This document shows, in pieces, positions 1-64,000 of a DNA stretch of 64,000 nt. The notes under the pieces are model-generated. The model was not told the DNA's origin, searched no databases, and was given only the letters and a program-made list of their open reading frames with translations. This stretch comes from Nitrososphaerota archaeon (GTDB lineage Archaea; Thermoproteota; Nitrososphaeria; Nitrososphaerales; Gagatemarchaeaceae). How positions within the stretch are numbered: position 1 is the first letter of the stretch; the number at the start of each line of letters is the position of its first letter. The stretch spans positions 1-64,000 of the forward strand of contig JACQFN010000013.1 in assembly GCA_016200045.1 (NCBI GenBank), given 5' to 3'. The position numbers and the translations under genes were made by a program.

Positions 1-129
1 CGCGTGGTAACAACATCCACTTGGAAAGACGAATCCTGGCTGGGCAGCGAAGGTCGCACTTATTGGAAGAGCGAAGAGCGTTCCAAGGACTGCGAGAGCA
101 ACTATTGACCCACTGAATCTTGTTTTCAT
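1..129 (-). CDS. Secreted protein, N-terminus only (runs off the window)
   Basis: An ATG at 127-129 on the minus strand opens a frame that stays open to the window edge (43 codons). The first residues are a classic signal peptide: basic start (MKTRF), a hydrophobic core of about 15 residues (IVALAVLGTLFALPI), then a small-residue cleavage region (SATFA-AQPG). The mature part begins after roughly residue 28 and shows a Cys-Cys pair just before the edge. A weak AT-rich TATA candidate lies at about 151-157, the right distance for a leaderless transcript. The family cannot be recognised from 43 residues. Confidence 0.55.
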   Translation of the reverse strand, partial: MKTRFSGSIVALAVLGTLFALPISATFAAQPGFVFPSGCCYHA

Positions 130-303
130 GGGATGAGCGACGGCTCTAAGCTATTTGGCGATTTGTCCAGATTAGCTCCAATTCAATTCCAAATCTCCTA
201 CCAATCTACCGAGTAACTCTTCGGCTACGGCTTCGCTCGCCCTTCCGACCAAATCCTGCGTTGGATTCCCGGTGTAGCTGGCGTCAACGTCAGACTTGAG
301 TGG

Positions 304-618
304 TCATGCATGCTCTTCGGGCTTGAATCCGAGCGTTGTGCATATTTCGTCAAAGATGTCAACATGCCCCTTCATCAAGGAACTTAGAGAATATGTCATT
401 CCGTACTTCTCACCGCTCGCAATGAGGAGCGAGCTCCGATGAAGCACCTTGATGTGATGCTGGACAGCCTTGTACTGAAGATTGAGATCGTTGGCCAACT
501 GATTCATGTTGCTGGGACGGACCCGAATCTTCTGGAGTATCCTGGCCCTGTTCTCGCCTCCCCTCGTGCCCCCCAGAAGGAACCAAAGCAGGCCTCGGAG
601 CTCCGGGTCGTCCTGCAT
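304..618 (-). CDS. Winged-helix (ArsR-type) transcriptional regulator
   Basis: This 104-residue protein has the helix-turn-helix arrangement of small archaeal winged-helix regulators. A basic first helix (residues ~24-34, RARILQKIR) is followed by the HTH segment (NMNQLANDLNLQYKAVQHHI), a recognition helix running into HIKVLHRSSLL, and a short beta wing (GEKYGMTYSL). The length is normal for a one-domain ArsR/MarR-like repressor. A TATA-like element (minus-strand ggataaatag, about 640-649) sits some 27 bp upstream of the ATG. The divergent neighbour is a small membrane protein, a common archaeal arrangement in which the regulator may control the membrane gene. The ligand is unknown. Class assignment is solid; the target is inferred. 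Confidence 0.8.
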   Translation of the reverse strand: MQDDPELRGLLWFLLGGTRGGENRARILQKIRVRPSNMNQLANDLNLQYKAVQHHIKVLHRSSLLIASGEKYGMTYSLSSLMKGHVDIFDEICTTLGFKPEEHA

Positions 619-722
619 TGTAGTTTATTCGGGTCCAGTCTATTTATCCATTGGACGAGCCTAATCGAATTGGAACAGATTTGGACAAAGAGTTAAACGC
701 GATGGATGTGTCTCATCGTTGA

Positions 723-1013
723 ATGAAGATGGTCCTGCTCATGGATTTGGCGATTCTTTTTGCAGCACTAAACCCAGCACTGCTGTTGGGGTTGCTTTAT
801 CTCTACGGTAGGATTTTCCGCAGGAGCAGGGCCGTATATACCGCCGGTCTCCTAATCTTCGCCTCTGCACTCTTCCTGCAGAACGCCATGACAGTCTTTG
901 CCTATTTCACGATGGCGTCCTTCTTTGCCGAGGGAGTCCTGCCATATCTATTCGCCATTGCGTTACTGGAGTTCGCCTCGGTTGTTGCAGTGTTCAGGAT
1001 TACGATTATCTGA
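723..1013 (+). CDS. Small three-helix membrane protein, function unknown
   Basis: The 96-residue product is almost entirely hydrophobic, with three predicted membrane segments at about residues 5-27, 38-60 and 70-94 and a short basic loop (RIFRRSR) after the first. It has no enzymatic motif. It lies divergently from the winged-helix gene at 304-618; small helical membrane proteins beside such regulators are frequent in archaea, so a joint sensory or stress role is plausible but inferred. A second ATG four codons in (MDLAIL) is an alternative start. Confidence 0.6.
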   Translation: MKMVLLMDLAILFAALNPALLLGLLYLYGRIFRRSRAVYTAGLLIFASALFLQNAMTVFAYFTMASFFAEGVLPYLFAIALLEFASVVAVFRITII

Positions 1014-1391
1014 AAGCCTCGGTCCTGAAGCCTTTCAAGAATTGTTGGACGGAGTCTCCATCGACCGCTATTGCCTTGGTCGACTGCATACAAGACAGAT
1101 ACAGTAAGCATCTCATGAGCTCAGCGATCTGAGACTACATAGGAGTGCGGTCGCCGGGACTTCGGACCAAGAAATTAGTCGGAAATTCCTTGAGCTTTGG
1201 CCCACCGGACCCGTTGAAGTAGCCAGACATGGGGCTGAACGATTCGCTCCTGGGAGACCAAATCTAAATCGAAACTCATCCTTATCGCAATCATTACTCT
1301 GGAAGTTGGCCGCTCTTGTATGACGCGGGGAACAAGGGCCGTTGCTGTTTGGCAGCGTAATAAGCCGCCTGCGTGGTGGACTTCCGAGAAC
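1014..1391. other. Non-coding stretch of 378 bp
   Basis: No reading frame here has convincing codon use, a start signal or a recognisable domain. Open frames on both strands are short, and the base composition is less GC-rich than the rest of the window. No tandem repeats, CRISPR units or strong inverted repeats were seen by eye. It lies in the gene-poor left end, consistent with decayed or foreign DNA. Confidence 0.4.
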
Positions 1392-1973
1392 TCATCTGCT
1401 TGAAGCGGGCTTAATCTCTCTGTAGACCTTTGAGGCGAGAAAGAGAGTCACGAGTAGCACGACGACGTAGATGTATTCCAGGGTGTTAATCGTAGGAGGA
1501 ATTGGCAGCGAGAAGAAGGACCCAGTTTGATCTCCGAAAATCGGTAGGAAGAAGAGGATCGAGCCAACGACCGCCAGCTTAGAGGCTAATCGGACTCTCC
1601 TGAAGAGAAGACCAATTGACGCCAAGTCCAATATGAGACCTGCAAAAATGGTACCGATGGCTACATAGCCGACGGGTTTCAAATCGGATGGTGGGCGGGT
1701 CTCAAAACCGAGTGGAGTCAAGAGGATGATTAGAAGGACGTTCACCACCAACACTGCAGCAAGCGCCATGCCATTTCTGGAGATGTTCGCCACTAAGACT
1801 TCTCTTCCTTGGACCGCGTCAGCCCAATAAGGAGTAACCAACAGGGTCGAAAGCAGCCGATGTGGAAGGGGCCCAAAGTACAGGATGCAGATGACAGACC
1901 CAGCCCGTTTCAGGGGAAGTACTGACGAGAAATGTCCCGTGATGCGGTCCCCGAGACGACCGCCCGGGTTCAC
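1392..1973 (-). CDS. Hypothetical four-helix membrane protein
   Basis: The C-terminal 125 residues hold four clear membrane segments (starting MALAAVLVVNV, then VGYVAIGTIF, LASKLAVVGS and TLEYIYVVVL), with a short basic tail. The first ~68 residues of the longest frame look unlike a real protein start, and an internal ATG at 1769 would give a compact 125-residue protein. I recognise no family. It is in the AT-richer left end, beside a degenerate tRNA-like sequence, so it may belong to a mobile or decayed segment. Confidence 0.45.
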   Translation of the reverse strand: MNPGGRLGDRITGHFSSVLPLKRAGSVICILYFGPLPHRLLSTLLVTPYWADAVQGREVLVANISRNGMALAAVLVVNVLLIILLTPLGFETRPPSDLKPVGYVAIGTIFAGLILDLASIGLLFRRVRLASKLAVVGSILFFLPIFGDQTGSFFSLPIPPTINTLEYIYVVVLLVTLFLASKVYREIKPASSR

Positions 1974-2038
1974 ATGGGCCTCGAATAGCTCAATTGCAGC
2001 TAGTCCAGCCTGATAAAGTTCATTTTGAGCTTATCTCG

Positions 2039-2116
2039 CGGGCCCGACGGGAATCGAACCCGACCGGGCTTGGGATGAAGAACCTGCTCTATCTCCTCGC
2101 TGACATGCAAGGTCCC
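2039..2116 (-). pseudogene. Degenerate tRNA-like sequence (closest to tRNA-Lys CTT)
   Basis: Read on the minus strand, this 78-nt stretch starts GGGACCT and ends CGGGCCC plus a G discriminator. Five of the seven acceptor positions pair (mismatches at 4-69 and 7-66). The T-arm is nearly perfect (CGGG, TTCGATT, CCCG) and a D-loop-like segment ending ATAGAGC is present. The anticodon region (GGTTCTTCATCCC) does not form a five-pair stem and the D stem is broken. The layout matches archaeal Lys/Arg-type tRNAs, with CTT where the anticodon should be. It looks like a decayed copy or an integration scar rather than a working tRNA. Confidence 0.45.
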
Positions 2117-2161
2117 AACACTCGGGACAGTCCGGGAATAATTTGAATCCCCCAATGGGGT

Positions 2162-2551
2162 TCACTTCGCGGGCCCGGCCTTTCTAGAGAAATCGGCGAC
2201 CAGGGGCGGGTCGACGACACCGTATCCCATCGCCTCGGTCCCGTCCGCCAGCACGAAGGGGATCCTGGAGACGTGGTACGGCACCTCGAATCCCTGGAGT
2301 ACGTTTTCGTCCTCCGTTTCGAACACCCTCTCCCACGTTTTTCCGTCCGAATCGAACCGAGAGACCCGGACCACCCGCCTCTCCCCGAACCCTCCTCCTC
2401 TCCCCCCGGAAGCGAGCGAACCTTCGGCGATCTTCATGAGAAAGAGCGAGTTGGCCCCCGAGGTCGGGCGGAGGTCGACGTCCCTCTCCGCGACCACGAT
2501 GGCGCGGTACTTTCCGGAAAGGGCCTCTGAAAGCTCTTCGATGGGGGTCAC
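2162..2551 (-). CDS. Hypothetical protein, family not recognised
   Basis: This ~129-residue soluble protein is rich in beta-prone segments with charged loops (a Gly/Arg-rich stretch near residue 55, then RVVRVSRFD and VPYHVSRIPFVL). No signal peptide or membrane segment is seen. Two GTG starts are possible, at 2557 and 2551; the second puts the start about 23-27 bp from the TATA element at 2573-2580 and mirrors the carbamate kinase gene on the other side. The divergent pairing may mean co-expression with carbamate kinase. Codon use is like the neighbouring chromosomal genes, so I consider it real. Confidence 0.6.
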   Translation of the reverse strand: MTPIEELSEALSGKYRAIVVAERDVDLRPTSGANSLFLMKIAEGSLASGGRGGGFGERRVVRVSRFDSDGKTWERVFETEDENVLQGFEVPYHVSRIPFVLADGTEAMGYGVVDPPLVADFSRKAGPAK

Positions 2552-2572
2552 GTGCACGAGAGGCGGTGGACG

Positions 2573-2582
2573 ATTTTTAAGC
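2573..2582. promoter_or_regulatory. TATA element shared by divergent genes
   Basis: The AT-rich core (attttta) stands out in GC-rich DNA. It lies 25 bp before the TTG of carbamate kinase (2605) and, read on the other strand as cttaaaaat, 23 bp before the GTG at 2551. Both genes would be leaderless. The two start codons are 54 bp apart, the same geometry as at 37336-37345 and 61434-61441. Confidence 0.55.
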
Positions 2583-2604
2583 CTAGGGGGACCTGCCGGG
2601 CCAG

Positions 2605-3543
2605 TTGAAGGTGGTCGTCGCCCTCGGAGGGAATGCGCTTGCCCAGAGAAGGCAGAGAGGAACCTATTCGGAGCTAGTCGAGAACGTCGGGTTCGTCTGC
2701 GAGGAGCTGGTGAAGATCATCGATGAAGGACACCAGTTGGTGATCACCCACGGGAACGGCCCGCAGGCGGGAAACATCGCCGTCCAGCAGAGCTCTACCG
2801 GTCAGGTCCCCGAGATGCCTCTCCACGTCATAGACGCGATGACGCAGGGGCAGATCGGATACATCATCCAGAGGGAGCTCGGGAACTCGCTCAGGTCTCT
2901 CGGCTCCAGGCGGCCCGTGGTTTCTCTGTTGACCCAGGTCCTGGTCGACCTGGCTGACCCAGCGTTCGGAGCGCCATCGAAGCCGATCGGACCTTACTAC
3001 GACCGGCGTGAGGCGGAGCGGATCGGGAAGGAGATGGGGTTCCTGTTCAAGCGCGTCGGCAGGGGCGAGAAGGCGTACAGGAGGGTGGTCCCCTCCCCCG
3101 ACCCGAAATCCATCGTCGAGTCTGACGCGGTCTCGAAGATGCTCGCGTCGGGAGCCATAGTGATCGCCGGTGGAGGGGGAGGGATCCCGGTCGCAAAGGC
3201 CCCGGACGGGGCGTACTTCGGCGTGGACGCGGTAGTGGACAAAGACCTCTGTGCCGAGAAGATCGCGGAGTCGACGAGGGCGGACTCCCTGCTCATTTTG
3301 ACTGACGTCTCCAAGGTGAAGTCGGACTTCGGGACCCCCAAGGAGAGGGACATCGACGTCATGACCGTGGCGGAGGCGAAGAAGATGCTCGCGGCCGGTC
3401 AGTTTCCACCAGGAAGCATGGGGCCCAAGGTGACCGCCTGCGTCAGGTTCGTCGAATGGGGCGGAAAGCCGGCCGCGATAGGTCCGTTGAACAAGGCATT
3501 GCGGATCCTAGAGGGAGCGGCCGGAACCAGGGTTGTCCCGTAG
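2605..3543 (+). CDS. arcC: Carbamate kinase
   Basis: The enzyme interconverts carbamoyl phosphate plus ADP with ATP, CO2 and ammonia. The 312-residue length is normal. Diagnostic features are the N-terminal GGNAL loop, HGNGPQ near residue 50, the glycine-rich ANP-binding stretch (IAGGGGGIPV, residues ~190-200), VDKDLC, LTDV and the C-terminal GSMGPKV motif. The start is TTG, fixed by the family N-terminus (MKVVVALGGNAL) and a TATA box 25 bp upstream. It sits beside the carbamoyl-phosphate synthase genes, so it could supply or drain the same intermediate; direction is not shown by sequence. Its last 36 bp overlap the convergent NUDIX gene. Confidence 0.95.
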   Translation: MKVVVALGGNALAQRRQRGTYSELVENVGFVCEELVKIIDEGHQLVITHGNGPQAGNIAVQQSSTGQVPEMPLHVIDAMTQGQIGYIIQRELGNSLRSLGSRRPVVSLLTQVLVDLADPAFGAPSKPIGPYYDRREAERIGKEMGFLFKRVGRGEKAYRRVVPSPDPKSIVESDAVSKMLASGAIVIAGGGGGIPVAKAPDGAYFGVDAVVDKDLCAEKIAESTRADSLLILTDVSKVKSDFGTPKERDIDVMTVAEAKKMLAAGQFPPGSMGPKVTACVRFVEWGGKPAAIGPLNKALRILEGAAGTRVVP

Positions 3544-4044
3544 CCGGAAAAATTCGGCCAAGAGGAGCCTTGCGTCCGGGGTGAGCCTCCTGCCGTTCAG
3601 CATCTTCCGGACGTCGCGTGGGAGGAGGAGCCGGACCTCTGCGACTTCGACCGGGTCGGGGGTGACCGGGCGGTCGGTTTGGCACGAGAACAGCGTCACA
3701 TGCTCCCACTCGACATGCCCGTGGCTCCTTATCTTCGGGAGGAGCATTTTCGCGACAGGCCTCACCCTTCCCGCGAGGCCAAGCTCTTCAGAGAGCTCTC
3801 TCCTGGCCGCCTCCGGGTACGACTCCCCAGCTCTGACGTGCCCAGTGCAGGAAAGGGTCCACCTTCCCGGATGCCACGGGTCGCTTAGGCTCCGCTTCTG
3901 CAGGAGCGCTCCCCCTCCCGGCCGGAAGACTTGAACGGCCACCGCCCTATGAAGAAGCCCTGACCTCAGACACTCGCGGATGGTTGCCGTCCCTACAGGC
4001 TTGTCTTCTTCGTCCACGACATCGACGATCTCATCGAGCGGCAA
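3508..4044 (-). CDS. NUDIX hydrolase, isopentenyl-diphosphate isomerase-like
   Basis: The 178-residue protein has a complete NUDIX box (GHVRAGESYPEAARRELSEE, residues ~67-87, followed by LGL). It also has the N-terminal pattern of the IPP isomerase/YfcD branch (EIVDVVDEEDKPVGTATIRECL, then LLHRAVAVQVF). Type 1 IPP isomerases carry additional catalytic Cys and Glu residues; the Cys in LSCTGH is present but the full set is not clearly conserved. A NUDIX hydrolase acting on a diphosphate is therefore safer than a firm isomerase call. It follows carB by 12 bp and is probably co-transcribed with carAB. It overlaps arcC tail to tail. Confidence 0.8.
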   Translation of the reverse strand: MPLDEIVDVVDEEDKPVGTATIRECLRSGLLHRAVAVQVFRPGGGALLQKRSLSDPWHPGRWTLSCTGHVRAGESYPEAARRELSEELGLAGRVRPVAKMLLPKIRSHGHVEWEHVTLFSCQTDRPVTPDPVEVAEVRLLLPRDVRKMLNGRRLTPDARLLLAEFFRLRDNPGSGRSL

Positions 4045-4056
4045 GATGATTCCCTG

Positions 4057-7041
4057 TCAGGAGATGCAAAGCAGCACCGCCTCGGCTTCTTCCACAGTGG
4101 TGAAGGTCTGGACCTGAAGGTCGATTGCCTTCCGCCTCACCTTCTGGAGGGTCTGGCTAGTCGAATTAGAGTTTGTGTTGAACGACAGAACGAACGATAC
4201 TCTTCCTTCGGATATCGAAGCGAGCGTTTGCTCCAGGATTTCAGGAGGGGAGTCGTAAGAAAGGGAGTCAATCCTGATTCCCTTCTTTGCGAAGGACGCG
4301 ATGAGCGGCTCTGACAGTGCAGAATCCCCAGCCTCCTCGAGAAGAAGGATCCCCCTTTCTCCCCCGCCGGGCAACTTGTGCCCAGTTGCAATGAACGCCT
4401 TTGAAAGGGCCTCCTTGAAAGTGCCCCCGAAGCACGCCACCTCTCCGGTCGAGCGCATCTCCACCCCTAGTCGGGGGTCGGCCCCTTCCATCTGAAGGAA
4501 GGAGAACTGAGGCGCCTTCACCGCGAATTCCTTTGGCTCTTCGACATCGGTCTTCCGCTCGAGGGTCCCGCCAAGGACGGCGGGAGCGATGAGGTCGATC
4601 AGGTTCACTCCAGTGGCCTTCGAAACGAAGGGGAGGGACCTGGACGCGCGCAGATTGCATTCGATCACATAGACTGAACGCCCCTTGACCAGGAACTGGA
4701 TGTTGAGCGGCCCCTTCGCCTTGAGCTCGCGCGCTATGCTCCTCGTGTAGGTCCTGATCTTCTCCTTGGCCGCCTTGGTGATGGAGACGGTGGGGATCGA
4801 CATGATCGCGTCCCCTGAGTGGACCCCGGCGTTCTGCACGTGCTCGATTATCGCACCGATGACCGTGGTCTTCCCATCCGAGACCGCGTCGACTTCGACC
4901 TCGCGAGACTCTTCGAGGAACTCGCTGACCGTGACCGGGTAGTCAGGGTTGACTCTCAGGGCCTTCAGGACGTACCTCTCGAGGTCCGTCGGGTCCCATA
5001 CGACGCGCATCGCGGCCCCGCTGAGCACGTGGGACGGCCTGACGATGACTGGGTACCCCACGCTCGAGCAGAACTCGGAGGCTTCGGCGGGGGACCTGAA
5101 GCTCCCCCAACTTGGCTGGGGGATTCCGAGCCTGTCAAGGAGTGCGCTGAACTTCCCCCTGTCCTCGGCCGCCTCCACGGACTGGGAGGACGTGCCCAAG
5201 ACCCTGACCCCCCTCTTTTCCAGCGCCACGGCCAGGTCGTTGGGGGTCTGCCCTCCGACGCAGAGCACCATCCCTTCCGGCCTCTCTTTATCGTAGATGG
5301 CGAGGAGCCTCTCGACCGTGAGCTCCTCGAAGTACAGCCTGTCGCTCATGTCGAAGTCGGTGGAGACTGTCTCGGGGTTGCAATTGACGACTATGACCTC
5401 TTCGACTCCGTTGTTCTTCAGCGCCCACGCCATGTTCATGGTCCCCCAGTCGAATTCGACCGAGCTTCCGATCCTGTAGGGTCCGGCCCCCACGACGATC
5501 ACCTTCCTCTTGCCGCTAGGCGGGGCCTCCTCGACCGCGCCGTCAAAGGTCTGGTAGAGGTAGTTCGTCTTGGCCGGCCACTCGGCCGCCAGAGTGTCTA
5601 TCACCTTCGTGACAGGGACCACCGAAGAGGCCAGCCGGGCCTCCCTGACCCTGTCTTCGTCAAGTGCGACAAGCTCTCCTATCTGCCTGTCTGAGAACCC
5701 CATCGTCTTCGCTCTGGAAAGGACCAACTTTTCCGGGAGGGAGTCCGGGGGGAGCCTTTCCAGCTCGGCGTATGAATCGGTTATGTTCTTGAGCTTGGTG
5801 ACGAACCACTGGTCCACTTCGGACTTCGAGCTCACCTCCTCGACGGAGAGGCCTCCCCTCAGCGCGTCCGCGATGTCGAACACTATCGTGTCGGTGGGAT
5901 GCTCCAGGCTCTCCACGAGGGCTTCCCTCGTTCTCGCCGGGGAAGGAGCGACGACCCCGTCGTGCCTCGGGCCCAGCATTCGTGCCGCCTTCTGGATGGT
6001 CTCCTCGAACCCCCTCCCGACGGCCATCACCTCCCCGATGGACTTCATCGAGGTTCCAATCCTGCGGGAGGCGCCGTCGAACTTGTCCGTGTCCCACCTA
6101 GGCATCTTCACGACAAGGTAGTCAAGCGAGGGCTCGAACAGTGCCGTCGTCACCCCGGACACCTTGTTCTTCAGCTCGGTGAGGGAGTATCCCAGCGCGA
6201 GCTTGGTGGCGATGTACGCGAGTGGATAGCCGGTGGCCTTGGAGGCGAGGGCCGATGACCTGGACATCCTCGCGTTGATTTCTATCGCGCCGTACCTCTC
6301 GGACTCCGGGTGGAGGGCGAACTGGATGTTGCACTCCCCGACTATCCCGCAGTGCTTTGCGGCCGCGAGGGACGCGCTCCTCAGCATGTGGTACTCAGAG
6401 TTCGTGAGCGTCTGCGACGGCGCCACCACGACGTTATCCCCCGTGTGGACCCGCATCCCCAGCATGTTCTCCATGTTGCAGATGATCACGCTGTTGTCGT
6501 CCCCGTCGCGCATGATCTCGTATTCGATCTGCTTCCATCCCCCAAGGTACTCCTCGACGAGCACCTGATGGGTGAGGCTGCTGGAGAGGCCTCGCTCGAC
6601 TATCTCGGAGAGCTCGCGCGCGTCCCTGGCGACCCCGCCCCCTTTCCCCCCAAGGGTAAACGCGACTCTGACCATCAGAGGGAAGCCCAAGTCACGTGAA
6701 ACCTCCCTCGCTTCGTCCTGGGAGTAGACGGCTCTGCTCCTAGGGACGGGTATCCCGATCTCCACCATGGTCTGCTTGAAGAGGTCTCTGTCTTCGGTGA
6801 TTTCGATTCCGTGCACGGGTGTCCCGAGGACCTTCACCCCGTGCCTGTCGAACACCCCGGAGCGGGAGAGCTCGATCCCGCAGTTGAGGGCTGTCTGGCC
6901 CCCGAAGCCGAGGAGGACCGCGTCTGGGGACTCTTCTTCTATCACCTCCTCCACGTACTGGGGGGTAACCGGCACGAACCGGATGTTTTCGGAGAACTGC
7001 CGGCTCGTTTGTATCGTCGCTATGTTCGGGTTGACCAACAC
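4057..7041 (-). CDS. carB: Carbamoyl-phosphate synthase large subunit (N-terminus interrupted)
   Basis: CarB makes carbamoyl phosphate from bicarbonate, ATP and the ammonia released by CarA. Both ATP-grasp halves are present: the first with GGQTALN and RVAFTLGGKGGG, the second beginning near residue 525 (VVGAGPYRIGSSVEFDWG) with a second GGQTPNDLA, then a C-terminal MGS-like allosteric domain. The uninterrupted frame begins at a GTG at 7041 and gives 994 residues, about 70 short of the family. The missing start (FDYSGSQCLKALKEEG) is encoded upstream in frame up to 7098, where a 22-nt insertion breaks the frame; the first beta strand lies beyond it. The gene sits between carA and the NUDIX gene in one minus-strand operon. 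Confidence 0.93.
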   Translation of the reverse strand: MLVNPNIATIQTSRQFSENIRFVPVTPQYVEEVIEEESPDAVLLGFGGQTALNCGIELSRSGVFDRHGVKVLGTPVHGIEITEDRDLFKQTMVEIGIPVPRSRAVYSQDEAREVSRDLGFPLMVRVAFTLGGKGGGVARDARELSEIVERGLSSSLTHQVLVEEYLGGWKQIEYEIMRDGDDNSVIICNMENMLGMRVHTGDNVVVAPSQTLTNSEYHMLRSASLAAAKHCGIVGECNIQFALHPESERYGAIEINARMSRSSALASKATGYPLAYIATKLALGYSLTELKNKVSGVTTALFEPSLDYLVVKMPRWDTDKFDGASRRIGTSMKSIGEVMAVGRGFEETIQKAARMLGPRHDGVVAPSPARTREALVESLEHPTDTIVFDIADALRGGLSVEEVSSKSEVDQWFVTKLKNITDSYAELERLPPDSLPEKLVLSRAKTMGFSDRQIGELVALDEDRVREARLASSVVPVTKVIDTLAAEWPAKTNYLYQTFDGAVEEAPPSGKRKVIVVGAGPYRIGSSVEFDWGTMNMAWALKNNGVEEVIVVNCNPETVSTDFDMSDRLYFEELTVERLLAIYDKERPEGMVLCVGGQTPNDLAVALEKRGVRVLGTSSQSVEAAEDRGKFSALLDRLGIPQPSWGSFRSPAEASEFCSSVGYPVIVRPSHVLSGAAMRVVWDPTDLERYVLKALRVNPDYPVTVSEFLEESREVEVDAVSDGKTTVIGAIIEHVQNAGVHSGDAIMSIPTVSITKAAKEKIRTYTRSIARELKAKGPLNIQFLVKGRSVYVIECNLRASRSLPFVSKATGVNLIDLIAPAVLGGTLERKTDVEEPKEFAVKAPQFSFLQMEGADPRLGVEMRSTGEVACFGGTFKEALSKAFIATGHKLPGGGERGILLLEEAGDSALSEPLIASFAKKGIRIDSLSYDSPPEILEQTLASISEGRVSFVLSFNTNSNSTSQTLQKVRRKAIDLQVQTFTTVEEAEAVLLCIS

Positions 7042-7098
7042 TGACTGGATCCCTTCCTCTTTCAGGGCCTTGAGGCACTGGCTGCCGGAGTAGTCGAA

Positions 7099-7120
7099 CT
7101 TGCGGCTGGTTCTACCAGCT
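7099..7120 (-). other. 22-nt hairpin insertion inside carB
   Basis: On the minus strand this segment contains the inverted repeat GCTGG-TAGAA-CCAGC. Removing any 22-nt block that starts within the three bases before it restores the family sequence GEAGE-FDYSGSQ exactly, so the insertion falls between two highly conserved residues. It carries an in-frame stop (TAG) for the upstream frame. The hairpin flanked by GCG and CGC resembles a relaxed bulge-helix-bulge splice structure, but the predicted cut would remove 21 rather than 22 nt. A mutation or an assembly error remain possible. Confidence 0.6.
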
Positions 7121-7168
7121 TTCGCCTGCTTCTCCGACCTTGATTGCCCCGCTCCCGATTACGAGTAC
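7121..7168 (-). pseudogene. carB: Displaced N-terminal exon or fragment of carB
   Basis: These codons read VLVIGSGAIKVGEAGE, the first beta strand and phosphate loop found at the start of every CarB, in a different frame from the rest of the gene. The fragment directly follows, and partly overlaps in context, the carA stop codon (7174-7176). Its frame stays open upstream to a TGA inside carA, but no ATG, GTG or TTG lies in that interval, so translation of this fragment would need an unusual start or another frame change. Confidence 0.6.
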
Positions 7169-7173
7169 ACGGC

Positions 7174-8430
7174 CTACTTGCTCACGCTTCGAATCTCCTC
7201 ACCTCTTTTTCGGGGGTGTCCCATCGATTCTGCGAATTTGTCGAAGACGAAGTTGGTGTCGTAGGGGCCGGGGTGCGCTTCAGGGTGGAACTGGACGGCG
7301 ATGCACGGCTTTGACCGGTGGTAGACTCCTTCAATGGTGTGGTCGTCGGCGTTGACGAACCAGGCCTTCAGGTCCGTCTTCGAGAGAGAATTCGGGTCCA
7401 GGGCGAATCCGTGATTCTGGCTGGTGACGTAGCCTCTCGCGGTGGAGAGGTCGATGCACGGCTTGTTCTGGCCCCTGTGCCCATACTTCAGCTTGAACGT
7501 TTCGACCCCCGCGGCCATCCCGACAATCTGTTCCCCCAGGCAAATCCCCAGGGTGGGGACGTCAGATCCGATCAACGACTCAACGCAGCCGACGGTCTCG
7601 ACGCACAGCTTCGGGTCCCCCGGCCCGTTGCTCACAACGACCCCCAGCGGGTCGTGCTTCATCACCTCAGAATATGAGGAGTCGTAGGGGAGCCTGACGA
7701 CCTGGTACCCCCTCGACAGGAGGTTCCTGACTATCCCGAGCTTCGCTCCGCAGTCGATCAAAGCCACCCTTCTGTCACCCGTCCCGTAGACGACGGGGGT
7801 CCTCACCGAAACCTCCCGCACGAGGTGGATAGTGTCGTACCCCGCGGCCTTCCTCAGTTGGTCGCGGAATCGGTCCGCTTGGTCAAGGTCCTGGCCGTTC
7901 GCTATGATTCCCATCATCACTCCGACCTCGCGGAGCCTGGTCACGAGCGCGCGGGTGTCGACCCCCTCTATCCCCGGGACCCCCTCTGAAGCGAGCCACT
8001 CGCTCAGCGTCTTCTCTGACGACCAGTGGCTAGGGGTCTTGCAGGCCTCTTGGACGACCGCGCCCTTCACCTGGATCGACCCCGATTCGAAGGACTTCGG
8101 AAGGCCGAAGGCGTCCCTTTCCTTGTAGGACGGGACTCCGTAGTTCCCTATGAGCGGGTAGGTGAAACAGAGTATCTGGCCTGCGTAGGAGGGGTCCGTG
8201 AGGGACTCAGGGTATCCCACCATGCCTGTGTTGAAGACCACCTCGCCGACTGAGTCCGAACCCGAGCCGAACCCACGGCCGAAGTAGATCGACCCGTCCT
8301 GCAGAAGAAGAAATGCGTCCTTAGAGCTCGCTTCATGCACTCTAAGAAGCGGCGAGTCGGTCGTTGCCGATTTAAGGGTATCGAGACGATGCGGATGGTC
8401 GGTCTTCGTGACCTCTGTCTGCTCGGGCAC
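7174..8430 (-). CDS. carA: Carbamoyl-phosphate synthase small subunit
   Basis: CarA hydrolyses glutamine and channels ammonia to CarB. The N-terminal CPSase domain runs from about residue 40 (FLLLQDGSIYFG, then VFNTGMVGYPESLTDPSYAGQ). A class I glutamine amidotransferase domain follows, with the nucleophile in LGICLGEQIVG, the SQNHGFA segment and the catalytic His/Glu in QFHPEAHPGPYDT. The length (418) is slightly above usual because of a ~40-residue N-terminal tail. The GTG start at 8430 is preceded by an AAGGAG ribosome site with 7-nt spacing. It is first in the operon and diverges from pyrB. Confidence 0.96.
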   Translation of the reverse strand: MPEQTEVTKTDHPHRLDTLKSATTDSPLLRVHEASSKDAFLLLQDGSIYFGRGFGSGSDSVGEVVFNTGMVGYPESLTDPSYAGQILCFTYPLIGNYGVPSYKERDAFGLPKSFESGSIQVKGAVVQEACKTPSHWSSEKTLSEWLASEGVPGIEGVDTRALVTRLREVGVMMGIIANGQDLDQADRFRDQLRKAAGYDTIHLVREVSVRTPVVYGTGDRRVALIDCGAKLGIVRNLLSRGYQVVRLPYDSSYSEVMKHDPLGVVVSNGPGDPKLCVETVGCVESLIGSDVPTLGICLGEQIVGMAAGVETFKLKYGHRGQNKPCIDLSTARGYVTSQNHGFALDPNSLSKTDLKAWFVNADDHTIEGVYHRSKPCIAVQFHPEAHPGPYDTNFVFDKFAESMGHPRKRGEEIRSVSK

Positions 8431-8484
8431 ATTCGGACTCCTTTTCTATCCTTCGAACTTGACTTGATGCCGGAGACCCCCTGA

Positions 8485-9423
8485 ATGGCGAAGAACTTTG
8501 ATTTCCTGGGCAGGGACGTCGTCAGCATCAGGGACTTCAAGAGGGACCAACTCGAGCACGTTTTTGAAAGCGTGGACGCTCTCGAGAAGAAGCCCAAGAG
8601 CCTTGACGCGGGCCTTCAGGGGAAGATGGTTGCACTGCTATTCTTCGAACCGTCCACGCGGACGTACTCCAGCTTCCAGATCGCAGCGGAGAACCTTGGG
8701 CTCAAGGTGTCCGGGTTCTCGAACGTGGCCGCGTCCTCTGTTTCCAAGGGCGAGACGCTGTATGACACAATCAAGATGTTCGAAGGTTATGAGACGGACT
8801 GTTTCGTGATAAGGCACAGCATGATGGGATCGGCGAGGTTCGCAGCGGAGGCGACCGATGTCCCTGTCATAAACGCGGGCGACGGGAGCCGCGAGCATCC
8901 CACTCAGGCCATGGTCGACCTGTACTCGATACGGAGAGACTTCGGCAAGCTGGACGGCCTGAAGATAGGGGTACTGGGAGACCTGAAGTACGGGCGGACG
9001 GCCTCCTCCCTCGCATACGCGCTCTCCAACTATGACGTGGAGATCTGCTTCATCGCCCCCGACGCGCTCCAGATCAGGCCCGAGGTGGAACTGTTCCTCA
9101 ACCAGAGGGGGACGAGGTTCAGCAGGGAAACCAGCCTTGCGACCGTGGCAAACACCCTAGACGTCCTGTATGTTACGCGGATACAGAAGGAGCGGATTCC
9201 GGACCCGACGGAATACGAGAGGGTCAGGGGGCTCTACCAGGTCAATCTGGAGACGCTCCGCGAGGCCAAGCCTTCGCTAAAGGTCTTCCACCCCCTTCCG
9301 AGGGTCGACGAGTTGGCCTCCGAGATAGACGGCACCGAGTTCGCTCGATACTTCAACCAGGCAGCGGTCGGCCTCCCGCTCAGGATGGCCCTGCTGAACA
9401 TGGTCATTGGAGGGGCGGACTGA
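8485..9423 (+). CDS. pyrB: Aspartate carbamoyltransferase catalytic subunit
   Basis: This enzyme transfers the carbamoyl group to aspartate, the committed pyrimidine step. The 312-residue protein carries the carbamoyl-phosphate loop FFEPSTRTYSSF (residues ~53-64), the HPTQAMVDLYSI motif near residue 137 and the HPLPRVDEL motif near residue 270. It is followed with no gap by the regulatory subunit gene, so a regulated dodecameric complex is expected. An AT-rich element (cttttctatcc, 8441-8451) is a possible promoter. Confidence 0.97.
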   Translation: MAKNFDFLGRDVVSIRDFKRDQLEHVFESVDALEKKPKSLDAGLQGKMVALLFFEPSTRTYSSFQIAAENLGLKVSGFSNVAASSVSKGETLYDTIKMFEGYETDCFVIRHSMMGSARFAAEATDVPVINAGDGSREHPTQAMVDLYSIRRDFGKLDGLKIGVLGDLKYGRTASSLAYALSNYDVEICFIAPDALQIRPEVELFLNQRGTRFSRETSLATVANTLDVLYVTRIQKERIPDPTEYERVRGLYQVNLETLREAKPSLKVFHPLPRVDELASEIDGTEFARYFNQAAVGLPLRMALLNMVIGGAD

Positions 9424-9915
9424 ATGCAAGAGAAAGACCCCGAAAAGGGGATGCTCGTGCGGAAGATAGAAGAAGGGACGGTGGTCGACCATATCCCCGA
9501 CTGGAAGGCCCAGACCGTGTCCAAGGTCCTCAGGCTCGACAAGCTGGCCAGAATGCAGTCCGAGATATCGGTGGCGATCCTCCAGAACGTTGACAGCAAG
9601 ACCCTTGCGAGGAAGGACGTGATCAAGATAGACAGGTGGCACGTGGACGAGAAGGAAGCGGACATCCTCTCCCTGATCTTCCCAGGGATCACGGTGAACT
9701 ACATCAACGAGTGGAAGGTCTCGAAATACTCGTCCAAGGTACCTGACACGATAGAAGGGAGGATAAAGTGCCCGGAGGTCAACTGCATATCAAACTCAGG
9801 GAGGGAGCCCGTGGTCTCGAAATTCGTGACCCTCAAACGAGACCGGCTACTCCAGTGCCACTATTGCGACACGACAGTGGAGTTCGAGAGGATCCCCGAC
9901 CTCGTAAGTGCGTGA
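9424..9915 (+). CDS. pyrI: Aspartate carbamoyltransferase regulatory subunit
   Basis: PyrI binds nucleotide effectors and holds the catalytic trimers together. The allosteric domain is at residues ~10-105 (VRKIEEGTVVDHI, then KDVIKIDRW). The zinc domain at the C-terminus has the expected four cysteines (CPEVNC near residue 116, CHYC near residue 144). The ATG immediately follows the pyrB stop codon, and its own stop is five bases before the pyrC ATG, so pyrB, pyrI and pyrC form one operon. The length of 163 is usual. Confidence 0.96.
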   Translation: MQEKDPEKGMLVRKIEEGTVVDHIPDWKAQTVSKVLRLDKLARMQSEISVAILQNVDSKTLARKDVIKIDRWHVDEKEADILSLIFPGITVNYINEWKVSKYSSKVPDTIEGRIKCPEVNCISNSGREPVVSKFVTLKRDRLLQCHYCDTTVEFERIPDLVSA

Positions 9916-9919
9916 CGCA

Positions 9920-11200
9920 ATGCAGCACGACCTCGTGGTCGAAGGGAAGCTGGTCCTGCCAGGGTCGCTCGAGCAGGGACAGGTCGGGGTCAGCGGGGGG
10001 ATGGTCAGAGAGGTCAAGAAGCAGGGACTCAGCGGCGAGAGGGTCGTCAGGGCCGGCGAGTGTCTCGTGTTCCCGGGCTTCATAGACTGCCACGTTCACC
10101 TCAGAGAGCCCGGGTGGGAGCGGAAGGAGGACTTCAGGACCGGGACGATCGCGGCCGTGCATGGGGGGGTGACCACGGCATTCGACATGCCGAACAACCC
10201 TGTCCCGACGACGACAGTCTCGGCCATCGAACAGAAGATGAAGCTCGCGAAGGGGAAGGCGGTGGTCGACGTCAGATTCTACGCAGGGGTGAGCGGGGGC
10301 CGGCTGGGAGAAATCGCGGGCCTGCGAGACAGGGCCATAGGCTACAAGCTGTACCTCTCGAAGACCACCGGGGAGGAGCCGTTCCCTGAGGAAGAGCTGG
10401 GCCAGGCGCTTTCGGCGATCAGCTCGACCGGGAAGCCGGTGAGCTTCCACTGCGAGGACCAGTCCATCATAGATGAGAGTTCGGGGAGGCTCTCCGACGG
10501 CGGCAGGCCCGACGCCTATGCTGACATGAGGCCTCCAGAATCGGAGGTCGAGTCTGTCAGGAAGGCGGCAGATGCGGTCAGGAGGTCGAACGGGGCCAAA
10601 GGGAATCTCTGTCATCTGTCCACAGGCGATTCGATAAGGGTCGTCAGGGAAGCCAGGGAAGGGGGCCTGGCCCTTCGTTGCGAGGCGGCCCTCCACCATC
10701 TGTACTTCGACCGAAGGGACCTCGCGAAAAACCCGCTGCTCCGGACGAACCCTCCTCTGAGGAGCCCCGATGACAGGAGGAGCCTCATCGAGGGTCTGAG
10801 AGACGGCTCCGTCAGCTTCCTGGTGACCGACCACGCGCCTCATACGCTCGACGAGAAGCGGGACGAGCAGCTCGCCGGCGTACCTGGGCTCGACGACTAC
10901 GGCCACGTTGTTTCTTGGCTGATCACGAAGGAAGGCATCGACCCCGGGACGGTCGCGCGCGCGGGGGCGGCCAGCCCTGCCCAGTTCTTCGGACTCTCGG
11001 ACCGCGGCGAGATATCGCCGGGCAAAAGAGGAGACCTGACCGTCGTCGACCTGCGCTCCCCCGAGAAGGTGAGGTCGGAGAGCATCCTGAGCAAGTGCGG
11101 ATGGTCCCCCTACGAGGGGGTGGAGTTCCCCGGTAGGGTCAGGTGGGTTTTTTCGCTGGGGAAGCCTCTGATGGACGACTCCCAGCAGTTTACCGGGTAG
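9920..11200 (+). CDS. pyrC: Dihydroorotase
   Basis: The enzyme cyclises carbamoyl aspartate to dihydroorotate. This is the amidohydrolase-fold type of about 425 residues, with the metal-binding DCHVHLREPG motif near residue 55, a lysine-containing segment (GYKLYLS) for carbamate bridging, HLST near residue 233 and DHAPHTLDEK near residue 310. I chose the ATG at 9920 (MQHDLVVEG) over a GTG at 9908, because the former fits the family start and sits just after pyrI. The last 90 bp overlap a convergent membrane-protein gene. Confidence 0.95.
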   Translation: MQHDLVVEGKLVLPGSLEQGQVGVSGGMVREVKKQGLSGERVVRAGECLVFPGFIDCHVHLREPGWERKEDFRTGTIAAVHGGVTTAFDMPNNPVPTTTVSAIEQKMKLAKGKAVVDVRFYAGVSGGRLGEIAGLRDRAIGYKLYLSKTTGEEPFPEEELGQALSAISSTGKPVSFHCEDQSIIDESSGRLSDGGRPDAYADMRPPESEVESVRKAADAVRRSNGAKGNLCHLSTGDSIRVVREAREGGLALRCEAALHHLYFDRRDLAKNPLLRTNPPLRSPDDRRSLIEGLRDGSVSFLVTDHAPHTLDEKRDEQLAGVPGLDDYGHVVSWLITKEGIDPGTVARAGAASPAQFFGLSDRGEISPGKRGDLTVVDLRSPEKVRSESILSKCGWSPYEGVEFPGRVRWVFSLGKPLMDDSQQFTG

Positions 11201-11571
11201 ACCGCCGCCGGGGCCCCGCCTGAGGGGCTGGGTGGGCTCGTCGAAGCCGTGTAAATTCCCTTCCCCCTTCCCGCGAAGACCATCGCGACGATCAGCAGGA
11301 CGATTGCGATCAGCAGAAATCCGAGCGCGTAGGCCGGCTGGAGATAGGCGAAGAGCGAGAGCAGGGCCATCAGCACGCCCCAACCGCCGTAGAAGGCCCG
11401 GTCCTTCTTCTCTATGATGAAGACAGCCGCGACTATCGTCCACACCCCGACCAGGATGAGGATCAGCGCGATGGTCTCCCCGATCCCGCGCGCGAATGGA
11501 AGCTGGAAGAGGTATGATGCCACTGAAAGGAGGACCGCCACGACGGCCCCCACCGACCATGTGACCTGCAA
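11110..11571 (-). CDS. Hypothetical four-helix membrane protein
   Basis: The 153-residue product has four hydrophobic segments at about residues 5-23, 33-53, 64-80 and 83-99, followed by a polar Ser/Pro-rich tail. That tail is coded opposite the end of pyrC, so its exact length deserves caution. No known motif is visible. It is tail-to-tail with pyrC and follows the amidase gene on the same strand after about 50 bp. Confidence 0.6.
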   Translation of the reverse strand: MQVTWSVGAVVAVLLSVASYLFQLPFARGIGETIALILILVGVWTIVAAVFIIEKKDRAFYGGWGVLMALLSLFAYLQPAYALGFLLIAIVLLIVAMVFAGRGKGIYTASTSPPSPSGGAPAAVYPVNCWESSIRGFPSEKTHLTLPGNSTPS

Positions 11572-11622
11572 ACGCAGGGGGTGCGGGAGGCGCCCGCTAT
11601 TAACGCGTTTTACGGCCGGTGA

Positions 11623-12948
11623 CTACGCCGGCGGAGGAGTAGGAAAGGGTCCGAACTCCTCCTCGTACTCGGCCCCAACTGCGAAGATTACAGGCTCATC
11701 GAACGGCCTGGCGACTATCTGGGCGCCGATAGGAAGTCCTTCTGCCGGCATCATCGGAACAGACATCGCGGGAAATCCTGTCACGTTGAAGGGGAGCGTC
11801 AGGCGGTTGAGGGCCGAGTAGGTGTCGACCTGCTTCCCTGAAATGGAGACGGACCCTTCCCCAATCTTAGGCGCGGAGACAGTGGTGCAGGGGACAACCA
11901 TCACATCGCACCCACCCATCGACCTAGAGAAGGCCTCGATGAGGCTGGGCCGCGCGTTTAGCGCCGCGATGTAATCTACCGCCGACACGCCCCTCCCCAG
12001 CTCGAGTAGTTTCCTCACGTCCTCGCCGTAGAGCTCTGGCGTCTTGTCCAGCCAGCCGAGGTGGAAGGCGGTCGCCTCCGCTCGCCGGATGGGATAGAAC
12101 CTGGCCGCGGCTTCCTGCACCCCCTCCAGCTCTATGTCCTCGAGCTTGCACCCGAGGCTCCTGAGGTCGTCGAGGAACTTGGAGAAGGACTCCAGGACCT
12201 GCTGGTTCACACCCGACGCGAAGTAGCCGCGCGGTACCCCCACCCTGAAGGTCCGCCTTTCTCCGGCGAGCCCCTCGGAGTAACTGGGAACAGGGGTCGT
12301 GCCCGTCGTCGAGCCCCCTTCTTGGTGCCCGGCGATAGCCTGCAGCACGCTGGCTGCGTCCCGTACAGTCGATGTCAGCGTGCCTACCGTGTCGAAGGAC
12401 GGGGCGAGTGGAATGACCCCCAGCCTGCTTACCCGACCGTAGGTCGGCTTCATCCCCACGATTCCGCAGAGGGAGGCGGGGATCCTGACCGAGCATGCCG
12501 TGTCGGTCCCCAGGGCAGCAACGGACATGCCCATGGAAACGGACGCGGCCGACCCTCCGCTGGAGCCTCCCGCCACCCTGGCGGGGTCCCAGGGGTTGCG
12601 GACCGGCCCGAAGTGGGGATTCTCCGAAGTAACTCCCGCGGCGAACTCGTGCATGTTCGTCGTGCCGACAATCACGGCCCCTGCGTCTTTCAGCATCCTG
12701 ACTGCTGGAGCGTCGTATGGGGCGATGCTGTCAGATAGTATCTTCGACCCCGCGGTGCATCGGACCCCCTTGATGTACAGGACGTCCTTGACGGAGACCG
12801 GTATCCCGTCCAGCGGACCCTTTCCCGCCCCTCGCGCCAGCCTCGATTGGGACTCCTTCGCTGCCGCCGCCGCGGACTCGTGAAGGACTGTGATGAACGA
12901 GTGGAACCGCGGGTTGAGCCTTTCGATGACCTCGAGGGCGTCCTCCAC
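11623..12948 (-). CDS. Amidase (amidase-signature family, GatA-like)
   Basis: The amidase-signature core is intact: the catalytic Lys in GIPVSVKDVLYIKG (near residue 50) and the Gly/Ser-rich stretch AGGSSGGSAASVSMG (near residue 130) with the cis-Ser and nucleophile Ser in GTDTACSVRIPASLCG. The 441 residues are a little short. The usual N-terminal helix is encoded further upstream without interruption (to about 13011: LNSISKLREEYESGKADP) but with no ATG/GTG/TTG there. GTG at 12948 is the first ordinary start; CTG at 13009-13011 or ATA at 13000-13002 are candidates. No gatB or gatC is nearby, so a stand-alone amide hydrolase is more likely than a tRNA amidotransferase subunit. Confidence 0.88.
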   Translation of the reverse strand: MEDALEVIERLNPRFHSFITVLHESAAAAAKESQSRLARGAGKGPLDGIPVSVKDVLYIKGVRCTAGSKILSDSIAPYDAPAVRMLKDAGAVIVGTTNMHEFAAGVTSENPHFGPVRNPWDPARVAGGSSGGSAASVSMGMSVAALGTDTACSVRIPASLCGIVGMKPTYGRVSRLGVIPLAPSFDTVGTLTSTVRDAASVLQAIAGHQEGGSTTGTTPVPSYSEGLAGERRTFRVGVPRGYFASGVNQQVLESFSKFLDDLRSLGCKLEDIELEGVQEAAARFYPIRRAEATAFHLGWLDKTPELYGEDVRKLLELGRGVSAVDYIAALNARPSLIEAFSRSMGGCDVMVVPCTTVSAPKIGEGSVSISGKQVDTYSALNRLTLPFNVTGFPAMSVPMMPAEGLPIGAQIVARPFDEPVIFAVGAEYEEEFGPFPTPPPA

Positions 12949-13068
12949 GACCGTGACCGGGTCCGCCTTCCCGGACTCGTATTCTTCGCGCAGCTTGCTT
13001 ATGGAGTTCAGGGTCGAAGGCCGCCCCCGCGGGGCTCCCAGCGCTTATCAGTCTGCCGAGACCGAAGG

Positions 13069-13323
13069 TCATTGCCACCGGTGGAATGCCGGATGGTTTT
13101 CCTTGACGGCCGCGAAGAGCCCCTTCATCGTAGCAGTCACCCGCCCCCCGGCCTCGAGTTTGCCATCCACCCACACCTTGTCCCCCTCCTCTCTCGAAGG
13201 CCATGTGGTAAGGCGCCAGGCTCCGGCCATCGGCGTCGGTTCGAGGAACCTCACTGTGTACTCGGCGGTCGACATCGCAGGCAGGCTCGGGGAGTCGAAG
13301 TCAACCGTGTCGAGGGCCCTCAA
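13069..13323 (-). pseudogene. C-terminal half of a PaaI-like hotdog thioesterase
   Basis: From a TTG at 13323 the 84 residues match the second half of a hotdog thioesterase (ALDTVDF, then STAEYTVRFLEPTP, then KVWVDGKLEAGGRVTATMKGLFAAV). The first half of the fold, including the HGG catalytic segment, is absent in all frames up to the tRNA-Ser gene. The continuing open frame to 13536 is Pro/Ser-rich and does not look like protein. I read it as a truncated gene; it could also be an unusual short protein. Confidence 0.45.
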
Positions 13324-13644
13324 CCTTTCTTGAAGAAAAGAGGCTCGTGAGAGCGATTTCGATTCGCAACAGGCGGTGTTCAGACGCCTTGTTGACCTCC
13401 CAGATGAGCCGTCAGAGTTCACCCCGGTGGAGCTTGCTCCGCTGGAGACGAAGGGAGGCAGAGTTGTCCCCCGGGGCTCAGAGGGAGGCGGTAAAGGGAG
13501 TGTGGGAGGGAGCGGACATTTCCAGCTTCGAGCCATTCCTCTATCCGGTCCTCAAGGTCGACCTCCTCCTCAGGCGGAGAGGGAGGTCCGTCCTCCTCGG
13601 CGGGAGGACCGGTCGGGAACTTTCGCTCTGACCGGTGCCGAAGG
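13324..13644. other. 321-bp stretch without a secure gene
   Basis: Between the thioesterase remnant and tRNA-Ser. A minus-strand frame ending at 13419 includes an acidic segment (PPEEEVDLEDRIEEWLEAG) that could be a small protein, but its upstream part overlaps the tRNA and no start is clear. Nothing else is recognisable. Confidence 0.35.
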
Positions 13645-13740
13645 CGCCGGGGGTAGGATTCGAACCCACGCGACCCGAAGGTCACGGGCTGTCCAGGAAG
13701 GCGCTCAAGGCCCGCGCATTAACCACTCTGCCACCCCGGC
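13645..13740 (-). tRNA. tRNA-Ser (TGA) with a 13-nt intron
   Basis: The acceptor stem is perfect (GCCGGGG with CCCCGGC, G discriminator at 13645). The T-arm is GTGGG-TTCGAAT-CCTAC, and a long variable arm (GACC-TTCG-GGTC) marks it as type II. The anticodon stem CGGGC/GCCCG encloses 20 nt instead of 7. Removing 13 nt (13691-13703) after position 37 gives the loop CTTGAGA with anticodon TGA at 13705-13707. The intron position, directly 3' of position 37, is the canonical archaeal site. Confidence 0.9.
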
Positions 13741-13826
13741 TGCTCCGCGGGGTCCGCCGATTGTTCTTATGCTTTCGCGGAGAATTCGGAACGTGGCTGC
13801 AGCGGAGGGAGCGGGAGGCAGGCATT

Positions 13827-13836
13827 TCTTATATAT
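13827..13836 (+). promoter_or_regulatory. TATA box of the ABC exporter operon
   Basis: A strong AT-rich core (cttatatatt) lies about 28-36 bp upstream of the ATG at 13864 in otherwise GC-rich DNA. This implies a transcript with only a few leader bases. Confidence 0.65.
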
Positions 13837-13863
13837 TGGACACCCAAGACTCGCGCGGAAACT

Positions 13864-14886
13864 ATGACGGACATGATCAGCGTCGAGGACCTGGTGCTGG
13901 TGTACGGGGACGGGACAAGGGCAGTCGACGGCATTTCGTTCAAGGTAGAGGAAAACGGGTTCTTCGGATTCCTCGGGCCGAACGGCGCCGGGAAGAGCAC
14001 GACGATCAAGGTCTTAACGACCCTCCTGAGGAAGACTTCAGGGAGGGTCCACCTCGCCGGGCTGGACGTCGAGAAGGACGCGGCCGGCATACGGAAGCTG
14101 ATCGGGGTCCAGAGCCAAGAAACGGTGGTGGACCACGACCTCACCGGGAGGGAGAATTTGATGCTCCAGGGACACCTGCAGCAGATGGGCGGGACCGAGC
14201 TCAAGCAGCGGGTGGAGGAGCTGGTCAAGCTCGTCGACCTTACGGACGCGGCCGACAAGCGCGCCCTCAACTACTCGGGCGGGATGAAGAAGAGGCTCGA
14301 CCTCGCATCTGCGCTCGTCCACAGGCCGAGGGTGTTGTTCCTCGACGAGCCGACGACGGGGCTCGACCCGCAGTCCAGGTCCGCCGTCTGGAAGTACCTC
14401 GACCAGCTCAACAAAGAAGGAATAACCATCTTCCTGACAACGCAGTACATGGAGGAGGCGGACAAACTTTGTTCGGACCTCTCGATTATCGACCACGGGA
14501 AGATAGTCGCGGGAGGGACCCCGACCGAGCTGAAAGGGCAGGTCGGGACGGACACCATAACCTTGTCGCTTGAGGGTTCGGAGCAGGGAGACGGGGGGAG
14601 CGCAAGAGCGAAGGAGCTGCTAACGAAGGTCAGGGGTGTGTCCGAGGTTCTGGACTCAGACGGAGGCCTTACGGTCTATGCGAAGAACGCAGGGTTCATC
14701 GTCGCGGACATCGTGAGGTCGTTCGATGAAAACGCGATCAAGATGAAGTCGATCAGCATGTCGAGCCCTTCGCTTGACGACGTCTTCCTTCACCACACAG
14801 GACACAGAATCAGGCCCGAGGAGGCTTCGCCTAGACAGACGATGAGGAGAATGGGCTTCGCTGCAAGGAGGCCGGCGAGGCAATGA
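13864..14886 (+). CDS. ABC transporter ATP-binding protein (DrrA-type exporter)
   Basis: The 340-residue ATPase has Walker A (GPNGAGKSTT, near residue 40), a Q-loop glutamine in IGVQSQE, signature YSGGMKKR (near residue 138), Walker B with catalytic Glu (LFLDEPTTGLDP) and the switch segment TTQYMEEAD. The switch carries Gln where most ABC proteins have His, as in DrrA-type exporters. A C-terminal extension of ~100 residues (SLDDVFLHHTG) is typical of daunorubicin-resistance-type proteins. It overlaps the permease gene by four bases (ATGA). The substrate is unknown; drugs, lipids or polysaccharides are possible. Confidence 0.93.
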   Translation: MTDMISVEDLVLVYGDGTRAVDGISFKVEENGFFGFLGPNGAGKSTTIKVLTTLLRKTSGRVHLAGLDVEKDAAGIRKLIGVQSQETVVDHDLTGRENLMLQGHLQQMGGTELKQRVEELVKLVDLTDAADKRALNYSGGMKKRLDLASALVHRPRVLFLDEPTTGLDPQSRSAVWKYLDQLNKEGITIFLTTQYMEEADKLCSDLSIIDHGKIVAGGTPTELKGQVGTDTITLSLEGSEQGDGGSARAKELLTKVRGVSEVLDSDGGLTVYAKNAGFIVADIVRSFDENAIKMKSISMSSPSLDDVFLHHTGHRIRPEEASPRQTMRRMGFAARRPARQ

Positions 14887-15659
14887 CCTTCTTCAGCGAC
14901 ACCAGGTACCTTTTCGTCAGGTCGATCAGGAAGCTGGTCAGGACCCCGATCCTGCTGTTCTTCTCGCTCCTGCAGCCGATAATCTTCCTCCTGCTCTTCA
15001 CCCAGCTCTTCGCCAGGTTCACTGCCGCGCCGGGCCTGTTTCCCGCTGGGATAACGTACCTCAGCTACGCGACGCCCGGGATCCTGTTGCAGAACGCGTT
15101 CAGCAGCGCCCTGCAGTCGGGGACATCGATCGTCGACGACCTCAACTCCGGGTTCTTGCAGAAGATGCTGGTGACTCCGGTCAACAGGTCGGCGATACTC
15201 CTCGGGAGGCTGACGAGCGATGCGTTCAGGGTGACTGCCCAGTCTCTGATCATACTGGTCCTTGCTTACGGTCTCGGGTTTTCGGTGGACACCGGGCTGC
15301 CGGGGATACTTGCGATGCTTGGGATCATAGCGTTCTTCGGGCTGGCGTGGTCGGGTATTTCCCTCGCCATCGGGCTAAGGACCAAGAGTGCCGAGACGGT
15401 CTTCGGGATCGGGGGGTTTCTCACGTTCCCGCTACTGTTCATGAGCACCTCACTGGTCCCGACTGACGCGATGCCCGAGTGGATCAAAGCCGTGTCCAGC
15501 GTGAACCCCATCAGCTTCGCGGTGAACGCCGTTAGAGACCTCTCGCTCCCGAACTACTTCTCTGCAGGCTCAATCCTGACGGCGGTAGGCGTGATCGGGT
15601 TGATAGCCATCGTCACGCTCGGCGCGACCCTCTACCTCTTCAGAAAGGTCGTAAGCTGA
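14883..15659 (+). CDS. ABC-2 type transporter permease
   Basis: The 258-residue membrane protein has six hydrophobic segments: one near residues 20-40 after a basic N-terminus, then four in the middle, and a final segment near residue 235. This is the layout of ABC-2 permeases paired with DrrA-like ATPases. A conserved amphipathic stretch (DLNSGFLQKMLVTPVNRSAI) lies in the first cytoplasmic loop, as expected for the coupling helix. The four-base overlap with the ATPase gene indicates translational coupling. Together they would form a homodimeric exporter. Confidence 0.9.
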   Translation: MTFFSDTRYLFVRSIRKLVRTPILLFFSLLQPIIFLLLFTQLFARFTAAPGLFPAGITYLSYATPGILLQNAFSSALQSGTSIVDDLNSGFLQKMLVTPVNRSAILLGRLTSDAFRVTAQSLIILVLAYGLGFSVDTGLPGILAMLGIIAFFGLAWSGISLAIGLRTKSAETVFGIGGFLTFPLLFMSTSLVPTDAMPEWIKAVSSVNPISFAVNAVRDLSLPNYFSAGSILTAVGVIGLIAIVTLGATLYLFRKVVS

Positions 15660-15701
15660 AGAGGGCAACGCTTTTCCTCGACTAACGCCCATCATCCTTC
15701 G

Positions 15702-16550
15702 TTGAGGCCCATCGTCCGGCCCGCGCGTGACTCTGACAGGGAACCGCTCATGAGCTTCATCAAGAATGTCTGGGGAGGGCACGACTACATCCCTCACGTA
15801 TGGGCCGAATGGATGTCAGACAGGAGGGGCAGGATGTTCGTAGTGGAGGTCGGCGGGACGCCTGTGGGGATGAACCGGGTGAGGTTCCTGGAAGACGGGT
15901 CCGCCTGGTTCGAGGGGGTGAGGATTCACCCTGACTACAGGGGAAGGGGACTGGCCTCCATGCTGGGGGAGAATTCGATGAAGGTCGCCTCAGCGAAAGG
16001 TGCGACAGTGTTCCGGCTCACGAGCAACTCGCGCAACCGACAGGCGCACCGGCAGGTCGCCCGCATCCGTTTCAACGAGGTTTCGAGAATCAGCGTTTAC
16101 TCTCCTCCGGACGGGGTCAAGCCCCTGGGTCGGATGGCGATCAAGGCTGCGGGGGTCAAAGACCTGCTTGCTGTCCGGAAGGTTGTCGAGCTTTCGAAGG
16201 AGTTCGTTCAGGGAGCGGGGGTCATGTGGGACGGGTTCACAGCGATATCGCTGACCCCTGATGTGATAGCCCGCAGGATAAGAGAGGGTTCGGTTTTCAT
16301 CGCCAAGGACGCGGTCGCAATTGCCATGCCCGGAAAGGAGGGAAACGAAGTCTGGAGCCAGATCTGCTTCCTCTGCGGAGAACCGAAGGCAGCCGTCGGA
16401 CTTGCGAAGGGGATCTTCTCCTCCAAAGGGAAGGCCGACTGGAAGCTGGCCTACATACCGCAGGGTTCCCCGCTGATTGGGGCGCTGCGGAGGGCTGGCT
16501 TCAGACGGTCATTCTCGCTGATACTGTTCCAGCGGGGCGTCAAGGGTTAA
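15702..16550 (+). CDS. GNAT-family N-acetyltransferase (two-domain)
   Basis: The N-terminal half is a standard GNAT domain: the acetyl-CoA loop RIHPDYRGRGLASML is near residue 75, followed by helix residues leading to NSRNRQAHRQV. The second half (residues ~145-282) is a degenerate repeat or substrate-specificity domain ending in an LRRAGFRRSF-like segment. The start is TTG (15702). It follows the ABC permease by 42 bp and precedes the 3-hydroxyacyl-CoA dehydrogenase by 26 bp on the same strand. The acyl acceptor is unknown. Confidence 0.8.
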   Translation: MRPIVRPARDSDREPLMSFIKNVWGGHDYIPHVWAEWMSDRRGRMFVVEVGGTPVGMNRVRFLEDGSAWFEGVRIHPDYRGRGLASMLGENSMKVASAKGATVFRLTSNSRNRQAHRQVARIRFNEVSRISVYSPPDGVKPLGRMAIKAAGVKDLLAVRKVVELSKEFVQGAGVMWDGFTAISLTPDVIARRIREGSVFIAKDAVAIAMPGKEGNEVWSQICFLCGEPKAAVGLAKGIFSSKGKADWKLAYIPQGSPLIGALRRAGFRRSFSLILFQRGVKG

Positions 16551-16575
16551 AACGACCCGGCCTTCGGACTGGCCT

Positions 16576-17466
16576 ATGCAGCGAAGCGTCGGCAAGATAG
16601 CGGTCCTCGGGGCCGGATTGATGGGGCACGGGATCGCACAGGTCGCCTCACAGGTCGGCGGGTATGAGGTGTCTCTCCTCGACGTCAAGCAGGAGTTCGT
16701 CGACCGCGGGATCGAAATGGTTCGCGGGAGTCTGTCGAAGTTCGTCGAAAAGGGGAAGATTACACAGGAGGAAGCCGAATCCGCCCTCTCAAGGATAACC
16801 CCCACAACGGACCTCGGAAAGGCCCTCGAAGGGAGCAAGCTCGTAATCGAAGCGGCGTCAGAGGAGCCCAACCTGAAGCTCGACCTTTACAGGAAGGTGA
16901 CGGAGGCCGCCCCCGCAGACGCGGTCATCGCCTCCAACACGTCTTCGATCAGCATCACCCTCCTCGCGTCCGTAACCAGGCACCCCGAGAGCGTGTGCGG
17001 GATGCACTTCTTCAACCCGCCACAGTTGATGCCCCTGGTCGAGGTCATCAAAGGGAAGCGGACGTCGGAAGAAACCGTCGCCTTTGTCCGGGAAGTCTCC
17101 TCGAAGATGGGAAAAGAGACCGTCCTGTGCAAGAAAGACTCCCCGGGGTTCATAGTGAACAGGATCCTGGTCCCTGCGCTGAACGAGGCGGTCTTCCTCG
17201 CCCAGGAAGGAGTCGCCGACCCCGCGGACATAGACAAGGCTGTCAAGCTCGGGCTCAACTGGCCCATGGGACCACTGCAGCTCCTGGATTACGTCGGGCT
17301 CGACACGACCTACAACATCACCCAGGTATTCATGGAGGAGTTTCAGGACTCGAAGTACCGCCCGTCGCCTATGCTCAGAGAGATGGTGAGGGCGGGGTTG
17401 CTGGGCCGCAAGTCGGGAAAAGGGTTCTACGAGTGGGGGGCCCCCGGCTCGACTAAGACGAAATGA
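16576..17466 (+). CDS. 3-hydroxyacyl-CoA dehydrogenase (3-hydroxybutyryl-CoA type)
   Basis: This enzyme oxidises L-3-hydroxyacyl-CoA with NAD, or NADP in some members. The 296-residue single-function form has the Rossmann loop VLGAGLMGHGIAQ near residue 10, SNTSS near residue 120, the catalytic His in GMHFFNPPQLMPLVE near residue 140, and a C-terminal dimer domain with DSPGFIVNRI and NWPMGPLQL. The thioesterase, crotonase and thiolase neighbours fit beta-oxidation or aromatic acyl-CoA breakdown. The last 14 bp overlap the convergent thioesterase. Confidence 0.93.
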   Translation: MQRSVGKIAVLGAGLMGHGIAQVASQVGGYEVSLLDVKQEFVDRGIEMVRGSLSKFVEKGKITQEEAESALSRITPTTDLGKALEGSKLVIEAASEEPNLKLDLYRKVTEAAPADAVIASNTSSISITLLASVTRHPESVCGMHFFNPPQLMPLVEVIKGKRTSEETVAFVREVSSKMGKETVLCKKDSPGFIVNRILVPALNEAVFLAQEGVADPADIDKAVKLGLNWPMGPLQLLDYVGLDTTYNITQVFMEEFQDSKYRPSPMLREMVRAGLLGRKSGKGFYEWGAPGSTKTK

Positions 17467-17857
17467 GCTCGGACTTCACGTCGGCGGGGAACGGCAAGGG
17501 CTTCCCCTTGCTACTCACGAGCGCGTGGACAGTATGACCTTTGCACAGCAACAGCATCTCCGGAATCTTGTAGATTTCGTTTTCGAATTTGATGCTGGTC
17601 TTGCCGATTGTGGAGACCCTTGTCTTGACGAGTATCTCGTCATCGAACCTCGCTGAGGACAGGTAGTCGGCGTGGGCCTGGACCACCGGGATCGCTAGCC
17701 CGCGCGACTCCCAGTCTCGGTACGAAAGGCCGATGTCTCGGAACAAGCCGACCCTCCCGACCTCCATCCAGGTGAGGTACTTTCCGTAGTACACGACCTG
17801 CATCGTGTCTGTCTCCTCATACCTCACTCTGAGCCTCTGCTCGTGCCAGCTTCCCAA
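17453..17857 (-). CDS. Acyl-CoA thioesterase (YbgC / 4-hydroxybenzoyl-CoA thioesterase type)
   Basis: A one-domain hotdog protein of 134 residues. The family signature is at residues 13-30: YEETDTMQVVYYGKYLTWME, where the Asp of ETDTMQVVYYG is the catalytic residue. It hydrolyses acyl-CoA or aroyl-CoA esters and releases free CoA. Between a hydroxyacyl-CoA dehydrogenase and two crotonases, it probably relieves CoA trapping in the same pathway. Substrate specificity cannot be read from sequence. Confidence 0.85.
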   Translation of the reverse strand: MGSWHEQRLRVRYEETDTMQVVYYGKYLTWMEVGRVGLFRDIGLSYRDWESRGLAIPVVQAHADYLSSARFDDEILVKTRVSTIGKTSIKFENEIYKIPEMLLLCKGHTVHALVSSKGKPLPFPADVKSELISS

Positions 17858-17918
17858 TTCGCGCCCGCGCTCTCATGCCCTCCTAAAAGCATCGAGCGAG
17901 ACGACGGGGAAGGTAGTC

Positions 17919-17927
17919 TTTTTTATT
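17919..17927 (+). promoter_or_regulatory. TATA box of the crotonase operon
   Basis: The T-rich core cttttttat lies 23-31 bp ahead of the ATG at 17950, giving an essentially leaderless transcript for the two crotonases and the Nif3-like gene. Confidence 0.6.
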
Positions 17928-17949
17928 CGCTCAGGTCGGCCTCGTACGC

Positions 17950-18726
17950 ATGGGTTTCGAGACCCTGGTCGTCTCAAAAGAGGGGGCGCTCGGGTGCATT
18001 TCCCTTAACCGTCCGGAGGCGATGAACGCTTTGAACGCCAAGCTGGTGACCGAGTTGATCGTCGCGCTCGACGAATTCGAGAAAGACGATGGGGTGAGAT
18101 GCGTGGTCATTTCCGGGAGCGAGCGTGCGTTCTCTGCAGGGGCGGACATCAAGGAGATGGCCGACATGACTGCGATACAGATGGCGATGACCGGGCACTT
18201 CTTCCCCCTGTGGGACAAGGTGGGCAGGTACCCGAAGCCTGTAGTGGCAGCCCTGAGCGGGTTCGTGCTTGGGGGAGGGTTGGAGTTGGCGATGAGCTGC
18301 GACGTGCTGATCGCTTCGGAAACGACGCAACTCGGGCAGCCTGAGATCGACATCGGAGTGATGCCCGGAGGAGGAGGGACGCAGAGGCTCACTAGGGCGG
18401 TGGGGAAGTATAAGGCGATGGAGATGATACTGACCGGGAAGAGGATTGGGGCGGAGGAAGCCAAGGCGCTCGGGCTGGTGAGCAGGGTGGTCCCGAAGGA
18501 GGCTTACCTTTCAGAGGCCAAGAAGGTGGGGAACGAGATCGCGACGAGGTCGCCCGTGGCAATCCGACTCGCCAAGATGGCGGTGAACAAGGCGTTCGAG
18601 ATGGGGCTGAAGGACGCTCTTGACTTCGAAAGGGAGCTCTTCTACCTGCTCTTCGCCTCTGAAGACAAAACTGAGGGAATGAAGGCCTTTATGGCGAAGA
18701 GGCGGCCCGAATTCAAGGGGAAGTAG
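17950..18726 (+). CDS. Enoyl-CoA hydratase
   Basis: A crotonase-fold protein of 258 residues. The oxyanion hole is formed by SAGADIKEM (near residue 62) and LSGFVLGGGLELA (near residue 105). Both catalytic glutamates are present, one in GGLELAMSCD and one in QPEIDIGVMPGGGGTQRL. The family hydrates trans-2-enoyl-CoA to 3-hydroxyacyl-CoA, the substrate of the dehydrogenase at 16576. A second crotonase gene starts one base after its stop codon. Confidence 0.93.
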   Translation: MGFETLVVSKEGALGCISLNRPEAMNALNAKLVTELIVALDEFEKDDGVRCVVISGSERAFSAGADIKEMADMTAIQMAMTGHFFPLWDKVGRYPKPVVAALSGFVLGGGLELAMSCDVLIASETTQLGQPEIDIGVMPGGGGTQRLTRAVGKYKAMEMILTGKRIGAEEAKALGLVSRVVPKEAYLSEAKKVGNEIATRSPVAIRLAKMAVNKAFEMGLKDALDFERELFYLLFASEDKTEGMKAFMAKRRPEFKGK

Positions 18727-18727
18727 G

Positions 18728-19522
18728 ATGGAATACCAGACGGTCAAGACCCAGGAAAAGAACGGGGTCCAATGGATAACCCTGAATCGTCCGGACAAGC
18801 TCAACGCGTTCAACGAGCAGATGGGCGGGGACTTGCTGGAGGCGCTGAAAGAAGGCGAGAAGTCGGCTAGTGTGAGATGCATCGTGATCACCGGTGAGGG
18901 AAGGGCGTTTTCCGTGGGTGAGGACCTGAACACGAACAGAGAATTCTATGAAAGCGGGAAACCCATTCTCTTGGGGGAGACCCTAAAGCGAAAGTACAAC
19001 CCCATAGTACAGAGGGTCAGGAAGATGGACAAGCCGGTCCTCGCGGCAGTCAACGGGGTCACCGCAGGGGCGGGGCTCGGGCTGGCGTTGGCATGCGACC
19101 TGAGGGCGGCATCCGACAGGGCTACCTTTCATGAAGCTTTCATCAAGGTGGGGCTGGCTCCAGATTCCGGGACGAGCTTTTGGCTGACAAGGATACTCGG
19201 GCTCGCAAAGGCGATGGAGGTCGGAATGATGGGAGAGCCGATAGACTCGACCATGGCCCTGAACCTCGGGCTCGTGAACTGGGTCTTTCCTCAGGACAAA
19301 TTCGCGGAGGAGGTGAACAGGATTGCAGAGAAACTGGCGAAGGGACCGACAAGGGCGCTGGCCCTCACAAAGAGGGCTCTCAACAGGGCCATAGTGGTCG
19401 ACATGGACTCTGCGCTCGAATACGAAGCGTACCTTCAGGACGTCGCAGGTAGGACGAAGGATCACGTCGAGGGAGTCAGGGCCTTCCTGGAGAAGCGTGA
19501 AGCCACGTTCAGCGGGCAGTAG
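18728..19522 (+). CDS. Enoyl-CoA hydratase/isomerase, PaaG-like
   Basis: This 264-residue crotonase differs from its upstream neighbour at the active site. The first glutamate position reads GAGLGLALACD (no Glu) and the second reads VGLAPDSGTSFWLTR, with Asp in place of Glu. This APDSG pattern is what PaaG-type isomerases (1,2-epoxyphenylacetyl-CoA isomerase) show, so an isomerase acting on ring or unsaturated acyl-CoA is likelier than a plain hydratase. No paaABCDE epoxidase genes are in the window, so the phenylacetate link is only suggestive. Confidence 0.85.
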   Translation: MEYQTVKTQEKNGVQWITLNRPDKLNAFNEQMGGDLLEALKEGEKSASVRCIVITGEGRAFSVGEDLNTNREFYESGKPILLGETLKRKYNPIVQRVRKMDKPVLAAVNGVTAGAGLGLALACDLRAASDRATFHEAFIKVGLAPDSGTSFWLTRILGLAKAMEVGMMGEPIDSTMALNLGLVNWVFPQDKFAEEVNRIAEKLAKGPTRALALTKRALNRAIVVDMDSALEYEAYLQDVAGRTKDHVEGVRAFLEKREATFSGQ

Positions 19523-20335
19523 GTGTTTCCTCTGGACGCAGAGGCAATAATGCGGATCGCCCTCGACATGGCGAAGATGAAATCGATTCCCGCGGACTCT
19601 GGCATCTGGGTCCCTGGAACCGGGATCAAAAGGGTCCTCTTCGCGATCGACGCAGGCACCCCCGAGATCCTACTGGCGAAACAAAGAGGGTACGACCTAC
19701 TGATCGCCCACCACCCCGTAGGCCCGGCGAGGCTCTCCTTCCCGAAGGTGGTCTACCGGCACGCGCAGTTCATGGCCGAGAAGGGGGTGCCTGCGAAGGT
19801 CGCGAAACAGGCGACGGGGGAGCTCGTCGAGAAGACCGAAATCAGGGCCCACCCCGGGAATTACCTTCACGAGGTCGATGTCGCACGAATGGTCGGACTC
19901 CCTTTCATGAACATCCATCTGCCGATAGACCAGATGACCCGCGATTTCCTGCTCACCGCCATCAGCAAGTCCAAGGCGAAGACGGTGGGGGGACTGGTCG
20001 CCGACCTCGAGAGGATACCGGAGTTTAAGAGAGCGAAGACCCGAATCGAGGTCAGGCTGGGGAAGCCAGGGAATAGGCTCGGGAAGTGGGTCCTGGTGTT
20101 TGCCGCAGGCACAAACGGGGGCTACCCTGTGGCGAAAGCCTACTTCGATGCGGGCATCGACACGGTCATCTATCTCCATGTCGACCTGGACGAGCTGTTC
20201 AAGTTGAGGAAGAATGGTCGCGGAAACCTCGTCGTTCTCGGGCACGTGGCCGGGGACTCGATAGGGATCAACCTTTTCCTGCGAGAATTGGCCGACCGCG
20301 GGATCGAAGCCTCGACTCTAGGCGTGGTGACCTAG
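19523..20335 (+). CDS. Nif3-like (DUF34) dinuclear metal protein
   Basis: The Nif3 pattern is visible in the metal-binding motifs DLLIAHHPVG (residues ~56-65) and, near the C-terminus, VVLGHVAGDSIGIN; the two halves form the dinuclear metal site. Length 270 is normal for the version lacking an inserted domain. Proposed roles in the family include GTP cyclohydrolase-like or metal-insertion functions, none certain. The GTG start directly abuts the stop codon of the crotonase gene, so it is the last gene of that operon. Confidence 0.8.
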   Translation: MFPLDAEAIMRIALDMAKMKSIPADSGIWVPGTGIKRVLFAIDAGTPEILLAKQRGYDLLIAHHPVGPARLSFPKVVYRHAQFMAEKGVPAKVAKQATGELVEKTEIRAHPGNYLHEVDVARMVGLPFMNIHLPIDQMTRDFLLTAISKSKAKTVGGLVADLERIPEFKRAKTRIEVRLGKPGNRLGKWVLVFAAGTNGGYPVAKAYFDAGIDTVIYLHVDLDELFKLRKNGRGNLVVLGHVAGDSIGINLFLRELADRGIEASTLGVVT

Positions 20336-21597
20336 CCGTGAGGGAATTCCTTGACCCCCCGCACGGGGGAGAAAAGAATCCAAAGGAATGCCAAAGAGCC
20401 GAGGGCAGCCATGAGGCCGATGGTTTCCTGCGTTCCAATCAGGTCCCCTGATGCGCCGCCTAGCAGGCTCCCAATGGGAAGAGTCCCCCAGACTAGCGTC
20501 CTCATCGTGGCGTTCATTCTTCCCTGCACCTCCTTCGGAACTAGCGCCTGCCGGTAACTGACCTGTGGGATGTTGTAGAGCAGTACTCCGATGGAGAGAA
20601 CGAACGTGGAGGCGGTTACCAGGAAGAAGGCGGGAGAAGGCACGTACAGGGCGTTTGCGTCTGCCACACTCTGGGGAGGGATGAAATACAGGACTACCGA
20701 GACGAAGCTCAGGCTGATTCCCAAGAGGATCGTCCGTCCTACGCCAAGTCCCTTCATTACACGACTCGCGGTCAAAGCTCCCAAGATTCCTCCCAGAGAC
20801 CCGATCCCCCCAGCAAGTCCTATTTCGCCGATTGACATGTGCAGATCGTCTAGCATGTACTTGATCAGAATCGCCCCCCAGGCGCTAGAGAAGAGGTTGG
20901 AGGTCGCGGTCGTGGCCGCAATCGCCTTCAGCCTCTTGTCCCCGAAGACGATACCCAGACCCTCCCTGATGTCGTGCCATGTCGACCTCTTCACCGTAGC
21001 TTCTGGAACGGTTTCCGGATGCCTGATCAGCAGCAACGAGAACGAAGAAGCGAGGTACCCGATTGTGTCTCCCAAGATCGCAAGGGGCGCCCAGAACTTG
21101 TTCACGACAAACCCTGCCGCGCTGGGTCCCACGGCCTGCGCCGTTGAGCGAGACGTCTCCATCTTGCTGTTGGCCTCCACAATTTGCGACTTCTGGACTA
21201 GGCTCGGCACATACGACTGATAGTCGATCTCGAAGAAGACGGTGAGGATCCCCGCCAGCAGCGTGACCAGGTAGATCAGGTTCATGCTGAGCGCGTAGAA
21301 GACCGCAGCGAAGGGGATCGAGAAGAGCACGGCTGCCCTACCGAAGTCGGCCATGAGCATTATCCTGCGCCTTCTGTGCCTGTCGGCCCAGACACCGACC
21401 AGCAGCCCTATGGTGAGGAACGGGATGGTGTTGAAGAAGGCGAGATAGCCGAGTTGAGTGTCTGAAGCGTCTAGAATTTTCACCGCAATGAAACCAATTG
21501 CGAGCGGGGAGAACTGCGCTCCGAACACTGAAATCGACTGGCCGACCCAGAATTTCATGAAGTCGGGGTCACGGACGAGTGAAGCCGGCTCCTCCAT
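20332..21597 (-). CDS. MFS transporter (enterobactin/multidrug-exporter-like)
   Basis: A 421-residue protein with about twelve membrane segments. The loop between segments 2 and 3 (GVWADRHRRRRIML) is the MFS signature. The sequence resembles the MFS_3/EntS branch that exports siderophores, drugs or small acids. It is convergent with the Nif3-like gene (4-bp overlap) and divergent from the thiolase. The substrate is not predictable; export of an intermediate is possible. Confidence 0.85.
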   Translation of the reverse strand: MEEPASLVRDPDFMKFWVGQSISVFGAQFSPLAIGFIAVKILDASDTQLGYLAFFNTIPFLTIGLLVGVWADRHRRRRIMLMADFGRAAVLFSIPFAAVFYALSMNLIYLVTLLAGILTVFFEIDYQSYVPSLVQKSQIVEANSKMETSRSTAQAVGPSAAGFVVNKFWAPLAILGDTIGYLASSFSLLLIRHPETVPEATVKRSTWHDIREGLGIVFGDKRLKAIAATTATSNLFSSAWGAILIKYMLDDLHMSIGEIGLAGGIGSLGGILGALTASRVMKGLGVGRTILLGISLSFVSVVLYFIPPQSVADANALYVPSPAFFLVTASTFVLSIGVLLYNIPQVSYRQALVPKEVQGRMNATMRTLVWGTLPIGSLLGGASGDLIGTQETIGLMAALGSLAFLWILFSPVRGVKEFPHG

Positions 21598-21713
21598 CTT
21601 CGGGGACTCGGTTTTCTTCGTTAATATGGTTGGCTCACTTCAAGTGATTGTCGGTGATGTCCTTCGTCTCAGCTCAGCAAAGAAGAAAAGGAGCTCACGA
21701 AGTCGGTGAGGAG

Positions 21714-22910
21714 ATGAACCGAGACGTTGTTGTCGTCGATGCGGTGAGGACCCCCATAGGGAGGTACGGCGGAATCCTTCGGTCCGTCCGTCCTGATGAC
21801 CTCGGTGCCCTCGTCATCAGGGAATCACTTGGTAGGTCGAAGCTTGAGCCGTCCTCGATCGATGACATCTACTTCGGATGCTCCAACCAAGGGGGGGAAG
21901 ACAACAGGAACGTGGCGAGGATGTCGGCCCTGCTCGCAGGGGTCCCCTACACCGTGCCCGCTGCGACCGTGAACCGGCTCTGTGGCTCCGGCCTGGAAGC
22001 GATTGCCACAGCGTCGCGGGTGATAACCTCGGGAGAAGGCGACGTGGTCCTGGCGGGCGGGGTCGAGAGCATGACCCGTGCGCCGCTAGTTGCCCTGAAA
22101 CCTGAGCACGCCTACGGTCGGGGGAGTATGACCCTTGTCGACTCCACCATCGGGTGGAGGTTCGTGAACCCCTCATTCCCCGCGGAATACCCGCCCCTTT
22201 CAATGGGACAGACCGCGGAGAATCTTGCCGAGAAGTACAGAATCTCGCGGACGGACCAGGACGAGTTCGCCCTTGCCAGCCACCGGAAGGCGGTGGACGC
22301 CCAGAAGGCGGGCCGGTTCAAGGATGAAATCGTACCGGTAAAGACCAAGGATGCGGCGGAGGGAGTCTCGTCGGACGAGGGTCCAAGGGCTGATAGCACC
22401 ATCGAGAAGCTTGCGTCGTTGAAGCCAGCGTTCAGGGCTTCAGGGAGCGTGACAGCGGGCAATTCATCCGGGATAAACGACGGAGCCAGCGCTGTAATTC
22501 TGATGGAGGCAGGGAAGGCAAAGGATCTCGCGCTCGCCCCCGTCGCCAGGGTCTTGGGCTCGGCAACGGCCGGCGTGCACCCGAGCTTCATGGGGATAGG
22601 GCCCGTCTTTTCCACGAGGAAGCTCCTCGACAGGCTCGGCATGGGGCTTCAGGAGTTCGGGCTCGTGGAGGTGAACGAAGCATTTGCGGCGCAGGTGCTC
22701 GCGTGCATGGAGGAGATGCCGGAATTCGACGCCAAGAAGATGAACCCCAACGGCGGGGCTATCGCCCTGGGTCACCCCCTGGGGTGCAGCGGGGCCAGAC
22801 TAGCGACCACCCTTCTTCATGAGATGAAGAAGACCGGCACGAGGTACGGTCTGGCGACGATGTGCATCGGCGTCGGACAGGGGATATCGACCGCGTTCGA
22901 GCTCCTGTGA
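21714..22910 (+). CDS. Acetyl-CoA acyltransferase (thiolase)
   Basis: Thiolases cleave 3-ketoacyl-CoA to acetyl-CoA, or condense in reverse. The 398-residue protein carries the acylated Cys in NRLCGSGLEAI (near residue 88), the GGVESMTRAP loop, the catalytic His in NGGAIALGHPLGCSGAR and the second Cys in MCIGVGQG. The ATG at 21714 is preceded by a good ribosome site (ggtgagga). This is the bacterial-type stand-alone thiolase, since no DUF35 partner gene is adjacent. It resembles PcaF/PaaJ as well as FadA-type enzymes. Confidence 0.93.
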   Translation: MNRDVVVVDAVRTPIGRYGGILRSVRPDDLGALVIRESLGRSKLEPSSIDDIYFGCSNQGGEDNRNVARMSALLAGVPYTVPAATVNRLCGSGLEAIATASRVITSGEGDVVLAGGVESMTRAPLVALKPEHAYGRGSMTLVDSTIGWRFVNPSFPAEYPPLSMGQTAENLAEKYRISRTDQDEFALASHRKAVDAQKAGRFKDEIVPVKTKDAAEGVSSDEGPRADSTIEKLASLKPAFRASGSVTAGNSSGINDGASAVILMEAGKAKDLALAPVARVLGSATAGVHPSFMGIGPVFSTRKLLDRLGMGLQEFGLVEVNEAFAAQVLACMEEMPEFDAKKMNPNGGAIALGHPLGCSGARLATTLLHEMKKTGTRYGLATMCIGVGQGISTAFELL

Positions 22911-22952
22911 AGAGAAGAGTTATCACCAGCCAGTCGTGTCCAGACCGCAGAG

Positions 22953-24413
22953 TTGCAGTCTGAAAGCGTTCCCAGCTACCAGATGTTCGTAGGAGGGGCA
23001 TGGACCCAGTCCCACTCGGGCAGGAACTATCCGGTTTTCAACCCGGCGACCGGGAGGGTACTTGCCCACGCACCGAAAGGGGACCACGAGGACGCGAGGG
23101 CCTCGGTGGACGCGGCGAAGAAGGCGTTCGAGGACCCCGCGTGGAGGACGATGGACCCGAGCAAGCGCGGGAGGGTCCTCCTGAAGATCGCCCAGACGCT
23201 GAGGGAACGGCTCTCGGACTTCGCGAAGCTGGAGACCACGAACAACGGAAAACCCCTGGGGCAGGCGAAGGGTGACATCGCCATGTCGGCACGTCACTTC
23301 GAGTATTTCGCAGGACTGGCAGACAAGATCCAGGGGAGCACCATCCCTGTCCCCGGAAACCGTTTCGATTTCACGATCAAGGAGCCTCTCGGAGTGACCG
23401 TGCACATCGTTCCGTGGAACTACCCGCTCGTGATGGCCGCCAGGAGCCTGGCCCCGGCTCTCGCGGCAGGGAACACCGCGGTCGCGAAACCAGCCTCGTT
23501 CACACCCCTCACCCTCCTGAAATTCGCCGAACTTTGCAAGGAGTCAGGCCTCCCAGACGGGGTCCTGAACGTGATCACCGGAGGGGGCGAGGAGTTGGGT
23601 GGGGCGCTCGCAGGACACAAAGACGTCAGGCTCGTGGCGGTCACGGGCTCAGTGGAAACAGGGATGAAAATCATGGAAATGGCCTCGGCAAGCCTAGCCA
23701 AGACCGTCCTCGAGCTTGGGGGGAAGAACCCGACGATTGTCTTCGCAGACGCCGACATTGAGAGGGCCGCCCAGGGGGTCATGAATGGGATATTCACCAA
23801 CGCCGGCCAGATGTGCTGGGCCGGTTCGAGGCTCCTCGTGCAGAATGAGGTCAAGGACCGGATAATGGAGAAGCTTGTCTCGGGGGCCGAGGGGATGAGG
23901 CTCGGGAACGGGATGGAAGCCGACACGGCGATGGGGCCGCTCGTAGCAGAGTCCCACCGTAAGAAGGTGTCAGACAACGTGGAGTCCGGGGTTCAGGAGG
24001 GTGCAAGAGTGGCGACTGGGGGGAAGGTCCCCGACGAGGAGGAGTTGAGGTCGGGGTATTACTACTCGCCGACGATCTTGGACGATGTCTCGCACGACAT
24101 GAAGGTCGCCATGGAAGAAATCTTCGGCCCGGTCCTCACGGTGACGCCTTTTTCCGACGAGAAGGACGCTTTGATGAAGGCGAACTACGTCGACTACGGG
24201 CTCTGGGCCGGGGTATGGACCCGCGACCTTAGGAAGGCCCACACAATGGCCCGCGAATTGGAGGCGGGAATCGTCTGCGTCAACGAAGAGCCCCTCACGT
24301 TCCCTCAGACTCCCTTCGGGGGGTTCAAGAAGAGCGGGAACAGCTCCGAGCAGGGGATGGACGCAATGTCCTCTTACGTTAGGGTCAAGAACGTCTCCGT
24401 GAACTTGGACTGA
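22953..24413 (+). CDS. Aldehyde dehydrogenase
   Basis: An NAD(P)-dependent aldehyde dehydrogenase of 486 residues. Key features are WNYPLVMAARSLAPALAAG (near residue 155), the general base in LELGGKNP (near residue 255) and the catalytic Cys in NAGQMCWAGSRLLVQ (near residue 287). The start is TTG at 22953, with an ATG at 22983 as a shorter option. Similarity is to betaine/semialdehyde dehydrogenases. It follows the thiolase by 42 bp on the same strand. It is distinct from the second aldehyde dehydrogenase at 35039. Confidence 0.93.
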   Translation: MQSESVPSYQMFVGGAWTQSHSGRNYPVFNPATGRVLAHAPKGDHEDARASVDAAKKAFEDPAWRTMDPSKRGRVLLKIAQTLRERLSDFAKLETTNNGKPLGQAKGDIAMSARHFEYFAGLADKIQGSTIPVPGNRFDFTIKEPLGVTVHIVPWNYPLVMAARSLAPALAAGNTAVAKPASFTPLTLLKFAELCKESGLPDGVLNVITGGGEELGGALAGHKDVRLVAVTGSVETGMKIMEMASASLAKTVLELGGKNPTIVFADADIERAAQGVMNGIFTNAGQMCWAGSRLLVQNEVKDRIMEKLVSGAEGMRLGNGMEADTAMGPLVAESHRKKVSDNVESGVQEGARVATGGKVPDEEELRSGYYYSPTILDDVSHDMKVAMEEIFGPVLTVTPFSDEKDALMKANYVDYGLWAGVWTRDLRKAHTMARELEAGIVCVNEEPLTFPQTPFGGFKKSGNSSEQGMDAMSSYVRVKNVSVNLD

Positions 24414-24414
24414 A

Positions 24415-24945
24415 TCAGCCCTTCCAGATCGTCTCTCTTCTTCCTGCCTTCTTATTGGCCAGCCTGGACAGGTTGAACAGGTAGGACGAAAGCCTGTTGA
24501 AGAAAGGGACGAGCTCGGGGTTGATAGCCTCGACCTTGGAGGCCGCTACGAGTCTCCTCTCCGCTCGCCTGCACACCGCCCTGGCGAGCTGAAGCAGCGC
24601 TCCAGCCTCGCTCCCGCCGGGAACGATGAAATTCCTTAGCTTCGGGAGGCGATCCAAGAGGGAATCGGTCGATTCCTCCAGCTTCTCCGTGTCTGCCCTC
24701 GCAATCCTCGGATGGGAGTCTGGTCTGAACTCGCGGGCTGCGTCGGCACCGGCGATGAAGAGGGTCGACTGGACCTCTCTCAGGGATGAGGCGATGCTCC
24801 TGTCTCTCGACTTGGCGATGACTAGCCCGAGGAGCGAATTCAGCTCGTCGATGGTGCCATAGGCCTCAACGAGCGGGAAGTCCTTGGGGACCCGCTTCGC
24901 TCCGAAAAGGGAGGTTTCTCCTCCGTCTCCTCTTTTCGTGTACAA
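24415..24945 (-). CDS. Cob(I)alamin adenosyltransferase (PduO type)
   Basis: The enzyme makes adenosylcobalamin from cob(I)alamin and ATP. The 176-residue helical-bundle protein opens with the ATP-binding MYTKRGDGGETSLFG and has the family segments EAYGTIDELNSLLG (near residue 28), FIVPGGSEAGALLQLARAVCRRAER (near residue 110) and NRLSSYLFNLSR at the end. A TATA element (minus strand gttaataac, 24968-24976) is about 27 bp upstream. Adenosylcobalamin suggests a B12-dependent mutase elsewhere in the genome, for example for propionyl-CoA or 2-methyl branched acids. Confidence 0.93.
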   Translation of the reverse strand: MYTKRGDGGETSLFGAKRVPKDFPLVEAYGTIDELNSLLGLVIAKSRDRSIASSLREVQSTLFIAGADAAREFRPDSHPRIARADTEKLEESTDSLLDRLPKLRNFIVPGGSEAGALLQLARAVCRRAERRLVAASKVEAINPELVPFFNRLSSYLFNLSRLANKKAGRRETIWKG

Positions 24946-24950
24946 CGAAA

Positions 24951-25478
24951 ATGGGATTTAACCGCGAGTTATTAACAATGTTTATGGTGAAGGTCGTATG
25001 TTTTCCACTCGGAAAGAATTTATCCAATCCTCCCAGCCTGAGGAAGGCGAATCGAATAACGTCTCCTACAAACGGAATCCAACATCTCTTCACGCCCCAG
25101 GAAGCCTCGAAACTCCTCTCGGACATCAAACCCAAGATCAAAGAGCTCATCGAGAGGAAGAAGGTGGTCACGAAGCTGCACGCAGAACTTGAGCGTTACA
25201 ACCTCCTGGGGTTCAAGACCAGCGAAGTCGCCGAGTCAGCGGCCCTCCTGGACTCTCTGGTGGAAGGGATGACGAAGAAGATCTCGGAACTGGAGGACCT
25301 CGGGGTCATCGTGAAGGACCTGGACTACGGCCTGATCGACTTCCCTGCCGAGAAATACGGTGAAAGTGTTCTCCTCTGTTGGAGGTACGGCGAATCGGAG
25401 GTGTCGTTCTGGCACAAGTCGAGCGACGGATTCACGGGAAGGAAACCCTTGAAGGCAGCCCAGCTGATACTGCCCTAG
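24951..25478 (+). CDS. DUF2203 family protein
   Basis: From about residue 46 the protein matches DUF2203: HLFTPQEASKLLSDIKP, a helical linker, then GVIVKDLDYGLIDFPAE and VLLCWRYGESEVSFWHK. Function is unknown. The true start is unclear. The promoter of the divergent adenosyltransferase lies at 24968-24976 and a TATA element (gaatttatc) at 25016-25024, so the first ~35 codons of the longest frame are probably not translated. Downstream of that TATA the frame has only CTG (25038) or ATA (25056) before the conserved region. Confidence 0.75.
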   Translation: MGFNRELLTMFMVKVVCFPLGKNLSNPPSLRKANRITSPTNGIQHLFTPQEASKLLSDIKPKIKELIERKKVVTKLHAELERYNLLGFKTSEVAESAALLDSLVEGMTKKISELEDLGVIVKDLDYGLIDFPAEKYGESVLLCWRYGESEVSFWHKSSDGFTGRKPLKAAQLILP

Positions 25479-26320
25479 GCCGAGAGGAGCCTTCGCGCAT
25501 TCCCTCGCAGCAGCTTCTCAGCAACTCCGGGCCTCAACCTTGGCTTCATGCTGGATTCGAAGTCGTCCAACCACTCCTTTTGCCTCATCATAGGGTAGTC
25601 GGTCCCAAAGAGGAACCTGTCCTTGAGGATTCCATTCAGGTAGGGAAGCACGCCGGCCGGGATGTACCTGGGCCTCCACCCGGACAAATCAAGGTACACG
25701 TTCGGATTGCGCAGGGCAACCGCCATCGCGACGTCGGGCCACGGCCAACCGAAGTGCGCCATGACAATCTTGAGGTCGGGGAATCTCTGGGCTACTTCGT
25801 CCAGGTGCTCCGGCTTGCTGAACTTGATGTCGCAGTCCCCCAGCCCTGTGGTACCTGTGTGGAACAGAATCGGGACCCCGGCCTCCTCGCAGAACCCGCA
25901 CAGGGGGTCCATCTTGCGGCGATCGTTGGGGTAGACTGAATTCGCGCTGCTGTGGACCTTCAGCCCCTTGAAACCGAGTTCATTGACGGCCCTCTTCAGT
26001 TCTCTCAGCGCCGCCTCCCCCGCATTGGGGTCAACGCCCGCGAACGGAACCAGCCTGTCCCTCGAGTTTCTGGATATCTCTCGGAGGGCGTCGTTCTTCA
26101 TGGTGTAGTTCTTGAAGTGCGGGTTGCGCGTTGCGTGCGCGTCCTGTCCGAGGATGATGGCCTTCGAGACCTTCGCCTCGTCCATCTCCTCCAGCAGGTC
26201 CTCCGTGGAGGTCGGGAGTTTCGAAACGTCTAGCTTGAAGAAGCCGCACGCCTTCATGATCGGGCCGTTCTTCTTCATGAACGCCCTCGTCCAAGGATGG
26301 ACGTGCACGTCGATGGACAA
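25475..26320 (-). CDS. Amidohydrolase 2-family metal-dependent hydrolase/decarboxylase
   Basis: A TIM-barrel protein of about 280 residues in the PF04909 family. The metal motif IDVHVHPW is at the N-terminus; further ligands appear in LFHTGTTG, VMAHFGWPWPD and the Asp of FGTDYPMMRQ. Family members include ACMSD and gamma-resorcylate decarboxylases and lactone hydrolases. It might therefore act on a ring-cleavage product or aromatic acid, but this is inferred. A TTG at 26320 fits a TATA element about 30 bp away; an ATG at 26341 is the alternative. It overlaps DUF2203 by 4 bp, tail to tail. Confidence 0.82.
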   Translation of the reverse strand: MSIDVHVHPWTRAFMKKNGPIMKACGFFKLDVSKLPTSTEDLLEEMDEAKVSKAIILGQDAHATRNPHFKNYTMKNDALREISRNSRDRLVPFAGVDPNAGEAALRELKRAVNELGFKGLKVHSSANSVYPNDRRKMDPLCGFCEEAGVPILFHTGTTGLGDCDIKFSKPEHLDEVAQRFPDLKIVMAHFGWPWPDVAMAVALRNPNVYLDLSGWRPRYIPAGVLPYLNGILKDRFLFGTDYPMMRQKEWLDDFESSMKPRLRPGVAEKLLRGNARRLLSA

Positions 26321-26382
26321 ACGGTGCGACTCGGATTCCATCAATCATAAGTCTTATTGGGGGCGTGAAGACCGAACGGTCG

Positions 26383-26859
26383 ATGGAAGTCGAGAAGGGA
26401 GAGCTGAATGAGGGAGACCCTGCGCCTGACTTTGAGCTGCCGGGTACGGGCGGGAAGCAGGTCAGACTCAGTTCGTTCAGAGGCAAGAGGGTAGTGCTGT
26501 ACTTCTACCCGGAAGACGACACTCCGGGGTGCGTAAAGGAGGCTTGTGCGTTCAGGGACAGCCTTCGGAGGTTCGAGGGTGCGGACGCGGTCATCCTCGG
26601 AATAAGCAGGGATTCGCTCGAGTCGCACAAGAAGTTCATCGAGAAGTATTCGCTCAACTTCACGCTCCTCAGCGACGAGGGCCTCGAGGTCCACAAGATG
26701 TACGGGACGTGGAAACTCAAGAACAACTACGGAAGGACCTACTGGGGGACCGAGAGGTCGACGTTCTTAATCGACGAGCGCGGGAAGCTGAAGAGGATCT
26801 TCCGCAGGGTGAAGGTCGACGGCCACGACAAAGACGTGCTAGACGCGCTCAACGCGTAG
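26383..26859 (+). CDS. bcp: Peroxiredoxin (Bcp/PrxQ type)
   Basis: Thiol peroxidase that reduces hydrogen peroxide and organic hydroperoxides. The active site reads YPEDDTPGCVKEACAFRD, with the peroxidatic Cys in TPGC and the resolving Cys five residues later, as in atypical 2-Cys PrxQ proteins. The fold elements FELPGTGGKQVRLSSFRGK and WGTERSTFLIDERGK are normal. The length is 158. ATG 26383 is preferred; a GTG at 26365 would add six residues. The next gene starts 12 bp after its stop. Confidence 0.92.
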   Translation: MEVEKGELNEGDPAPDFELPGTGGKQVRLSSFRGKRVVLYFYPEDDTPGCVKEACAFRDSLRRFEGADAVILGISRDSLESHKKFIEKYSLNFTLLSDEGLEVHKMYGTWKLKNNYGRTYWGTERSTFLIDERGKLKRIFRRVKVDGHDKDVLDALNA

Positions 26860-26871
26860 TAGGCCGGCAAG

Positions 26872-27600
26872 TTGGGTTCGTTCTTCGCGGGAGTCAAAGC
26901 AGGCACCCTGGCCGGGGTCCTCTACATCGGCGGGCTTGTCCTCTTCAACGTCGCCCTGCTTTTCGCGTTCAAGGCGGACGCGCTGTCTGTGATTTCGAAG
27001 AACTATACTGGGATCTGTCCCCCCGTCGCCGCAGCAAACATGACTAGCGCCGATGACTGTTTCGGCTGGGTGGTCTCGATATTCCCGGAATACCTTGGGT
27101 TCGCCGGCTTCTTTGTCACCCTGGGCTTTTCAGGCCTGTTCGGGGTCTACTACGACTCCCTCCCCGGAAGGGGACCGGTGCCAAAGGGAGAGACGGCTGC
27201 CATCCTCGTAGGACTGAGCCTCGTCCTCCTCGGGATAGCAGGGGTATCCTTCACTCCGTTCGTGTCGGCCGCCTTAGGGACTTTCCTCGTCGCCTGGACA
27301 TTCGTCTTCGGGGTCGCGCTCGGCAGGCTGTATGCCCGATACACCAGGAAGGTCCGTCTTGAGGGTCCGGCAAAAGGGGAAGCAAGCATAATGGTAGACG
27401 GGAAGGACTTCACGGGGAGGACAAGGACCTTCGCGGTGAAATCGGTCCACCAGCTCAGGGCGGAGGTCGGGGGAGGGATGTCGTTCAGGGGGTGGACGGT
27501 CAGCGGGGGCGTTTCCGTCGAGGACCAGAAGTCCTTCGAGACCGAGATGGAGGTCAACGGAGACGGGCTACTGAAGCTCGAGGTCTCTGACAAGTATTAG
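26872..27600 (+). CDS. Hypothetical membrane protein with cytoplasmic tail domain
   Basis: The 242-residue protein has four membrane segments (residues ~5-33, 74-97, 110-128 and 130-155). An extracellular loop contains a Cys pair (ICPPV and DDCFGW) after the first segment. A soluble C-terminal domain of about 85 residues follows, rich in beta strands (SIMVDGKDFTGRTRTFAVKS). The start is TTG at 26872. It is probably co-transcribed with the peroxiredoxin. No family recognised. Confidence 0.65.
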   Translation: MGSFFAGVKAGTLAGVLYIGGLVLFNVALLFAFKADALSVISKNYTGICPPVAAANMTSADDCFGWVVSIFPEYLGFAGFFVTLGFSGLFGVYYDSLPGRGPVPKGETAAILVGLSLVLLGIAGVSFTPFVSAALGTFLVAWTFVFGVALGRLYARYTRKVRLEGPAKGEASIMVDGKDFTGRTRTFAVKSVHQLRAEVGGGMSFRGWTVSGGVSVEDQKSFETEMEVNGDGLLKLEVSDKY

Positions 27601-27634
27601 CCTAATGTCGAACGACGATACGTCTTCGGCCTAA

Positions 27635-27642
27635 GGTTATAT
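27635..27642 (+). promoter_or_regulatory. TATA box of the small Cys/His-rich gene
   Basis: The sequence gttatata is 26-33 bp upstream of the GTG at 27668, a textbook archaeal TATA position for a leaderless gene. It supports the short gene being expressed. Confidence 0.65.
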
Positions 27643-27667
27643 ACGAAAGACAGCAGAGCAACCTGAA

Positions 27668-27820
27668 GTGCGCGTCATCGCTACCGCGGATGAGACATAC
27701 TGCCTGAAGACCCAGAGTCACACTAACTTCTGCACGGGGATCAATCACATCTGCTACAGGTGCGGAATGCTCAGGGGCCCCTGCCATCACAGGAAGCTCG
27801 GCACCCTTCTGGACTACTAG
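27668..27820 (+). CDS. 50-residue Cys/His-rich protein, probable zinc-binding
   Basis: This short frame from GTG 27668 to TAG 27818-27820 encodes 50 residues with five cysteines and five histidines or near-metal residues. They cluster as YCLKTQSHTNFC, HICYRCG and GPCHHRK, the pattern of a compact zinc-binding domain. It has its own TATA box at the leaderless distance and normal codon use. It overlaps the convergent GNAT stop by four bases. The function is unknown; small zinc proteins of this kind often bind nucleic acids or proteins in archaea. Confidence 0.6.
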   Translation: MRVIATADETYCLKTQSHTNFCTGINHICYRCGMLRGPCHHRKLGTLLDY

Positions 27821-28287
27821 GGCTGCTTCCCGAAGTGCTGGACGAGTGAGCGGAAGCCGCGTTTTGTGTAGAACTTGTACCCGATTTCGTTCTGGGTCGG
27901 GACCTCCGCGACGATGACCCTTGCCCCCATCTTCTTGAGGTCGCGGGTGGCGCGTTCTAGCATGTCATGCCCCAGCGCCCTCCTGCGGTGTTCCGGGAGG
28001 ATGTAGAAGTCGGTGATGAACCCTTCGGGGCTGGGCTCATAGAACATCCTCTCCCTCATTTCGGCCCTCAGGACCCCCACCACCTTGGGACCCTCGGACG
28101 CGACTAGGAGCAGTCTGTCGTCTGCGTCCAGCGAGGCGACGACGTATCTCTCCGCGCGCGCCCTCGCGCCTTCGACGACGGCGAACATTGGGTCGAACTC
28201 GTTGTTGAGCCGCTTTGTCCTGACTATGAGGTCTGCCGCAGACGATGCGTCCCCCTCCGTCGCTGGTCGGATCTTGACCCCGGGCAC
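27817..28287 (-). CDS. GNAT-family N-acetyltransferase
   Basis: Starting from GTG 28287 the protein is 156 residues (VPGVKIRPATEGDA...). Core strands are KVVGVLRAEM and EGFITDFYILPEHRRRALGHDML; the acetyl-CoA loop is present but reads RRRALG rather than RGxG. The second half has EVPTQNEIGYKFYTKRGF, usual for RimI-like enzymes. A TATA element (minus ctttaac, 28311-28317) is about 26 bp before this GTG, which is why I prefer it to the longer start at 28335 that would overlap the malic enzyme stop. The substrate is unknown. Confidence 0.82.
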   Translation of the reverse strand: MPGVKIRPATEGDASSAADLIVRTKRLNNEFDPMFAVVEGARARAERYVVASLDADDRLLLVASEGPKVVGVLRAEMRERMFYEPSPEGFITDFYILPEHRRRALGHDMLERATRDLKKMGARVIVAEVPTQNEIGYKFYTKRGFRSLVQHFGKQP

Positions 28288-28318
28288 GGCCCCCGGTCCG
28301 CTCCGACTCGTTAAAGGC

Positions 28319-29650
28319 TTAGTCCGGTGGCTCAATGATTACCCCGCTCTTCCTGAGGGTGTCCATGGTCTTTCGCGAATGCTCGATGACTTCGGTTGCG
28401 GTCTTGAGTAGCTCGTCCTTGGAGGACTTCTTTCGCGCCTCCCCCTCTCTCACCGCGGCTTCCCCGACGGTGGCGGCTACGCTGGGGTAGACCTGCCAGT
28501 CCACCATCGAAGGCAGGATCCGCCGTCTGCTGATTCCCTTGCGCTTCGCGAAGCTCGCCAGCTCCTTGGCGGCCGAAATCACCATCGTGTCCGTGATCCT
28601 CCTTGCCCTGACGTCCAAAGCACCCCTGAAGATCGCCGGGAACAGGAGGCTGTTGTTCACCTGGTTCGGATAGTCCGAGCGGCCAGTTGCCACGACAGCG
28701 GCCCCGGCCGCCAGGGCGTCTTCCGGGAGCATCTCGGGGACCGGGTTGGCGAGCAGAAAAACAATCGAGTCCTTGCTCATCTCCCTGACTTCTTCCTTCT
28801 TGACGAGGTTGGGGCCGACGCCGGCGGCCGCTACGAGCACGTCGGCGTCCCTGAGCGCCTCCTTCAACCCGCCACTCCTCCTCTCCCCGTTGGTGGAGAG
28901 GGCGAGGTCGTACTTCCACTTGTTCCTCAGTGAAAGGCTGTCGATGTCATCACGCTCGGGTTGGAGGATTCCCTTCGAATCAAGTACGACGAGGTCCTTC
29001 GGGTCGGCCCCGGCCTTGACCAGAAGCCTGGCAGCGGCCACGTTTGCGGCACCCGCGCCGAAGAGGACTATCTTGGTCCCCCGAAGCCTTCTCCCCGTAA
29101 GTTCGAGGGCGTTGAAGAGACCTGCAAGGACCACGCCCGCTGTCCCCTGCTGGTCGTCGTGCCAGACGGGGATCTCCATCTCCCGCGTGAGCGTGTCGAG
29201 GACCTCGAAACATATGGGAGACTCGATGTCCTCGAGGTTCACCCCGCCCAGGGATGGTTCGAGGGCGCGGACCACAGAGATTAGGTGGTCTTCGTCCTTC
29301 GCACGTATAGGTAGAGGGTATGCGTTGACGCCTCCCAGGTAGTTGTAGATCAACGCCTTGCCTTCCATGACGGGGAGCGCGCCCTCGGGGCCGATGTCGC
29401 CCAGTCCCAGCACTCTGGTACCGTCTGAAATTACGGCGATGGTGTTCCATCTGCCCGTGTATTCGAATGAGAGGTCCGGGTCGGCAGCTATCGCCCGCGA
29501 GACCGCGGCCACCCCCGGCGTGTACCAGATCGAGAAATCCTGCAACGACCGGACCGGGACCTTCGGGGAGATTCCGACCTTCCCGCCGTAGAACCTCGAG
29601 TAGGCGAGCGCCTTCACGGAGGGGTCGTCCTTGGTCCTACTCTTGGGCAA
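28319..29650 (-). CDS. NAD(P)-dependent malic enzyme
   Basis: Oxidative decarboxylation of malate to pyruvate. From TTG 29650 the protein is 443 residues, the size of short malic enzymes. Signatures are the catalytic Tyr region IWYTPGVAAVSRAI (near residue 40), the Lys in MEGKALIYN, metal ligands in ICFEVLDTL and VWHDDQQGT, and the nucleotide loop VLFGAGAANVAAA. A TATA element (minus tcaaataatc, 29671-29680) lies ~26 bp before the TTG; the longer open frame overlaps the copper ATPase promoter and is not real coding. Paired with the pyruvate phosphate dikinase at 47545, it could feed gluconeogenesis. Confidence 0.92.
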   Translation of the reverse strand: MPKSRTKDDPSVKALAYSRFYGGKVGISPKVPVRSLQDFSIWYTPGVAAVSRAIAADPDLSFEYTGRWNTIAVISDGTRVLGLGDIGPEGALPVMEGKALIYNYLGGVNAYPLPIRAKDEDHLISVVRALEPSLGGVNLEDIESPICFEVLDTLTREMEIPVWHDDQQGTAGVVLAGLFNALELTGRRLRGTKIVLFGAGAANVAAARLLVKAGADPKDLVVLDSKGILQPERDDIDSLSLRNKWKYDLALSTNGERRSGGLKEALRDADVLVAAAGVGPNLVKKEEVREMSKDSIVFLLANPVPEMLPEDALAAGAAVVATGRSDYPNQVNNSLLFPAIFRGALDVRARRITDTMVISAAKELASFAKRKGISRRRILPSMVDWQVYPSVAATVGEAAVREGEARKKSSKDELLKTATEVIEHSRKTMDTLRKSGVIIEPPD

Positions 29651-29670
29651 CGACTCCGGGGGTCGGCCGC

Positions 29671-29680
29671 GATTATTTGA
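29671..29680 (-). promoter_or_regulatory. TATA box of the malic enzyme gene
   Basis: Minus-strand tcaaataatc sits about 26 bp before the TTG start at 29650. It decides the start codon, since longer open sequence upstream lies beyond it. Confidence 0.5.
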
Positions 29681-29721
29681 GTCTCCTTTGTTTTCGCAGG
29701 CCGGACTACCTCCGTGGGAGA

Positions 29722-29731
29722 TTTGTTTAAC
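29722..29731 (+). promoter_or_regulatory. TATA box of the copper ATPase gene
   Basis: The element ttgtttaaca is 33-42 bp upstream of ATG 29764 and only 12 bp upstream of the alternative start at 29743, so it favours the downstream ATG. Confidence 0.5.
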
Positions 29732-29763
29732 ACCAGGCGACCTTGGCATCGTTCCTGACTGGC

Positions 29764-31815
29764 ATGGCAAAGGACCCGATCTGCGGGATGCACGTGGAAG
29801 AGAGCGGGGAAGCCCTGAAGACTTCGAGGAAGGGGACGACCTTCTACTTCTGCAGCGACACGTGTCTGCTGACATTCGTCGCACCCGAGAAGGAGATCGC
29901 CCTGCTCAGGAGGCTGACTGTGCTCAGCTTTGCCCTGGGCGTCCCGGTGTTCTTGCTGACCTGGTTCGTTGCCCTTCCTAATCCGCTCCCTCAGAACGTA
30001 GTCCTGTTCGCGCTCGCTACCCCGGTCCAGCTCGTGGCCGGTTCGATGTTCTACAGGGGAACCTGGCACGCCCTGAGGGCCAGGGTGGCGAACATGGACA
30101 CTCTCATCGCTGTTGGTACGAGCGCCGCCTGGCTGTACAGCGCGGTCGTAACCTTCGTCCCGGGGTTCTTCCCGGAAGGGACCTACTATGACGTCTCGTC
30201 TCTCATCATCGGGTTCATCCTCCTCGGCAAACTCTTGGAGCACGAAATGCGGGGGAGGGCGTCAGACTCTGTCAGGAAGCTGCTCAACCTCAACCCCAAG
30301 AACGCGGTCGTAATCAGAGGGTCCGCCGAGGTCACGGTGCCCGTGGAGGAGTTGCAGGTAGGGGACGTCATGGTGGTAAGGCCGGGGGACGGGGTTCCGA
30401 CCGACGGTGTCATTACCGAAGGCCAGGGCGCGCTGGACGAGAAGATGCTGACAGGTGAGAGCATACCCGTCGACAAGGCGGAGGGGGACGAGGTCTTCGG
30501 AGGAACGATAAACAGGGACGGGCATCTCAGGGTAAGGGCGACAAAGGTGGGAAGCGACACGACGCTCTCCCAGATAGTCAAACTGGTGGAGGCCGCTCAG
30601 GCCGCGCAGGCGCCAATCCAGAGGGTCGCGGATAGAGTTGCGTCGTACTTCGTCCCAATCGTGGTTCTGATCGCGGTCGGGTCTCTCCTGTTCTGGTACA
30701 TGGCCGGCGCCGGGGCACTCCACGGGTTCACGGCCTTCATCGCCGTGCTGATCATAGCCTGCCCGTGCGCCCTCGGGCTCGCGACCCCGGCCGCGATAGT
30801 GGTGGGGACGGGGAAGGGCGCGTCAAACGGGATACTCGTCAAGGGAGGGGAGGTCCTGGAAAAGGCGAAGAACGTCGACGTGGTGGTGCTCGACAAGACG
30901 GGAACCGTGACCAAGGGGGAGCCCGAACTGGTCGACCTTGTCCCTCTGTCTGGGTTCTCAGAAGGCGAGTTGCTCCGGCTTGCAGCCTCCGTAGAGTCAG
31001 GGTCTGAGCATCCTGTGGGCCTCGCCGTGGTCCGCGCAGCAAACGAGAGAGGGATATCCCTCGGAAAGCCTGAGGCGTTTCGCGCAGAGCCCGGGCTGGG
31101 AGTCCGGGCCGACCTGGAGGGGAGTCAGGTGATGGTGGGGAGCAGGAGGCTGCTCGCCGGTGCAGGTGTCGGGCTCGGGGAGGCAGAGGCGGTGGTTTCG
31201 AAGCTGGAGGCCGAGGGGAAGACCGCTGTGGTGGTGGCGGCCGCAGGCAGGGTGGCGGGGGTGCTCGCGGTCGAGGACACGGTCAAGACGGGAGCGAAGG
31301 AGGCGGTCGCCGCGCTCAAGGAACTGGGGCTCCGGGTGACGATGCTGACCGGTGACAACGGGAGGACCGCCCGGGCGATAGCTGCGGAGGTGGGGATAGA
31401 CGACGTCGAAGCCGAGGTGCTCCCGGCCCAGAAGTCGGAGGCGATAGCCAGGCTGAAGGGGGAGGGACACGTGGTGGCGATGGTGGGAGACGGGATCAAC
31501 GATGCGCCGGCGCTGGCGGGCGCTGATTTGGGAATCGCGATCGGGAGCGGTACTGACGTGGCAATAGAGACAGCCGGGATCGTCCTCATCAGGAGCGACC
31601 TCAGAGACGTGGCCGGGGCGATAAGGCTCAGCAGGGCGACCATGTCGAAGATAAGGCAGAACCTCTTCTGGGCGTTCGCGTACAACACAGTGCTCATTCC
31701 GGTAGCTGCTTCGGGCTTTCTGAACCCCATTCTCGCCGGGGTGGCGATGGCGCTAAGTTCGGTGAGCGTGGTCGGCAACTCCCTCTCTCTCAACCGCACG
31801 AGGCTAGGCCGTTGA
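29764..31815 (+). CDS. copA: Copper-translocating P-type ATPase with N-terminal YHS domain
   Basis: A P1B-type heavy-metal pump of ~683 residues. It opens with a YHS-like metal domain (DPICGMHVEESGE, then YFCSDTC) instead of the usual HMA ferredoxin-like domains. The ATPase core has TGESIPV, the membrane metal motif CPC in IACPCALGLATP (near residue 333), the phosphorylated Asp in DKTGTVT (near residue 377), the SEHPVG motif and GDGINDAPAL near residue 575. CPC plus YHS fits copper or silver export. The start is set by TATA spacing. It stands alone, divergent from malic enzyme. Confidence 0.93.
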   Translation: MAKDPICGMHVEESGEALKTSRKGTTFYFCSDTCLLTFVAPEKEIALLRRLTVLSFALGVPVFLLTWFVALPNPLPQNVVLFALATPVQLVAGSMFYRGTWHALRARVANMDTLIAVGTSAAWLYSAVVTFVPGFFPEGTYYDVSSLIIGFILLGKLLEHEMRGRASDSVRKLLNLNPKNAVVIRGSAEVTVPVEELQVGDVMVVRPGDGVPTDGVITEGQGALDEKMLTGESIPVDKAEGDEVFGGTINRDGHLRVRATKVGSDTTLSQIVKLVEAAQAAQAPIQRVADRVASYFVPIVVLIAVGSLLFWYMAGAGALHGFTAFIAVLIIACPCALGLATPAAIVVGTGKGASNGILVKGGEVLEKAKNVDVVVLDKTGTVTKGEPELVDLVPLSGFSEGELLRLAASVESGSEHPVGLAVVRAANERGISLGKPEAFRAEPGLGVRADLEGSQVMVGSRRLLAGAGVGLGEAEAVVSKLEAEGKTAVVVAAAGRVAGVLAVEDTVKTGAKEAVAALKELGLRVTMLTGDNGRTARAIAAEVGIDDVEAEVLPAQKSEAIARLKGEGHVVAMVGDGINDAPALAGADLGIAIGSGTDVAIETAGIVLIRSDLRDVAGAIRLSRATMSKIRQNLFWAFAYNTVLIPVAASGFLNPILAGVAMALSSVSVVGNSLSLNRTRLGR

Positions 31816-31961
31816 CTCGGGAGCGGCCCCTGGGGGAGACGCTTTCCCGTTGGCCAGTCTAATCTCGTTCTAACCTTTATTTCCCCTCTTCGGCGGGTGC
31901 GGACAGCGGAGCCCCTGAGACAACGGTCAACAAGAAGTTCGCGCAGTACGTCAACGAAAAC

Positions 31962-33281
31962 GTGAATTCGTTCACCAGGGACGTCATCCGGCTGGCCTCG
32001 CAGAGGAGCGTTTCCGCCAGAAACGACGGGGTGGAGGAATGCTCTGTCCTGGTCGAGAAGATGCTGGTGGAGATCGGGGCAGAGACCAAGGTCCTCAGGA
32101 GAGACGGTGCGGCGCCTCTGGTCTACGGTGAACTGAAGTCGACGAGGTCGAAGAAGACCATTTTGTTCTACAATCACTACGACGTCCAACCAGAAGAGCC
32201 GCTCGACCTGTGGAAGTCCCCGCCCTTCAAGCCCGAGGTGAGGGACGGCAAGCTGTACGGAAGAGGGGTTGCCGACGACAAGGGGGAGCTGGTCTCGAGG
32301 CTCAAGACCGTCGAATCGTATCTAAAGACCGTCGGCGAGGCCCCGTGCAACGTGAAGTTCTGCTTCGAAGGCGAGGAAGAAACCGGGAGCGTCCATCTCC
32401 ACCACTACATAGAAGACAACCCTGAGCTCTTCAAGTCCGACGCGGTCGTCTGGGAGTTCGGGACTGTCGACGCCACGGGGAGGCCAACGGTCACCCTGGG
32501 GGTGAAGGGGATGATCTACCTGGAGCTTGTCCTCCGGTCGCTGGAGGCGGACGCCCACAGCAGCTACGCGGCTGTGCTCCCGAGCGCCCCTTGGAGGATG
32601 GTGAGGCTCCTGAACATGCTCAAGGACAAGGACGAGAGGATACTGGTCCCCGGATGGTACGACGCCGTCGAAGCCCTCAGCGAGGAGGAGGTCAGGGTCC
32701 TTGACGAGCAGCCCTTCGACGAGGTGTCTTTCAGACGGATCCACGGGGCCAAGGACTACGTCAGCCAAATGACCCCCTCGCAGGTGAAGAAGGCGCTCGT
32801 CCAGAGGCCCACCGGGAACATCGCAGGGATATGGTCCGGATACCAGGGACCCGGTTCGAAGACGGTCCTCCCAAAGGAGGTTCACTGCAAGATGGACTTC
32901 CGACTCGTCCCTGAACAGGACCCGGCGGAGCTGCTCGAGAAGCTCAGGCGATACCTCGCTGCCAACGGGTTCGGGGACGTGGAGATCATACTCGAAAGCA
33001 TGGAGCCGGCAGCCCGGACCCCCTACACCGACCCGTTCGCTCAGGCGGCCATCCGCGCAGCAGAGACCACGTACGGCCAGAAACCCAGAGTCGACATCAG
33101 CTCCCCCGGAACGGGCCCGCTGTATCTTTTCACGAGGCGCTACAAAGTTCCTTCCGTCGACATCGGTGTATCCTCAGAGGAGAGCGCGATCCACGCCCCA
33201 AACGAGAACCTAGGGATAGAGAACCTGAGGATGGGGATGCTCTGGGTGGGGGAGACGATGGAACTCTTCGCCGCGTCCTAG
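31962..33281 (+). CDS. M20-family metallopeptidase (dipeptidase-like)
   Basis: The 439-residue protein has the di-zinc motifs of the M20 family: FYNHYDVQPE (His and Asp), GVADDKGEL, the catalytic Glu in FEGEEETGS and a C-terminal His in SAIHAPNENLG. A dimerisation lid domain lies in the middle. It resembles CNDP-type dipeptidases and acyl-peptide deacylases. The N-terminal helix normal for this family (VNKKFAQYVNEN) is encoded just upstream of the GTG at 31962 but with no ordinary start; a TATA element at 31875-31882 indicates that transcription begins near 31905. The start is therefore unresolved. Confidence 0.88.
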   Translation: MNSFTRDVIRLASQRSVSARNDGVEECSVLVEKMLVEIGAETKVLRRDGAAPLVYGELKSTRSKKTILFYNHYDVQPEEPLDLWKSPPFKPEVRDGKLYGRGVADDKGELVSRLKTVESYLKTVGEAPCNVKFCFEGEEETGSVHLHHYIEDNPELFKSDAVVWEFGTVDATGRPTVTLGVKGMIYLELVLRSLEADAHSSYAAVLPSAPWRMVRLLNMLKDKDERILVPGWYDAVEALSEEEVRVLDEQPFDEVSFRRIHGAKDYVSQMTPSQVKKALVQRPTGNIAGIWSGYQGPGSKTVLPKEVHCKMDFRLVPEQDPAELLEKLRRYLAANGFGDVEIILESMEPAARTPYTDPFAQAAIRAAETTYGQKPRVDISSPGTGPLYLFTRRYKVPSVDIGVSSEESAIHAPNENLGIENLRMGMLWVGETMELFAAS

Positions 33282-33282
33282 T

Positions 33283-33828
33283 CTACCACTTGCTGAGGTC
33301 ACCCTCGAGGAGTCCAAGTCCGAGGTGGACCTGGTCGATGTGCTTGGAGAGCTCCTTCCTGTCCTTCATGGTGGCGCCGCAATAGGGGCAGGAAAGGACG
33401 CCGGGTTGGGCGAGCTCAGGAAGGGGCACGTGAACGTCCGGTCCCCCGCTTACCAGGTTCTTCTGGGTGACGAGCCCGAAGACCTTGCCGTCCCTCGTGA
33501 CCCCCAGCCTGCGGACGCCGAGCTTCGTCATCTTCGCGATTGCATCCCCTACTTTCGAAGCCCCGTCGACCGTCTCGACCGGAGCGGTCATGACCTCACT
33601 TACTTTCGTGGAGCCCGGAGCGAGGCCGAGGGCGACGACCTTGTACAGGATGTCGCGTTCAGTGACTATCCCCACGGGTGAGCCTCCTGCGATGACAAGC
33701 GCTTCCGTCGTTCCTTTTGACTTCATCAGGTTGGCAGCCTTTACGATGGTGTCCTCCGGAGAAAGCGAGACAAATTGAGTGGTGGCGAATTCGGCGACCC
33801 GCTCGTCCAGAGACTTCCGAAAGTCCAT
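33283..33828 (-). CDS. Tandem CBS-domain protein with C2H2-like zinc finger
   Basis: From ATG 33828 the protein has 181 residues. Two CBS domains (residues ~12-70, with GSPVGIVTERDILYKV, and ~78-130, with GKVFGLVTQKNLV) form a Bateman module that usually binds adenine nucleotides. They are followed by a zinc finger near the C-terminus (CPYCGATMKDRKELSKHIDQVH has two Cys and two His in spacing typical of C2H2 fingers). A TATA element lies at 33851-33860. The combination suggests an energy-sensing DNA- or RNA-binding regulator; the target is unknown. Confidence 0.85.
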   Translation of the reverse strand: MDFRKSLDERVAEFATTQFVSLSPEDTIVKAANLMKSKGTTEALVIAGGSPVGIVTERDILYKVVALGLAPGSTKVSEVMTAPVETVDGASKVGDAIAKMTKLGVRRLGVTRDGKVFGLVTQKNLVSGGPDVHVPLPELAQPGVLSCPYCGATMKDRKELSKHIDQVHLGLGLLEGDLSKW

Positions 33829-33850
33829 CTTGACCGCTCGAAGTTCGCGG

Positions 33851-33860
33851 TCTAAATAAG
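33851..33860 (-). promoter_or_regulatory. TATA box of the CBS gene
   Basis: Minus-strand cttatttaga lies 23-32 bp upstream of ATG 33828 and identifies the true start of the CBS/zinc-finger protein. Confidence 0.6.
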
Positions 33861-33876
33861 ATGTTGCACACCGAAG

Positions 33877-33884
33877 TCTTAAAG
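33877..33884 (+). promoter_or_regulatory. TATA box of the saccharopine-dehydrogenase-like gene
   Basis: The element tcttaaag sits 24-31 bp ahead of GTG 33908. It is separate from the divergent TATA box at 33851-33860. Confidence 0.55.
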
Positions 33885-33907
33885 CGACTTCCGCGACCCG
33901 TCGCAGC

Positions 33908-35032
33908 GTGAAGGCAGGGGTCCTGGGTTCCGGGATGATGGGCTCCGTGATGGCGAGAGATCTCGCTTCTTCTCCCGAGGTCGACAGCGTGACAGTATCA
34001 GACATCGACGAACAGAGGCTGGCGAGATTGAAACAGATTGTTGGTGGCAGGAAGCTCTCCGTCGAGACGCGCGACACGAAGGACAGGAGGAAGACCGCCG
34101 ACTTCCTGAAGGGGTTCGACGTTGTCGTATCGGCGCTTCCTCACGGCGTCGTCCACCAGGCAGACCTTGCTGCGGTCGACAGCGGGACTAAGATGGTCAA
34201 CATAGCCTTCGAAGACGAGCAGATGGAGCTCGACTCCGAGGCAAGGAGGAACGGGGCCCTGCTCATTCCTGGGTGCGGCGTAGCCCCGGGCCTGGGAGGG
34301 ATACTTCTCTCGAAGGCAGTCGCGGAAATAGACGCAGATGAGGGGCACATACTCGTGGGGGGCGTCCCTCAGAACCCACTCCCGCCCTTCGACTACAAGC
34401 TTGTGTTTTCGATAGTCGGACTTCTGAGAGAGTACATCGACGACGCCCGCGTCTTCAGGGACGGGAAGGTGGTCAAGGTCAAGCCATTCTCCACTCTCGA
34501 AACTGTGGAGTTTCCGGAACCGGTGGGAAAGATGGAGGCGTTCTGCACTGACGGCCTAGCCAGCCTCGTATACACAATGGGGGGGATGCGGGTCCTCGAC
34601 GAGAAGACGCTCAGGTGGCCGGGGCACGTGTCGAAGATGAACGTCCTGATGGACTCAGGGTACTTCTCGAAGGAGAAGCTCAGCTTCGGGGGCGCGATGG
34701 TCTCTCCCCTCGAGATGTCTTGGGCAGTTCTTGGGGGCAAGTTGGCCGAGGGCGATGCCAAGGACATGACAGTGATGAGGGTGATAGCGAAGGCCGGCGA
34801 GAAGAAGATAGTCTTCGACATGGTCGACAGGTACGACCAAGAGCGCGGGGTGACCTCCATGGGGAAGACCACGGGCTACACGGGGTCGATAGTCGCCCAG
34901 ATGGTGGGGTCAGGGGCCATCCAGGGAAAGGGAGTCCTTCCTCCCGAGATCGCGGTGAAAGGAAAGCTGGTCGGCAGGCTCCTCTCTGAGCTCTCCGCGA
35001 GGGGGGTCGAGATTCGCGAGACCAGAAGCTGA
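33908..35032 (+). CDS. Saccharopine dehydrogenase-family oxidoreductase
   Basis: A 374-residue NAD(P)-binding protein. The Rossmann loop is at the very start (VLGSGMMGSVMARDLA) and the substrate domain begins with the family marker NGALLIPGCGVAPGLGG near residue 116. Members include lysine dehydrogenases, saccharopine reductases and homospermidine-type enzymes. The sequence ends with a GVLPPEIAV segment common to them. The neighbours are catabolic dehydrogenases, so an amino-acid catabolic role is reasonable, but the substrate cannot be stated. Confidence 0.85.
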   Translation: MKAGVLGSGMMGSVMARDLASSPEVDSVTVSDIDEQRLARLKQIVGGRKLSVETRDTKDRRKTADFLKGFDVVVSALPHGVVHQADLAAVDSGTKMVNIAFEDEQMELDSEARRNGALLIPGCGVAPGLGGILLSKAVAEIDADEGHILVGGVPQNPLPPFDYKLVFSIVGLLREYIDDARVFRDGKVVKVKPFSTLETVEFPEPVGKMEAFCTDGLASLVYTMGGMRVLDEKTLRWPGHVSKMNVLMDSGYFSKEKLSFGGAMVSPLEMSWAVLGGKLAEGDAKDMTVMRVIAKAGEKKIVFDMVDRYDQERGVTSMGKTTGYTGSIVAQMVGSGAIQGKGVLPPEIAVKGKLVGRLLSELSARGVEIRETRS

Positions 35033-35038
35033 AGGGAG

Positions 35039-36526
35039 CTATCTTCGGACCCGCTCGCCCTGTTCAGTCAGCTGAAGGCTGATGTGTTTGGTCTGAAGGT
35101 ACTCCATCAGCCCTTCCATGCCTGTCTCTCTGCCGAGCCCGCTCTGTTTGTAGCCTCCGAACGGGACTTCCGGTCCCGGGTTCAGATGCCTGTTGACCCA
35201 GACAGTACCGGTCCTGATCCCCTGAGAGACCTTCATTATCCTGGGGAGGCTCCTTGACCAGAGGTCTCCCGCGAGGCCGAACCTCGAGTCGTTTGAAATC
35301 TCAATGGCCTCGTCTTCGTCGCGGAACGGGAGGACACAGAGGACTGGCCCGAACACCTCCTCCTGGAAAATCTTCATTTTCCGCTCCACCCCTTCGAATA
35401 TCGTGGGGCGGACGAAGTTCCCCTTCGCGTACTCGCCGTCGACCAATCTGTCCCCTCCGAGCGATAGCCTCGCACCCTCTTCCTTCGCAGAATCGATATA
35501 GCCGAGGACCCTCTCGAGCTGCCCCTTCGAGATGAGAGGGCCCATCTCGGTGGCCGGGTCCATCCCGTCCCCCACCTTGATCGCCCCCGCCGCCTCCTTG
35601 TATTTCCGCATGAAGTCGTCGTAGACGGTGTCCTGGACGAGGAGTCTGGAGCCTGCGTTGCACGACTGTCCTGCGCTCCTGAATATCGACCACACCGCAC
35701 CAGGGAGGGCCGCCTCCATGTTCGCGTCGTCGAAGACCAGGTCGGTGGACTTCCCTCCGCATTCGAGGTTCACCTTCTTCAGGTTGGCCGAAGCCATCTC
35801 CATTATCTTCCTCCCCGTCTCAGTCGACCCCGTGAAGGAGACCTTGTCCACCTTCCCGTTCTTGACGAGCTCCGCCCCCACCTTGTCCCCCGGCCCTGTC
35901 ACCGCGTTGATGACCCCTGGCGGGACGCCGTCTATAGAAGCGAGGAGCTCGATGAACCTCATCGATATCCCTGAGGTGTTCGCCGATGGCTTGATCACAA
36001 CTGTGCACCCCGCGGCGAGCGCGGGTCCCAGCTTCCACGAGAGGAGCGAAATCGGCGAATTCCAGGGGACTATGAGGCCGCACACCCCGACCGGCTCGTG
36101 AACAACCAGGCTGATGTCCGCGCCGCTGTATCTGGGTACCTTGCCTACGACATGCCTCGCGGCGGACGAGTAGTACTCAAGGACGTTCGCGGCGTTCAGG
36201 AGTTCCCCCTTCGCGTCGGCCAGCGGCTTCCCGTTCTCCAGGGTGAGCAGGACAGACAGGCCCCCGATCTCCCTCCTTACGACCTCGGCCGCTTCCCTCA
36301 GGACCTTCGCCCTTTCAGAGGGCCGCTTGGAACTCCACGCCCCCGAGTCGAAGGCTTTCCTTGCCTCTTCGACTGCGGAGGAGACGTCCTCCGGTGTCGA
36401 GCGGGCGGCCCTTGATACGAGGTCCCCGTTCGCCGGATTCCTGCTCTCGATGTATCCGTCCGAGGGCTTCTGCCACTTGCCGCCGATGTAGTTGGAGTAG
36501 GTCTTCACTTCGTTCTTTGCCTGCAA
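35039..36526 (-). CDS. Aldehyde dehydrogenase, HpaE-like
   Basis: A 495-residue aldehyde dehydrogenase with PWNSPISLLSWKLGPALAAG (near residue 153), the base Glu in NLECGGKSTDL (near residue 253), and the catalytic Cys in SAGQSCNAGSRLLVQ (near residue 289). In the meta-cleavage route the ring-opened semialdehyde (5-carboxymethyl-2-hydroxymuconate semialdehyde) is oxidised by HpaE, a member of this family. Position beside the ADC-like, FAH-family, HpaB and HpaD genes makes that role the best guess. It is the second gene after the ADC-like gene on the minus strand. Confidence 0.9.
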   Translation of the reverse strand: MQAKNEVKTYSNYIGGKWQKPSDGYIESRNPANGDLVSRAARSTPEDVSSAVEEARKAFDSGAWSSKRPSERAKVLREAAEVVRREIGGLSVLLTLENGKPLADAKGELLNAANVLEYYSSAARHVVGKVPRYSGADISLVVHEPVGVCGLIVPWNSPISLLSWKLGPALAAGCTVVIKPSANTSGISMRFIELLASIDGVPPGVINAVTGPGDKVGAELVKNGKVDKVSFTGSTETGRKIMEMASANLKKVNLECGGKSTDLVFDDANMEAALPGAVWSIFRSAGQSCNAGSRLLVQDTVYDDFMRKYKEAAGAIKVGDGMDPATEMGPLISKGQLERVLGYIDSAKEEGARLSLGGDRLVDGEYAKGNFVRPTIFEGVERKMKIFQEEVFGPVLCVLPFRDEDEAIEISNDSRFGLAGDLWSRSLPRIMKVSQGIRTGTVWVNRHLNPGPEVPFGGYKQSGLGRETGMEGLMEYLQTKHISLQLTEQGERVRR

Positions 36527-36553
36527 ACCTCTCTCAACGATGTCTGACGCGAT

Positions 36554-37315
36554 TTAACGATTGCTCCCTGTCGCAAGGACCTTGGAGCCGGATATAGTGA
36601 ACCCCGAACTGTACGCGGCTCCCGAGGTCACGGTCAGGTCACCGATGCCGAGCGAGCATGACGCCTCCCCACTCCCCACCCAGACCCTCGACACCGTGCT
36701 GTTGGATTTCAGGATCTCGACGGGCTCGTCGACGAAGCCCTGCGTGGGATCGGTCTGGGGGAACCTGCGATATCCGAAGGTGGTCCCGAACGGGGGGAGG
36801 TCTTCCGGCGTTCCGGCCCTTTCGATTTCGACCTTCACTGACACGGTCACTTCCCTTCCTTTCATGCAGAACCCTGAAAGCGAGGTGCCTGGCCCCTCCG
36901 GTTTGAGGCCTGGGTTGAGCGGGTGAAGCCTGCTCATCGCTATCATGTCGGCGAGTCGCTTCTGGTACCCGTTGAGCAGACCCCTCATCAGCGAGAACTC
37001 GGTGGTGACCCACATGACAGGAAAGAAGACCCCGGGCCGACCTCCGAAGGTGCATCTGAGCCCCACCGCCGCCTCCGAGTAGACGGTCCGATCGGGCCTG
37101 TCTGCGACCATCCCCGCCCCATTGTCGCTGACCGATACTATCTCGCAGACGTAGGCGATGCCGGTACCGTCTCCGACCTGGAATGGATGGGGGACAAGGC
37201 CCTGCAGCTTAGAGCGGTCCGCGCGGAAGTAGGCGGTCAGGTAGTCAGCACCATAATGCCAAGGGCCGCGTTCGATCGCCGAAGAGTCCCCGGGGACGAA
37301 GGGATGGTCGATCAT
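36554..37315 (-). CDS. Acetoacetate decarboxylase-family protein
   Basis: From ATG 37315 the protein is 253 residues. It has the ADC-fold segments (VPHPFQVGDGTGIAYVCEI, then FFPVMWVTTEFSLMRG) and a lysine at the position of the Schiff-base catalytic residue (GYQKRLADM, near residue 120). Family members decarboxylate beta-keto acids or act as aldolase-dehydratases. In this cluster it could process a ring-cleavage product, an inference from context. It is probably co-transcribed with the aldehyde dehydrogenase 27 bp downstream and shares a TATA element with the divergent FAH-family gene. Confidence 0.85.
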   Translation of the reverse strand: MIDHPFVPGDSSAIERGPWHYGADYLTAYFRADRSKLQGLVPHPFQVGDGTGIAYVCEIVSVSDNGAGMVADRPDRTVYSEAAVGLRCTFGGRPGVFFPVMWVTTEFSLMRGLLNGYQKRLADMIAMSRLHPLNPGLKPEGPGTSLSGFCMKGREVTVSVKVEIERAGTPEDLPPFGTTFGYRRFPQTDPTQGFVDEPVEILKSNSTVSRVWVGSGEASCSLGIGDLTVTSGAAYSSGFTISGSKVLATGSNR

Positions 37316-37335
37316 ATGTCCGCGGGGCGGCTTAA

Positions 37336-37345
37336 GAGTATAAAG
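37336..37345. promoter_or_regulatory. TATA element shared by two divergent catabolic operons
   Basis: A single AT-rich core (agagtataaa, reading tttatactct on the other strand) lies in GC-rich DNA, 24-27 bp from each of two start codons: ATG 37315 (minus) and GTG 37369 (plus). One pre-initiation site, or two facing ones on the same box, would serve the ADC-like and aldehyde-dehydrogenase genes and the FAH-to-HpaD operon. Confidence 0.6.
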
Positions 37346-37368
37346 CATTCACATGCCGGCTGGCCCCC

Positions 37369-38265
37369 GTGAAGGTCGCCGCGTTCAGGCTGCGGAACGA
37401 GCGGGTCGAGGACGAGAGGATGGGCCTCGTCGAGGCGGACGCTGTGACTGAACCAAAGTCGAGGGCAAGCCTGATCGCACTCCTGCGGGGGGGCGGCGTT
37501 CTAGGCAGTGACGACGGGGGCGTATCACATCCCATTTCTGACGTGGTCATTGGCCCCCCAGTCCGGAGGCCGGGGAAGATCGTCGCCGCCATCGTGAACA
37601 CGCATGGGATGCTCGGAGGGGACGCGAAGCTGGAATGGCCCAGGCTGGACATGAAGGCGCCCAGCACGGTGATCGGGCCCGGTGAGACGGTGATTGCCCC
37701 TCCCGAGGGGATAAGGCCGGAGGTGGAGCTCGCAGCGGTGATCGGAGGGACGCTGGCGCGCGCGTCGAAGCAGGAGTCACGCGCGGGCATCTTCGGCTTT
37801 ACGATACTCAACGACGTGACCTGCCCCAGCGACTCGAAGGCAGACGCCTACGACGCAGTCAGGAGGAACAGGGCGACGGGGAGGCTGGAGATGACGAGGC
37901 TCAGGGGCCCGCTGTTCCGCTCGAAGAATCACGACACATTCTGCCCGACCGGTCCGTGGGTGGTGACCCCAGACGAGTTCGCGAAGACCAGGGATCCGAT
38001 GATGACCACGAAGTTCGAGGGGACTCTCGTCCAGAAGGGTCGGCTCTCCGAGTACATCTTCTCCCCCGAGGAGCTCGTGTCCTACGTTTCCGGGTTCCTG
38101 ACCCTTGAGCCAGGGGACCTGGTGTCGTGCGGGAGCGTCGGATGGGCCCCTGGAGTCCTCGGAGGACTCGACCCGACAGAATACATCCTCCCGGGGAAGA
38201 AAGGGTCCTTGGAACTCGAAATAGAGGGGATAGGTGTGCTGCGGAATCCGGTGGCCATCAGGTAG
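37369..38265 (+). CDS. Fumarylacetoacetate hydrolase-family protein, HpaG-like
   Basis: A 298-residue protein whose C-terminal FAH domain has the metal-binding pattern PEVELAAVIGG (near residue 120) and downstream FTILNDVTC. Related enzymes HpaG and HpaH decarboxylate or hydrate homoprotocatechuate ring-cleavage acids. The N-terminal ~70 residues form the usual small leading domain. Upstream of a NicO-like gene, HpaB and HpaD on the same strand, it likely acts after the aldehyde dehydrogenase step. Start GTG, leaderless. Confidence 0.88.
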   Translation: MKVAAFRLRNERVEDERMGLVEADAVTEPKSRASLIALLRGGGVLGSDDGGVSHPISDVVIGPPVRRPGKIVAAIVNTHGMLGGDAKLEWPRLDMKAPSTVIGPGETVIAPPEGIRPEVELAAVIGGTLARASKQESRAGIFGFTILNDVTCPSDSKADAYDAVRRNRATGRLEMTRLRGPLFRSKNHDTFCPTGPWVVTPDEFAKTRDPMMTTKFEGTLVQKGRLSEYIFSPEELVSYVSGFLTLEPGDLVSCGSVGWAPGVLGGLDPTEYILPGKKGSLELEIEGIGVLRNPVAIR

Positions 38266-38267
38266 GA

Positions 38268-38906
38268 ATGGCCGACCCCGAAACTCTCCTGATTGCCGCC
38301 GCACTTGTCGGAGCCATACACATCTCGGCCCCCGACCACTGGGTCACCCTCTGCGTGGTGGGCAGGACGAGCGGATGGGGGACCGGGAGGCTCCTCTATG
38401 TTGGCGTCGCTACCGCGGCTGGTCATTCGATCCTTTCCGTCGCGCTCGGCCTGCTCGTCGTGGGCGCGGGGCTGCTGTTCGCTGGTTCGGCCGCTACGCT
38501 GATCGCAGAGGCGACGGGGGTCGTAATGATCGTGGCCGGTGTCGGCTATGGGCTTTGGCAGTTTGCGCCGCGGAAACGCCGTGAAGTAAAGAGCGAAGGC
38601 GCCGAAGCTCAGGCTCGAACCCAAAAGGGGTTCAGGTTTCGGCACTTCGCCCTCATCGGGGCCGCCCTCTCACCCGACCTGACGATCCTTCCCATTCTGC
38701 TTGTAGCAATGCCCGAAGGCTTTGGTCTCGCCCTCGACGCGGCGCTCGTCTTCGGGGTGGTCTCAGTCGTAACGCTCCCCGTCCTTTTGCTCATAGGCTC
38801 GAAGGGCCTCGCCCGCGCCTTCGAGAGGATCCCTCCAACGTACAACGACGCGCTCCTGGGCTTCGTGGTCGCGGCCGTCGGAGCCTACACCCTTGTGACG
38901 GGCTGA
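38268..38906 (+). CDS. NicO/UreH-like membrane protein
   Basis: The 212-residue protein has five to six membrane segments. It carries a metal-transport signature at the end of the first segment (AIHISAPDHWVTL), like the HxxxxDH motif of nickel/cobalt transporters and UreH/NicO proteins, and a second matching region SPDLTILPILLV in the second half. The ATG is two bases after the stop of the FAH-family gene, so they are co-transcribed. It may move a divalent metal; supply to the metal-dependent dioxygenase is only a guess. Confidence 0.7.
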   Translation: MADPETLLIAAALVGAIHISAPDHWVTLCVVGRTSGWGTGRLLYVGVATAAGHSILSVALGLLVVGAGLLFAGSAATLIAEATGVVMIVAGVGYGLWQFAPRKRREVKSEGAEAQARTQKGFRFRHFALIGAALSPDLTILPILLVAMPEGFGLALDAALVFGVVSVVTLPVLLLIGSKGLARAFERIPPTYNDALLGFVVAAVGAYTLVTG

Positions 38907-39008
38907 GCCTGACGGAACGGGGGAAAGCTAAAGTAGAGTGGGAGGTCCGAGCCCTTTGGTAGCGGTGAGGGCAAACCTTTCGTCCCCTTCCGAAGGAGTC
39001 TCCTGAGC

Positions 39009-40463
39009 TTGGGGGCGCGTGAGGGCCGCTCCTTCCTCGAGAGGCTTGACCGGACGCCGAGGACGGTCTGGTATGGAAACCAAAAGATAACCGGGAAGGT
39101 TTCCGAGCATCCTGCGTTTTCAGGGATCGCGAAGACGATTTCGGAGCTCTACGATATCCAGTCCGAGCCGTCGAACGCCGATTTGATGACGTATCCCTCC
39201 CCGACAACAGAAGAGAGGGTAGGGCTCAGCTTCCTTCAACCTAAGACCCCTGCTGATGTCTCGAAGCGGACCGGCATGATGAAGCGCTGGGCGGACCATT
39301 CTGGGGGCATGCTCGGCCGCACGCCCGACTATCTGAACAGCTCAATAATGGCGATGGCAGGGGCATCCGCGTTCTTCGGGACGGAGGGGAGGGACTACGC
39401 AACCAACATCAGAGGATATTACGAATACGTCAGGGAAAACGACCTCCTTCTGACCCACACCCTCATCAACCCGCAGGTGAACCGAAGCGTGGGCCCTTCG
39501 AAGCAGGCAGACCCGTTCACGGCGGCGAGGGTGCTGGAGAAGAACTCGGAAGGAGTCGTGGTCAGGGGGGCGAGGATGCTAGCGACCCTCCCGATAGCGG
39601 ACGAAATCATGGTGTTCCCCTCGACGGTGATCAGGTCTGGACAGGACGACATGCCGTACGCGATCGCATTCGCGCTCCCCGTGAGCGCCAAGGGGCTGAA
39701 GTTCATCTGCCGTGAGTCGTTCGCTTCAGACTCGCAGTACGACCATCCTCTGGCTTCAAGGTTCGACGAACAAGACGCCGTCGTGGTCTTCGAGGACGTG
39801 CTCGTGCCCTGGGACAGGGTCTTCATTCTCGAGGACCCGGAGCGGGCGAACAAGGTCAGCGAGGCGACCGACGCCATCGTGTTCATGGCGCAGCAGGCGA
39901 CAGTGAGAGAAATTGCGAAGGCGGAATTCGTCGCGGGACTCGCCACCATCGTGGCCGAGACTATAGGAGCGGACCAGTTCCCGCACGTCCAGGAAAAAGT
40001 GACGGAAATCCTCCTCATCGCGGAATCGATGAAGGCGTTCCTCAGGTCGAGCGAGGCGAACGCCGCAGTCAACCGCTGGGGGATGATGACCCCCGACTAC
40101 GTCCCGATAAATTCCGCGCGCAACCTGTGGCCGCGAGCCGCCCCGACCCTGGCTGTCGTGTTGAAACAGATTGGTGCCAGCGGACTCATGGCGATCCCTC
40201 CGGAAGGGATCCTAGAGTCTGAAGCAAGGGCTGACGTGGACAGGTACTACCAGGGCAAGGGCGTCGGCGCCGAGGAGAGGATCAAGACCTTCAAGCTCGC
40301 CTGGGACGTGGCTGGAAGCTCGTTCGGCGGAAGGCAGGAGCTGTACGAGAGGTTCTTCTTTGGAGACCCGGTCAGGATGGCCAGCGCATATTACGCGTGG
40401 TACAACAAGGAGCCGTACAAAGAACGGGTAAGGGACTTCCTTCGCCGGGAAAGACCGGAATGA
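39009..40463 (+). CDS. hpaB: 4-hydroxyphenylacetate 3-monooxygenase, oxygenase component
   Basis: HpaB hydroxylates 4-hydroxyphenylacetate (or related phenols) to the catechol using reduced FAD supplied by HpaC. The 484-residue length is right for the family. The N-terminal region (LERLDRTPRTVWYGNQKI, then VSEHPAF) and the C-terminal helical part (FGGRQELYERFFFGDPVRM) match it, as does the central DQDAVVVFEDVLVPW-type stretch (here EQDAVVVFEDVLVPW). The start is TTG at 39009. It overlaps the HpaD gene by four bases (ATGA), which links hydroxylation and ring cleavage. Confidence 0.93.
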   Translation: MGAREGRSFLERLDRTPRTVWYGNQKITGKVSEHPAFSGIAKTISELYDIQSEPSNADLMTYPSPTTEERVGLSFLQPKTPADVSKRTGMMKRWADHSGGMLGRTPDYLNSSIMAMAGASAFFGTEGRDYATNIRGYYEYVRENDLLLTHTLINPQVNRSVGPSKQADPFTAARVLEKNSEGVVVRGARMLATLPIADEIMVFPSTVIRSGQDDMPYAIAFALPVSAKGLKFICRESFASDSQYDHPLASRFDEQDAVVVFEDVLVPWDRVFILEDPERANKVSEATDAIVFMAQQATVREIAKAEFVAGLATIVAETIGADQFPHVQEKVTEILLIAESMKAFLRSSEANAAVNRWGMMTPDYVPINSARNLWPRAAPTLAVVLKQIGASGLMAIPPEGILESEARADVDRYYQGKGVGAEERIKTFKLAWDVAGSSFGGRQELYERFFFGDPVRMASAYYAWYNKEPYKERVRDFLRRERPE

Positions 40464-41467
40464 GTTCGGGGCGAACCGGTTTCAACATCGTTCGCGCAGG
40501 ACACATCGAATACCTGGTCACCGACCTCAAGCGTGCACGAAGGTTCTACGCCGACGTCCTGGGGTTCGTGGTCACAGACTCTGACTCGCGCCACGTTTTC
40601 CTCAGGGGGCTCGAGGAGAGGCAGCATCACTCTTTGACACTGACAAGGTCTGACGCTCCCGGCGTGGGCCATTTCGCGTTCCGGGTCGCCGACGACGGTG
40701 ACCTCGATGCCCTGGGGGTCCTCATGAAGAAGCGAGGATGCAAGTTCTGGTGGTCCGATGGCGAAGAGGAGGGCGTAGGGAAGGCGCTCAGGGTGCATGA
40801 CCCGTTCGGTTTCCCCGTCGAGTTCTACGCGGACATGAAGAAGGAGCCGTGGATGCTGCAGAGGTTCGACAAATACAGGGGAGGGAGCGTGATGAGGCTC
40901 GACCACTTCAACTTGGCGGTCCCGAGCGTCGAGGAAGCGTTCGACTGGTACACCAGCGCACTTGGTTTCGTCTGCACTGAAACGACGGAGACGGAGGGTT
41001 CCGAGCCCGAGCTGTGGGCGGCCTGGCTGAGGCGCAAGCAGACTTGCCACGACGTCGCGCTTATGACCGGGAAGGGGCCTCGGGTCCATCACGCCGGATT
41101 CACCGTGGCGGACAGGCAGTCCATCATGGACTGTGCTGACGTCCTCGGCGCGACCGGGTACGTCGGCTCGATGGAGAGGGGTCCGGGGAGGCATGGGATA
41201 TCGAACGCGTTCTTCCTCTACCTGCGGGACCCCGACGGCAATAGGCTCGAGCTCTACACGGGGGACTACCTGAGCGCCGACCCTGACTGGGAGCCAATAC
41301 GGTGGAAGCTGAACGACCCCCAGAGGCAGACCTTCTGGGGAGCCCCTTCCCCCCCCAGCTGGTTCAACGACGCGATGAAGGTAAGGTCGTTCGGGGCGAG
41401 TGGGTTCGTCAAGGTGCGCCGGGCAAAGATCGTTGACAGGCCGGACCCTCTGACGCCGGCCCACTAA
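40460..41467 (+). CDS. hpaD: Homoprotocatechuate (3,4-dihydroxyphenylacetate) 2,3-dioxygenase
   Basis: Extradiol ring-cleaving dioxygenase of the VOC fold, 335 residues, with two VOC modules. The catalytic second module has metal ligands in RLDHFNLAV (near residue 150), PRVHHAGFTV (near residue 210) and NRLELYTGDY (near residue 265). The C-terminal tail YLSADPDWEPIRW followed by DPQRQTFWG is characteristic of homoprotocatechuate dioxygenases of the MndD/HPCD type, which use Mn or Fe. ATG 40460 overlaps the hpaB stop codon. Confidence 0.93.
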   Translation: MSSGRTGFNIVRAGHIEYLVTDLKRARRFYADVLGFVVTDSDSRHVFLRGLEERQHHSLTLTRSDAPGVGHFAFRVADDGDLDALGVLMKKRGCKFWWSDGEEEGVGKALRVHDPFGFPVEFYADMKKEPWMLQRFDKYRGGSVMRLDHFNLAVPSVEEAFDWYTSALGFVCTETTETEGSEPELWAAWLRRKQTCHDVALMTGKGPRVHHAGFTVADRQSIMDCADVLGATGYVGSMERGPGRHGISNAFFLYLRDPDGNRLELYTGDYLSADPDWEPIRWKLNDPQRQTFWGAPSPPSWFNDAMKVRSFGASGFVKVRRAKIVDRPDPLTPAH

Positions 41468-41469
41468 GG

Positions 41470-41988
41470 CTACCAGACCATGTCCGACGGAGGGGCCGGG
41501 TAGTCGGGCATTTCGGTCGTCGTGTACTGCTGGGTGTAATAGACAAGGGGCCTCTTTCTTCCCATCGTCTTCGCCGCTACGACTTCTCCGATAATCATGG
41601 AGTGGTCCCCGCCTTCGATGACCTTCCAATTGGAGCACTCTATGACGGCTCGGACCCCGTCGATCAGGGGGGAACCCGTCTCCCCGGAATTGTACTTCAT
41701 CCCTTGGAACCTGTCTTTCATCTCGACCCGCCCGGCGAACCGGTCCGAAACCGACTTCTGGTCGTCGGCCAGGAAGTTTACTGCGAACGCCTTTGAGCCG
41801 ATGAAGACGTCGTGCAGCACAGAGGATTTCGCGAGCGAAACCATGACGAGAGGGGGGATGAGGGAGATGCTGGCAAACGAACTCACCGTAATACCTCTCG
41901 GCCCGTCAGGGGTGCTGGCCGTGACCACTGTGACTCCCTGCGGGAAGACCCTCATCGCCTCTTTCAGGGAGTCCTGTATGACGCCCAT
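41470..41988 (-). CDS. hpaC: Flavin reductase, HpaC-like
   Basis: A 172-residue flavin reductase of the FMN-binding split-barrel family. Marker segments are FPQGVTVVTASTPDGPRGIT (residues ~15-34), SSFASISLIPPLVMVSL and FAVNFLADDQ; the GGDHSMIIGEV motif near residue 128 is typical. It would reduce FAD with NAD(P)H for the HpaB oxygenase. It is convergent with hpaD, with only two bases between stop codons, so it has its own promoter. Confidence 0.9.
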   Translation of the reverse strand: MGVIQDSLKEAMRVFPQGVTVVTASTPDGPRGITVSSFASISLIPPLVMVSLAKSSVLHDVFIGSKAFAVNFLADDQKSVSDRFAGRVEMKDRFQGMKYNSGETGSPLIDGVRAVIECSNWKVIEGGDHSMIIGEVVAAKTMGRKRPLVYYTQQYTTTEMPDYPAPPSDMVW

Positions 41989-42099
41989 CGCTAGTTGACC
42001 GCCCGGATAGCCGCTTCGCCTGGGACACGCGCCGCACGCATTCGAGTTTCCAACTCTGTCACTCCGCTTAAAGTATTGCCGGACTCGTGAAGGAATCGA

Positions 42100-43098
42100 C
42101 TAGACCAGGGAGATGGCGGCCCAGAAGAGGCCGGCCACGAGCGCGGAGGCCGGGATCGTAATGATCCAGGCCCACACTATCCTCCTAGCGACCCCCCACT
42201 TGACGGTTGCCGCCCCCATCGTCGCCCCTGACCCCATGATCCCTCCGCTAACGACGTGCGTCGTGCTCACGGGTATCCCGAAATACGAAGAACTTATGAT
42301 TGTGGCCGCCGACGCAGTTTCTATCGAGAAACCGTGCACTGGGTCCAGCTTCGTCATGCGGAATCCCAGCGTCTTCACGATTCTCCACCCGCCGAAGAAG
42401 GTGCCGAGCGCTATCGCGGCGGCCGCTAACACCGCGACCCAGAGGGGGACCGAGAAATCGCTGAGATACCCTGTCGACACAAGAAGAGCGGTAACCACTC
42501 CCATCGTCTTCTGGGCGTCGTTGGAACCGTGGCTCAAGCTGACGGCGGCGGAGGAGACGAGCTGCAGCCTCCGGAAGTACCTGTTCACCAGGTGTATGGA
42601 GACTTTGAAAAAGGCACGAATCAGGACCGCCATCAGCCCGAACGCGAGGATGAACCCTACCAGGGGAGACAGCAGGAGGAACGTGAGGGTAGTCTGAAGA
42701 CCTCCCCACTGGATGGAAGCGAAGCCTGCCTTGGCTACGCCAGCGCCGATCAGTCCTCCGATGAGGGCGTGCGATGAACTGGAAGGCAGGCCGAGGTACC
42801 ACGTGAGGAGGTCCCATGCTATCGCGCCGACGAGTGCGGCAAGGACGAAGTTGGGGTCGACGACCGAAGGGACGATAATCTTGTTTCCTATCGTCGTCGC
42901 GACCTTCACGCCAAGGAGGGCGAACGCTATGAAGTTGAAGAAAGCTGCCATGCCTACGGCAGCCACGGGCGGGAGCACTTTGGTTGCAATGACCGTGGAC
43001 ACGGAATTCGCGGCGTCGTGAAACCCGTTGACGAAGTCGAACGCGTAGGCGACCGCTATTATCCCGATGACGTAGGGCTCAATCAAGGGCCCGCTCAC
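42100..43098 (-). CDS. PiT-family inorganic phosphate transporter
   Basis: A 332-residue membrane protein with two homologous halves, each carrying the PiT signature: VNGFHDAANSVSTVIAT near residue 20 and SHGSNDAQKTMGVV near residue 190. These contain the conserved Asp/Asn pairs for proton- or sodium-coupled phosphate uptake. The start is GTG 43098, which overlaps the stop of the PhoU-like gene by four bases (GTGA). The PhoU-like partner upstream is the usual accompaniment. Confidence 0.92.
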   Translation of the reverse strand: MSGPLIEPYVIGIIAVAYAFDFVNGFHDAANSVSTVIATKVLPPVAAVGMAAFFNFIAFALLGVKVATTIGNKIIVPSVVDPNFVLAALVGAIAWDLLTWYLGLPSSSSHALIGGLIGAGVAKAGFASIQWGGLQTTLTFLLLSPLVGFILAFGLMAVLIRAFFKVSIHLVNRYFRRLQLVSSAAVSLSHGSNDAQKTMGVVTALLVSTGYLSDFSVPLWVAVLAAAAIALGTFFGGWRIVKTLGFRMTKLDPVHGFSIETASAATIISSSYFGIPVSTTHVVSGGIMGSGATMGAATVKWGVARRIVWAWIITIPASALVAGLFWAAISLV

Positions 43099-43721
43099 GA
43101 GTGTTTGATTAGGACGTCCCTCAGAACGAAGCTGAGATCTTCGCACCTGTCCGTCACCGTCTCCAGGTGCTCATAAATTTCCTTGAGCTTCAGGATGTTG
43201 ATGACGTCGCTGCTCTTGAACAACGACGCGACGGTCTCGTTGAGGAGCACATCGGCTTCGTTTTCGAGTCTGTCCACCTCGATGCAGCGCTTGTCGATCT
43301 CCGCCCTGTCCAGCCTTCTCATCGAGAAGAACGCCTCGTGGATTTCCTCGACCGAAGCCCTGACTACGCCGGCGAACTTCTTCATTGGCTCGGTTGGCCC
43401 CGCCACCTCGTATAGAACCAGCCTGTTCATCACAGCGTACATGTAGTCCAAGACGTCGTCGTAGAGGGACGCCAGCTTGGTGAGGCTCTCTTGGTCTATC
43501 GGGGTGATGAAGCTCCGGTTCACCTTCTCATAGATCTCATGGACTATTTCGTCCCCGGTGTGCTCTATCTGCTTGAATTCGGCGCGCCGTTCTTCTAGCC
43601 TGTCGAATGTCTTCAACGCCTCTTCGAGCTTCCTCGCCCCAAGCAAGACGTTGGTAGACTCTCTTTCGAGGGAATCGAAGAAAGCCTTGTCCTGGGGGAT
43701 GATCCACTCTTTCAGACCCAT
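43095..43721 (-). CDS. DUF47 / PhoU-like phosphate transport regulator
   Basis: An all-helical protein of 208 residues in the DUF47 family. It has the helical repeats with ExxxD motifs (FKQIEHTGDEIVHEIYEK near residue 60 and EVDRLENEADVLLNE near residue 150) that bind metal clusters in PhoU relatives. Such proteins modulate PiT transporters encoded next to them; the gene overlap here supports that. A TATA-like element (minus ggataatac, ~43746-43754) is about 28 bp upstream. Confidence 0.9.
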   Translation of the reverse strand: MGLKEWIIPQDKAFFDSLERESTNVLLGARKLEEALKTFDRLEERRAEFKQIEHTGDEIVHEIYEKVNRSFITPIDQESLTKLASLYDDVLDYMYAVMNRLVLYEVAGPTEPMKKFAGVVRASVEEIHEAFFSMRRLDRAEIDKRCIEVDRLENEADVLLNETVASLFKSSDVINILKLKEIYEHLETVTDRCEDLSFVLRDVLIKHS

Positions 43722-43807
43722 TATGCCTGCCGTCCATGGGTCGGAGTATTATCCTTTCTCGAAGAGAAAGGACCCTTTAGGGAACCGGAAAAGAAACGTC
43801 CCTGAAC

Positions 43808-44257
43808 TTACGGACTTTCCTTCGCATCGGACGCGTTGCCTTCTAGTTCAGATAGGCGCTTGGAAAAGTCTCGTACCCTCGCCCTGTGTGGGTCCAACTC
43901 CCTCGACCCCGTCCTGACGACGTCTTCGAGGTATGAAAGCAGCCAGTTAATTTCGTCGACGACGTCCGTCACCGTCCGGGGCTTCCTGAACCTCGGTCCG
44001 AACGAGACCTCGAGTTCCACCTTTGCCTTCGCGGTGAGCTCGTACCTCCCCGATTCTGCCTTGCGGAGGAGGCCCTCCTGCGCCATCTGGTCAAGGAGCG
44101 GGTAGACGGACCCCGGGGAAGGCCTCCACCACCCGCGAGTCATCGCCTCGATCCCGTCCATTACCTCAACCCCGTTCTTGGGAGACGACTCCAACAAGGC
44201 GATGACCATCATCCGGAGACCCCGCTTCCGGTGCATAGCAAACCTGAAAGGCCACAC
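43808..44257 (-). CDS. PadR-family transcriptional regulator
   Basis: A 149-residue winged-helix protein. The PadR core is MVIALLESSPKNGVEVMDGI, then WWRPSPGSVYPLLDQMAQEGLL with the wing AESGRYELT, followed by a C-terminal helical dimerisation segment. GTG 44257 fits a TATA box at 44281-44290; an ATG at 44236 is an alternative. It diverges from the SHOCT membrane protein, which may be its target. PadR regulators often respond to phenolic acids, worth noting near the aromatic cluster. Confidence 0.87.
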   Translation of the reverse strand: MWPFRFAMHRKRGLRMMVIALLESSPKNGVEVMDGIEAMTRGWWRPSPGSVYPLLDQMAQEGLLRKAESGRYELTAKAKVELEVSFGPRFRKPRTVTDVVDEINWLLSYLEDVVRTGSRELDPHRARVRDFSKRLSELEGNASDAKESP

Positions 44258-44280
44258 AGGGTCTCGACTCGGATTATCGA

Positions 44281-44290
44281 TATTTATACT
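44281..44290 (-). promoter_or_regulatory. TATA box of the PadR gene
   Basis: Minus-strand agtataaata is about 24-33 bp before the GTG at 44257. Confidence 0.6.
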
Positions 44291-44351
44291 TCGGGCCGTG
44301 CGCCTGGTCGAATCGGTTTTCCGATATTCTTAAGAGTCTCCCTCTCTCGAA

Positions 44352-44366
44352 CCTCCTTCAAGGAGG
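44352..44366 (+). promoter_or_regulatory. Ribosome-binding site inside a hairpin
   Basis: The strong Shine-Dalgarno sequence AAGGAGG is the 3' arm of a perfect inverted repeat, CCTCCTT-C-AAGGAGG. In mRNA the site could pair with its own upstream complement (effectively a 5-bp CCTCC/GGAGG stem with a five-base loop), which would limit translation of the SHOCT gene. Strong ribosome sites are rare in this window, where most genes are leaderless. Confidence 0.5.
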
Positions 44367-44374
44367 CGAAAAAC

Positions 44375-44743
44375 CTGGAAAACACAATCGGAACGACCGG
44401 ACTGAAGCGAAGAGGGCTAGGGTTGATCCTCGTGGTACTGGCAATCATCCTGGTGCTTGCCTTCGCGTTCGAGGGGCTGGCGGCGGCTTTCGGATATCCG
44501 ATGCAGATGCCCTATTACGGCGGACGCTACCCATTCTTCTTCCCGTTCGGGTTACTGTTCTTTTTCCTCTTCATCTTCCTCGTCGCCAGGCTGCTGTTTT
44601 GGCCCTGGGGCGGGGGCTGGAGGAGGGGGTACTGGTATCACCACGGGGAAGCCGGAGAAATCGTGAGGCAGCGCTACGCCCGCGGCGAAATAACCAAAGA
44701 ACAGTACGACCAGATGATGAAGGACCTGGAGCAGCGGCATTAG
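44375..44743 (+). CDS. SHOCT-domain membrane protein
   Basis: The protein has one or two membrane segments (LGLILVVLAIILVLAFAF and FFFPFGLLFFFLFIFLVARL), an aromatic/Gly-rich stretch (YYGGRYPFF, then WPWGGGWRRGYWYHHG) and a C-terminal SHOCT motif (RYARGEITKEQYDQMMKDL). No ATG/GTG/TTG starts the conserved part. A CTG at 44375 sits eight bases after a strong AAGGAGG ribosome site (44360-44366) and is the best candidate start, giving 122 residues. A TATA-like element lies at about 44327-44336. It diverges from padR. Confidence 0.7.
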   Translation: MENTIGTTGLKRRGLGLILVVLAIILVLAFAFEGLAAAFGYPMQMPYYGGRYPFFFPFGLLFFFLFIFLVARLLFWPWGGGWRRGYWYHHGEAGEIVRQRYARGEITKEQYDQMMKDLEQRH

Positions 44744-44758
44744 CTCCTGGTCCGTCTC

Positions 44759-44764
44759 TTTTTT
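44759..44764 (+). terminator. Poly-T terminator after the SHOCT gene
   Basis: A run of six T residues follows the stop codon by 15 bp, the usual form of an archaeal intrinsic terminator. No stem is required. Confidence 0.4.
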
Positions 44765-44817
44765 CCCGACTGGAAGGGTGCGAACGCGATTTATGTCAGC
44801 CATGCGAATGACCGACC

Positions 44818-45306
44818 ATGCGACTCGTCGTCAGGAGAGGGAGGAGGTCGGATTCTCGGCCTTTCCTTCAACTCCTGCTAGCCCTTGCAAAGTTCGAGAA
44901 GCTCCCGGAGCCCAACAGTGAGGCCAAGCGGAGGATCATACGGGACATTTTCGAGAACAAGGCCGTCAACCTCATGGTCGCCCTCGCGGACGGGAGAATT
45001 TCGGGGTATGCCTTGTACTATTTCGCCTATTCGTCCTTCCTGGCCAGGCCGACGCTGTACTTAGAGGACCTTTTCGTCCCCGAAGAGAAGAGACGACGCG
45101 GCACAGGGGGCGCCTAGTTTGACAGCTGCGTCAGGGAGGCGACGGCAAGAGGGTGCGGTCGCATGGAGTGGGCGGTCCTTACTTGGAACAGGAAGGCGAT
45201 TGGATTCTACGAAAAGCTGGGGGCCAAGAGGATGGATGACTGGTACGTCTACAGGCTGGACAGCGACGGCCTGCGTCGTCTCTCGGGTAAGAAGGCGGGA
45301 GGCTGA
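44818..45306 (+). pseudogene. GNAT acetyltransferase interrupted by an in-frame TAG
   Basis: One continuous frame from ATG 44818 to TGA 45304-45306 encodes a complete ~162-residue GNAT protein, except for a single TAG at 45115-45117. Before it the conserved region YLEDLFVPEEKRRRGTGGA leads into the acetyl-CoA loop. After it the same frame continues FDSCVREATARGCGRMEWAV, then NRKAIGFYEKLGAKRMDDW, exactly as expected. The stop replaces a conserved Leu (TTG to TAG would be one change). No frame change is involved. It may be a recent nonsense mutation, readthrough, or a sequence error. Confidence 0.85.
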
Positions 45307-45689
45307 TCCTGGTTGGGGATGAAGGAAGTTCGCAGACCACGACGGCACCCTTGCACCCACGGACCCGCATGGGATGGTCGACACGGGGCGGTTTTATGTG
45401 GACATGCTTGCGGAGGGACTGGACAAAGGAGGGCGTTGAAAGAGTTGAACGGAACGCTCGGGGTCTAAGGTGCCGCTATGTTTATGGGCGATTCCGCCTC
45501 AGACCATAGGGCCTTCCGCCTATCAAGTGTCCGTCTGCGTGGACCGCGGGCATGGGGTAGGCGCGCGGTAATGCGCGCTTGCGGTGAAAAGAGTTGAGCT
45601 TGGAAAATTCCTCGCGTCGATGCAGGAAGAGGGACTCCGGTTTTCGCCTAGGATGCCCTACGTTCGATCCAAGGGGGCGCGATTGAAGA
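45307..45689. other. 383-bp intergenic region with potential RNA structure
   Basis: No secure gene. A short open stretch at 45329-45439 has protein-like codon use (FADHDGTLAP, then VDTGRFYVDML) but no start and may be a gene remnant. Downstream, GC-rich inverted repeats occur, notably GCGCGC-GGTAAT-GCGCGC near 45560-45580, ahead of the glycosyltransferase start. This could be a structured 5' leader or small RNA. Confidence 0.35.
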
Positions 45690-47441
45690 ATGAAGGTGGG
45701 GGTTATTATGTATCAGACGAGCCTGTCAAAGGGCCAGGAACTTGTCGCTCAGCGTATGGTCAAGGAGTTCAGACGTCAGGGGCACGAATCCTACCTCATC
45801 ACCAGCGTCTACCACGACCGGGAGCCGGTCCCGGCTGAAGAGGAGATCCAGAAGCTCGGCTATCTGCTCACCTACGATGAGAAGACGGGCATCCCGACCG
45901 TCCGCGTCAACAGTCGGTTCGCAAGCTGGCCTCCGCGAAGGATATCTTTCGTTGACTTTCCTGGGGTACTCACCAAGGTCGCGTCCGAGCTCAAGCTGGA
46001 CGTCCTGATAACGCACTCGACCCTGTGGAACGGGCCCGAGGACGTCGCGAAGTACGTCGAATGGGTGCGGAATCAGATCAAGCAGGGTGCGCCGGTGAGG
46101 CCGGTGATATTCTGCCATATGAGCCACTTCCAGGAGCCGACCGAGGGGAACTACGACATGAACGAACGCACTTACAGGGAGGCGTGGAACTCTGTCACCC
46201 TTCCAGTGATCCTAAGGGCCGCCGACTACGTCCTTGTGACGACACCGTACGAGGAGGAAGCGATGAAGAAGGCGGGAGCGGATGGCTCCAAGTTGGTGCT
46301 GTTCCCGGGTGGCGTCGACTACACCCTGGTCTCGTTCCCCGGCCGGGGCTCCGCCGACATACGCTCCAAATACGGGCTACCGCCCGGCAAGAAGCTGCTA
46401 ACTTTTCTGGGGACTGTCGAAGAAAGAAAGAATGTAGGGCGCATCCTCGACGTATGCGAGTCCCTGAAGGAGAGGGAGGATTTCCACTTCGTCATCGCGG
46501 GGACTCTCGAAGGAGAATACGCAGAAAACGTGAAGCGGCGGACTCTCGAGATGGCCAACATCTCTGTCCTGGGGACCATACCTGAAGAAGACGTTCCCGC
46601 GCTGGCGGAGGAGAGTTACGCGAACGTAATACTGAGCAGGGCCGAGGCCCTCGGGATGGCCCAAATCGAATTCATGTTCGCGGGAACGCCGGTGGTCACC
46701 TCTGGGGTCGGCGGGCAGGCCTGGCTTGTGAAGGACGGGACGAACGGCCTCGTCGTGAGCGGTCCTGACGACGTGGCAGGAGCGGCGCGGGCGGTGTGGA
46801 AGCTTCTAGACGACCCGAGGTTTCACGACAGGCTCGGAAGGAAAGCAATGGAATCGGCTTCGGACTTCACGATGCCCAACCTCATACATCGGCTCCTGAA
46901 GAGACTCAACGCGAGGCTTGCCGAACTGAAAGGCTCATCGCAGGACTCTATCGAGCCAGGCGAGAAGGTCATAGAAGCCTGGGTCAGGAAAGGATACAGG
47001 GTTGCGGTGACTACGGGTAAGCTCGTCGTCGTTCCGCGGGGCGCGAGGAAGAACATCGCAATCCCCTTCGACCAGCTTCGGGGAGCATCCCGCGTGGTAA
47101 GAAGGCCCTGGCTGGTGTTCGCCCTTGGCGCAGTGATGACCGCCGTTTGGCTGTGGGCAGGGACTGGCGGGACGCCCGGGGAACCATACGTTCGCGCGCT
47201 GTCCGATTGGTTGGCCGGCCAGGTTTCGTCTACCGCCGCCCGAGCGGCTCCGGCCATACTTCCGTTCGTTCCACTCGCGATCGCGGTCGCAGCCTTCTTC
47301 CCCCTCTCCCAGAGGGGCTACTCGGTGAAATTCGGAGACGGCGGAAGCGTCTACCTCCCGGCGGATTTCACCATGGCGCTCAGGATGTCCGATGAGATGA
47401 CACCCTGGCCCCTATTCCAGAGGAAAGTCGAGGAGGCATGA
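45690..47441 (+). CDS. GT4-type glycosyltransferase with C-terminal membrane domain
   Basis: The first ~400 residues are a GT-B glycosyltransferase: an N-terminal domain with MYQTSLSKGQELVAQRM, then a C-terminal nucleotide-sugar domain with LTFLGTVEERKNV (near residue 237) and the ExxxxxxxE motif in SRAEALGMAQIEFMFAGTPVV. The last ~180 residues add a small beta-rich domain, two membrane segments (LVFALGAVMTAVWLWAG and AILPFVPLAIAVAAFF) and a further soluble tail. The fusion anchors the enzyme at the membrane. Likely roles are glycolipid or surface glycan synthesis. Confidence 0.83.
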   Translation: MKVGVIMYQTSLSKGQELVAQRMVKEFRRQGHESYLITSVYHDREPVPAEEEIQKLGYLLTYDEKTGIPTVRVNSRFASWPPRRISFVDFPGVLTKVASELKLDVLITHSTLWNGPEDVAKYVEWVRNQIKQGAPVRPVIFCHMSHFQEPTEGNYDMNERTYREAWNSVTLPVILRAADYVLVTTPYEEEAMKKAGADGSKLVLFPGGVDYTLVSFPGRGSADIRSKYGLPPGKKLLTFLGTVEERKNVGRILDVCESLKEREDFHFVIAGTLEGEYAENVKRRTLEMANISVLGTIPEEDVPALAEESYANVILSRAEALGMAQIEFMFAGTPVVTSGVGGQAWLVKDGTNGLVVSGPDDVAGAARAVWKLLDDPRFHDRLGRKAMESASDFTMPNLIHRLLKRLNARLAELKGSSQDSIEPGEKVIEAWVRKGYRVAVTTGKLVVVPRGARKNIAIPFDQLRGASRVVRRPWLVFALGAVMTAVWLWAGTGGTPGEPYVRALSDWLAGQVSSTAARAAPAILPFVPLAIAVAAFFPLSQRGYSVKFGDGGSVYLPADFTMALRMSDEMTPWPLFQRKVEEA

Positions 47442-47544
47442 CGAAACGCTTGAATCGCCCCCGGTTCGAACGGGCGAACGGGACCGTGCCGCGGTTCTAC
47501 TAACCTTAGAAATATGGGTCAGAGTCGGGCTGTCGGGGAAGCGG

Positions 47545-50190
47545 TTGAACAGGGTCCTTTCGTTCGAGGAGGCCAAGGGGCAGGACAGGTTCATGCTGGG
47601 GGGGAAGGGGTTCGGTCTGGTCGAAATGACCTCGATCGGGCTGCCGGTCCCCCCCGGATTCACCATTACGACCGACGTCTGCAAGGAGTACTATCGCGGA
47701 GGAGGGAACGTCCCGTCGGGACTCCTGCATGAAGTCAGACAGAAGGTCGAGGAAGTCGAGAGGAGGACCGGGAGGAAGTTCGGAGGGACCCCGAACCCGT
47801 TGCTCTTCTCCGTCAGGTCGGGTGCGCCGTACTCTATGCCGGGGATGATGGACACGATTCTCAACCTTGGTCTGTCGGACGAGGCGGCTGATTGGCTGGC
47901 CGGGCATTCGGAGAACCCCAGGTTCGTTTACGACTCCTTCAGAAGGCTGGTGCAAATGTTCGGGAAGGTGGCGATTGGAGTGGACGGCGAGTTGTTCGAA
48001 AGGGAACTCGAGGAAAGGAGGAGGAGGGCAGGGGTGAAGATGGACATCGAGCTCTCCGCCGAGGAGCTCAGGGAAGTGGCCCAGAAGTTCAAGGAAATCA
48101 TCAGGACTCGAAGCGGGAGGGAGTTTCCCCAGGACCCTCACGTGCAACTCGAGATGTCCATAGAGGCGGTCCTTCAATCGTGGAACAACCCTAGGGCGAA
48201 GGAGTACAGGAGGTACTACGGGATTGGCGACGACCTTGGGACCGCGGTCAACGTCCAGACCATGGTGTTTGGGAACCTCGGCGATAACTCTGGTTCAGGG
48301 GTCGGGTTCACGCGGAACCCCTCCACGGGGGAGAGAGACCTGTTCGGAGAGTACCTCCCGGACTCCCAGGGGGGGGACGTGGTGTCGGGTGCGAGGACGC
48401 CGGTGAGCCTCAGCGTCGTAGAACCCGCGATACACCAGAGGCTTCTGGAGTTGACCCGGACCCTCGAGTCCCACTTCAGGGACATGCAGGACTTCGAGTT
48501 CACGGTCGAAAAGGGGACGCTCTACCTCCTTCAGACGCGGAATGGCAAGCGGACCCCCCAGGCAGCAGTGAAGATCGCAGTCGACATGGTGGAAGAGGGG
48601 CTGGTCCGACCGGAGGAGGCCGTCTCCCGCGTGGAGCCTGAGATGCTCGACGCCCTGCTCCACAGGAGGCTGGACCCGGGGCCTGCTGACAAGCCGCTCG
48701 CGAAGGGGCTCAACGCGTCTCCCGGCGCCGCCTCTGGAAAGGTGGTGTTCGACACCGACGAAGCGGCTGAAATCGGGAAGAGTGAGAAGATAATTCTTGT
48801 CAGGCCCGAGACGACCCCGGAAGACATCAAGGGAATGATCGCGGCGCAGGGGGTCCTTACCGTCAGAGGAGGGATGACCTCGCACGCGGCAGTGGTCGCC
48901 AGAGGGATGGGGAAGCCTGCGATCGTTGGTTGCGGAGACGTCGAGATCTCCCAGGATGGTATGTCCTTCGTGACACGAGGGGGCGAGAAGGTCGCGGAAG
49001 GGGACGTAATCACGATCGACGGGACGAGTGGGAACGTATTCAGGGGCGAGGTCAAGACGATAGAGCCAGAGCCTTCGCCCGAGTTCTGGAGACTCCTCCA
49101 GATTGCGGACAGATTCAAGCGCCTCGGGGTCTGGGCCAACGCCGACACCCCCGAAGCGGCGGCGAAGGCGCTCGGGTTCGGCGCGGAAGGCATCGGACTC
49201 TGCAGGACCGAGAGGATGTTCAACGCCCCTGACAGGCTCCCTATAGTGCGAGAGATGATCATGAGCAAGGACTCCGAGGAGAGGAAGAGGCACCTGTACC
49301 GCCTCTCCCCGTTCCAGCTTTCGGACTTCACGGGCATCTTTTCCGAGATGAGGGAAAGGCCGGTAGTAATCAGGCTCCTGGACCTCCCCCTACACGAGTT
49401 CCTGCCGCCAGTTGATGAGCTCCTGTTGGAGATAGAGAAGATGAAGGAAGACGGCGCCTCGGCCGATGAAATCCAAGCTACCGAGGCCGTCCTCGCCAGG
49501 GTCCGGCAGCTCTCAGAACACAATCCGATGCTCGGGCACAGAGGGTGCCGCCTGGCCGTGACTTATCCCGAGATCTACGAAATGCAGACCAAGGCGATCC
49601 TCCGGGCCGCGGTCGAAGTTTCAAGGAAGACGGGAAAGGACCCGACCGTGAAGATCATGATCCCACTGGTCGCGCACGTCGGAGAATTCGGATTCCTCAG
49701 GAACGTCATCGAGAAGGCCGCGGCCGAGGTCCTTCACGAGCTCGGGACGAAGATGCCCTTCCAAGTAGGGACGATGATCGAGACTCCCAGGGCAGCCCTT
49801 ACGGCTGGAGACATCGCTTTGCAGTCTGACTTCTTCTCCTTCGGGACGAACGACCTCACCCAGACGACCTTCGGGTTCAGCAGGGACGACGTCGAGGCGA
49901 AGTTCATTCCAAAGTACATCGAGACAGGAATACTCGACAGGAGCCCGTTCGACTCTGTCGACGTCGCGGGGGTCGGGAAGCTCGTCAAGATGGCGGTGGA
50001 ACAGGGCAGAAAGACGAATCCAAGGCTTGAGGTCGGGATATGCGGGGAGCACGGCGGGGACCCGCGGAGCATCGCGCTTTTCCACGAAGCGGGGTTGGAC
50101 TACGTCAGCTGCTCGTCCTTCAGGGTGCCGATAGCCCGGCTCGCCGCAGCTCAGGCCGCCGTTGCGAAGTCATCGGTGACCACGGCCTAG
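47545..50190 (+). CDS. ppdK: Pyruvate, phosphate dikinase
   Basis: Interconverts pyruvate, ATP and phosphate with PEP, AMP and pyrophosphate. The 881-residue protein has the N-terminal ATP-grasp region (GGKGFGLVEMTSIGLPVPPG at residues ~19-38), the phosphohistidine swivel domain (GGMTSHAAVVARGMGKPA, near residue 445) and the C-terminal TIM barrel with GFGAEGIGLCRTERMF and the catalytic Cys in CGEHGGDP. The start is TTG at 47545. With malic enzyme it can make PEP for gluconeogenesis. The MFS gene begins at the base after its stop. Confidence 0.96.
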   Translation: MNRVLSFEEAKGQDRFMLGGKGFGLVEMTSIGLPVPPGFTITTDVCKEYYRGGGNVPSGLLHEVRQKVEEVERRTGRKFGGTPNPLLFSVRSGAPYSMPGMMDTILNLGLSDEAADWLAGHSENPRFVYDSFRRLVQMFGKVAIGVDGELFERELEERRRRAGVKMDIELSAEELREVAQKFKEIIRTRSGREFPQDPHVQLEMSIEAVLQSWNNPRAKEYRRYYGIGDDLGTAVNVQTMVFGNLGDNSGSGVGFTRNPSTGERDLFGEYLPDSQGGDVVSGARTPVSLSVVEPAIHQRLLELTRTLESHFRDMQDFEFTVEKGTLYLLQTRNGKRTPQAAVKIAVDMVEEGLVRPEEAVSRVEPEMLDALLHRRLDPGPADKPLAKGLNASPGAASGKVVFDTDEAAEIGKSEKIILVRPETTPEDIKGMIAAQGVLTVRGGMTSHAAVVARGMGKPAIVGCGDVEISQDGMSFVTRGGEKVAEGDVITIDGTSGNVFRGEVKTIEPEPSPEFWRLLQIADRFKRLGVWANADTPEAAAKALGFGAEGIGLCRTERMFNAPDRLPIVREMIMSKDSEERKRHLYRLSPFQLSDFTGIFSEMRERPVVIRLLDLPLHEFLPPVDELLLEIEKMKEDGASADEIQATEAVLARVRQLSEHNPMLGHRGCRLAVTYPEIYEMQTKAILRAAVEVSRKTGKDPTVKIMIPLVAHVGEFGFLRNVIEKAAAEVLHELGTKMPFQVGTMIETPRAALTAGDIALQSDFFSFGTNDLTQTTFGFSRDDVEAKFIPKYIETGILDRSPFDSVDVAGVGKLVKMAVEQGRKTNPRLEVGICGEHGGDPRSIALFHEAGLDYVSCSSFRVPIARLAAAQAAVAKSSVTTA

Positions 50191-51484
50191 ATGGCCGAGA
50201 CCCAGGAGCCCTCTTCCGAGTCGCCAGCCGGATCGGCTGCGGGAGGGGGCGGACCTAGCTACAGGGCGCTCTTCCGCAACAGGTCCTTCACGGCCCTGTG
50301 GCTCGGACAGGTGGTATCGCAGTCGGGGGACGGCATATTCGACGTCGCGCTTCTCTGGATTGTTCTGGTGAGCACGAACTCTCCTGGCCTCGTCGGCCTG
50401 ACGCAGGCGGCGGTCCTGGCACCGACCATCCTCGTCGGCCCTGCGGCAGGGGTCTACGCGGATAGGCTGAACCGGAGGGACCTAGTCGTGTGGAGCAACG
50501 TGTTCCAAGGAGTGATCACGGCTTTCATATCCGCGCTGAGCCTCCTGGGTTTTCTGTCGTTCTCCCCCTTGATTGTCCTCGTGCTCCTGCTTTACTCAGG
50601 GGCTGAGTTCTACAGGGCGGCGGGCGGCGCAATGATCCCCAGGTTGGTCGACAGGGAGAACCTAGGGGTCGCGAACGGGCTGTTCACCCTGAGCACCTCT
50701 TCCAACCAGCTCGCGAGCTATACAATCGGGGGGGTCGCGGTGGTCGCTGTCGGCGCAGCCGCCGCAATCGTCTACGACAGCTTGACCTTCTTCCTCGCCG
50801 CCGCGGTCATGGCTTTCATCCTCAAGGAATACGGGAGGCCGAAGTCCGGGGGAATCGTGGAGTCGCAGGACAAGCCCAGCTTCTGGAAGGAATTCAGGGC
50901 TGGGCTTTCGTTCATCCGGAGCAGTAGGGTGTTCCTCGAGCTCACGGTGTTCGGGCTCCTCGTGAACTTCTTTGGGGCGGGGCTGACGGTCGTGATTGCT
51001 CCGTATGTAAGGAACCAGTTGAGCGGTGACGCGTCGCTCTACGGAATTGCGCTCGCGTCGTTCTCCCTGGGCATCATAGTGGGGTCCGTCGTCGTGGGCA
51101 GGATAAACTTCCGCGCATACGTCGGCAAGCTCCTGTTCGCCGGGGTCATCGCGGTCGGGCCGATGACCGTGGCCATAGGGACTGGTCGACTCGGCCTACG
51201 TGGCCCTTCTGATCTTTTTCGCCATCGGGGCAATCTCGGGGGCGCTGAACCTCCCAATCCAGGTCCTCGTCCAGTCTCGGGTCCCTGGGGAGCTCCTGGG
51301 AAGGGCGGGGACAGTCCTGAGGGCGCTGCTAGGAATGGCCGCGCCCGTCGCGGCCATCTTCTTCGGGGTGCTGGCTGGCGCCACGTCCGTTTCCTTCGTG
51401 TTCGTGGCGATCGGGCTAGCCGTTTCCGCCATAGCCGCCGTTCTCTATCTGCCTTTCAAGGAGCTGCGGAACGCAAGATACTGA
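50191..51484 (+). pseudogene. MFS transporter with a single-base frameshift
   Basis: Residues 1-330 form the first eight or nine membrane segments of an MFS_3-type exporter (with GVYADRLNRRDLV in the loop after segment 2). At about 51181 the frame breaks. Skipping one base (the A at 51181) lets the protein continue as LVDSAYVALLIFFAIGAISG through the last segments and ends normally at 51484 (PFKELRNARY). In the original frame the protein runs into Arg/Pro/Gly-rich sequence unlike membrane protein and stops at 51510. A +1 insertion or assembly error explains this. It is probably co-transcribed with ppdK. Confidence 0.85.
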
Positions 51485-51560
51485 TTCCCAGAACAGGGCG
51501 GGAGGTGTAGGCCAGCCCAAGCGGGACGGAAGTGTTTTCGGGATGTTTTTGACGGGCCTT

Positions 51561-51959
51561 CTATCCCCAGACCCCGAGTATCGCTCCCATCACAAGGAAT
51601 ATGATGAGAGAGTGGACGACGTCGATTCCGAAGAGCTTCGGAGGCCTGTTCTCGAACACCCACCCTGTCAGGTGGTACGAGAATGCGAATGCGAGCCACG
51701 CGAGGAAGGCCACTTCAGCGCCGGCGACAAGGTCGGAAGCGCCGGCGAACAGCACGAAGACTCCGAGCAGGTATGCCGTCAGCAGGTTCGCGAAGAACCC
51801 GACGACGATCGCTTTGTTCCTCCGCTTCCTTGCGTCCTCTTCGGTCATTTTCAGGAGGGTCATCCACATCTTTCCGAAAACGGGGGGCGAATACCAGACG
51901 GCGCCTATAACGAAGCTCGCGATGGTAGCCGCAAGTACGCCCAGGATGTCTGGCCACAT
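51561..51959 (-). CDS. DUF1761 family membrane protein
   Basis: A 132-residue membrane protein with four helices. It opens ILGVLAATIASFVIGAVWYSPPVFGKMWM, the DUF1761 signature with the WYSP motif, and the remaining segments (AIVVGFFANLLTAYLLGVFVLF, FLAWLAFAFSYHLTGWVFE, VVHSLIIFLVMGAILGVWG) fit. Function is unknown. I use ATG 51959; a longer frame upstream is not family-like. It follows the extracellular-domain gene on the same strand. Confidence 0.8.
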   Translation of the reverse strand: MWPDILGVLAATIASFVIGAVWYSPPVFGKMWMTLLKMTEEDARKRRNKAIVVGFFANLLTAYLLGVFVLFAGASDLVAGAEVAFLAWLAFAFSYHLTGWVFENRPPKLFGIDVVHSLIIFLVMGAILGVWG

Positions 51960-52066
51960 GATCGAAATCAAGATGGCTGTTTCCTGGAATCGGGCATGAA
52001 CGGGTTTGGTATTTAAGCTCCGAAGCGTCAGGCGACTCCGGAAGAAACCTGGATGGACACCGTGGC

Positions 52067-52726
52067 TCAAGTCGACGCTGTCGACTGAGAATAGACGTAT
52101 GTCAAGGTCACTTGACTGCTCGTTTGCGCCGGACGAGATGGGGCCTGCAGGACAAGGTTGACTACCGTGGACCCCGAAGGAAGCGTACCGATGATGATGT
52201 AGTTCCCCGAGACCTGATTGGTGCAGGACTGGAATCGAAAGTCGCTGAAAAGCCTCCCGACGTCGATGGTGGCGGACGAGGCGCTGGCACCCCCGCTGTT
52301 GACAATCAGGAAAGAAATCGTGAAGGTCGCGTTCGTCTTCACCTTGTTAGGGTACGACACCTGCATGCTTACCTGCCCCTGGCCAGTCGCGGTCGCGGTG
52401 GTCGTGACAGTCATGGACGACGTCGCCCCTGTGGTGAGGCCCGTTGAGCCGGTCGTCGGGGTTGTGCTCGTTACGGAGACACCAGTGCTAGCACCCTGAC
52501 TCTGACCGAACCCCGAAGCGAAGAAGAAGAAGACTCCCCCTGAGAGAAAGAGCATTCCGACGAGGAAGGCGACCTTGACGGTCCGCGCAACCCTCCCGCG
52601 TTCGTCCCCAAGAGTCTCCTTGACCCTGAACGCGACGTACAAGGCGACACCTGCGAGGAGTATGATGGCGAGGGTGACCGCCAGAACGATGCCGACAAGG
52701 GAGAAATCTGAAAGTATGGCGAGCAA
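52067..52726 (-). CDS. Membrane-anchored surface protein with Thr/Ser-rich linker and beta domain
   Basis: The 219-residue protein has two membrane segments near the N-terminus (residues ~10-32 and ~50-70). A Thr/Ser/Gly-rich linker (residues ~75-115, for example TSTTPTTGSTGLTTGA) is a probable O-glycosylation site. A C-terminal beta-sandwich-like domain (SYPNKVKTNATFTISFLIVN) resembles CARDB-type folds. It is encoded immediately downstream of a membrane glycosyltransferase on the same strand, so it may be an exported surface protein modified or assembled with it. No family assigned. Confidence 0.6.
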   Translation of the reverse strand: MLAILSDFSLVGIVLAVTLAIILLAGVALYVAFRVKETLGDERGRVARTVKVAFLVGMLFLSGGVFFFFASGFGQSQGASTGVSVTSTTPTTGSTGLTTGATSSMTVTTTATATGQGQVSMQVSYPNKVKTNATFTISFLIVNSGGASASSATIDVGRLFSDFRFQSCTNQVSGNYIIIGTLPSGSTVVNLVLQAPSRPAQTSSQVTLTYVYSQSTAST

Positions 52727-52730
52727 GGTA

Positions 52731-53900
52731 TCACCTCTTCGGCTTCTCCCAACGCATGCGGATGTCCAGGGCCTCCTCCACGAACGCCGCAGTCCTCAAC
52801 CCGTCCAAAAAAGAGTTGTAGAAGAGCATCAAAGGGCTCAGGGCGACCTGCCAGAGTTTCCTTTCCCTGTCGAGCCCGACAGCGGTAACGACGAGGAGGA
52901 CCTGGATGACCCAGTAAGCGGAGAGTCCGAGCAGGATGGTCGCCCAATCTCCGCTGATTGACCCGGCCACGACGGCGAAGATGGCGAGGAACATGTTGAT
53001 CACCGGGGAGAAGGTGTCGAACCAGACGTACGGAAGGCCGTACATCCCTGCGACGCCGTATCTCTTCCTCAACAGCATGTTTTCGTGTTTGGAGAGGACT
53101 TGCATCATCCCCCGGTACCAGCGGCGCCTCTGCTTCATCAGGTCTTCCAGGCTCGCGGGCGCTGCCGTGTACGCTACGGCCCTGTCTTCGTACTCTACGT
53201 CGTGGCCCGCTTCGAGTATCGCGAGAGTCATGTCGAAATCCTCCGCGAACGTCTCGCTCGAGAACCCTTTCGCACCCTGAAGGACGTCCCTCCTGAAAGC
53301 GGCAACGGGGCCGGGCACGATCATCACAGTCGAGAGCATCGATTGCCCCTTCCTTGCTAATCCGAGTCCAGCAGCATACTCCACAGACTGGAGCCGCTTG
53401 ATCAACCCGCGCGGATTCTCGACCTTCACGTTCCCTGCGAGCGCGCCGAGCCGCGGGGAGGAAGCGAATCTCGCGGAGAGCTCTTTCAACGCATGGGTGG
53501 AAAGTCGCGTGTCTGCGTCGACGGTCACGATGAACTCCCCGGTCGACGAGGCGATCCCGGCGTTCAGCGCTTCTGCTTTGCCCCTGTTCTGCTGGTGCAC
53601 GACCCTGACCCGATTTCCTCCCAGGCTGTCCGCAATTCCGGGGGTCCTGTCGGTCGAGCCGTCGTCGACGATTATCACCTCGTAGTCCTGGTAGTCCTGA
53701 CTGGCGAGGGATTCGACGCAGCCTCGAATGGTCTTCTCCTCGTTGAACGCAGGAATGATGACCGAGAACTTCCCCGATGGAGGCTTTGCGCTCGCTTTTC
53801 GGAAGGAATAGGCGATCGAGAGTACCCAGAGGCTCGAAATCCGTACCAGGGCAACGACGAGGAGGCTGGCGAATAGGATTACCACTGGGCTAGGGGCCAA
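52731..53900 (-). CDS. GT2-type membrane glycosyltransferase
   Basis: A processive-type GT2 enzyme of 389 residues. An N-terminal membrane helix precedes the GT-A domain with SVIIPAFNEEKTI (near residue 46), VDADTR (DxD-like, near residue 125), the acceptor Asp region FAEDFDMTLAILEAG, and QRRRWYRGMMQ (the Q/RxxRW motif of hyaluronan/cellulose/PgaC synthases). C-terminal membrane helices follow. It would polymerise or transfer sugars at the membrane. The surface-protein gene starts five bases after its stop. Confidence 0.9.
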   Translation of the reverse strand: MAPSPVVILFASLLVVALVRISSLWVLSIAYSFRKASAKPPSGKFSVIIPAFNEEKTIRGCVESLASQDYQDYEVIIVDDGSTDRTPGIADSLGGNRVRVVHQQNRGKAEALNAGIASSTGEFIVTVDADTRLSTHALKELSARFASSPRLGALAGNVKVENPRGLIKRLQSVEYAAGLGLARKGQSMLSTVMIVPGPVAAFRRDVLQGAKGFSSETFAEDFDMTLAILEAGHDVEYEDRAVAYTAAPASLEDLMKQRRRWYRGMMQVLSKHENMLLRKRYGVAGMYGLPYVWFDTFSPVINMFLAIFAVVAGSISGDWATILLGLSAYWVIQVLLVVTAVGLDRERKLWQVALSPLMLFYNSFLDGLRTAAFVEEALDIRMRWEKPKR

Positions 53901-54040
53901 TTGCTCGCTCTCTACGCCCGAAGATGACCCAACTTGTCAATTGAACCCACCGATTTGGACGTGGGAGCCTTCGTCGTTCATTGAGGTTGAACGAAAGATG
54001 ACTCATGACCGTCTCAACAGGAGCCAGACTTTGATTTGAA

Positions 54041-54114
54041 TGGGGCCGGCGGGATTCGAACCCACGACCACTTGCACCCCAAGCAAGTATCCTGCCAAGC
54101 TAGACGACGGCCCC
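54041..54114 (-). tRNA. tRNA-Pro (GGG)
   Basis: The 74-nt gene has a seven-pair acceptor stem (GGGGCCG with CGGCCCC, A discriminator at 54041). The anticodon stem CTTGC/GCAAG holds the loop TTGGGGT with anticodon GGG at 54078-54080, and the T loop is TTCGAAT. The anticodon context is the usual archaeal tRNA-Pro sequence. No intron is present. Confidence 0.92.
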
Positions 54115-54142
54115 GCGAAAGGGACCCGAAGTGCTTCTCGGT

Positions 54143-54994
54143 TTAAACCTTGGGCGGTGAAAAATCGGAGGGCGTCCTAGGCCCTCGGTGTGACCCGGTC
54201 GCCAACCGCAGGGTCTCATTCGGAACGAGCTTCAGGTGTTCGAGAAGCTTGGAGTACATGTAATCTGTTGGCTCGCGTTTGTACGCCGTGAGCCCGTCTA
54301 GGACGACATCGAGCGACCTTATCCCCATCAGCCTTCTCAGGTATGGCGAGACGCTTCCGCCAACGAACAGGTGTTGGGCGGCTGAGGTGACATTTCTCGG
54401 TCTCCTGTTTGTCCCTGCGGATTCGAAGTCGATGATCCAGGGCCTCCCGTCCGCCACGACCAGGTGCTTTCTCAGGTTGTTCAGCTGCCCGTGATCTACC
54501 GCCAATATGTCGAGTTTGCGGCATTGGTTGAGGGCAGAATGGAGGAGCGAAGCTACCACCAGCTTCGTCCCTCTTCCTTTTTGGCCCCGAACCCATTCTT
54601 CCAATTCCTCGTAGCGAATGAGGGTCATCAGGATGAAGTCGTCGGTCGCACTCTGAATCTCGGGCCCGATTCCGACCCGGTTCACCAGCCTCGTCATCTT
54701 GACCTCGTTATCCATGTCTTCCCGGTTGGCGTCAGTCCGTCTGATCTTCAGCGCAGATTCTCCTTTCTTAGTGATGGCGGTGACCACGACACCGACGGTT
54801 CCCAGCCCAAGTATCCCGAGCCTTCCTATCCTTGTGTGGCCTTCGAATACGAGTTCCTCCACCCCCAGACGCTCGAGCTGTCTGATCCTGGCCTTGGCTG
54901 TTCGCAGTGAGATTTTCGGATACGTAAGGACGCGTATGTACGGCGTCCTGATGAGTTCCGCGAGTTCAGCTCGTTCCGAGGACGTCGCTGACAA
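54143..54994 (-). CDS. Predicted RIO/COG2112-type serine/threonine protein kinase
   Basis: The ~283-residue protein has an N-terminal helical region (IRVLTYPKISLRTAKARIRQLERLGVEEL), then a kinase-like core. The glycine loop is LGLGTVGVVV, the ATP-binding Lys is in ALKIRR (near residue 92), the catalytic segment is DHGQLNNLRKH (near residue 180) and the metal-binding Asp is in IIDFESAGTNRRPRNVTS. This matches archaeal COG2112 kinases. TTG 54994 is preferred, as it overlaps the end of the CCA-enzyme gene (stop 54966). It lies next to tRNA maturation genes; the target is unknown. Confidence 0.82.
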   Translation of the reverse strand: MSATSSERAELAELIRTPYIRVLTYPKISLRTAKARIRQLERLGVEELVFEGHTRIGRLGILGLGTVGVVVTAITKKGESALKIRRTDANREDMDNEVKMTRLVNRVGIGPEIQSATDDFILMTLIRYEELEEWVRGQKGRGTKLVVASLLHSALNQCRKLDILAVDHGQLNNLRKHLVVADGRPWIIDFESAGTNRRPRNVTSAAQHLFVGGSVSPYLRRLMGIRSLDVVLDGLTAYKREPTDYMYSKLLEHLKLVPNETLRLATGSHRGPRTPSDFSPPKV

Positions 54995-56288
54995 TCTCGC
55001 CGATCCCTCGGTCAAGCCACTTCGAAGACCTAGCCGCCTTTGAAAGTCCGGTTCCATCGAGGACCCTGGCGCTCTTTCTGAGCCCAGCTGATACCTCTTC
55101 CGAGCCACCGGTCGGCCCTGTCTTCCCCTTCACGATGTCACTCAGGAGCGTCTTGAGGTCCGTGTACTCCCTGTCGCGCATCAGCCTGACCCTTGCGTCG
55201 TCGTCGAGCCAGACCAGTCGCGCGTCCTGCTTGTTCGAAGCAAGGAAGGCGGACACGTCCTTCCCCCGGTCTACCGGGGGGCCCACCCGTTGCTCGAGGG
55301 TCGGCAGGGATGCGATTTCCGGGACGAACAGGAATGCGCTCGAGCCCGAGTTGTCGGATGCGCAAATAGACCGGGCAATCCTGAACCCACGAACTTCGAG
55401 GTGGCGGACAACATGTCTCAGGGTCCTTCGCAGCTCTCCCCAGAGGACGTCCTCGCTGAGTCGGGCATGTTGGAAGGACACCGCGACGACGTGTTCTTTC
55501 ATTGAAGACCTGCTCCTTCCCTTCAAATCCCGGAAGTAGCTCATGCCGGGCGCCTTTAGAAACTCTCTGGATGCGAGGACCATCCTGCCGTACTTCTCGC
55601 CCGACACGGCGATGGCCAGGTCCCTGCCGCTGTCCACCGGGTCTGGAAGGGAGAAGATGCGCGGGCCCTTCAGACGTCCCGTCCCCGCGAAGTGTCTGAG
55701 AACTGAAGGGAAGTCGCCATGCTGCATCACTAGGACCTCGGCGGCGTAACCGCTGAAGCCCTGGACCTCGATCTCTGCCCCGTACACACCTACCCCTTTC
55801 ATGAAAAGCTTCAGGATCTTGATTTCTCCCTTCTGTTTCTCCGGCAGCCTGCTGACTACTTCCACGTGATAGGGCGACCTGTCTGCCGCGCTCTTCCACT
55901 CCTTCGCCCTGACGGCGAAGCACGGAACGATGTTGACCCTGACGCCCTCGACCCGGGCTTCGGTGTACGGATGCTGCGCGAACTTCTTTCCTCGGGGATA
56001 TCCCTTTGTCACGTACCGCCCTACGCCCAGTCCGACTTCCTCGAACCTCTCTACCGGGGTTCCAGCGTCGATTCGGACGAAGATGTCGAGGTCGACATGC
56101 CCCGGGATCCAGGTCCCTTTTGCGAACGACCCTCCGAGGACGACATCCTTGACCTCCGGAAATTGAGACGCGGCCATCCCAGCCTTTCGAAGCAGGAGTT
56201 CGGAGATTCTTTCGAGGTGCCGGGTCTCGCGTCTGGTAGGTGCTACGAGTCTCGAAGCCTTGTTCAGCGCATCAGAGACGCCGCTCAA
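54966..56288 (-). CDS. cca: CCA-adding enzyme (archaeal class I tRNA nucleotidyltransferase)
   Basis: Adds or repairs the 3' CCA of tRNAs. The 440-residue length is typical of the archaeal class. The catalytic head has LGGSFAKGTWIPGHVDLDIFV (near residue 51; the two Asp of DLD are catalytic) and the third carboxylate region follows near residue 110 (VNIVPCF). The neck, body and tail domains come after. It overlaps the 2'-5' RNA ligase start by four bases and the kinase gene at its 3' end, so the three form an operon. The tRNAs in this window lack an encoded CCA. Confidence 0.93.
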   Translation of the reverse strand: MSGVSDALNKASRLVAPTRRETRHLERISELLLRKAGMAASQFPEVKDVVLGGSFAKGTWIPGHVDLDIFVRIDAGTPVERFEEVGLGVGRYVTKGYPRGKKFAQHPYTEARVEGVRVNIVPCFAVRAKEWKSAADRSPYHVEVVSRLPEKQKGEIKILKLFMKGVGVYGAEIEVQGFSGYAAEVLVMQHGDFPSVLRHFAGTGRLKGPRIFSLPDPVDSGRDLAIAVSGEKYGRMVLASREFLKAPGMSYFRDLKGRSRSSMKEHVVAVSFQHARLSEDVLWGELRRTLRHVVRHLEVRGFRIARSICASDNSGSSAFLFVPEIASLPTLEQRVGPPVDRGKDVSAFLASNKQDARLVWLDDDARVRLMRDREYTDLKTLLSDIVKGKTGPTGGSEEVSAGLRKSARVLDGTGLSKAARSSKWLDRGIGEIVSDVLGTS

Positions 56289-56839
56289 GGTAGGGGGTAT
56301 GCTCCCACATCTGTGTACACCGGTCCCGACGGGGTCAACTGGCTCGACTTCAGTTTCAACTCGGACAACCTCACCCTCCCGAAGGACCGCCCCGCGTTCT
56401 GTGCCAAGAGCTCGGTCAGAGAGCCTGACCCTCTCTGGCTCCGGACCCGTCCCAGGGTGAGATGGGCGCGGAAGGGGCGGTCGTCACTCTCCCCGAGTCC
56501 GTCAAGCAGTTCGTTCACCCGGGCGGCGATACGCAAGACCTTTTCCTCGTCAGGGTCTGCGACCCCGACCCACAAAACGCTAGGCCGGCCTGAGCCGGGG
56601 AAGGCGCCCGTTCCCTTTACCTCGACCTCCTCGCCCTTCATGCCGAGCTCCTTCAGCCGCCTGTCCGCCTCTGACGCCTGCTCGGGGGTGACCTCTCCGA
56701 GGAACCTGATCGTGAAGTGTAGGTTCTGCCTTTCGACGAGCTTGACGTCAGCCCCCGTCGCCCTGACCTCGTCCTGAAACCTGACGATAGACTCCATGAC
56801 TTTGCGGTCGGGGATTTCGAGTGCCACGAAGGCTCGCAT
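56285..56839 (-). CDS. thpR: RNA 2',3'-cyclic phosphodiesterase / 2'-5' RNA ligase
   Basis: A 184-residue 2H phosphoesterase. Both H-x-T/S motifs are present: LHFTIRFLG near residue 45 and RAHLTLGRV near residue 128. The N-terminal MRAFVALEIPD is the family opening. It opens 2',3'-cyclic phosphates on RNA and in vitro ligates tRNA half-molecules. It is translationally coupled to the CCA gene by a four-base overlap, which suits a tRNA-repair role. Confidence 0.92.
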   Translation of the reverse strand: MRAFVALEIPDRKVMESIVRFQDEVRATGADVKLVERQNLHFTIRFLGEVTPEQASEADRRLKELGMKGEEVEVKGTGAFPGSGRPSVLWVGVADPDEEKVLRIAARVNELLDGLGESDDRPFRAHLTLGRVRSQRGSGSLTELLAQNAGRSFGRVRLSELKLKSSQLTPSGPVYTDVGAYPLP

Positions 56840-56870
56840 TGAACTCTCCGCCCAAGTTCCTCATGGTTGG

Positions 56871-56878
56871 CTTATAAC
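56871..56878 (+). promoter_or_regulatory. TATA box of the dephospho-CoA-kinase-like gene
   Basis: The element cttataac is 25-32 bp upstream of TTG 56903. It decides the start, because an ATG at 56867 falls inside the TATA region and cannot be translated. Confidence 0.6.
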
Positions 56879-56902
56879 CCCAAGTCGGGGGACGAAAGGA
56901 CA

Positions 56903-57457
56903 TTGCGCATCGTAGCCATCACAGGCATGCCCGGGGCAGGAAAATCTACTGCTGCCAAGGCCCTCGTCTCGAAAGGGTGGAGGCGGGTGGTGATGGGAGA
57001 CGTGATAAGGGAGGAGACGAAGAAAAGAGGTCTCAAGCCCGACGCGAAGAACACCGGGGAGGTCATGAAAGCGCTCAGGAAGGAGAGGGGGGAGGCCGCG
57101 GTGGCAGAGCTCTGCATGGAACACATTCGCAAGAGCAAGTCGGACAGAGTAGTCGTGGACGGGATCAGGTCGATGGCGGAGGTCGAGGTGTTCCGGAGGT
57201 CGGCGAAGGTCCTGCTGGTGGCGGTACACGCCTCGAAGGACCGCAGGTACGTCCTGCTGAGGGAAAGGGGACGCAGAGACGACCCGCTTTCAATTGAAAT
57301 GTTCCAGACGAGAGACGAAAGGGAGTTGCAGGTCGGCGTCGGCAGGCCGATATCATTGGCCGACCAGGTAGTCCTCAACGAGTACGCGACAACCCAGTCG
57401 CTTTCCGACCAGATAGTAGAAGCGGTCGAGAAGTGGGTCTCCCTGGATGCCCCCTGA
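56903..57457 (+). CDS. UPF0200-type nucleotide kinase-like P-loop protein
   Basis: An 184-residue P-loop protein: Walker A at the start (AITGMPGAGKSTAA), then GDVIREETKKRG, a helical lid, and DGIRSMAEVEVFRR near residue 85 with VHASKDRRYVLLRERGRRDDP. This is the archaeal UPF0200 family, often described as related to dephospho-CoA or adenylate kinases, though the activity is not proven. The start is TTG. It is followed by a UPF0201 gene overlapping by 11 bp, a pairing often conserved in archaea. Confidence 0.85.
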   Translation: MRIVAITGMPGAGKSTAAKALVSKGWRRVVMGDVIREETKKRGLKPDAKNTGEVMKALRKERGEAAVAELCMEHIRKSKSDRVVVDGIRSMAEVEVFRRSAKVLLVAVHASKDRRYVLLRERGRRDDPLSIEMFQTRDERELQVGVGRPISLADQVVLNEYATTQSLSDQIVEAVEKWVSLDAP

Positions 57458-57854
57458 CATACAGGTCTCCGTCAGGTTCGAAGCGGCCGTTTCCGCTTCC
57501 GAGGATGTGGACAAGGTTGTGAAGGCGATGCGAAGCGTCTTGGGCGGGACGGTCGTCAGTACGGAGGAGACGATGAGGCTCGTGCGGATGAGGTCGGACG
57601 AACTCGCTTCGTTGAGCATAGTGCACGACCAGCTGAGGGACCGGCATGTCAGGGGAGCGGCCAGGCGGCTGATGCTCACCGCGATGATGGGAGATTCGAC
57701 CACGATAATGCTGAACCGGCAGGCCGCCGCGGTGGGCATCGTCGCGCTCTGCAACAGCGAACGGGAGTCCCCCTTGGGGCCGCTCTTGCTCACAGTCTCC
57801 TCGAGGAAGATAGAGGAAGTTATCGATTGGCTGGCGGGTCAGGTCTCCGGATAG
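57447..57854 (+). CDS. UPF0201 family RNA-binding protein
   Basis: The 135-residue protein matches archaeal UPF0201 (COG1325), an exosome-associated family with an L5-like fold. It begins PDIQVSVRFEAAVSASED and continues through VSTEETMRLVRMRSDEL, the RGAARRLML segment and SPLGPLLLTV. It overlaps the end of the P-loop gene. RNA-related function is inferred from family naming and from the surrounding RNase Z, CCA and ligase genes. It is convergent with RNase Z, overlapping by 16 bp. Confidence 0.82.
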   Translation: MPPDIQVSVRFEAAVSASEDVDKVVKAMRSVLGGTVVSTEETMRLVRMRSDELASLSIVHDQLRDRHVRGAARRLMLTAMMGDSTTIMLNRQAAAVGIVALCNSERESPLGPLLLTVSSRKIEEVIDWLAGQVSG

Positions 57855-58708
57855 GGAACGGAGACCTTCATCCCGTCGGCTGCGGCCACAGTTTCCTGAA
57901 AGACCGCACGCGCCTCTTTCAAGAGGGGCGTGACGCTCGCATATCTGGCGCTGAAGTGGGTGAGGGCGAGCTTCCTTGCGTGCGCCTTCTTGGCGACTTC
58001 CGCCGCCTCGACGCAGGTGCTGTGCCTCCTCTCCACAGCCTTCTGCCTGTCTCTCCCGGCGAAGGTGGAGTCGAAAATGAGGAGGTCGCATCTGCTGAAG
58101 AAGCGGGAAAGCCTCGAGGAGGGGCGCGTGTCCCCGGAGTAACCGACCCTTCTCCCGGGTCGGACTGGCCCGGAGACTTCCCTGGGGCTGACAGACCGGC
58201 CTCCGACCAGTACGCTTCTTCCTTTCTGGAGCCTTGACCAAAGCTTGCCTTCAGGGATTCCGAGTCGTTTCGCTTTTTTGGGATAGAATACCCCCGGGCG
58301 TCCTCGCTCTTCGATGAGATAGGAGTGGGCTTCGGCGGAGTGCAATGCATGCGTCGCCCTTATCACGAACCCCTTGGTCCTGAGGACGACCCCCTGCCTG
58401 ACTGGGAAGAACTCCACTTCGAAGGTGAGGCCGATTTCGAGGATCTCAGATGTGGCCTTGAGCCAGTCCTTGAGCTTCCTGGGACCGACGATCCTCAGGG
58501 GCTTGCGCCTCTGGGCCAGGCTCATGGTCTGCAGAAGTCCCAGAAGCCCGGTGACGTGGTCGCCGTGCAGATGAGTGATCAGTACGGTGGTGTCCTTGTT
58601 GAGCCCGATGCCTTCGCTCAATATTCTCCGCTGGGCGCCCTCCCCGCAGTCAAACAGGACGACCTCCCCCTCTCTCTGAATCGCGATCGCCGGCAACCCT
58701 CTCCCCAT
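57839..58708 (-). CDS. rnz: Ribonuclease Z (N-terminus extends upstream)
   Basis: Removes the 3' trailer from pre-tRNAs. The metal motif THLHGDHVTGLLG is near residue 45, with further ligands in ATHALHSAEAHSY, YSGDTRPS and LTHFSARY. From ATG 58708 the protein lacks the first strand of the fold, but that strand (VDLTVTFLGTSSAAPT) is encoded immediately upstream in the same frame, from 58756. That region has no ATG, GTG or TTG; GTA at 58754-58756 or ATA at 58763-58765 (overlapping the stop of the methyltransferase gene as ATAG) could serve. The full enzyme would be about 305 residues. Confidence 0.92.
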   Translation of the reverse strand: MGRGLPAIAIQREGEVVLFDCGEGAQRRILSEGIGLNKDTTVLITHLHGDHVTGLLGLLQTMSLAQRRKPLRIVGPRKLKDWLKATSEILEIGLTFEVEFFPVRQGVVLRTKGFVIRATHALHSAEAHSYLIEERGRPGVFYPKKAKRLGIPEGKLWSRLQKGRSVLVGGRSVSPREVSGPVRPGRRVGYSGDTRPSSRLSRFFSRCDLLIFDSTFAGRDRQKAVERRHSTCVEAAEVAKKAHARKLALTHFSARYASVTPLLKEARAVFQETVAAADGMKVSVPYPET

Positions 58709-58761
58709 GGTGGGTGCGGCCGAGCTAGTCCCAAGGAACGTGACGGTAAGGTCTACCGAAC

Positions 58762-59724
58762 CTATCTCCTCCCGACCACGGTGATTGTCCTCGTCAACCG
58801 CTTATGAACGTAAAGGTCGTGTTCTTCCTCCACAGCTAGCTTCTTCGTCCCGAGCACTTTTTCATTGCTGGCGTGCATCACGACCATCCTTCCGCCCGGG
58901 GAGAGAAGCAGCGGAAGGGCGGCAAGTGCTTCCTTGACGACCCCGGACGACGGTCGGCCTCGTGTGCTGGACGCCCTTCCGTAAGGGAGGTCCGTCGCGA
59001 TGGCATCCACCCGCGAGAGGGGGAGCGAGAATGCATCGGCACGGACGACCCCGAGCCACTCTTGGCCGAAGTGTTCCATGTTCGCCAGTGACCCTGAGAC
59101 CATCTTCCTGACCTGGTCCGACGCGACGACCCTCGCGCCGACGGCCGACGCTTCGATCGGTAGGCTCCCTGTCCCGGAGAACGGGTCAAGGAACACGTCC
59201 CCCGCCTTGCACCCCGAGAGGTTCACGAGGGCCCGCGAGAGCTTCGGAAAGATAGCGGAAGGATGGAAGAAGGCACGTCTTCGCGGTCTTCGCTTCGCCC
59301 AGCCTTGTAGCATTTCCAACGGCCTTGTCAGCGCGAGGTAGTTCGTCATGCCGCTGACCTGAGTGAACTCGAAGTCCGGTCTGATGAGATCAATCTGGGC
59401 TGGCACTCCGCGAAGGAGCTCTCCAGGCTCGACGAGTTTTCTCCCTTGAGCAACTTCGAGGCTGAAGTTTCTTACCCTGACTCTCTTGTCGCGAATGGTC
59501 TCCGTGACCTCCGAAGGGCTCTCAATCAGTACCCCGACCCTGCGCGCGAAGGCAATCCGCGAAGAGACGAGGAAGGGATCTGCGTCCGTCCGGACAAGGA
59601 GGACGCGGGGTTCCGGGGCCTCGAAGGTCGAGTCGGAATCGTAGGCGAGGAACAGCGCCCTGGCCTCAGCTTCTGGGATAGAAGTGCGCTCGCCGGAGAG
59701 CAGCACCAGCGCCCTATTCTTCAA
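58762..59724 (-). CDS. tRNA (guanine-10) N2-methyltransferase (Trm-G10/Trm11 type)
   Basis: The N-terminal ~140 residues form a THUMP-like RNA-binding region. The C-terminal half is a SAM-dependent methyltransferase with the glycine loop DPFSGTGSLPIEA (near residue 182) and the catalytic-site motif TDLPYGRASS (near residue 247), the variant of D/N-PPY used by G10 methyltransferases. A shorter-than-usual length (320) is typical for archaea. It overlaps the PRPP synthase stop by 11 bp and is followed directly by RNase Z, consistent with a tRNA-maturation operon. Confidence 0.88.
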   Translation of the reverse strand: MKNRALVLLSGERTSIPEAEARALFLAYDSDSTFEAPEPRVLLVRTDADPFLVSSRIAFARRVGVLIESPSEVTETIRDKRVRVRNFSLEVAQGRKLVEPGELLRGVPAQIDLIRPDFEFTQVSGMTNYLALTRPLEMLQGWAKRRPRRRAFFHPSAIFPKLSRALVNLSGCKAGDVFLDPFSGTGSLPIEASAVGARVVASDQVRKMVSGSLANMEHFGQEWLGVVRADAFSLPLSRVDAIATDLPYGRASSTRGRPSSGVVKEALAALPLLLSPGGRMVVMHASNEKVLGTKKLAVEEEHDLYVHKRLTRTITVVGRR

Positions 59725-60604
59725 GCGTCTTCAGGTGCGACGCTATCGCTTCCGACACGTCGACCACCCCGCGTTCGCCTGGGACGGTGTTTGTCCCGAC
59801 GACTGTCTTCACCCCGGCCTTTTCGAGCTTGCGCAGGGAGTCCCCTACGAAGAGGCCGTGAACGCAAAGCGCGATTACCTTCGACGCCCCCTGATCCATG
59901 ACGGTTTCGGCGGCCGCCCTGATCGTCCCCCCGGTGCTGATGATGTCGTCGAGGATCAGGACTTCCTTCCTCTTCACGTCGAGCGTCCCGTGTTTCATCC
60001 TGACCTCCCCGCTCACCCTGTCTCTCGACTTCTCTAACTTCAGGAACTTCGCCCCGTAGAGGGCGGCGAACGCCTCGGTCCTTTTCGAGCCCCCGAAGTC
60101 GGGGGAGATTACGACAGGGTCGCTGAGTTTCAGGTGGTCGTTCGCATACCCCACCAGAGTTGGGACCGCGGAGACGCTGTATGCCGGGAATGAAAACAGC
60201 GACAGCCCCTCAACCGAATGAATGTCGACCGTGGCGAGGCGCCTCACCCCGGCGGACCGCATCAGGTGGGACACCACACCCAGCGTGACTCCCTCTCCGG
60301 GAAGGAACGCCTTGTCCTGCCGGGCGTAAGCAAGGTACGGGACGACCGCGGTCACCCGCGCCCCTTCCTGGCTCAGGCAGTGGGACGCAAGCAGGAGTTG
60401 GAATAGGTGCTGGTCGATCGGCGGATATGTCGACTGGACGATAATGACGCTCTTCCCCGAGACCTTCTGATCGCTCGTGAACCTCGTCTCCCCGTCGGGG
60501 AACACCTTGAACTCGGCGGCGACAATCTCCAGCCCCAGGTTTGAAGCAACGGCCTTTCCAAGGTCCTCAGACGCAGGACCGGGAAGAACGAGCTTGTCTC
60601 CCAT
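59714..60604 (-). CDS. prs: Ribose-phosphate pyrophosphokinase
   Basis: Makes PRPP from ribose 5-phosphate and ATP for nucleotide and histidine synthesis. The 296 residues include the flexible-loop region FKVFPDGETRF (near residue 33), PYLAYARQDKAF near residue 90, the metal-binding His in ATVDIHS and the PRPP-binding loop LILDDIISTGGTI (near residue 218). Archaeal class, shorter than bacterial Prs. It heads the minus-strand prs-methyltransferase-RNase Z run. Confidence 0.95.
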   Translation of the reverse strand: MGDKLVLPGPASEDLGKAVASNLGLEIVAAEFKVFPDGETRFTSDQKVSGKSVIIVQSTYPPIDQHLFQLLLASHCLSQEGARVTAVVPYLAYARQDKAFLPGEGVTLGVVSHLMRSAGVRRLATVDIHSVEGLSLFSFPAYSVSAVPTLVGYANDHLKLSDPVVISPDFGGSKRTEAFAALYGAKFLKLEKSRDRVSGEVRMKHGTLDVKRKEVLILDDIISTGGTIRAAAETVMDQGASKVIALCVHGLFVGDSLRKLEKAGVKTVVGTNTVPGERGVVDVSEAIASHLKTLEE

Positions 60605-60711
60605 CGCTTGTTCGGATTTTGCTCCTCATTTCCTTCTTATTTAACGAAGACGATTTTCTTGGGATGATACACAAGAGTTAAGGACGGGCGGAGGAGGAGA
60701 ATCCAAGATAG

Positions 60712-60927
60712 ATGGATCAGCAATGCCCCGAATGCGGCGGCGTGATGCTGTACGATGCCGCCCTGAAACGGTTCGGCTGCAAGAGCTGTGGCGCCTTCCT
60801 TACAAGGGACCAACTCTCTGACATCAGATACAAGCAGAGGGCCCCCGTCGATGACGAGAGGAGGAAGAGGGCCAGACAGCAGTCGGACTACCTCGAATGG
60901 TGGCTCAGCGGAGACAAGGAAAAGTAG
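60712..60927 (+). CDS. Small zinc-ribbon protein
   Basis: A 71-residue protein whose first 30 residues are a zinc ribbon: CPECGG at residues 5-9 and CKSCGAF near residue 23. The rest is basic and helical (DDERRKRARQQSDYLEWWLSG). A TATA-like element (agttaagg, ~60675-60682) lies about 30 bp upstream. Such proteins are common in archaea and may bind nucleic acids or proteins; no specific role is known. Confidence 0.75.
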   Translation: MDQQCPECGGVMLYDAALKRFGCKSCGAFLTRDQLSDIRYKQRAPVDDERRKRARQQSDYLEWWLSGDKEK

Positions 60928-60931
60928 CTTC

Positions 60932-61411
60932 TTAGAACTTTGGGGAGCGCTTGCCGTGTCGGCGCCTACTGGAAAGGTTGCCCATCTTCCCGAAGAACTT
61001 TCTCAGTGCGGCCCTGGTCCCGTCGCTCATCGGGGCGGACTCCGATTCGGGACCTGAGAACCACCTGGCGGCCGAGGACTCTGGATTCAGTCTGACCCTT
61101 CCCTTTCGCGCGGACGCGACGTAATCGACAAGGACGTAGTGGTACCTCACTCCCCCCCTGAAGTCAAGATGGATCTCTGTGGAAACGTTGAGCAGCCGTT
61201 CGAGGCTGACCTTGAGTCCGGTCTCTTCCTTCACCTCGCGGAGGACCGCAGACTCTACCTTCTCCCCGATTTCCACGAGTCCCCCCGGGAGCGCCCAGAG
61301 CCCTTCGTTGGGAGGAAACTTTCTTCGGATCAGGAGGACCTTGTGCCGCCTATGGACGACGGCTCCGGCCCCCACCAGGGGCCGGGTCGGATATTGTCTC
61401 GGGACGGCCAT
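60932..61411 (-). CDS. NUDIX hydrolase (ADP-ribose pyrophosphatase-like)
   Basis: From ATG 61411 the protein is 159 residues. The NUDIX box reads GGLVEIGEKVESAVLREVKE followed by ETGL, near residue 40, after VLLIRRKFPPNEGLWALP. A C-terminal segment AARWFSGPE fits the ADPRase-like branch. The start is chosen because it lies 24 bp from the TATA element at 61435-61440; ATG 61426 would be only nine bases away. It diverges from the CinA-like gene. The substrate is not determined. Confidence 0.85.
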   Translation of the reverse strand: MAVPRQYPTRPLVGAGAVVHRRHKVLLIRRKFPPNEGLWALPGGLVEIGEKVESAVLREVKEETGLKVSLERLLNVSTEIHLDFRGGVRYHYVLVDYVASARKGRVRLNPESSAARWFSGPESESAPMSDGTRAALRKFFGKMGNLSSRRRHGKRSPKF

Positions 61412-61433
61412 CTGGCCCCGAGGCATCAAACTC

Positions 61434-61441
61434 GTTTTAAG
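61434..61441. promoter_or_regulatory. TATA element shared by NUDIX and CinA-like genes
   Basis: The core gttttaag (cttaaaac on the other strand) is 24 bp from ATG 61411 and 26 bp from TTG 61466. The two start codons are 55 bp apart, matching the geometry at 2573-2582 and 37336-37345. Confidence 0.55.
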
Positions 61442-61465
61442 GTTGAGGCCTTCGGTCGGGCGGGC

Positions 61466-62290
61466 TTGTTCCGATTCGAGATGATAGCGGTCGGGAAGGA
61501 ACTCCTCATCGGCCGGACGCTGAACACCAACGCGCAATGGGTCGGAAGACGGCTCGCAGGAATCGGGACGATGATACACGAGTTGACCACCGTCGACGAC
61601 CAGCTCGGGGAAATTGCTTCCGCACTCCGAGGCTCTCTGGACCGGAGGCCGGATTTCGTCGTTGTTTGCGGCGGGCTGGGCCCGACCCATGACGACATGA
61701 CCCTGAGGGGGGTCGCCGATGGCCTCGGTCTCCGTTTGAAAACGAGCCGGATTGCGCTGCTCATGATAAGGGAACACTACTCCGGGAGGGGCCTGAAGGG
61801 GATCGAGATGACCGGGTCCCGAAGGAAGATGGCCCTGTTTCCGGAGGGCGCCACTCCGGTTCGCAACCCGAAGGGGACAGCCCCAGGAGCAAGGATTACC
61901 CGTGGTACCACAGTGATCTTCTGCCTCCCCGGGGTGCCTCTCGAAATGAGAGAGATGTTCGCGGAGTCGGTCGAGCCGGCGGTCAGAGAGAGTGTGGGCA
62001 GAGTCCACAGGTCTTCAGCGACGATAAGGCTGGAGGGGATATTCGAGTCAACCCTCGCCCCCATTCTCGCAAGAGAAGTTGGGCGCCACCCCCGAGCCTA
62101 CGTCAAGTCCCACCCAAGAGGCGTCAGGGAGGGCGTTTCGAGGATCGAGCTGGACATAGCTGTCACCGGGCCGAGCAAAGAGAACACCGAAAGAGAGGTG
62201 AGGGAGGTGGCTTCCGCAATCCTTCGCGCCGCGGCCGCGGAGGGAGGAACCGTCAAATCGGCCCGCGGCAGGGCGATCAGAGGGGTCTAA
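61466..62290 (+). CDS. CinA-like molybdopterin-binding-domain protein
   Basis: A 274-residue protein with the MoCF-biosynthesis fold found in CinA. The opening is IAVGKELLIGRTLNTNAQWV and the central motif GGLGPTHDDMT is near residue 70, followed by GTAPGARI and IFCLPGVPLEMREMF. CinA-type N-terminal domains have nucleotide (ADP-ribose) pyrophosphatase activity. The divergent NUDIX neighbour could act on the same class of compounds. The start is TTG, set by TATA spacing. The GPN GTPase follows after 11 bp. Confidence 0.87.
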   Translation: MFRFEMIAVGKELLIGRTLNTNAQWVGRRLAGIGTMIHELTTVDDQLGEIASALRGSLDRRPDFVVVCGGLGPTHDDMTLRGVADGLGLRLKTSRIALLMIREHYSGRGLKGIEMTGSRRKMALFPEGATPVRNPKGTAPGARITRGTTVIFCLPGVPLEMREMFAESVEPAVRESVGRVHRSSATIRLEGIFESTLAPILAREVGRHPRAYVKSHPRGVREGVSRIELDIAVTGPSKENTEREVREVASAILRAAAAEGGTVKSARGRAIRGV

Positions 62291-62301
62291 CCAGCACGGA
62301 C

Positions 62302-63054
62302 ATGATATTCATGGCCGGGACCGCGGGGTCCGGGAAGTCTCTGTTGACTCACTCGATGAAGGAGTGGTATGTCAGCAGGGGAGAGGACGCAATCGCGGTG
62401 AACCTCGACCCGGGCGTCGTGGCCCTTCCCTACGAGCCAGACGTTGATGTCAGGCGGACGCTGGACCTGCGAGACATAATGGAAAGGTACGGGCTCGGTC
62501 CGAACGGGGCGCTGATACTCGCGACAGACATGGTGGCCACGCAACTCGCCTCGATCCAGGAGGAGGTCGATTCATACAAGCCTGAGTACGTGATAGTGGA
62601 CACGCCAGGCCAGACTGAGCTCTTCGCTTTCAGGGAGAGCGGGGAGTACATAGTAAGAGAGACGAAGGCCGATTCGAAGGTCCTGCTGTTCCTCCTCGAC
62701 CCGCTGCTCGCACACACCCCTGCGAACTTCCTGTCGCTCGCGCTGTTGTCAGCATCGGTCGGGCTCCGGATGAAGGTCCCGAGGATTTCGGTCCTGACCA
62801 AGAGGGACATAGCCAGAGAAGGGGTAAAGCGAATCAGGGAATGGAGCAAGGACGCCGCCATCTTCGAGGACGCCCTGTCATCCACGAAGGACAGCGACCA
62901 ATACTCGTTGTACTCCGAGCTGTTCAGGACACTGAAGAAGCTCACTTTCGGGACCGACCTGTACCCCGTTTCCTCGACGACACAGGAGGGCCTGATCGCC
63001 CTCATCGGGGAGATCGCGAGGATTGGCAGGGGCGGGGAAGAGCTCACCGACTGA
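62302..63054 (+). CDS. GPN-loop GTPase (PAB0955-like)
   Basis: A 250-residue GTPase. Walker A is at the start (AGTAGSGKSLLT), the family-defining GPN loop is in YGLGPNGAL near residue 72, and switch II is VDTPGQTELF near residue 100. The base-recognition motif is TKRD near residue 158. Eukaryotic relatives assemble RNA polymerase II; the archaeal role is unknown. The last 11 bp overlap the convergent hydrolase gene. Confidence 0.92.
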   Translation: MIFMAGTAGSGKSLLTHSMKEWYVSRGEDAIAVNLDPGVVALPYEPDVDVRRTLDLRDIMERYGLGPNGALILATDMVATQLASIQEEVDSYKPEYVIVDTPGQTELFAFRESGEYIVRETKADSKVLLFLLDPLLAHTPANFLSLALLSASVGLRMKVPRISVLTKRDIAREGVKRIREWSKDAAIFEDALSSTKDSDQYSLYSELFRTLKKLTFGTDLYPVSSTTQEGLIALIGEIARIGRGGEELTD

Positions 63055-63775
63055 ACCCTGAGAGGAACGATTGGAGAAGGCGGCCGCAGGCTTCCGGCTT
63101 CTCGAGCGGGACCATGTGTCCGGCGTCCCTGACGAAGTAGGCATCGGAGGAGGCAATGCCGGCGTGAAGAAACTGCGTCCACTTCGGGGGGGTCATCCTG
63201 TCCTGCTCCCCGCATATCAGGAGCGTCCGATGCTTAATCTCAATCAGCCTTTCTCTGACGTCGAAGCCCGAGCAGGCCAAGTAGTCGTTGAGGAACACGG
63301 GGAGGTTGGAGACCGAAAGGGCGGCCCTCGCCTCCCTGCCCATCTCGAGGCTCACGGAGCTGAAGCTCATCGGGGTGATGAGCTGTTCGACAGCCTTCAG
63401 CGGCCGGTCGCGCAGCCCTTCGATTATCTTCGGGTCCACCCCGAGCTTCGCGCCCGCCCCGATTAGCACCAGCCCCAAGACGTCGTCCGGGTGGTCGAGT
63501 GCCAGAGTGATTGCGATCGCGCTCCCCATCGAGTGCCCGCACACCGAGACCGGGGGAAGGGACTCTTTGGCGATGTACTCGTGCACCCATTCGGAGTAGT
63601 CTTTGATGCTTTGGCAGGTGATCGGCCCTGAGGGGTGTCCGGGCAGATCTAGGGCTAAGGCGCTCCTCGGGCCGCTCAGGTGGCTCACGACCCTCTTCCA
63701 GAGAAGATGGTTCCCGCCGGCTCCGTGAATTAGCAGGCAGGCGGAGGGAGCTTCGTGTGTCGCGCCGCTCTCCAT
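63044..63775 (-). CDS. Alpha/beta hydrolase
   Basis: From ATG 63775 the protein is 243 residues. The oxyanion region LLIHGAGGNHLLW is near residue 14, the nucleophile Ser in VCGHSMGSA near residue 80, the acid in ICGEQDRMTP near residue 195 and the catalytic His in DAGHMVPLEKPE. The compact cap domain suggests small ester, lactone or C-C bond substrates; meta-cleavage-product hydrolases belong to this fold, but specificity cannot be told. A TTG at 63814 is an alternative start. Confidence 0.87.
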   Translation of the reverse strand: MESGATHEAPSACLLIHGAGGNHLLWKRVVSHLSGPRSALALDLPGHPSGPITCQSIKDYSEWVHEYIAKESLPPVSVCGHSMGSAIAITLALDHPDDVLGLVLIGAGAKLGVDPKIIEGLRDRPLKAVEQLITPMSFSSVSLEMGREARAALSVSNLPVFLNDYLACSGFDVRERLIEIKHRTLLICGEQDRMTPPKWTQFLHAGIASSDAYFVRDAGHMVPLEKPEACGRLLQSFLSGFSR

Positions 63776-63863
63776 GAGCGGGTCGGGCCGTTGCGGGGGT
63801 AATGAAGGTAGCAAATCAGGTTAGACACTTAAGACGGAGCGGCCAGGCGCTCCGACGAGAAAG

Positions 63864-64000
63864 ATGGCCGTCCGGACAGAAGCCCTGAAGAAAATGATCA
63901 AAGGCAGACGGATCATCGTCGCTCCGGGCGTCTTCAGCCCCGCGGTCGCCATGTCCGCCCAGCGGGCGGGGTTCAAGGCTCTCTACTTTTCCGGTGCCGG
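63864..64000 (+). CDS. PEP mutase / isocitrate lyase-family enzyme, N-terminus only
   Basis: The frame from ATG 63864 runs off the window after 45 codons. The visible part, IIVAPGVFSPAVAMSAQRAGFKALYFSGA, is the first beta-alpha unit of the PEP mutase/methylisocitrate lyase TIM barrel, where YxSGA leads to the active site. A TATA-like element (cttaag, ~63828-63833) lies about 30 bp upstream. Possible activities include methylisocitrate lyase, oxaloacetate decarboxylase or carboxyvinyl-phosphonate enzymes. Confidence 0.75.
   Translation, partial: MAVRTEALKKMIKGRRIIVAPGVFSPAVAMSAQRAGFKALYFSGA

Follow-up and report, generated by a model that had tools for sequence, protein, structure and literature searches.

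Interruption of the carB reading frame

We analyzed a stretch of 64,000 nucleotides (the window) from the genome of a soil archaeon of the Nitrososphaerota. Its minus strand carries carA (7174–8430 in the list of open reading frames, named CarA from its sequence and position), followed by carB, a gene of pyrimidine synthesis, with the ends of the two genes overlapping, while the open reading frames adjoining them on the other strand read, from their translations, as pyrB, pyrI and pyrC. Between GEAGE and FDYSGSQ, after GGC GAA and before TTC GAC TAC, carB is interrupted by the 22 nt AGCTGGTAGAACCAGCCGCAAG (7099–7120, minus strand), the order on the minus strand being ...GCAGGCGAA, AGCTGGTAGAACCAGCCGCAAG, TTCGACTAC... 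The first frame reads VLVIGSGAIKVGEAGE and then TGG TAG, running into a stop, and the part beginning with FDYSGSQ lies in a different frame of 1013 codons plus stop (4057–7098). The preliminary description of this DNA had placed the CarB N-terminus in two frames separated by 22 nt and had held that deleting these restores the family sequence, and we find the same: VLVIGSGAIKVGEAGE is followed by FDYSGSQ, and residues 1–178 of the predicted spliced CarB align without a gap to positions 2–179 of TIGR01369. The 3′ exon on its own aligns from position 25 of this family; it is intact, scoring 1294.8 bits where the cut-off is 1027. A predicted tryptic peptide of spliced CarB includes GEAGEFDYSGSQCLK. 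A search of the window's genome found a single carB, so that a broken copy would be without a back-up.

The putative 5′ exon (7121–7177, minus strand, translated as VLVIGSGAIKVGEAGE) ends with 7121 as the final base before the proposed cut, and its upstream limit is tentative. From the upstream stop to the insert (window 7121–7210, minus strand) there is no in-frame ATG, GTG or TTG. A standard start is also absent from carB of some insert-free relatives, and carB of loci L002–L019, L029, L072 and L101 likewise has none of these codons in frame ahead of the insert. The carA stop is overlapped by a GTA (7175–7177) that lines up with the GTG starts of some relatives, and a scan for non-standard starts shows CTG at the expected position in 55 intron-bearing relatives; we tentatively let the 5′ exon begin at this GTA. 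In the comparison of carB starts with related genomes that had been proposed earlier, intronless relatives keep an uninterrupted N-terminus. Given a 5′ exon with no standard start and a 994-aa open reading frame from GTG 7041, it could be argued that the N-terminus is blocked, that CarB is made from this or another internal start, and that the hairpin is regulatory. We regard this as very improbable, since CarB would then lose the conserved segment VLVIGSG...FDYSGSQ, which in relatives is still conserved upstream of the insert, and since neither the constraint on exonic codons described below nor the full N-terminus of intronless relatives would be explained.

Distribution of the insert among relatives

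In a draw of 400 genomes of the order, comprising Nitrososphaerales and other ammonia-oxidizing Nitrososphaerota, a degenerate pattern allowing a gap of 12–42 nt detected an insert at the same site in 212 genomes from 42 of 66 genera, and a pattern for the uninterrupted site matched 138 genomes from 26 genera. The gapped pattern in reverse, used as a control on the same 400 genomes, gave 0 matches, which places the 212 inserts far beyond chance. At least 118 named records carry a same-site insert and nearly all are labelled Nitrososphaerota; among the matches listed are Nitrosopumilus, Nitrosarchaeum, Nitrosotalea (including N. devanaterra and N. bavarica), Nitrosotenuis, Nitrosocosmicus, Nitrososphaera and Cenarchaeum, with two exceptions, a 'Candidatus ainarchaeum' bin and a Woesearchaeota bin (L104 and L156). 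Within the window's own genus, three more genomes (G007, G005 and G010) have the identical 22 nt and a fourth (G021) has a 21-nt version. An error of assembly or sequencing, or a decayed carB, might have been suspected in a genome fragmented into 25 contigs, and mutation and assembly error were indeed among the options first considered. The identical insert is present in a single-contig genome (G005), homologous inserts occur in hundreds more genomes, and the 1013-codon 3′ exon is intact. Conservation on this scale excludes assembly error and recent mutation, and we give this whole group of explanations a negligible probability.

In some relatives the insert is precisely absent. A CarB tree of 183 rows, built by a quick method, requires at least 14 changes of intron state, 8 of them forced by supported branches, compared with 47 when the labels are shuffled. 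In the window's genus five basal rows have the intron, and twelve rows that form a nested group lack it, a pattern suggestive of a single loss. From another class of the same phylum, two genomes (L239/G454 and L240/G478) have same-site inserts of 28 and 19 nt with a different hairpin and with the central helix GCGG:CCGC in place of GGCG:CGYC. The rows labelled DPANN have the exon core AUCGG(A/G)GAAGCAGGCGAR...TTCGACTACTCCGG in common; on the CarB tree they are distant from the main clade, CarB of L104 and L156 falling outside the Nitrososphaerota clade. These outlying introns may be very old, or may be due to transfer, contamination or repeated gain. Separately, carB of L249 and L250 is broken in frame within its second half; these breaks were considered as further introns and rejected, as they fit deletions in incomplete bins.

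Structure of the insert and of its flanking exons

Across 103 distinct contexts, which hold 82 distinct introns, the insert is 20–34 nt long; it shifts the frame in 58 of them and carries an in-frame stop in the other 45, leaving 0 open to read-through. The contexts follow the consensus GGCG-AR/A-GYC...GRC-CGYC-AN/T, in which the slashes mark the proposed cuts. In the window the central helix is formed by GGCG in the 5′ exon (7123–7126) and CGCA in the intron (7101–7104), with three of four pairs and one G.A mismatch. This helix, GGCG:CGYC in the consensus, has all four pairs in 91 of the 103 contexts and three in the remaining 12, which are of the CGCA type seen here. Its 3′ strand in relatives may be CGTC, CGCC, CGCT or CGTT, or the helix is GGTG:CACC, so that compensatory support comes from the exchange of GC and GU pairs, from GGUG:CACC, and from GCGG:CCGC in L239/L240. 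The 5′ bulge AA/A (7120–7122, cut between 7121 and 7120) conforms to AR/A (AA/A or AG/A) in 103 of 103 contexts, and the 3′ bulge AG/T (7098–7100, cut between 7099 and 7098) conforms to AN/T (AA/T, AG/T or AT/T) in 102 of 103.

Inside the insert is a hairpin (7105–7119) in which GCTGGT (7114–7119) and ACCAGC (7105–7110) enclose the loop AGA, an inverted repeat of 6 bp rather than the 5 bp first described. Its pairs 2–4 covary: pairing holds in 100, 100 and 98% of rows, whereas shuffling of the 3′ letters lowers this to 84, 87 and 66%, and across the CarB tree the pair type changes 14, 11 and 8 times. When RNAalifold was run on 104 sequences, anchored at the ends only and with our model withheld, it gave a bulge of 3 nt, a helix of 4 bp, a further bulge of 5 nt and an outer stem. 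The RNA of the window folds at −23 kcal/mol (z = −2.23), and in the predicted fold the 3′ bulge becomes part of a larger, asymmetric loop between the central helix and the outer stem. The modelled motif of the window is a relaxed bulge-helix-bulge (BHB), with three of four helix pairs and an asymmetric 3′ loop, and the resemblance suggested in the preliminary description is strengthened by the helix, the bulges and the covariation in relatives.

In cbf5 introns the cut falls between the second and third base of the bulge (PMC2738675), and the same rule applied to AA/A and AG/T removes exactly 22 nt. It had been calculated before that bulge cuts would remove 21 nt, a figure derived from a GCG:CGC helix with an AAG 3′ bulge. 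The helix of the relatives extends by one position (G with C or U, here G.A), from which it follows that the 3′ bulge is AGU and that 22 nt are removed. We find, then, a central helix of about 4 bp with bulges on opposite strands, 3-nt bulges that give the correct joined product when cut after base 2, and compensatory changes in the helices that are strong for the inner one; by sequence-level tests the carB insert is of the kind expected of an archaeal BHB intron. A self-splicing group I or II intron was also considered and rejected, as such introns have a catalytic core of hundreds of nucleotides and the insert has 20–34, and no Rfam intron family was found in the window.

A short hairpin insert with a stop that is precisely skipped every time also has the appearance of a translational bypass site, at which, as for T4 gene 60, the insert would stay in the RNA and be hopped over by the ribosome. 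Bypass requires matched take-off and landing triplets. Here the take-off codon GAA or GAG is faced by AAG, CAA, CAG, TAA, CAT and others before the landing site, and bypass has no need for the central helix, for bulges of fixed composition or for the compensatory GCGG:CCGC. We therefore consider bypass very improbable and favor the intron, for which both the conservation and the BHB structure in relatives argue.

The fold appears to be held by the exons. A predicted outer stem pairs GTCGGAG (7132–7138) in the 5′ exon with CTCCGGC (7084–7090) in the 3′ exon, the GGAG:CTCC part with a probability of 0.99–1.0 and with synonymous constraint, and a candidate second stem pairs GGGGCA (7145–7150) with TGCCTC (7072–7077). 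Cells of the second stem are paired in 94% of cases in intron-bearing genes compared with 62% in intronless ones, and all of its pairs are present in 91 of 128 intron-bearing rows compared with 2 of 55 intronless rows. In genomes of low GC, the synonymous codons of carB genes with the intron are unusual at codons −10 to +9 only: ATC in 84, GGA in 84, GGC in 86, GAC in 80, TAC in 82, TCC in 73 and CTC in 72 of 86 sequences. The corresponding numbers among 22 intronless sequences of similar GC3 are 6, 7, at most 1, 2, 2, 0 and 5, and codons farther out show no such difference. Because some letters are preset by the scan patterns (GAAGC, GGY, TCN), this comparison is limited to the third positions that were left free. 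A set of 56 intronless sequences gives the same contrast, as does codon usage elsewhere in carB (GAC 0.29, TAC 0.32, TCC 0.09). The constrained codons build the stems AUCGGAG:CUCCGGU and GGGGCA:UGCCUC, and on independent supported branches a codon change accompanies a change of intron state 6.1 to 0 (median p 0.03). This indicates that the flanking synonymous codons are frozen to preserve the two outer stems and that normal usage is regained where the intron is absent.

Proposed splicing and relation to known introns

We suggest, with a probability of about 0.93, that these 22 nt form a BHB intron of the carB mRNA, or probably the carA-carB mRNA, with EndA cutting and RtcB joining. In the pre-mRNA the end of the 5′ exon, GGCG, would pair with the end of the intron, giving two 3-nt bulges around a helix of four positions with a hairpin within the intron, and one or two stems drawn from the coding sequence of both exons would hold this fold. 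The heteromeric tRNA-splicing endonuclease (EndA) would then cut past base 2 of each bulge, and RtcB would ligate GGCGAA to TTCGAC, restoring the CarB frame. We infer cutting and ligation, as well as EndA and RtcB as the agents.

The window's genome contains the catalytic EndA subunit and RtcB. Relaxed motifs outside tRNA need a heteromeric EndA. In our search of this 96.9%-complete genome the alpha subunit alone was found and the beta subunit was not; most relatives have two EndA genes, and in G005 the relative of the catalytic subunit has its best PDB matches in chains 3p1z/3ajv, while the second EndA seems, by eye, to be without the catalytic histidine. An alpha2beta2 EndA has been ascribed to Thaumarchaeota (review, PMC4090602). 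The genome moreover uses tRNA-type splicing, as indicated by a 13-nt intron at the canonical position 37/38 of tRNA-Ser(TGA) (13643–13740, minus strand), detected in the intron mode of ARAGORN and matching the Rfam tRNA family. The default ARAGORN run leaves the anticodon of this tRNA unnamed, which the intron mode resolves. The gene for RtcB, the presumed RNA ligase (L261, G000:C24:168600-172200), is one open reading frame of 1007 aa in which about 500 aa are inserted after family position 50, an insertion that looks like an intein.

BHB introns were reportedly found in crenarchaeal cbf5 pre-mRNA by Watanabe in 2002. Splicing of such introns has been proven (Yokobori 2009, PMC2738675), and according to a 2020 paper cbf5 alone had been reported as having an mRNA intron (PMC7714728); cbf5 was also the archaeal case named at the outset. 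The two resemble each other in being small introns in conserved protein genes, with a BHB-like motif, the same cut rule, precise lineage-specific loss and a lineage to which a heteromeric EndA is ascribed. In contrast to cbf5, where splicing is proven, the carB insert is a putative intron; it lies in another gene, site and phylum, is 20–34 nt long and has two coding-exon stems with frozen codons. With the BHB introns of tRNA and rRNA it has the logic of the motif in common, and presumably the enzymes, whereas its host is an mRNA and the fold that supports it is built of coding sequence, not of a tRNA body. BHB processing of the 5′ UTR of Haloferax HVO_1309 (PMC7714728) likewise provides an EndA substrate in an mRNA, but there an untranslated leader is processed, while the carB intron is within the coding region. 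T4 gene 60 shares the short, hairpin-containing coding gap; the carB insert differs in having BHB features and no matched take-off and landing codons. In a search of the open-access literature we found no mention of a carB intron. Its minimal length, exonic scaffold and great breadth are unusual.

We can further imagine, as a rather unlikely extension, that archaeal mRNA introns have a second class, of ancient origin and wide distribution, to which the carB intron belongs. This class would predate the split of Nitrososphaerota, the other class of the same phylum and DPANN, or would have spread together with its exon 'cradle', and it would be kept because splicing at the first conserved motif of CarB serves to control pyrimidine or arginine synthesis. 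Ammonia-oxidizing archaea rank with the most abundant cells of the ocean and of soil, and a single-copy metabolic gene in these organisms would be a second intron-bearing archaeal protein gene beside cbf5. The intron occurs in hundreds of species, including cultured strains that allow a direct test of splicing, and gene-calling programs presumably report carB as split or truncated in the genomes that bear it. In carB, coding sequence appears to be constrained as a scaffold for splicing, and the repeated precise absences raise the question of how introns leave archaeal genomes.

What the first reader, a model, noticed from the sequence alone, without database searches (positions are those of the whole stretch)
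27668..27820. 50-residue Cys/His-rich protein with its own promoter
The frame is too short for most gene callers. It has a TATA box at the leaderless distance, chromosome-like codons and a dense Cys/His pattern (YCLKTQSHTNFC, HICYRCG, GPCHHRK) consistent with zinc binding. It is tail-to-tail with a GNAT gene. I do not recognise the family.
Basis: seen in the sequence. Interest (0 to 1): 0.5.

Follow-up and report, generated by a model that had tools for sequence, protein, structure and literature searches.

The report
Conserved zinc-type microprotein, private promoter element
A real, overlooked 50-residue protein, probably zinc-binding, is conserved in one family of uncultured archaea, and its promoter carries a DNA element shared almost only with one other tiny cysteine-rich protein gene.

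Summary
The frame recurs in 29 of 46 genomes of its taxonomic family (13 of 15 high-quality ones), is under purifying selection, and sits tail-to-tail with a GNAT gene. No library family matches. C12, H18, C29 and C32 are invariant in 26 of 26 distinct rows (probable zinc site).

New here: the promoter, placed for a leaderless transcript, carries GNCGAA about 30 nt before the TATA box, with an imperfect repeat 22 nt on. A promoter model run over 46 genomes gave 59 matches: 30 at this gene, 26 at a second small CxWC...CxxC protein gene (40 aa in this genome) and 3 elsewhere. Each gene keeps the element in genomes where the other was not found. I read this as a dedicated two-gene regulon of zinc-finger microproteins, probably controlled by a third factor.

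Zinc binding, the regulator and the function are untested. Archaeal small zinc-finger proteins are a known kind; this ligand pattern and this shared element I did not find described.

The parts
27668..27820 (+). 50-aa Cys/His microprotein (family 1), GTG start, TAG stop
   Evidence: relatives in 29 of 46 family genomes; alignment A2, 26 distinct rows; purifying selection
27701..27703 (+). C12 codon, first invariant metal-ligand candidate (others: H18 27719-27721, C29 27752-27754, C32 27761-27763)
   Evidence: invariant in 26 of 26 rows
27731..27733 (+). C22 codon, second-site candidate (others: H27 27746-27748, C39 27782-27784, H41 27788-27790)
   Evidence: all four in 9 of 26 rows, C22+C39 only in 2, none in 15; pairwise loss on tree
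27637..27643 (+). TATA box TTATATA, 31 nt before the start codon
   Evidence: TATA 29-34 nt before the aligned start in 24 of 26 distinct rows
27607..27612 (+). upstream box GTCGAA (GNCGAA), 30 nt before the TATA box
   Evidence: 30-nt spacing in 23 of 26 distinct rows by pattern; genome searches
27629..27634 (+). second, imperfect copy (GCCTAA here; often GYCGAA in relatives), 22 nt after the first, next to the TATA box (BRE position)
   Evidence: self-match peak at shift 22 in family-1 promoters
27817..28335 (-). GNAT-family acetyltransferase, tail-to-tail neighbour, stop codons overlapping
   Evidence: Pfam PF00583 E 2.4e-14; in 27 of 31 loci compared
26872..27600 (+). upstream neighbour, 242-aa protein with hydrophobic stretches, unknown function
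   Evidence: only a sub-threshold Pfam match, DUF6789; present beside the site also where the small gene is absent

Best explanation
The ORF encodes a genuine, lineage-specific zinc-finger microprotein. Shown: conserved coding frame, invariant C12/H18/C29/C32, a second ligand set C22/H27/C39/[CH]41 present in the outer genera of the family and lost pairwise in one sub-clade, a TATA box placed for a leaderless mRNA, and an upstream element (GNCGAA about 30 nt before TATA, with a copy 22 nt on) that in whole-genome searches marks almost only this gene and one other small CxWC...CxxC protein gene. Inferred: one Zn(II) bound by C12, H18, C29 and C32 holds a zinc-ribbon-like fold; a second metal is bound in the ancestral form; a common DNA-binding regulator uses the repeat beside the TATA box to switch both small proteins on or off together; the proteins then act as small adaptors on nucleic acid or on the transcription or translation machinery, as proposed for archaeal small zinc-finger proteins such as Brz.
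For: Conservation and selection. Invariant and co-lost ligands. Synteny with GNAT in 27 of 31 loci and malic enzyme in 26 of 31, some loci being duplicate contigs. Promoter: 23 of 26 rows with 30-nt spacing. R1, built on family-1 promoters only, gave this gene's promoter as best match in 7 of 7 genomes, and its only other match (E 0.47) was the promoter of the second family. R2, built on both families: 59 matches in 46 genomes, 30 at family 1, 26 at family 2, 3 elsewhere; all 49 at E<=0.01 are at the two families. All 6 members not used in R2 were matched, though two of them only at E 0.11 and 0.22. A family-1-only matrix ranks family-2 promoters far above 153 other promoter-like sites; the four best of those 153 proved to be family-2 promoters too. 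Direct repeat at shift 22.
Against: No zinc, RNA or protein measurement exists. Models are of low confidence (pLDDT 68, pTM 0.4) and match no solved fold significantly. 45 of the R2 targets trained the model, and not every first-look candidate was scored. The short pattern GNCGAA-N24-TTWWATA also hits 12 sites upstream of other frames among 42 matches. At least six of 21 family-2 promoters score inside the background with the family-1 matrix. In family 2 the shift-22 repeat is weak (3.70 of 9 against 3.35 at shift 15). The neighbours persist without the gene, so the context gives no functional clue.
Confidence: 0.6

Rival explanations
1. Metal or redox buffer: the protein is a Cys/His metal buffer, chaperone or redox switch, co-regulated with the second small protein by a metal- or oxidant-sensing regulator. 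It does not touch nucleic acids.
For: Four to eleven Cys/His per protein. A peroxiredoxin lies two genes upstream and a heavy-metal P-type ATPase with a YHS domain at 29743-31815.
Against: The neighbours have their own transcription units and the peroxiredoxin block persists without the gene. Four ligands suffice in 15 of 26 rows. CxxCG with flanking strands resembles structural rather than buffering sites (inference).
Confidence: 0.2
2. The family-1 protein is itself the DNA-binding regulator of the repeat: it controls its own gene and the second one.
For: Element sits at both genes; Brz precedent for a small zinc-finger protein affecting a neighbouring gene (PMC2253796).
Against: Family 2 keeps the element in all 8 genomes where family 1 was not found, three of which (G031, G034, G068) have the flanking block intact without the gene; in G034 the match is partial and weak. 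Family 1 keeps it in all 13 genomes where family 2 was not found. Draft genomes limit this.
Confidence: 0.12
3. The element is not an operator but a core-promoter architecture, for instance a doubled BRE recognised by a particular TFB paralogue, kept in two promoters by descent.
For: The second copy occupies the BRE position; spacing to TATA is rigid.
Against: It is nearly exclusive to two genes out of whole genomes.
Confidence: 0.2
4. Chance ORF or conserved RNA instead of a protein.
For: Short ORFs are abundant here.
Against: Frame-specific purifying selection and codon-position entropy 0.79/0.66/1.35; invariant Cys/His set.
Confidence: 0.01

Closest known systems
[quoted passage not shown] PMC2253796, sections 7 and 14 read)
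   Same: Under 100 aa, one CxxCG half-site, proposed roles in DNA or RNA interaction, easily missed in annotation.
   Different: The invariant partner is C-x5-H, not a pair separated by 2-3 residues; no sequence similarity found in the libraries; a dedicated two-gene promoter element.
C(P)XCG u-proteins of Haloferax volcanii (PMC11241148 passages; PMC6562870 abstract and outline; PMC10716476 search listing only)
   Same: Single-domain proteins under 70 aa with Cys pairs; many give condition-specific phenotypes.
   Different: Those carry two C(P)XCG motifs; family 1 has only one. 5 of 14 tested proteins of that set did not bind zinc, a warning for this case.
Zinc-ribbon domains of transcription and ribosomal proteins (weak Foldseek matches; chain identities recalled)
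   Same: Predicted strand - CxxCG knuckle - strand.
   Different: All matches have E 1.5 or worse.
RING/cross-brace zinc domains (definition recalled)
   Same: Eight candidate ligands in four pairs, with pairs 1+3 kept and 2+4 lost, as an interleaved two-site arrangement would give.
   Different: Much shorter spacings, C-x5-H first pair; no profile match.

Membership tests
[quoted passage not shown]
   C29-x2-C32-G33 invariant in 26 of 26 rows
CPxCG-related small zinc finger proteins (Tarasov 2008) | Second Cys/His pair separated by 2-3 residues, 7-40 residues from the first | tested here: not met
   The invariant partner pair is C12-x5-H18; H18-x3-C22 exists in 11 of 26 rows but lies only 6 residues from C29
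CPxCG-related small zinc finger proteins (Tarasov 2008) | Shorter than 100 residues | tested here: met
   50 aa
Haloferax C(P)XCG u-proteins | Two C(P)XCG motifs | tested here: not met
   One only in family 1
Any zinc finger | Binds Zn(II) | not testable with these tools
   Needs purified protein and metal analysis
RING/cross-brace domains | Eight ligands in interleaved two-metal topology | tested here: inconclusive
   Order and pairwise loss fit; model confidence too low and coordinates not available
Pfam, NCBIfam, PHROGs families | Profile match above cut-off | tested here: not met
   Best E over 26 members: Pfam 0.0094, NCBIfam 0.022, PHROGs 0.031

The most novel reading that the evidence does not exclude
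A dedicated regulon of just two zinc-finger microproteins: one promoter element, unlike other promoters of these genomes, is kept on two unrelated tiny genes in different parts of the chromosome by an unidentified regulator, and one of the proteins is a 50-residue two-metal, cross-brace-like fold whose second metal site was dismantled step by step in one lineage.
Probability: 0.3. Interest if true: 0.65.

Novelty: new variant of a known kind. Interest (0 to 1): 0.5.

Why it matters
Small zinc-finger proteins are numerous in archaea, but how they are controlled is little known. A promoter element confined to two of them gives a concrete handle: the factor that binds it can be fished out, and co-expression predicted. 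The stepwise loss of a four-ligand set offers a natural experiment on what a second metal site is for. The small frames are also worth adding to annotation of these uncultured archaea.

Tried and rejected
Library searches (Pfam, NCBIfam, PHROGs, PDB sequences) gave nothing significant. Fold searches gave only matches with E 1.5 or worse and none with Z 2 or more. A scan of viral contigs found no relative. Outside the taxonomic family: in 155 of 201 order genomes that are not of the family, 9 had only partial matches at E 0.001-0.05; in 398 phylum genomes the only match outside the family was G109, E 9.6e-4, covering 22 residues around CYRCG in a different small CxxC...CxxC protein.

I first took the element to be unique to this gene, from exact-pattern and R1 searches. 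That was wrong: the two extra exact matches and R1's one extra match lie at a second small gene. The idea that the short pattern alone marks microproteins was dropped: 12 of 42 matches lie elsewhere, against 4 matches of the reversed pattern.

The tree used a malic-enzyme query in the wrong frame, noticed through the refusals; it was redone and is not used. The earlier quick tree placed L016/L035 differently and counted two losses of H27/41 instead of one. In one search my filter left four family-2 promoters among the background. I took the gene upstream of family 2 for leuS from memory; the profile search says valine--tRNA ligase.

Full report
What is there. The ORF at 27668-27820 (+) encodes 50 residues and ends in a TAG that overlaps the stop codon of a GNAT gene on the other strand. 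The window is G000:C18:1-64000 of a 1.54 Mb draft genome in 25 contigs. Eight relatives fetched by name carry record titles such as 'Thaumarchaeota archaeon', 'Nitrososphaerota archaeon' or plain 'archaeon'. I suspect the group I.1c / Gagatemarchaeaceae side of that phylum but did not test it.

It is a gene. With one protein as query, 32 of 61 relatives matched at E<=1, 28 of them at 4.7e-8 or better. With the alignment, 29 of 46 genomes of the taxonomic family match: 25 of 31 in the genus and 4 of 15 in other genera. Among genomes at least 90% complete and at most 5% contaminated, 13 of 15 have it. Substitutions follow the frame: dN/dS is 0.03-0.23 in 7 of 9 chosen close pairs (2 saturated), the median is 0.33 in frame and above 1 in the shifted frames, and third codon positions are the most variable. 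Outside the family nothing convincing was found in the order (155 genomes) or in the phylum sample of 398.

Context. In 27 of 31 loci compared the GNAT gene follows tail-to-tail, and in 26 of 31 a malic enzyme follows that; some loci are the same contig or genome. In four genomes (G031, G034, G067, G068) the block peroxiredoxin - membrane-like protein - GNAT - malic enzyme is present and the small gene is absent between them. Six same-genus genomes without the small gene also gave no GNAT match, so there the whole stretch is missing or unassembled. The gene is therefore inherited in place, can be lost cleanly, and is not tied to its neighbours.

Ligands. C12, H18, C29, R31, C32, G33, L44, G45, L48 and D49 are invariant in 26 rows. 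C22, H27, C39 and a Cys or His at 41 occur together in 9 rows, C22 and C39 alone in 2, none in 15. On a tree of four neighbouring genes that holds 24 of the 26 rows plus four genomes without the gene, H27/41 changes once and C22/C39 changes once, in nested branches with support 97/94 and 96/92. Rows from other genera all have the full set, so loss is the simpler direction; the root itself is not inferred. An earlier quick tree gave two changes for H27/41. The order of the pairs is what an interleaved two-metal fold would show, but this rests on two events only.

Structure. Two AlphaFold runs gave pLDDT 68 and a strand - CxxCG knuckle - strand pattern. No fold match was significant. PMC11241148 (passages seen) warns that such predictions do not depend on the cysteines and that 5 of 14 tested proteins of that kind were zinc-free.

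Promoter. In 24 of 26 distinct rows a TATA box begins 29-34 nt before the aligned start. The exceptions are L006 (36) and L014 (36, but 30 from an in-frame ATG two codons upstream). In 23 of 26 rows a GNCGAA-like box lies exactly 30 nt before TATA; by eye the spacing is 31 in L004 and L011 and 27 in L006. Within the family-1 promoters, the box matches itself best at a shift of 22 nt: 4.88 of 9 positions against 1.44-2.92 at other shifts. In family 2 the peak is lower, 3.70 against at most 3.35.

A second target. The pattern GNCGAA-N24-TTAWATA gave 10 matches in 9 genomes, 8 at this gene; the other two lie 30 nt before the start of another small ORF. That protein, family 2, is about 40 aa with C-x-W-C and C-x-x-C invariant. 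It occurs in 24 of 46 family genomes including the window's own (G000:C3:27170-27289), and weakly in two genomes of other families. In 17 of 23 loci it lies between valS and an aldo/keto reductase gene; in 4 of these 17 it is turned round, and in both orientations it runs tail-to-tail into the next gene. Its median dN/dS is 0.35 in frame and above 1 in shifted frames, but most pairs (150 of 231) are saturated.

How exclusive the element is. A sequence model of 45 promoters from both families gave 59 matches at E<=10 in 46 genomes: 30 at family 1, 26 at family 2 and relatives, 3 elsewhere (E 0.115-0.23). All 49 matches at E<=0.01 are at the two families. Most of these trained the model. Six that did not were all matched: G021:C3 2.2e-5, G033:C4 1.6e-4, G013:C43 and G029:C79 (same upstream sequence) about 0.002, G066:C67 0.11 and G034:C19 0.22 (partial). 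The last two are no better than the three unrelated matches. Not all first-look candidates were scored, so weaker members may be missed. As an independent test, a matrix from family-1 promoters alone, without TATA and BRE, was applied to family-2 promoters: 15 of 21 exceed the 95% quantile of 153 promoter-like background sites and 12 of 21 exceed the best site that is really background (7.8). The four sites above that in the background set are themselves family-2 promoters, one from another taxonomic family (L196, G052). At least six of 21 score inside the background. The rows are related, so the p-value (1.7e-11) overstates the case.

Who regulates. Of 46 genomes, 16 have both genes, 13 only family 1, 8 only family 2, 9 neither. 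In the 13 and in the 8, the gene present still carries an R2 match (weak in G034, G035 and G066). Three of the 8 have lost family 1 with its neighbours in place. So neither protein alone accounts for the element; a third factor, or a specialised core promoter, is likelier.

Verdict. A real, unnamed zinc-type microprotein in a known class of archaeal small proteins, but with a ligand pattern that fails the strict definition of that class (PMC2253796, sections 7 and 14), and with a shared promoter element that I did not find described in searches of the held papers (listings).

Noticed in passing
G000:C3:27170-27289 (L147; L181 for context): Second small protein in the window's own genome, MQ...CIWC...CSDCLVPLPTE, between valS and an aldo/keto reductase gene, with the same promoter element.
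   Followed up: yes
L157, L158, L162, L163 (G015, G002, G026, G005): Family 2 is inverted within the same valS - aldo/keto reductase interval in these four loci, yet keeps its own promoter.
   Followed up: partly
G030:C37 and G030:C50; G062:C10: G030 holds two family-1 copies from different clades, and the family-2 copy of G062 has the same upstream sequence as that of G013 although the genera differ: possible mixed bins.
   Followed up: no
window 29743-31815 (+): Heavy-metal (copper-type) P-type ATPase with an N-terminal YHS domain.
   Followed up: no
window 13643-13740 (-): ARAGORN calls a tRNA with a four-base anticodon (gagc) and no amino acid; perhaps a normal tRNA with an intron.
   Followed up: no
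L112, L115 (G109, G085): Small CYRCGKFIGE...CGKC protein in another family of the order, similar only around the CYRCG knuckle.
   Followed up: partly
G013:C43, G029:C79 (L167, L168): A diverged paralogue or relative of family 2 that also carries the element.
   Followed up: partly
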